A DNA stretch of 9,896 nucleotides from Dechloromonas sp. (GTDB taxonomy: Bacteria > Pseudomonadota > Gammaproteobacteria > Burkholderiales > Rhodocyclaceae), in the NCBI GenBank assembly GCA_017302355.1, contig JAFLDQ010000131.1, forward strand, positions 1 to 9,896, written 5' to 3'. The translations under genes were made by a program, and so were the position numbers. This document shows positions 1-9,896 of the stretch, one piece after another; the stretch's first letter is position 1, and every line of letters starts with the position of its first letter. The notes below the pieces were generated by a model, which ran no database searches, was not told the DNA's origin, and worked only from the letters and a program-made list of their open reading frames with translations.

Positions 1-1783
1 TGATGCCGTCGCCAACGAAGGCGATACGGGCGCCGTCGGCTTTCATGCGGGCGACCAGTTCGGCTTTCTGCTGGGGCAACAACTCGGCGTGAAACTCGTC
101 GATGCCCAGTTGCCGGGCGAGTTCCTCCGCCCGGTCCCGATGGTCGCCGGTGAGCATGACGATGCGCTGGATGCCCAGCGTGCGCAGACGATGCAGCGTC
201 TCGCGGCTGGCTGGACGGACTTCGTCCTTGAGCGCGATGATGCCGAGCAGCTTGCCTCCGAAACCGATATAGAGAAGCGTCTTCCCCTGCCGGAAAAGCG
301 TGTCCAGCCTGCTGCGATGACGGCCGATCGGCACACCTTCGTCTTCCTCGACGAAATGGCGCGAGCCGACGACGATGCGTTGGCCGTCGATCATGCTGGC
401 TACGCCATGGGCGGCAATGAACTCGACTTCCTTGTGATCGAAATGCCGGCCGTGATGTTTACGCGCTGCGTCGACGACGGCGAGCGCCAGGGGATGAAAG
501 TAGTGCTCCTCGACCGAGGCGGCGAGATCGATGATGTCGTTCGCCGAGTAGTGCGGGTCGAAGGCGATGGCGTCGGTCACGGCAAGCTGGCCGGAGGTCA
601 GCGTGCCGGTCTTGTCGAAAACGAAGGTGTCGGCGTTGGCCAGGCGTTCGACGGCATCGCCGCCCTTGAACAGGATGCCCTGCCGGCCGGCGCGGTGCAT
701 TCCCGCCTTGAACGCGACGGGGGTGGCCAGCTTGAGCGCGCAGGAATAGTCGGCCTGCAGCACCGCCGCGGCCCGCTGCCAGTCGCCGCTCAGCAGCCAG
801 GTGGCGCCGGCCAGCCCGAGCACGGCGGGCACCAGGCGGTCGGCGAGGCGCGCAGCGCCCAACTGGGACTGGCTCTTGGCCACCAGCGACTGTTCCACGT
901 AGTCGGCGATGCGGGCGGCCGCCGTGTTGCGGCCGACATGCTCGGCATAGACCCGCAGACGCCCCTCTTCGACGACGGTGCCGGAGAGGACCTTGTCGCC
1001 GCGCTTCCTGGCCACCGGCCGGCTCTCCCCGGTCATCGCCGATTCGTTGAGGATCGCTTCGCCGCCGAGGACCGTGCCGTCCACCGCCACGGTCGAGCCT
1101 GCGGCGACGATGACGGTCATGCCGACTTCGACGGCATCGCTTGCGATCTGCTGCTCCTGGCCATCGATCTCGACCCATACCCACCCCGTGTCGGGCCGCA
1201 GCAGCGCCTTGAGCAGTTCGTCGGAGCGCCGGGCGATCGATTGTTCAAGGTATTCCCCCAGGGCCAGCATGAAGCTCGTGGCGTTGGCGGCGGTGAAGTC
1301 GCGGCGGGCGGCGGAGATGGCAACTGCCAGGGCCTCGAGCACGTGTGACGTGATGCCTTCGTTGCGCAGATTCTCGACGGCCTCGGCAAAGACGGGGATG
1401 GCGACGGCCAGAGTCGCCGGCATCAGCAGGCTTTGCGGCACGAGCTGCTGGCCGACGAGCAAGGCGCCGCTGCTCATGACAGCCCACAGGCCGTCGTGGC
1501 GATCGATCCCTGCCTGCAGCCGCCCGGCGCCCGCAACATCCAGCTTGAGCAAGGAATCGCCCAGGGACTCGATGCTCGTCTCGGTCGGCTCGAAGTCGAC
1601 GGTCAGGGAACGGGCGACGGGGTTCAGCCGTGCGGCACAGACGCCATGCAGATTCCGCACGGCGCGAACCGTGCCGACGGGGTCGATCGGACCCGAGGCG
1701 CGATAGCGGAAGCGCACCCGCTCAGGCAGTTGGTGGACGGCCCGGACGGCGACGAACGGGCAAGCCGCGGCGGGCCTGTTCAC
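1..1783 (-). CDS. Heavy-metal P-type (P1B-like) ATPase, C-terminus beyond the window
   Basis: 594 codons are open from GTG 1783 to the left edge; the end of the gene lies outside. Residues 12-68 look like an HMA_2-type ferredoxin-like domain (QLPERVRF motif) without CxxC. Hydrophobic stretches follow at about 101-136 and 149-178, then the actuator domain with TGES at 251-254, two more membrane stretches near 317-332 and 338-358, the phosphorylation motif DKTGT with Asp390, an HP motif at 430-431, TGD at 545-547 and GDG at 591-593, where the hinge motif GDGxND would begin. The membrane metal site, normally CPC, reads Tyr346-Ser347-Cys348 before ALKLATP, so this is not a standard Cu or Zn/Cd ATPase. 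From memory, Ser-Cys variants occur in CtpC-like ATPases linked to Mn or Zn. The family pumps metal out of the cytoplasm using ATP; the metal here is unknown. GTG starts 2 nt after the upstream stop; its ribosome site is weak, so the exact start is less certain than the frame. Confidence 0.93.
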   Translation of the reverse strand, partial: MNRPAAACPFVAVRAVHQLPERVRFRYRASGPIDPVGTVRAVRNLHGVCAARLNPVARSLTVDFEPTETSIESLGDSLLKLDVAGAGRLQAGIDRHDGLWAVMSSGALLVGQQLVPQSLLMPATLAVAIPVFAEAVENLRNEGITSHVLEALAVAISAARRDFTAANATSFMLALGEYLEQSIARRSDELLKALLRPDTGWVWVEIDGQEQQIASDAVEVGMTVIVAAGSTVAVDGTVLGGEAILNESAMTGESRPVARKRGDKVLSGTVVEEGRLRVYAEHVGRNTAAARIADYVEQSLVAKSQSQLGAARLADRLVPAVLGLAGATWLLSGDWQRAAAVLQADYSCALKLATPVAFKAGMHRAGRQGILFKGGDAVERLANADTFVFDKTGTLTSGQLAVTDAIAFDPHYSANDIIDLAASVEEHYFHPLALAVVDAARKHHGRHFDHKEVEFIAAHGVASMIDGQRIVVGSRHFVEEDEGVPIGRHRSRLDTLFRQGKTLLYIGFGGKLLGIIALKDEVRPASRETLHRLRTLGIQRIVMLTGDHRDRAEELARQLGIDEFHAELLPQQKAELVARMKADGARIAFVGDGI

Positions 1784-1785
1784 GC

Positions 1786-2199
1786 TCAGCCCCGTGTTTC
1801 GGCCTCGACCTCGGCGCGGATGTCGGCCACCTGCTCCTTGATCTCCTCGAAGCCCCCGGCGATGCCGGCGTACAGCTTCATCGCGGACTTGAGCAGTTTG
1901 TTGCGCATTTCTTCGTCGCCCAGGACGTACACCGCGGCGGCGCCGATCAGGGCGCCGAGAACGAACTGCTCGGTGTGGCGTGAACCGACCATCCCCTGCA
2001 AGCCATTCAGGAAACCGCGGTCGGCGCCCGGCGTCCCGTTGACCATGTCGTTCCAGGCGTATTGGCCGAAGCCGGCGCCAGTGCCTGGGCCGCTGTTCAT
2101 CCCGCCCATGGCGCCGAATGCGCCTTGTCCATAGCCGGCTTCACCCCAGCCGGCGCCGGCGTGACCTGCGGACTGCTGCCTATGCTTCTTCTTTCCCAT
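1786..2199 (-). CDS. Gly-rich small membrane protein with YtxH/PacL-like layout
   Basis: A 137-aa protein of unknown function. Residues 1-9 are basic (KKKHR), 11-70 are rich in Gly, Ala, Met and aromatic residues and probably disordered, 78-94 form one membrane helix (QFVLGALIGAAAVYVL), and 95-135 form an amphipathic, Glu/Ala/Lys-rich helix. ATG 2199 is chosen because AAGGAG stands about 8 nt upstream, although the frame stays open much further. The start lies inside the end of the preceding gene, and the stop is 2 nt before the ATPase GTG, so translation is probably coupled. One TM helix plus a charged helix next to a P-type ATPase recalls the PacL/DUF1490 partners of mycobacterial CtpC. That comparison rests on layout only. 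A role as an ATPase scaffold or metal chaperone is inference. Confidence 0.85.
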   Translation of the reverse strand: MGKKKHRQQSAGHAGAGWGEAGYGQGAFGAMGGMNSGPGTGAGFGQYAWNDMVNGTPGADRGFLNGLQGMVGSRHTEQFVLGALIGAAAVYVLGDEEMRNKLLKSAMKLYAGIAGGFEEIKEQVADIRAEVEAETRG

Positions 2200-2518
2200 T
2201 TGCTTTCTCCTTCGCTGCCTGGTCTCGCAGCAGATGTTCAAAGGTTGCGACCGCCGCCAGGCCGATCGCGACGCCGGCCAGCGCCTGTCCGCTTTCGCTC
2301 CGCCGCCAGGCGCGCATCGCGTACGTCCCGGCCGCCAGCGCGCTGCCGCCCTGCATGGCGCAGCGCAACGTCCGGCGGTCGAGGCGGAGGCGGGCCGGCT
2401 GGTCCTGCACGGCACTCAGAATGCCGGTCGCGACGAAGCCGCGGATGAAGTCAGCGCCCACTTCACCACGCCCGGCCAGCGGTCGGGACGGCGTCACCAG
2501 CGGAAGTCGGCGACTCAT
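2180..2518 (-). CDS. Small hypothetical membrane protein
   Basis: A 112-aa protein that I do not recognise. The N-terminal 20 residues are basic and Pro-containing. A short hydrophobic segment lies at 23-37 (FIRGFVATGILSAV), then a likely helical hairpin at about 54-70 and 77-96 (GQALAGVAIGLAAVATF), then a charged Lys/Glu tail. ATG 2518 overlaps the previous gene's stop in an ATGA arrangement. The TAG stop at 2180-2182 lies 17 nt inside the next gene. This tight packing between an ATPase and two other small membrane proteins supports it as a real operon member, with a structural or assembly role at the membrane as the most I would infer. Confidence 0.75.
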   Translation of the reverse strand: MSRRLPLVTPSRPLAGRGEVGADFIRGFVATGILSAVQDQPARLRLDRRTLRCAMQGGSALAAGTYAMRAWRRSESGQALAGVAIGLAAVATFEHLLRDQAAKEKANGKEEA

Positions 2519-2877
2519 TCCGTTTCTCCGGCGACGGGTTCTGCGGGAGCTTCCCCGGCGCCGGGGGTCGCGTCCGCCTTGCGCGGGCGGGTAGCCTTTT
2601 TCGTCGCGGGTGCTGGCGCGGGCGCTTCTTCCGGTGTCGCGGCGTCGGGCGCGGCTTCGACGGCCGTCAACTTCTCGCGCATCGCCGCGCTCGAGGCTTC
2701 CAGGCGGGAGAGGCCGCTGACGGTTGCCTCGCGAATGCTGGTTCGGGCGCTTTCAAGAGTCTCCGAGGTCTTGGCCTTGGCATTCGCGAGGGTTTGCGAG
2801 GTCTTGCCGTTGCGCCACAGCTTGGCGGTGACGGCGCCGGTGACGAGGCCGGCGATGAATGGCAGAAGAGGCAGCAT
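2515..2877 (-). CDS. Small membrane-anchored coiled-coil protein (YtxH/PacL-like layout)
   Basis: A 120-aa protein with one N-terminal membrane helix (LLPFIAGLVTGAVTAKLW, residues 4-21). A Thr/Ser/Ala/Glu-rich amphipathic helix follows at 24-75, then a low-complexity Ala/Pro/Glu/Lys tail at 76-120 that is probably disordered. ATG 2877 follows the previous stop by 2 nt and has GGAGG about 9 nt upstream, which decides the start over the longer open frame. It resembles YtxH-type or DUF1490-type single-pass proteins in layout. Unlike PacL1 as I remember it, the tail shows no His/Asp metal-binding motif. Its place between a ferritin-like protein and a metal ATPase suggests a scaffold role; this is inference. 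Confidence 0.85.
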   Translation of the reverse strand: MLPLLPFIAGLVTGAVTAKLWRNGKTSQTLANAKAKTSETLESARTSIREATVSGLSRLEASSAAMREKLTAVEAAPDAATPEEAPAPAPATKKATRPRKADATPGAGEAPAEPVAGETE

Positions 2878-2879
2878 GA

Positions 2880-3578
2880 TCAATCCTCCATGGGTTGGGA
2901 AACGGGTTCCCGCTTGCGCAGGAAATGAACGGCGCCACCCCCCGCCACCATGCCGGCCAGCATCGCCGGGTGAGCGGCCCGCAGCAGCGAGCCGGCCAGC
3001 CCGAAGGCGCTGTGCTGGCTGGCGAGCAGGGAGAAGCCGTGCTCGAGGATATTGGTCAGCGGGCCATGGCTGACATAGGCCTGGCTGGCCGGGATGCCCT
3101 GTGCCGCATGGTAGCCTTCGCGTGCCAGCGCCAGTTGCAGGGCGTGCTGGAAGGCCGGGAGGTGGTTGTTCAGCGAGGCCGATTGCAGGCTGCTGAAAGT
3201 CTGCCGCACATCCCGGGCGGCAACGTGGGGCAGAAGGTAGCGATAAAGATGCACATTGGCCATCTCGCCGGCGACGGCGCGCTCCAGATTGGCGCGCCAA
3301 CCGGGCGACACCGTCGTTTCGGCAGGGAAGGGATCGAGCGGCCGGGGAATGCCGTAGCGCTGGCACAGCCGGTCGAGCGCCGCGACATGCCGTTCCTCGG
3401 CGCGCGCGATGCTGGCGAATGGCGGTTGTTGCCCGAAGGCTTCGGCCACCCGGCGATAGAAGGCCCGCGCCGCGTATTCATCATAGAGCGCGATGCGCAC
3501 GGCCTGATGCAGGACGGGAAACGGCGCCACCGCCTGGAGGGTGCGGCTGCGCAGGATGGCTTCGTCATAGTTGGCCAC
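2880..3578 (-). CDS. DUF2202-like ferritin-fold protein with C-terminal membrane anchor
   Basis: A 232-aa protein with the four-helix, diiron pattern of DUF2202 ferritin-like proteins. Likely metal ligands are Glu34 (DEYAARAFY), Glu61 and His64 (EERHVAALDRL), Glu105 (GEMANVHLYRYLLP) and His139 (NNHLPAFQHAL). A hydrophobic, Gly-rich stretch at 205-219 followed by RKRE suggests a C-terminal membrane anchor, which soluble ferritin-like proteins do not need. GTG 3578 is preferred because GAGGAGG sits 6 nt upstream; longer in-frame starts run into the preceding gene. It overlaps that gene by 14 nt. The family binds iron or other metals, but the reaction of DUF2202 proteins is not established to my knowledge. 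Next to a metal ATPase it could hand over, oxidise or sense metal at the membrane (inference). Confidence 0.88.
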   Translation of the reverse strand: MANYDEAILRSRTLQAVAPFPVLHQAVRIALYDEYAARAFYRRVAEAFGQQPPFASIARAEERHVAALDRLCQRYGIPRPLDPFPAETTVSPGWRANLERAVAGEMANVHLYRYLLPHVAARDVRQTFSSLQSASLNNHLPAFQHALQLALAREGYHAAQGIPASQAYVSHGPLTNILEHGFSLLASQHSAFGLAGSLLRAAHPAMLAGMVAGGGAVHFLRKREPVSQPMED

Positions 3579-3960
3579 GACGTACCTCCTCGTACTTGTA
3601 TTCGATGATGCCAAGCAGGGCATGCGCGGCGGGTGTCGCCCGGTTGGCCAGAAGATCGCCCCAGGCATGATCGGGGATGATCGCCCGGTCGTATTCGATG
3701 GTGCAGGAACGTGCCAGCTTGTTGATGCGGATGTCGCGCACCCCGCGAATGATGCCCACGGTGCCGGACAGTCCCCGTTCGCCGAGATCGCGCAGGGCGG
3801 GATCGTTCAGAACGGCGGAATCGACCTTGAAGCGGATGCGCCCGGGAATCTGGTGGGCGATGCGCAAGTAAGCGGCAACAAGGGCGATCACGGACGCCAT
3901 GTCGGCTGGCCGGGCCTGGGCCGGGAAAACCATGGCTTCCAGCGTACTGCCGAGCATCAT
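3565..3960 (-). CDS. HMA_2-like domain protein without CxxC
   Basis: A 131-aa protein, first gene of the ATPase operon. Residues 31-105 resemble the ferredoxin-like HMA_2 fold: a first strand with HQIPGRIRFKV at 36-46, a helix around 53-62, a turn where the true HMA metal loop would be, and a strand pair with IRINKLARSCTIEYD at 77-91. There is no CxxC; the only cysteine is Cys86. The N-terminal 30 residues are hydrophobic and may form a short membrane or signal-like segment. ATG 3960 is chosen because GGAG lies 5 nt upstream. Met21 is possible but has no ribosome site. It shares the PGRIR motif with the protein at 4228-4677 and a variant with the ATPase N-terminus. Protein-protein docking instead of metal capture is plausible (inference). 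Confidence 0.82.
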   Translation of the reverse strand: MMLGSTLEAMVFPAQARPADMASVIALVAAYLRIAHQIPGRIRFKVDSAVLNDPALRDLGERGLSGTVGIIRGVRDIRINKLARSCTIEYDRAIIPDHAWGDLLANRATPAAHALLGIIEYKYEEVRRGQL

Positions 3961-3979
3961 GACTCCAGTTGAAAGTGAC

Positions 3980-4013
3980 TGGCTGGCTGTCGCGATGCGG
4001 ATGGCTGGCTGTC
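3980..4013. repeat. 12-bp direct repeat in operon leader
   Basis: TGGCTGGCTGTC occurs at 3980-3991 and again at 4002-4013, a 22-bp period or about two helical turns. It lies in the predicted 5' leader of the ATPase operon, between the promoter and the first start codon. It could be a binding site for a regulator or a chance product of TGGC-rich sequence. Confidence 0.5.
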
Positions 4014-4015
4014 TC

Positions 4016-4034
4016 GGGCTTCAGGGGAAAGCCC
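4016..4034 (-). other. Hairpin at start of ATPase-operon leader
   Basis: GGGCTT (4016-4021) and AAGCCC (4029-4034) form a perfect 6-bp stem with a 7-nt loop. It would sit at or just after the predicted transcription start near 4035 and could protect the 5' end of the mRNA. No T-run follows, so it is not a terminator. Confidence 0.4.
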
Positions 4035-4041
4035 TCTCGAC

Positions 4042-4082
4042 AGCGTAGCATTCCGGCGTGTCGAGTGCTTGATCTTCGTCAA
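4042..4082 (-). promoter_or_regulatory. FNR/Dnr-type class II promoter of the ATPase operon
   Basis: TTGAT-CTTC-GTCAA at 4069-4082 matches the FNR/CRP-family consensus TTGAT-N4-ATCAA at 9 of the 10 specified bases, 13 of 14 positions if the spacer is ignored. On the minus strand an extended -10, TGC-TACGCT, lies at 4042-4050. It is placed so that the box centre falls near -41.5 of a start at about 4035, the classical class II activator geometry. This predicts induction under low oxygen or by nitric oxide through an Fnr, Anr or Dnr protein, giving a leader of about 75 nt before ATG 3960. Confidence 0.68.
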
Positions 4083-4227
4083 ATCCGGAGCAGTTGGTGG
4101 CTGCCGGCGGTCGCCGCAGCAGACGTTCGCTGCCCGCATGCCGCGTCGTTCGTCCGGATCGAGAGGCAGGGACTCCGGGAAAGTACCGGGAAGGTGGCCA
4201 GCGCGGCGTGGCCGGCCTTGGCGCCGG
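4083..4227. other. Gene-free stretch after the lone HMA_2 gene
   Basis: The 145 bp between the stop at 4228 and the FNR-type box hold no gene that I can support. There is a weak GGCCA/TGGCC inverted repeat near 4196-4215 but no T-run, so no intrinsic terminator is evident, and read-through from the upstream gene into the ATPase operon cannot be excluded. Confidence 0.4.
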
Positions 4228-4677
4228 TTAGCGGAAAATGCCGTGACGATGCATGCCCAGATGAACGCCGAGTCCGGCCACGAACAGGGCGCCGGCGATG
4301 GCGTGGCCGCGCTTCTGGCCGGTGGCGAGCAGCGCGAACGAGGTGGCGAGGCTGCCCAACATGCCGATCTTGGCGAGCCGGTTGACTTTCCGGCGGCGGG
4401 ATGTTCCGGTGGGCGCCGGTGTGGCCAGCAAGCGGTCGAGGGTGGCGTCGACCAGGATTTCCAGTTTCTCGACCGCTAGCCGACGCGGATCGAAATGCAG
4501 GACGAGACTGCCGGCGCGCGGGTTGGCGCTGGTTTCCAGGATGCCTTCGTGTTCGCCCAGGGCTGCCTCCAGATCGGCGAGGCGGCCGGGGTTGCGCAGG
4601 GCGCGATCGCGGATGCGGATGCGCCCCGGAGTGGCGGAAACGACGCGGCGGACGGCTGGGCTGGATGATCCGGACAT
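4228..4677 (-). CDS. HMA_2-domain membrane protein without CxxC
   Basis: A 149-aa protein. Residues 10-66 resemble an HMA_2 ferredoxin-like domain: VVSATPGRIRIRD at 12-24, a helix around 32-42, then SANPRAGSLVLHFDP at 50-64. The CxxC of metal-binding HMA domains is absent. A basic linker (SRRRK) leads to two membrane helices at about 104-119 and 124-141, and the end reads HLGMHRHGIFR with three closely spaced histidines. ATG 4675-4677 is the likely start, though the ribosome site is weak. It lies 85 nt after exbD and 267 nt before the ATPase operon, so it could belong to the iron operon's tail or be a separate unit. It may be a membrane partner of the P-type ATPase (inference). Confidence 0.83.
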   Translation of the reverse strand: MSGSSSPAVRRVVSATPGRIRIRDRALRNPGRLADLEAALGEHEGILETSANPRAGSLVLHFDPRRLAVEKLEILVDATLDRLLATPAPTGTSRRRKVNRLAKIGMLGSLATSFALLATGQKRGHAIAGALFVAGLGVHLGMHRHGIFR

Positions 4678-4703
4678 GGCGGGCGATCTCGTGTTCCAGG
4701 GCG

Positions 4704-4748
4704 AACCTGCCCCCTTTTTCTGCTGCGACTGGCTGGCGCGGGCAGGTT
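4704..4748 (-). other. Inverted repeat downstream of exbD
   Basis: AACCTGCCC (4704-4712) and GGGCAGGTT (4740-4748) are perfect 9-bp arms around a 27-nt loop, just after the exbD stop. There is no T-run on the minus-strand side, so it is not a standard intrinsic terminator. It could stabilise the 3' end of the operon mRNA or mark the boundary to the HMA_2 gene. Confidence 0.45.
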
Positions 4749-4762
4749 GTGAAAGCTTCGGG

Positions 4763-5188
4763 TCAGTTGGGCGCGCTTCCCGGCTGGGTGACGAAGCCGA
4801 TCCTGCTCAGGCCGGCGCGGCGGGCGGCGCTCATGGCGTCGGCGACAATCTCGTAGCGGGTGCTGCGGTCGGCCTTGAGATGCATCTCGACGTTGGCGTC
4901 ACGGCGGACCGCCTCGCGGAAGCGGCTTTCCAGTTCCCCACGGTCGACCGCCTCGGAACCGACGAAAACGCGGTTGTCGCCGTCGATGCTGACCTGCAGG
5001 GTCAGCCGCCGGTCTTCCGTCGGGACGCTTGCGGCGCGCGGCAGTTCCACCCTGACCGAGTGCGTCATCAGCGGCGCGGTGATGATGAAGATGATGAGCA
5101 GCACCAGCATCACGTCGACCAGCGGCGTCGTGTTGATTTCCGCCATCGGCGCCTGGGCGCCGGGGGAGTTGAAGCTGCCGATCGCCAT
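4763..5188 (-). CDS. exbD: ExbD, TonB energy-transducing subunit
   Basis: A 141-aa protein of normal ExbD length. It works with ExbB as a proton channel in the inner membrane and drives TonB. Residues 1-20 are the short cytoplasmic end. The single membrane helix is TTPLVDVMLVLLIIFIITAP, with the essential proton-carrying aspartate at Asp25, and the rest is the periplasmic domain (from about residue 45) with the usual alternating strands. Its ATG follows the exbB stop directly (TAAATG), with GGAGG about 8 nt upstream, so translation is coupled. The protein ends in a short polar tail (PGSAPN). Confidence 0.97.
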   Translation of the reverse strand: MAIGSFNSPGAQAPMAEINTTPLVDVMLVLLIIFIITAPLMTHSVRVELPRAASVPTEDRRLTLQVSIDGDNRVFVGSEAVDRGELESRFREAVRRDANVEMHLKADRSTRYEIVADAMSAARRAGLSRIGFVTQPGSAPN

Positions 5189-5932
5189 TTATGCGGCCTC
5201 CGCGGCGGCGCGGGCGCGCATCGGGTGGATCTGCGCGCTGTTGGCGACGAAGGGCTTGCCGATCGTGAAGAAGGCGTGCAGGTCGTGGGCGAAGGCATCG
5301 AGATCGGCGAGCAGCACGCGGTTGGCGCGGGTGAAGGCGTTGTAGGCGAAGACGGCGGGCAGGGCGACGGCGAGGCCGGCGGCGGTCATGATCAGCGCTT
5401 CGCCGACCGGGCCGGCGACCTTTTCCAGTGCCGCCTGACCGGAGAGGCCGATGGCGACAAGTGCATGGTAAATGCCCCAGACGGTGCCGAACAGGCCGAC
5501 GAAGGGGGCGGTGGCGCCGGTGGTGGCGAGCAGGGTGAGGCCGTTTTCCATGCCGGCCTGCGTGCTCGAGAGCTGCTGGCGTAGGGCGCGTTCCATTTGT
5601 TCGGCCGGGTCGAAGCGGGAGGCAAGTCGGCCGGTGACGGCCTCGCATTCATGGTTGCAGCAGTTGGCCTGCTCCGCGAGCTGGGCGTAGGGGCTTTCGG
5701 TATCGGCGGCGCGCAGGTGTTCGATGCCTTCGGCCACCGTGCCGGCCGCCCAGAAGCTGCCGAGGGCACGGGCGGAACGGCGCATGGTCCACCAGTCCCA
5801 GGTCTTGGCGAGGATCAGATACCAGCTGGCGATCGACATCAGCGCGAGGACCACGGCGACGCTATGGGAAACGGTGTCGCCGGCGGCCCACAGGTGGGCG
5901 AAGCCGAAGGCGTTTTGGGTAGTTTCGTTCAT
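5189..5932 (-). CDS. exbB: ExbB, TonB system proton-channel subunit
   Basis: A 247-aa inner-membrane protein of the MotA/TolQ/ExbB family, which forms the oligomer around ExbD. Membrane helices lie at about 23-43, 131-155 (TLLATTGATAPFVGLFGTVW, the family signature) and 177-200 (ALIMTAAGLAVALPAVFAYN). The large cytoplasmic loop between the first two holds a cysteine-histidine cluster, CCNHEC at 91-96, which I do not remember from standard ExbB proteins. The start at ATG 5932 lies 2 nt after the tonB stop, with GGAG upstream. The Ala-rich end (RARAAAEAA) runs straight into the exbD start. Confidence 0.97.
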   Translation of the reverse strand: MNETTQNAFGFAHLWAAGDTVSHSVAVVLALMSIASWYLILAKTWDWWTMRRSARALGSFWAAGTVAEGIEHLRAADTESPYAQLAEQANCCNHECEAVTGRLASRFDPAEQMERALRQQLSSTQAGMENGLTLLATTGATAPFVGLFGTVWGIYHALVAIGLSGQAALEKVAGPVGEALIMTAAGLAVALPAVFAYNAFTRANRVLLADLDAFAHDLHAFFTIGKPFVANSAQIHPMRARAAAEAA

Positions 5933-5934
5933 GC

Positions 5935-6573
5935 TTATTGCTCCAGTTTGAAGACGATGGGAACCAGAACCCAGCTCTGGACGGCGCTGTCGCCGCGCTT
6001 GGCCGGGATGAATTTCCAGTGTTTTACGGTGTTCACCGCAGATTCATCGAGCCGCTGGCTGCCCGAGCTGCTGCGGATCTCGACCTGATCGGCGCCGCCC
6101 TGCGGATTGACCGAGACGCGCAGGATGACCTTGCCCTCTTCGCCCATGCGCCGCGACAGTGGCGGGTAGGGCGGCGCCGGGTTTTTCAGGTAATCGGCAT
6201 CGAAACGGGCCTGGACGACCGGCGCTTCGGCAGGTGGCGCCGGTGGCGCAGGCTTGACGTCGGGTGGCGAGGCGACCGGTGCATTCGCGATGGCGACCTG
6301 GCTTTGTGTTGCCTCGATCACCGGTGTCGGGGTCGGGCGGGGTTGCGACTTCTGGAAGACGGGCTGCGGCTTGGTGACCGGCAGCGGCTTGGCTTCCGGC
6401 GGCTTGATTTCGGCGGGCTGGACAAGATCGACGATCAGCGGCATTTCCATGATCTGCGGAACGACCGTTTTGGCAGCGATGACGATGGCGATGACTGCCG
6501 CGTGCAGGCCGATGACGACCATGAGCAGGCCGCTGCGGCGTGAGGCGGAGGGGGATGACAGGGCGTAACTCAT
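5935..6573 (-). CDS. tonB: TonB, periplasm-spanning energy transducer
   Basis: A 212-aa protein. Residues 15-33 form the N-terminal membrane anchor with His24 in the position of the conserved TonB histidine (GLHAAV). Residues 52-118 are the Pro/Lys-rich periplasmic spacer with KP and PAPP runs. Residues 124-210 form the TonB C-terminal domain: DADYLKNPAPPYPPLSRR, then GKVILRVSVNPQG, then AVNTVKHWKF and a final hydrophobic strand. This domain contacts the TonB box of outer-membrane receptors for siderophores and haem. It is second in the hemP operon, 132 nt after hemP. The ribosome site before ATG 6573 is weak, and I see no better in-frame alternative. Confidence 0.96.
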   Translation of the reverse strand: MSYALSSPSASRRSGLLMVVIGLHAAVIAIVIAAKTVVPQIMEMPLIVDLVQPAEIKPPEAKPLPVTKPQPVFQKSQPRPTPTPVIEATQSQVAIANAPVASPPDVKPAPPAPPAEAPVVQARFDADYLKNPAPPYPPLSRRMGEEGKVILRVSVNPQGGADQVEIRSSSGSQRLDESAVNTVKHWKFIPAKRGDSAVQSWVLVPIVFKLEQ

Positions 6574-6705
6574 GGCGGTGGCTCGGTGACCCCGTCCCGG
6601 AGAGCAAAAAAAGACCCGTGGCGTGCTGGCGTCAGGCTTGCTGGCTGGGGGAAGCGAGGTTTACAACGGAGAGAAATCAGGCAGTGCGCGGGCGATGCGC
6701 CCGGC
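6574..6705 (-). other. hemP-tonB spacer
   Basis: This 132-bp spacer contains a hairpin just after the hemP stop (6689-6703) and a run of seven T on the minus strand near 6604-6610, about 30 nt before the tonB start. No convincing GC-rich stem directly precedes the T-run, so a terminator or attenuator is only a possibility. I see no gene here. Confidence 0.45.
6689..6703 (-). other. Hairpin just after the hemP stop
   Basis: CGGGCG-(3 nt)-CGCCCG forms a perfect 6-bp GC stem beginning 2 nt after the hemP stop codon. No T-run follows. It may act as an mRNA-stabilising or processing hairpin that sets hemP levels apart from tonB-exbBD. Confidence 0.5.
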
Positions 6706-6876
6706 TTATTTGGTCAGGATCAGCTTGTTTTCGCGCGTTACGCGCAGGATGTAACGCTGGCCACCGTGTTCGATCTCGACGGCGTTGGCACCGCGCAGGA
6801 TCTCAGTGCTGTCGATACGGGGGCGGGGCGGGTTGAGCGCGGCTGGCGGGGTGATCGGGTGCGTTTGAGTCATCAT
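6706..6876 (-). CDS. hemP: HemP/HmuP-like hemin uptake protein
   Basis: A 56-aa protein. The C-terminal half carries the HemP signature: a short segment with SxEIL/LRG (residues 23-29), EIEHGGQRYILRVTRENKLILTK at 34-56, with the family's closing ILTK. HemP/HmuP proteins help activate haem-uptake genes, and some are reported as regulators that bind DNA. The N-terminal 20 residues are Pro-rich and variable. Two ATG codons stand in a row (6874-6876 and 6871-6873), and neither has a clear ribosome site, so the first is taken by convention. It is the first gene of the hemP-tonB-exbB-exbD operon, preceded by a promoter overlapped by two Fur-like boxes. It is too short to show up by length alone. 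Confidence 0.93.
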   Translation of the reverse strand: MMTQTHPITPPAALNPPRPRIDSTEILRGANAVEIEHGGQRYILRVTRENKLILTK

Positions 6877-6894
6877 TGAAAATGTAATAGATAA

Positions 6895-6909
6895 CGAGAA
6901 TGGTTCGTA
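6895..6909 (-). promoter_or_regulatory. Fur-like box 2 of hemP
   Basis: The 15-mer CGAGAATGGTTCGTA agrees with the Fur 7-1-7 form TGAGAATnATTCTCA at 10 of 14 positions. It covers the predicted transcription start near 6902 and part of the -10 element, the position expected for an iron-dependent repressor. Confidence 0.6.
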
Positions 6910-6937
6910 TTGTGATGTTAATGAGAATCTTTGTCAA
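6909..6937 (-). promoter_or_regulatory. hemP promoter
   Basis: On the minus strand TTGACA (6932-6937, perfect -35) is followed after 17 nt by CACAAT (6909-6914, 4 of 6 to TATAAT). The predicted start is near 6902, giving a leader of about 26 nt that is pyrimidine-rich and without a ribosome site. The promoter overlaps the last codons of the DUF2325 gene (stop at 6918-6920), and both Fur-like boxes overlie it. Confidence 0.75.
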
Positions 6938-7682
6938 CTAGGGCGTCGGCGTGATCCGGCAAGGCCGGTACGCCTTCGCACAAGCGGCTGGCAGACTGGA
7001 TGGCGCGCTCGAAGCCCGAGGCGCCGCTTGTCTTGACGAACATGCACTGCTTGCCGGTCCGCTTGCACTGCTCTTTGACCCGCCAGTAGGCGTTGTGGCT
7101 GATGCAGCCGGTCTGGCAGATGACCAGGTCGGCGGCGGCCAGCGCGCTGTCGATGCGGTGCAGGCTTTCTTCCAGTCCGCCATCGTGATGCAGGAACCGG
7201 CCGCCGCTGCGTTCGACAACCTGTCGGTAGGCATCGATGGCGCCGGAGCGGCCGCCGACACAGAGGACGCATTTGCCGCCAAGATCAGGCGCTCCGCCCG
7301 GATGGGCCGGCTCGGCAGGGTGGGCGTGCAATTGCAACTCGGTTTCCAGCAGGGCGTTGCGGCGACGTTCCCGCTGCAGGGCTTCCTCGAGCTGGCTGCT
7401 GCGCGCCGTGAGCGCGACATTCACGGCTTCGGCATCGGTCGCGCGGCGGGCCAGCATTTGCCGGTCTTTCATGTCGGGCAGGCTGTTCTGCAGTTGTTCG
7501 AGTTGACCATTCAGCGCCGCTAGGCGCGCATCCTTGCCGGCGGAGTCGGCCTGTAAGTCGATGAGCCGCCGTATCAGGCCCTGGACCTCACGGGCATGTT
7601 CGTGACGCAGACGGTTCAGGGCTTCGCGGGCATCGGCAAGCGCCCGGGCTTGTTCTGCGTGTTCTTCGCGCAGGCGCTTCAA
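6918..7682 (-). CDS. DUF2325 protein, C-terminal part after an in-frame amber
   Basis: 254 aa from a TTG at 7682. Residues 1-118 form a long coiled coil rich in Glu, Arg, Leu and Gln. Residues 136-228 are the DUF2325 domain: KCVLCVGGRSG at 136-146, HHDGGLEES near 166-174, then a Cys pattern CQTGCISHN and later Cys residues in KEQCKRTGKQC. The function of DUF2325 is unknown; the cysteines suggest metal or redox binding (inference). It lies in the same frame as the ORF at 7722-8231, separated only by one TAG and 13 sense codons. The TTG start has no ribosome site, so this piece is probably the second half of one 437-codon gene. The last codons overlap the hemP promoter. Confidence 0.85.
   Translation of the reverse strand: MKRLREEHAEQARALADAREALNRLRHEHAREVQGLIRRLIDLQADSAGKDARLAALNGQLEQLQNSLPDMKDRQMLARRATDAEAVNVALTARSSQLEEALQRERRRNALLETELQLHAHPAEPAHPGGAPDLGGKCVLCVGGRSGAIDAYRQVVERSGGRFLHHDGGLEESLHRIDSALAAADLVICQTGCISHNAYWRVKEQCKRTGKQCMFVKTSGASGFERAIQSASRLCEGVPALPDHADALVDKDSH
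6922..6936 (-). promoter_or_regulatory. Fur-like box 1 of hemP
   Basis: TGAGAATCTTTGTCA agrees with TGAGAATnATTCTCA at 12 of 14 positions, and the wider 19-mer at 6917-6935 agrees with GATAATGATAATCATTATC at 15 of 19. It overlaps the -35 hexamer TTGACA, so Fur binding here would block RNA polymerase when iron is plentiful. Confidence 0.78.
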
Positions 7683-7721
7683 AGCGCCATGGTCGACGCG
7701 CGCCCGGCCACCGAGCTGATG

Positions 7722-7724
7722 CTA
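7722..7724 (-). other. In-frame amber codon splitting the DUF2325 gene
   Basis: TAG is the only stop between ATG 8231 and TAA 6918-6920 in a frame of 437 codons. The frame is kept on both sides and both sides carry family-like sequence. It could be a true nonsense mutation, a sequencing error, or a site of read-through. Confidence 0.85.
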
Positions 7725-8231
7725 GACCATGTGGATGTCGCCATAGACCTCGTGTTCCAGCGTGCTGTCGCAGGCCGGATGACTCCAGGTGGCCCAGAGC
7801 GCGCCGGCAATAGTGCTGCCATCGCGACAGGCAGCACGCCAGAGGGCGCGCAGTTCAGCCGTATCGCGGGTCGCAGAAAACTTGCGGATTTCAGCAGCAT
7901 GGCGTTTCTCAAGGTGCTTGTGCAGCAACTCGGCGAGGCGGCTTCGGTTGTCGCAGTTGCCGACAGCGGTGGTGTGCAGGACGAAATCCGAGGTGTCGCG
8001 CGGGAATTCCATGACCTTGGCCATCAGGGCACGCAACTCCTGAACATCGAAGCAGGTGCCGATGATGGGGCAATGGCATTTGTGCGCGACTTCCCACAGC
8101 TTTCGCCGGCGGGAGCTTGCGGCGGGGGCTGCGGTAAACCGTGAAATCGGGCCAATTTCGGGTGGCCTGTCGGTTTGCGGCTTGCGGCCGATGAAGGCGC
8201 CGCCGGCGACGTGAAAGGGTATGTCGGACAT
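7722..8231 (-). CDS. N-terminal part of the DUF2325 protein, cut by an amber codon
   Basis: 169 aa from ATG 8231, with AAGGAG 6 nt upstream, to TAG 7722-7724. A variable leader is followed by a Cys/His cluster HKCHCPIIGTC at 50-60, a helical middle (RSRLAELLHKHLEKR at 97-110 is strongly amphipathic) and SHPACD at 150-155, ending GDIHMV. From memory, longer DUF2325 proteins of betaproteobacteria have this region fused to the coiled coil and read on as DIHM followed by a hydrophobic residue and QHQ. Here the sequence after the stop is HQLGG. One CAG-to-TAG change would therefore explain the break. The Cys/His residues may bind metal (inference). The gene ends a Fur-type operon. Confidence 0.82.
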   Translation of the reverse strand: MSDIPFHVAGGAFIGRKPQTDRPPEIGPISRFTAAPAASSRRRKLWEVAHKCHCPIIGTCFDVQELRALMAKVMEFPRDTSDFVLHTTAVGNCDNRSRLAELLHKHLEKRHAAEIRKFSATRDTAELRALWRAACRDGSTIAGALWATWSHPACDSTLEHEVYGDIHMV

Positions 8232-8293
8232 GTCCGGCTCCTTGGGATTCGGGGCTGGCTGACCGGCGATCGGCTGGCTGGCGGTATTGATCG

Positions 8294-8313
8294 GGCTTGC
8301 CTGTGCGCAAGCC
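8294..8313 (-). other. Intercistronic hairpin
   Basis: GGCTTGC (8294-8300) and GCAAGCC (8307-8313) form a perfect 7-bp stem with a 6-nt loop in the 90-bp gap between the coiled-coil gene and DUF2325. No T-run follows on the minus strand, so it would stabilise or process the mRNA instead of ending it. Confidence 0.5.
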
Positions 8314-8321
8314 GTGGGGAA

Positions 8322-8744
8322 TCAGCTGGCCTGCGGGTTGTCGCCCAGGTCGTGCAGGTGTCGGAGTGCGACGTCGCGCTCCTTGGCGAGGCGTTCGCAT
8401 TCACGGTGGGCGGCGCACAGGGTCCGGTCGAGGAACCACAGGCGTTGACTGGCATCGCGCAGGCGGTCGTTTTCGTCCTGCAAGGCCAGCAGGCGCTGCG
8501 CCATCGCCGTCATGGCGACACCTGATTCAAGTTCCTGAAGGCGAGCCCGCAACTGCCGGTTGTGTTCGTCGAGGCGCAACATTTCATTGGTCAGCGCGAC
8601 AATCTTGCGCGCGGCCAGGCTGGCGGCACGTTTCTGCATTTGCCGGGACTGCCGCAAGCTTTGCCGCAGCAGGGTGTTTTCGTCGACCAGGCTGGCGACG
8701 CTTTCCTGTTCGATCAGCGAGCGGTCCTTAAGCGGGGCAAGCAT
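8322..8744 (-). CDS. Small coiled-coil protein with Cys-His motif
   Basis: A 140-aa protein, almost entirely helical, with heptad-like Leu spacing at about 17-72 and 82-105. A CAAHREC motif at 110-116 (Cys110, His113, Cys116) could bind a metal ion or form a disulfide. ATG 8744 is chosen because a near-perfect AAGGAGGGAG ribosome site lies upstream; the frame is open further but conflicts with the preceding gene. The start overlaps the end of the 68-aa gene by 17 nt. I do not recognise a named family. Its helices and those of the DUF2325 protein may pair (inference). Confidence 0.85.
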   Translation of the reverse strand: MLAPLKDRSLIEQESVASLVDENTLLRQSLRQSRQMQKRAASLAARKIVALTNEMLRLDEHNRQLRARLQELESGVAMTAMAQRLLALQDENDRLRDASQRLWFLDRTLCAAHRECERLAKERDVALRHLHDLGDNPQAS

Positions 8745-8934
8745 CGCGGTCTCCCTCCTTGTACAGGCGCTCGCTCGCCCGTTCGCAGAGACGACGGGTA
8801 TCGCTGTCGATGTCACGGGCGTCGCTGAGCGCATCAAGCAGGCGGGCGGCATTCAGCGCCGACTGGGCACAGCCGGTTTCTTCGTGGATCAGCATCAGGC
8901 TGAGCGCGCCGGCAAACAGGTCAGAGGGAGGCAT
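8728..8934 (-). CDS. Small hypothetical protein
   Basis: A 68-aa soluble, helical protein of unknown function with three cysteines (22, 50, 66). Residues 14-22 read MLIHEETGC, and a charged helix covers about 40-60 (RDIDSDTRRLCERASERLYK). ATG 8934 has GGAG about 8 nt upstream, and the coding frame runs to TAA at 8728-8730 inside the next gene's start region. Position second in a Fur-type operon suggests an iron-related role; no function can be named. Confidence 0.8.
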   Translation of the reverse strand: MPPSDLFAGALSLMLIHEETGCAQSALNAARLLDALSDARDIDSDTRRLCERASERLYKEGDRDACPA

Positions 8935-8947
8935 GGCGGATCTCCAA

Positions 8948-9025
8948 TCACATGGGCAGGGCAGTGAACAACGCCCAGCCAAGGGCGCAAGCGGCGATCA
9001 GGACGTGGGCGGTGAGGGTTTGCAT
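8948..9025 (-). CDS. 25-aa single-helix membrane peptide
   Basis: ATG CAA ACC ... TGA encodes 25 residues: MQTLT, then a hydrophobic helix (HVLIAACALGWALFTALP), then Met. It is the first reading frame after the Fur-type promoter, and its stop lies 13 nt before the 68-aa gene. No good ribosome site is visible, so it is a tentative call. It could be a small membrane peptide of the iron response, or a leader region. Confidence 0.45.
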   Translation of the reverse strand: MQTLTAHVLIAACALGWALFTALPM

Positions 9026-9042
9026 GATGCGTTCTGATTAGT

Positions 9043-9057
9043 TGAGAATGGTTCCTA
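9043..9057 (-). promoter_or_regulatory. Fur-like box near the DUF2325-operon start
   Basis: TGAGAATGGTTCCTA matches TGAGAATnATTCTCA at 11 of 14 positions and shares GAGAATGGTTC with the hemP box at 6896-6906. It overlies the predicted transcription start near 9050. Confidence 0.6.
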
Positions 9058-9084
9058 TCTTAATAGCTTTCCGAAAAATGTAAA
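9057..9084 (-). promoter_or_regulatory. Promoter of the DUF2325 operon
   Basis: TTTACA (9079-9084, 5 of 6 to TTGACA) and TAAGAT (9057-9062, 4 of 6 to TATAAT) stand 16 nt apart on the minus strand, in an AT-rich patch of otherwise GC-rich DNA. Fur-like boxes sit on both ends, so iron repression is expected. Confidence 0.62.
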
Positions 9085-9099
9085 CGGGAATTGTTCGCA
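9085..9099 (-). promoter_or_regulatory. Fur-like box upstream of the DUF2325 operon
   Basis: CGGGAATTGTTCGCA matches TGAGAATnATTCTCA at 10 of 14 positions and has the GAATnGTTC core seen in two other boxes of this window. It lies just upstream of the -35 hexamer. Confidence 0.5.
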
Positions 9100-9115
9100 T
9101 TAATTTGGAGGGCAC

Positions 9116-9142
9116 AAAAAAGCCACGGTCGCTGCCGTGGCT
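9116..9142 (-). terminator. Intrinsic terminator of the helicase gene
   Basis: AGCCACGG...CCGTGGCT gives an 8-bp perfect stem with a 6-nt loop, followed on the minus strand by six T. It begins 23 nt after the helicase stop and separates that gene from the Fur-type promoter. Confidence 0.92.
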
Positions 9143-9165
9143 CTTTCGGGGATGATTGCCGGGTT

Positions 9166-9896
9166 TTAGCGTTCGTTGAAGGGCTTCTTCTTGAACTTGC
9201 GCTCACCGTCAAAGCTATGCTCGCCGCCGCCAAACTTGCGTTCACCGCCATAGCTACCGGCCGGACGGCCTTCGTCCTGACGCAGGTTGATCGGCACGCC
9301 GCGGATGCGGGTGCGTTTCAGTGCGTTGGCGGCTTCCGCCGGCATGCCGGCGGGCAGTTCAACGGTGCTCGATTCCTCGTAGAGGCCGATGCGGCCGATG
9401 AAACGGCTTTCGATACCGGCTTCGTTGGCGATGGCACCGACGATGTCGCGGACTTCGACGCCGTGTTCACGACCCACATCAATGCGGTAACGCACCATGT
9501 CGCCCGCCGGGGCCGGACGCGGAGGACGCTCGGTGCGCGGCGGGCGGTCTTCGAAGCGCGGCCGTTCGCTGCGCTCACCTCGGTCTTCAAAACGCGGACG
9601 GTCACCACGGTCATCAAAGCGCGGGCGCTCACCACGATCTTCAAAGCGCGGCTTGCGCGGTTCGCGGTCGCCAAAGGCTGGGCGGCGGTCGTCGGCGCGC
9701 TGCTCGCGGAAGGGGCGCGCCGGCGCCGGGTCTTCGCCAGCGATCTGCAGCGGTTTGCTCTCCTGGGCCATCATCGCCAGCGCGGCGGCGACTTCTTCGG
9801 CGCTGACGTTCTGTTCCTCGGCGATCTGCGAGACGATGTTGGCGAAGAAGTCGAGGCCTTCGGCGTTCAGCACCTCGGCGACCTTTTCCTTGAAGG
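9166..9896 (-). CDS. deaD: DEAD-box RNA helicase DeaD/CsdA, C-terminal part
   Basis: 243 codons in frame from the right edge to TAA 9166-9168; the helicase core lies outside the window. Numbering from the codon at 9871-9873: residues 1-40 are the helical dimerisation-like end (NAEGLDFFANIVSQIAEE), 60-120 an Arg/Asp/Glu-rich linker with four copies of a PRFEDRGER-like unit, 125-199 the DbpA RNA-binding domain (RYRIDVGREHGVE, DIVGAIANEAGI, FIGRIGLYEESSTVELP), and 205-235 a basic Gly/Lys/Arg tail. DeaD unwinds structured RNA during ribosome assembly and cold growth. The identification rests on the C-terminal domain order. A bona fide terminator follows. Confidence 0.93.
   Translation of the reverse strand, partial: FKEKVAEVLNAEGLDFFANIVSQIAEEQNVSAEEVAAALAMMAQESKPLQIAGEDPAPARPFREQRADDRRPAFGDREPRKPRFEDRGERPRFDDRGDRPRFEDRGERSERPRFEDRPPRTERPPRPAPAGDMVRYRIDVGREHGVEVRDIVGAIANEAGIESRFIGRIGLYEESSTVELPAGMPAEAANALKRTRIRGVPINLRQDEGRPAGSYGGERKFGGGEHSFDGERKFKKKPFNER
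9544..9651 (-). repeat. Four 9-residue repeats in the helicase linker
   Basis: Within deaD, four units related to PRFEDRGER lie almost head to tail, each 27 nt: PRFEDRGER, PRFDDRGDR, PRFEDRGER and PRFEDRPPR, the last set off by SER. The DNA repeats share the CTTCAAAGCGCG-type core, so copy number may vary between strains. Confidence 0.85.

Follow-up and report, generated by a model that had tools for sequence, protein, structure and literature searches.

What is the function of a tightly packed gene group that encodes a P-type ATPase, a ferritin-fold protein and several small helical membrane proteins? The question arises in a 9,896-nucleotide stretch of DNA from a Dechloromonas sp. (contig JAFLDQ010000131.1, here called the window). 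The initial annotation described a six-gene metal operon from position 3960 to the left edge, compared it with the mycobacterial CtpC/PacL platform and knew of no described function for the combination. The list of frames confirmed six packed frames, all on the minus strand, in the order and with the spacing claimed: an HMA_2-like small protein gene (3565-3960, 131 aa, without a Cys pair), a DUF2202 ferritin-like gene (2880-3578, 232 aa, GTG start), the genes of small proteins S1 (2515-2877, 120 aa), S2 (2180-2518, 112 aa) and S3 (1786-2199, 137 aa, YtxH-like), and a FezB-like P1B-type ATPase gene (2-1783). From 3960 leftward the junctions are a 14-nt overlap, a 2-nt gap, a 4-nt overlap, a 20-nt overlap and a 2-nt gap. 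The operon does not end at 3960. An HMA_2-type gene with two transmembrane helices on the same strand (4228-4677, 149 aa) had been overlooked and is also a member, separated from the HMA-like gene by 267 nt. The gene order is fezC-like, HMA-like, ferritin-like, S1, S2, S3 and fezB.

With this gene included and the ferritin-like gene set aside, the group matches, gene for gene and in order, the six-gene cluster of Azospirillum, Rhodoblastus and Rhodopseudomonas sp. BR0M22. All six genes found a match in the BR0M22 locus, with identities of 61% for FezB and 32% for FezC and partial identities for S3 (57% over 63 aa), S1 (44% over 71 aa), HMA (38% over 86 aa) and S2 (40% over 42 aa). Six fez genes are reported to give rise to the ferrosomes of R. 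palustris CGA009 (PMC12016538), and its ferrosome genes are reported to be lowered at low light together with iron genes (PMC6879726). The matched cluster is equated with RPA2333-2338 by genus and gene number; the S. putrefaciens and D. magneticus operons were also outside the comparison. The ferrosome literature describes the products of such operons as membrane-bound iron stores. Because of the six-gene match, these reports and the resemblance of the upstream gene to FezC, iron storage is the most likely function, not a zinc-type efflux platform. The window very probably carries a gene set for ferrosomes, in a version with an extra ferritin-like protein of predicted role, and we consider a seven-gene fez operon the best explanation overall (probability about 0.88). 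Thus, the statement that the combination has no described function fails for six of the seven genes. The combination is for the most part known, and the DUF2202 ferritin-like gene inside the operon is its unusual part. In the titles, abstract openings and passages searched, no mention of a ferritin-like gene in fez operons was found, and a search with ferrosome and the genus names gave no 'ferrosome' among the matches listed.

The assignment of a P-type ATPase was borne out by E1-E2_ATPase and Hydrolase Pfam matches far above the cut-off and by TIGR01525 (389 bits against a cut-off of 346). Only the first 594 aa lie in the window, whose edge removes the C-terminal part (the Azospirillum relative has 712 aa), and identity is 80% to Azonexus and 60% to Azospirillum. 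The N-terminus is HMA-like without CxxC, and DKTGTLT is present. Aligned to the CPC of CopA and HMA4, the protein has DYSCALKLATP where CPCAxxLATP is expected. Across the 86 loci that we compared, this position is [SA]C in FezB-type ATPases, which we take to mark the P1B-6 group. The CxxC check skipped four FezB rows without an exact DKTGTLT (L079, L077, L087 and L070), and the FezB tree left out the same four of 86. By these features the window ATPase is of the FezB type, and FezB is described in the ferrosome literature as a putative ferrous iron transporter. At E<=1e-100, a FezB match was found in only 5 of 16 genomes of Rhodopseudomonas.

Each of the three small proteins contains one hydrophobic helix, as had been claimed. 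S1 has an N-terminal transmembrane helix with GxxxG followed by an Ala/Pro-rich tail; it is present in 81 of the 86 loci, and all 81 copies keep GxxxG in the helix. S3, which is 60% identical over 65 aa to an Azospirillum YtxH gene, is present with its helix GxxxG in 86/86. S2 has a C-terminal transmembrane helix and occurs in 74 loci, with orthologues in Azospirillum and Rhodopseudomonas; its GxxxG count (21/74 against 14.1 expected) gives no clear signal. The HMA_2 match of the protein at 3565-3960 was seen again, but at 25.6 bits (E=1.3e-5) it falls below the Pfam cut-off of 30; the protein is 47% identical over 94 aa to the product of the 'cation transporter' gene that occupies the corresponding slot in Azospirillum.

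The product of 4228-4677 has an HMA_2-type ferredoxin-like domain (E=3.8e-6, 27.4 bits, Pfam cut-off 30) followed by a two-helix membrane hairpin, and is 41% identical in the alignment to an Azospirillum HMA2 gene. H125 and H139 on the hairpin helices are invariant across 37 alignment rows, and a hairpin of the H-x13-H type is found in 67 of 69 genes assigned to FezC. Its own DUF4405 match is weak (E=0.075); 25 of 37 family members match at E<=0.1, the best at 5.8e-4. The structure model has a pLDDT of 77.7, and a fold search with it gave no match at E<=0.001; mainly HMA domains and copper ATPases headed the list. In a Sulfuricella MAG the FezC hairpin is naturally fused to the C-terminus of FezB. 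FezC is described as a heme b-binding ferrosome cytochrome (PMC11334425). With its two invariant His and weak DUF4405 matches the upstream gene resembles fezC, and heme binding is predicted for its product.

The initial annotation had proposed asking whether the genes stay together in other genomes, and they do, both among the 86 loci and in two further samples. The exact order FezC-HMA-S1-S2-S3-FezB occurs in 40 of 86 loci (39, and L020, where an extra ATPase frame adjoins the cluster) and a further 13 loci show this order with the ferritin-like gene added; since the gene set and its order are repeated in tens of other loci, chance does not explain the grouping. Of the 86 loci, 22 carry the ferritin-like gene, and in every one of them (22/22) it sits between the HMA gene and S1. 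These counts do not describe a random sample, because, of 227 confirmed loci, the genome scan kept the 80 most similar to the Azospirillum protein, and several strains of single species are included. In an order sample of 399 genomes, scored on the top candidates per genome (up to 3 FezB and up to 7 ferritin-like), close FezB was found in 7, with a long ferritin-like match at most 2.5 kb away in 7/7; four weaker ferritin-like matches covered only about residues 21-155. Among 121 genomes of the family, FezB was found in 10, and all 10 also had a FezC-type match that spanned domain and hairpin, in one genome split into two neighbouring pieces; the ferritin-like gene occurred together with FezB in 4/4. 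The remaining 7 family genomes with a FezC match gave weaker, partial matches, none better than E 2e-10, and the frames concerned are 389-1156 aa long. Both samples include the centre genome, picked for carrying both genes, and the family sample also includes a second genome earlier known to carry both.

The gap between the fezC-like and HMA-like genes holds an FNR/Anr-type box, TTGACGAAGATCAA (4069-4082, minus strand, one mismatch), 109 nt upstream of the HMA gene. Under the general rule that places an FNR motif at -41, a -10-like TACGCT at 4042-4047 would put this box near -41. It is the sole match of this kind in the window, where 0.10 would be expected, and 19 of 200 shuffles contained one. 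At one mismatch only 10 of 130 upstream stretches contain a box. A search for sigma-70-type promoters at 3900-4800 found none, and an Rfam search gave no match. Further upstream, also on the minus strand and transcribed toward the fezC-like gene, are iron/heme uptake genes identified by Pfam matches: hemP (6706-6876), tonB (5935-6573), exbB (5189-5932) and exbD (4763-5188). Upstream of hemP a Fur-box-like sequence (6917-6935, minus strand) agrees with the Fur box consensus at 14 of 19 positions, above the best site in each of 100 shuffles (maximum 13), and was seen at hemP only. The full hemP-tonB-exbBD set was found near fez in one other of the 80 genome loci, a Dechloromonas MAG (L070), beyond FezB; exbD alone was found in L024 and, of the four, hemP alone in L058. 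DUF2325 is near fez in 8 of the 80 genome loci (raw BLAST count) and is annotated in an Arcobacter record.

The ferritin-like protein matches DUF2202 (E=1.2e-5, 25.6 bits, Pfam cut-off 22), as the initial annotation had it, whereas the membrane anchor it proposed is only mildly hydrophobic (highest 19-residue mean 1.22). The model is a four-helix bundle with a C-terminal helix that carries GxxxG (G209 and G213) and is poorly placed (pLDDT about 50); the nearest solved fold is MJ0754, which also matches in sequence. Both glycines, read from alignments, are kept in 56/56 homologues and 22/22 operon copies, and in the most hydrophobic 21-mer GxxxG occurs in 7 of 22 against 5.7 expected, no clear signal. 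The ligand positions E34, E61, H64, E105 and H139 are all present in the window protein. A full ferritin or bacterioferritin diiron centre has six ligands in the pattern E, ExxH, E, ExxH; here a Leu stands three residues before H139. The view that the diiron site is well conserved had rested on 56 homologues chosen by similarity to the window, of which 44 keep all five positions; it was abandoned on the 22 operon-linked copies, since only 8 (the window and 7 others) are complete and 14 lack one position or more; in the five Aromatoleum/Azoarcus copies of one type a single position survives. Because the ligands are complete in 8/22 and the tail GxxxG in 22/22, the shared role is probably structural, membrane-linked or docking, and iron chemistry may be limited to some copies. 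Handling or oxidation of the metal by a diiron protein is thus possible for the window copy and cannot hold as a general role.

Could the operon instead encode a cell-membrane efflux platform like CtpC/PacL, in which the small proteins cluster and feed an ATPase that exports a toxic divalent metal? The broad architecture of a P1B ATPase with single-helix small proteins is shared, so that the membrane platform of the initial annotation survives in outline, and the N-terminal helix and Ala-rich tail of S1 are somewhat like those described for PacL1 (PMC9374683). The CtpC/PacL parallel itself fits poorly: no small protein of the window has a DUF1490 match in Pfam at E<=1, S1 contains zero His and zero Cys and so offers no such metal-binding residues, the transmembrane motif is Y-S-C, not C-P-C, the gene set is that of the Rhodopseudomonas-type cluster, and iron uptake genes adjoin the operon. 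We regard zinc or copper efflux as very improbable and set it aside on the motif, the gene set and the lack of DUF1490. Within the fez reading, the ferritin-like protein might be a passenger or decaying gene, functionless there. Its absence from 64 of 86 loci, at least seven changes of presence on the FezB tree and the ligand losses agree with this, but its constant slot, the window junctions that overlap or lie 2 nt apart, and the retention of G209/G213 in 22/22 and E154/H157 in 21/22 copies argue that it is not simply decaying, and we think it improbable.

A role as active diiron enzyme, either ferroxidase or peroxide shield at the ferrosome membrane, is possible but unlikely on the whole; a weak rubrerythrin match (E=6.8e-4, below the Pfam cut-off) and the copies with five ligands speak for it, and the lost positions, the missing sixth ligand of the window protein and the lack of a rubredoxin domain in the Pfam search speak against it. 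The ligands are complete in 4 of 5 FezC-less ferritin clusters versus 4 of 17 with FezC (Fisher p=0.04), two of the four being one genus. FezC with the hairpin was not found in 5 of 22 ferritin bearers versus 3 of 64 non-bearers (Fisher p=0.024; 1/64 and p=0.004 with the HMA_2-only genes of L004 and L005 not yet separated). Two of these three non-bearers are plasmid records with chromosomes outside the search, and the whole-genome FezC search, with the window protein or A5 as query, covered only genomes with a FezC-less locus. On the FezB tree, which left out the bearers L079 and L070 (the latter without FezC), only three independent pairs occur and the association is not significant. Replacement of FezC by the ferritin-like protein was dropped to speculation, since 17 of 22 bearers, the window among them, retain FezC. 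A wider scheme, in which a ferritin fold was recruited as a membrane-bound building block of the organelle, its tail selected and its diiron site repeatedly lost, and in which an intact site could take over the redox task of FezC, which was then lost in some lineages, is doubtful.

Returning to the seven-gene fez operon, the window would belong to a bacterium near Azonexus and Rhodocyclus, and the ferritin-like gene would be a recurrent insertion in a single slot of a co-linear six-gene cluster. FezB would pump cytosolic Fe(II) into vesicles derived from the inner membrane, the GxxxG helices of S1 and S3 may pack side by side and help to form or coat the vesicle, and FezC may carry electrons across its membrane and set the redox state of the iron. 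The ferritin-like protein would be a coat component on the cytosolic side, held by its GxxxG tail helix, and copies that keep the ligands, the window's included, may also bind or oxidise Fe(II) beside the pump. Expression may be induced anaerobically, as the FNR-type box suggests, next to genes of iron starvation with a Fur-like box at hemP. Ferrosomes are among the few lipid-bounded organelles known from bacteria. The relatives with intact and with lost ligands offer a natural comparison of enzyme and scaffold, and probable ferrosomes are extended to Rhodocyclales, among them Azonexus, Aromatoleum and Azoarcus.

Among known systems, the fez operon of R. palustris (RPA2333-2338) is closest, with six genes and a co-linear FezB/FezC-type cluster in Rhodopseudomonas sp. 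BR0M22; the window differs by a seventh gene (DUF2202) between HMA and S1 and by the 267-nt gap with the FNR box after fezC. The FezC-like protein shares with the FezC/DUF4405 cytochrome, as described (PMC11334425), a membrane hairpin whose conserved His would suit heme placed between the two subunits of a homodimer, but has an N-terminal HMA_2 domain, and is likened by description, not by sequence. The CtpC/PacL1 zinc efflux platform (PMC9374683) has in common a P1B ATPase and a small single-helix partner; a DUF1490 partner with a metal-binding tail is absent here, and the transmembrane motif and gene set are others. With DUF2202 proteins (Pfam PF09968; MJ0754, PDB 3q4n/3q4r) the ferritin-like protein shares the four-helix bundle, ExxH in helix B, Glu in helix C and NH(L/M) in helix D; unlike them, many operon copies lack ligands, and unlike MJ0754 the window protein has a C-terminal extension of about 75 residues with the GxxxG helix.

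All the genes named in the initial annotation were found on the minus strand with the spacing claimed: an HMA-like gene (3565-3960), a ferritin-like DUF2202 gene (2880-3578), three small genes, S1 (2515-2877), S2 (2180-2518) and the YtxH-like S3 (1786-2199), and a FezB-like P-type ATPase gene cut by the edge (2-1783). The E1-E2 ATPase and the ferritin-like protein (above its cut-off) were backed by Pfam, with the HMA_2 protein sub-threshold. Each of S1, S2 and S3 contains one hydrophobic helix. Immediately upstream and on the same strand as the operon, a FezC-like gene (4228-4677) encodes an HMA_2-type domain and a two-helix membrane hairpin. It is separated by 267 nt from the HMA gene and by 85 nt from exbD, and the hemP, tonB, exbB and exbD genes are oriented towards it. 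Further along the window, a DUF2325 gene (6918-7682) is also present near fez in nine other loci (L003, an Arcobacter plasmid, L021, L025, L027, L058, L069, L070, L075 and L082). Between DUF2325 and DbpA, the open frames 7722-8231 and 8322-8852 match no Pfam family above cut-off; the latter has weak coiled-coil-type matches only.

The cluster resembles fez operons, which encode ferrosomes, a membrane-bound iron store. Six-gene fez operons were reportedly described in R. palustris and S. putrefaciens by Grant et al. in 2022. The Azospirillum brasilense cluster (L001) is annotated, in order, as an HMA2-domain gene, a "cation transporter", two hypothetical genes, a YtxH-domain gene and a heavy-metal P-type ATPase. 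By BLAST, each of these genes pairs with one window gene in identical order, and the ferritin-like gene is the sole window gene without a partner in that cluster. We scanned genomes with part of the ATPase and classified 86 loci (the best 80 of 227 confirmed loci, five plasmid loci and the window) by profile searches. S3, S1 and S2 were assigned in 86, 81 and 74 of these, respectively. The exact order FezC-HMA-S1-S2-S3-FezB was found in 40/86 loci; a further 13/86 have this order, with FezC, plus the ferritin-like gene as an insertion. In L020, one of the 40, another P-type ATPase frame (9223-11757) adjoins the operon and is encoded on the other strand; L071 has such a frame as well (10190-12940).

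The six-gene form is also present in Rhodopseudomonas sp. BR0M22 (L035), where each of the six proteins has a match. FezB was detected at E<=1e-100 in 5/16 Rhodopseudomonas genomes. Four of the five proteins are 70-71% identical to the Azospirillum protein and are adjoined by the S3, S2, S1 and HMA genes; the stretches analysed stop short of fezC, which was observed only in BR0M22. The remaining FezB is a relative at 43%. The 133-kb Arcobacter plasmid (L003) carries a fez-like operon and a ferritin-like gene, with a small HMA-type gene directly before FezB and the FezC-like hairpin in a small gene after it. The Vibrio sp. THAF190c plasmid (L005) carries a more distant cluster, apparently of six genes with one divergent, whose FezB is 38% identical.

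According to PMC11334425 (preprint PMC10979944), FezC binds heme b, homodimer-formed DUF4405-like heme sites are proposed for it, and FezB is termed a putative ferrous iron transporter. H125 and H139 of the window FezC-like protein are invariant in 37 rows, and an H-x13-H-type hairpin is present in 67/69 FezC-assigned genes, the exceptions being L004 and L005. Matches to DUF4405 are weak (25/37 rows at E<=0.1, best 5.8e-4). The window protein was modelled (pLDDT 77.7, pTM 0.52) as a ferredoxin-like domain plus a pair of long helices. FezB has DYSCALKLATP at the site of the CPC motif in CopA and HMA4; the motif at this position is SCA in 76 of the 86 loci, ACA in 7, SCS in 2 and ACP in L004. 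A CxxC well upstream of DKTGTLT was present in 2 of 82 FezB frames checked. In a Sulfuricella MAG (L069), the C-terminus of the 902-aa FezB frame is fused to the FezC membrane hairpin, which suggests that FezC and FezB are in direct contact. No FezC match reaching the hairpin was found in the genomes of five ferritin-bearing clusters (L070, L073, L083, L084 and L085).

The ferritin-like gene occurs in 22/86 loci, a count repeated with a second profile, and in every case it separates the HMA gene from S1. When five genomes were searched whole, the four bearers each yielded one match, within the fez locus, and the non-bearer, Aeromonas, yielded none. Among 121 genomes of the family sample, FezB is present in 10 and the ferritin-like gene in 4, all among the 10 and <=1.2 kb from FezB (hypergeometric 2.5e-5, centre genome counted in). 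Among 399 genomes of the order sample, FezB (E<=1e-120) was found in 7 and a ferritin-like match (E<=1e-15) in 11. The seven long matches are in exactly the 7 FezB genomes (centre included), <=2.5 kb from FezB on the same strand; the remaining four span only about residues 21-155. On a FezB tree of 82 of the 86 rows, presence of the gene switches at least 7 times.

The ferritin-like protein is predicted with confidence to form a four-helix bundle (pLDDT 93-98 per block at residues 11-150), but its C-terminus is poorly positioned in the model; MJ0754 is its nearest solved structure by fold and by sequence. All five ligand positions are kept in 44/56 homologues, a set picked by similarity to the window protein, versus 8/22 operon-linked copies. 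E34, E61, H64, E105 and H139 are retained in 52, 47, 51, 55 and 54 of the homologues and in 17, 11, 11, 15 and 13 of the operon-linked copies, respectively; in the latter, H64 is replaced by Arg in 10 and H139 by Gln in 8. Five Aromatoleum/Azoarcus copies (L033, L034, L036, L048 and L052) retain one of five ligands. The ligand positions are also largely gone, with the tail GxxxG retained, in L041, L046 (whose gene spans two frames, the aligned piece being gapped at E34), L066, L083 and L089. G209 and G213 of this tail motif are invariant in 22/22 operon-linked copies, and E154 with H157 is retained in 21/22. Given this pattern, iron chemistry at the usual site cannot be the common role of the operon-linked proteins, which could instead be structural or docking. 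The window copy, with all five ligands present, may be an iron binder.

GxxxG, a classic helix-packing motif, lies within the most hydrophobic 21-mer of S1 in 81/81 proteins (12.5 expected) and of S3 in 86/86 (16.8 expected, segment shuffled). S2 gave no clear GxxxG signal in this segment (21/74 versus 14.1 expected). Gene content, order, motifs, predicted folds and ligand loss were observed here, and the favoured mechanism goes beyond them. FezB would load Fe(II) into vesicles, iron being the presumed metal and inward its presumed direction. The vesicles, if formed here, would be shaped by glycine-zipper proteins, and FezC would carry electrons across their membrane. The ferritin-like protein would be a component of the coat, presumably on its cytosolic face, and every contact among these parts would likewise be putative.

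The window holds a single FNR-type box at one mismatch (4069-4082), against 0.10 expected by chance and at least one in 19/200 shuffles; it precedes the HMA gene by 109 nt. Across loci, such sites were found in 10/130 upstream stretches against roughly 1 expected, with the window included and relatives not independent. A Fur-like box upstream of hemP (14/19 matches) scores higher than any site in 100 shuffled sequences. These predicted sites and the HemP/TonB/ExbB/ExbD neighbours are consistent with an anaerobic, iron-starvation setting, short of proof of regulation.

In C. difficile, ferrosomes require FezA and FezB, both repressed by Fur, as stated in a review (PMC12574912); passages from PMC12748827, PMC12004955 and PMC12713370 offer general statements only. 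R. palustris CGA009 is reported to build ferrosomes with six fez genes (PMC12016538), and in PMC6879726 these genes are lowered at low light together with iron genes. From the genus, gene number and the resemblances of FezB and FezC, we infer that the window genes are probably the counterpart of RPA2333-2338 of R. palustris. The initial annotation had proposed a membrane platform in which small helical proteins organise the ATPase, with a diiron protein to handle or oxidise the metal. Its observation was sound and its idea of a membrane assembly a good one, although most of the system has already been described. What merits attention is the DUF2202 gene, which recurs in one particular slot, keeps its tail and has often lost its diiron site.
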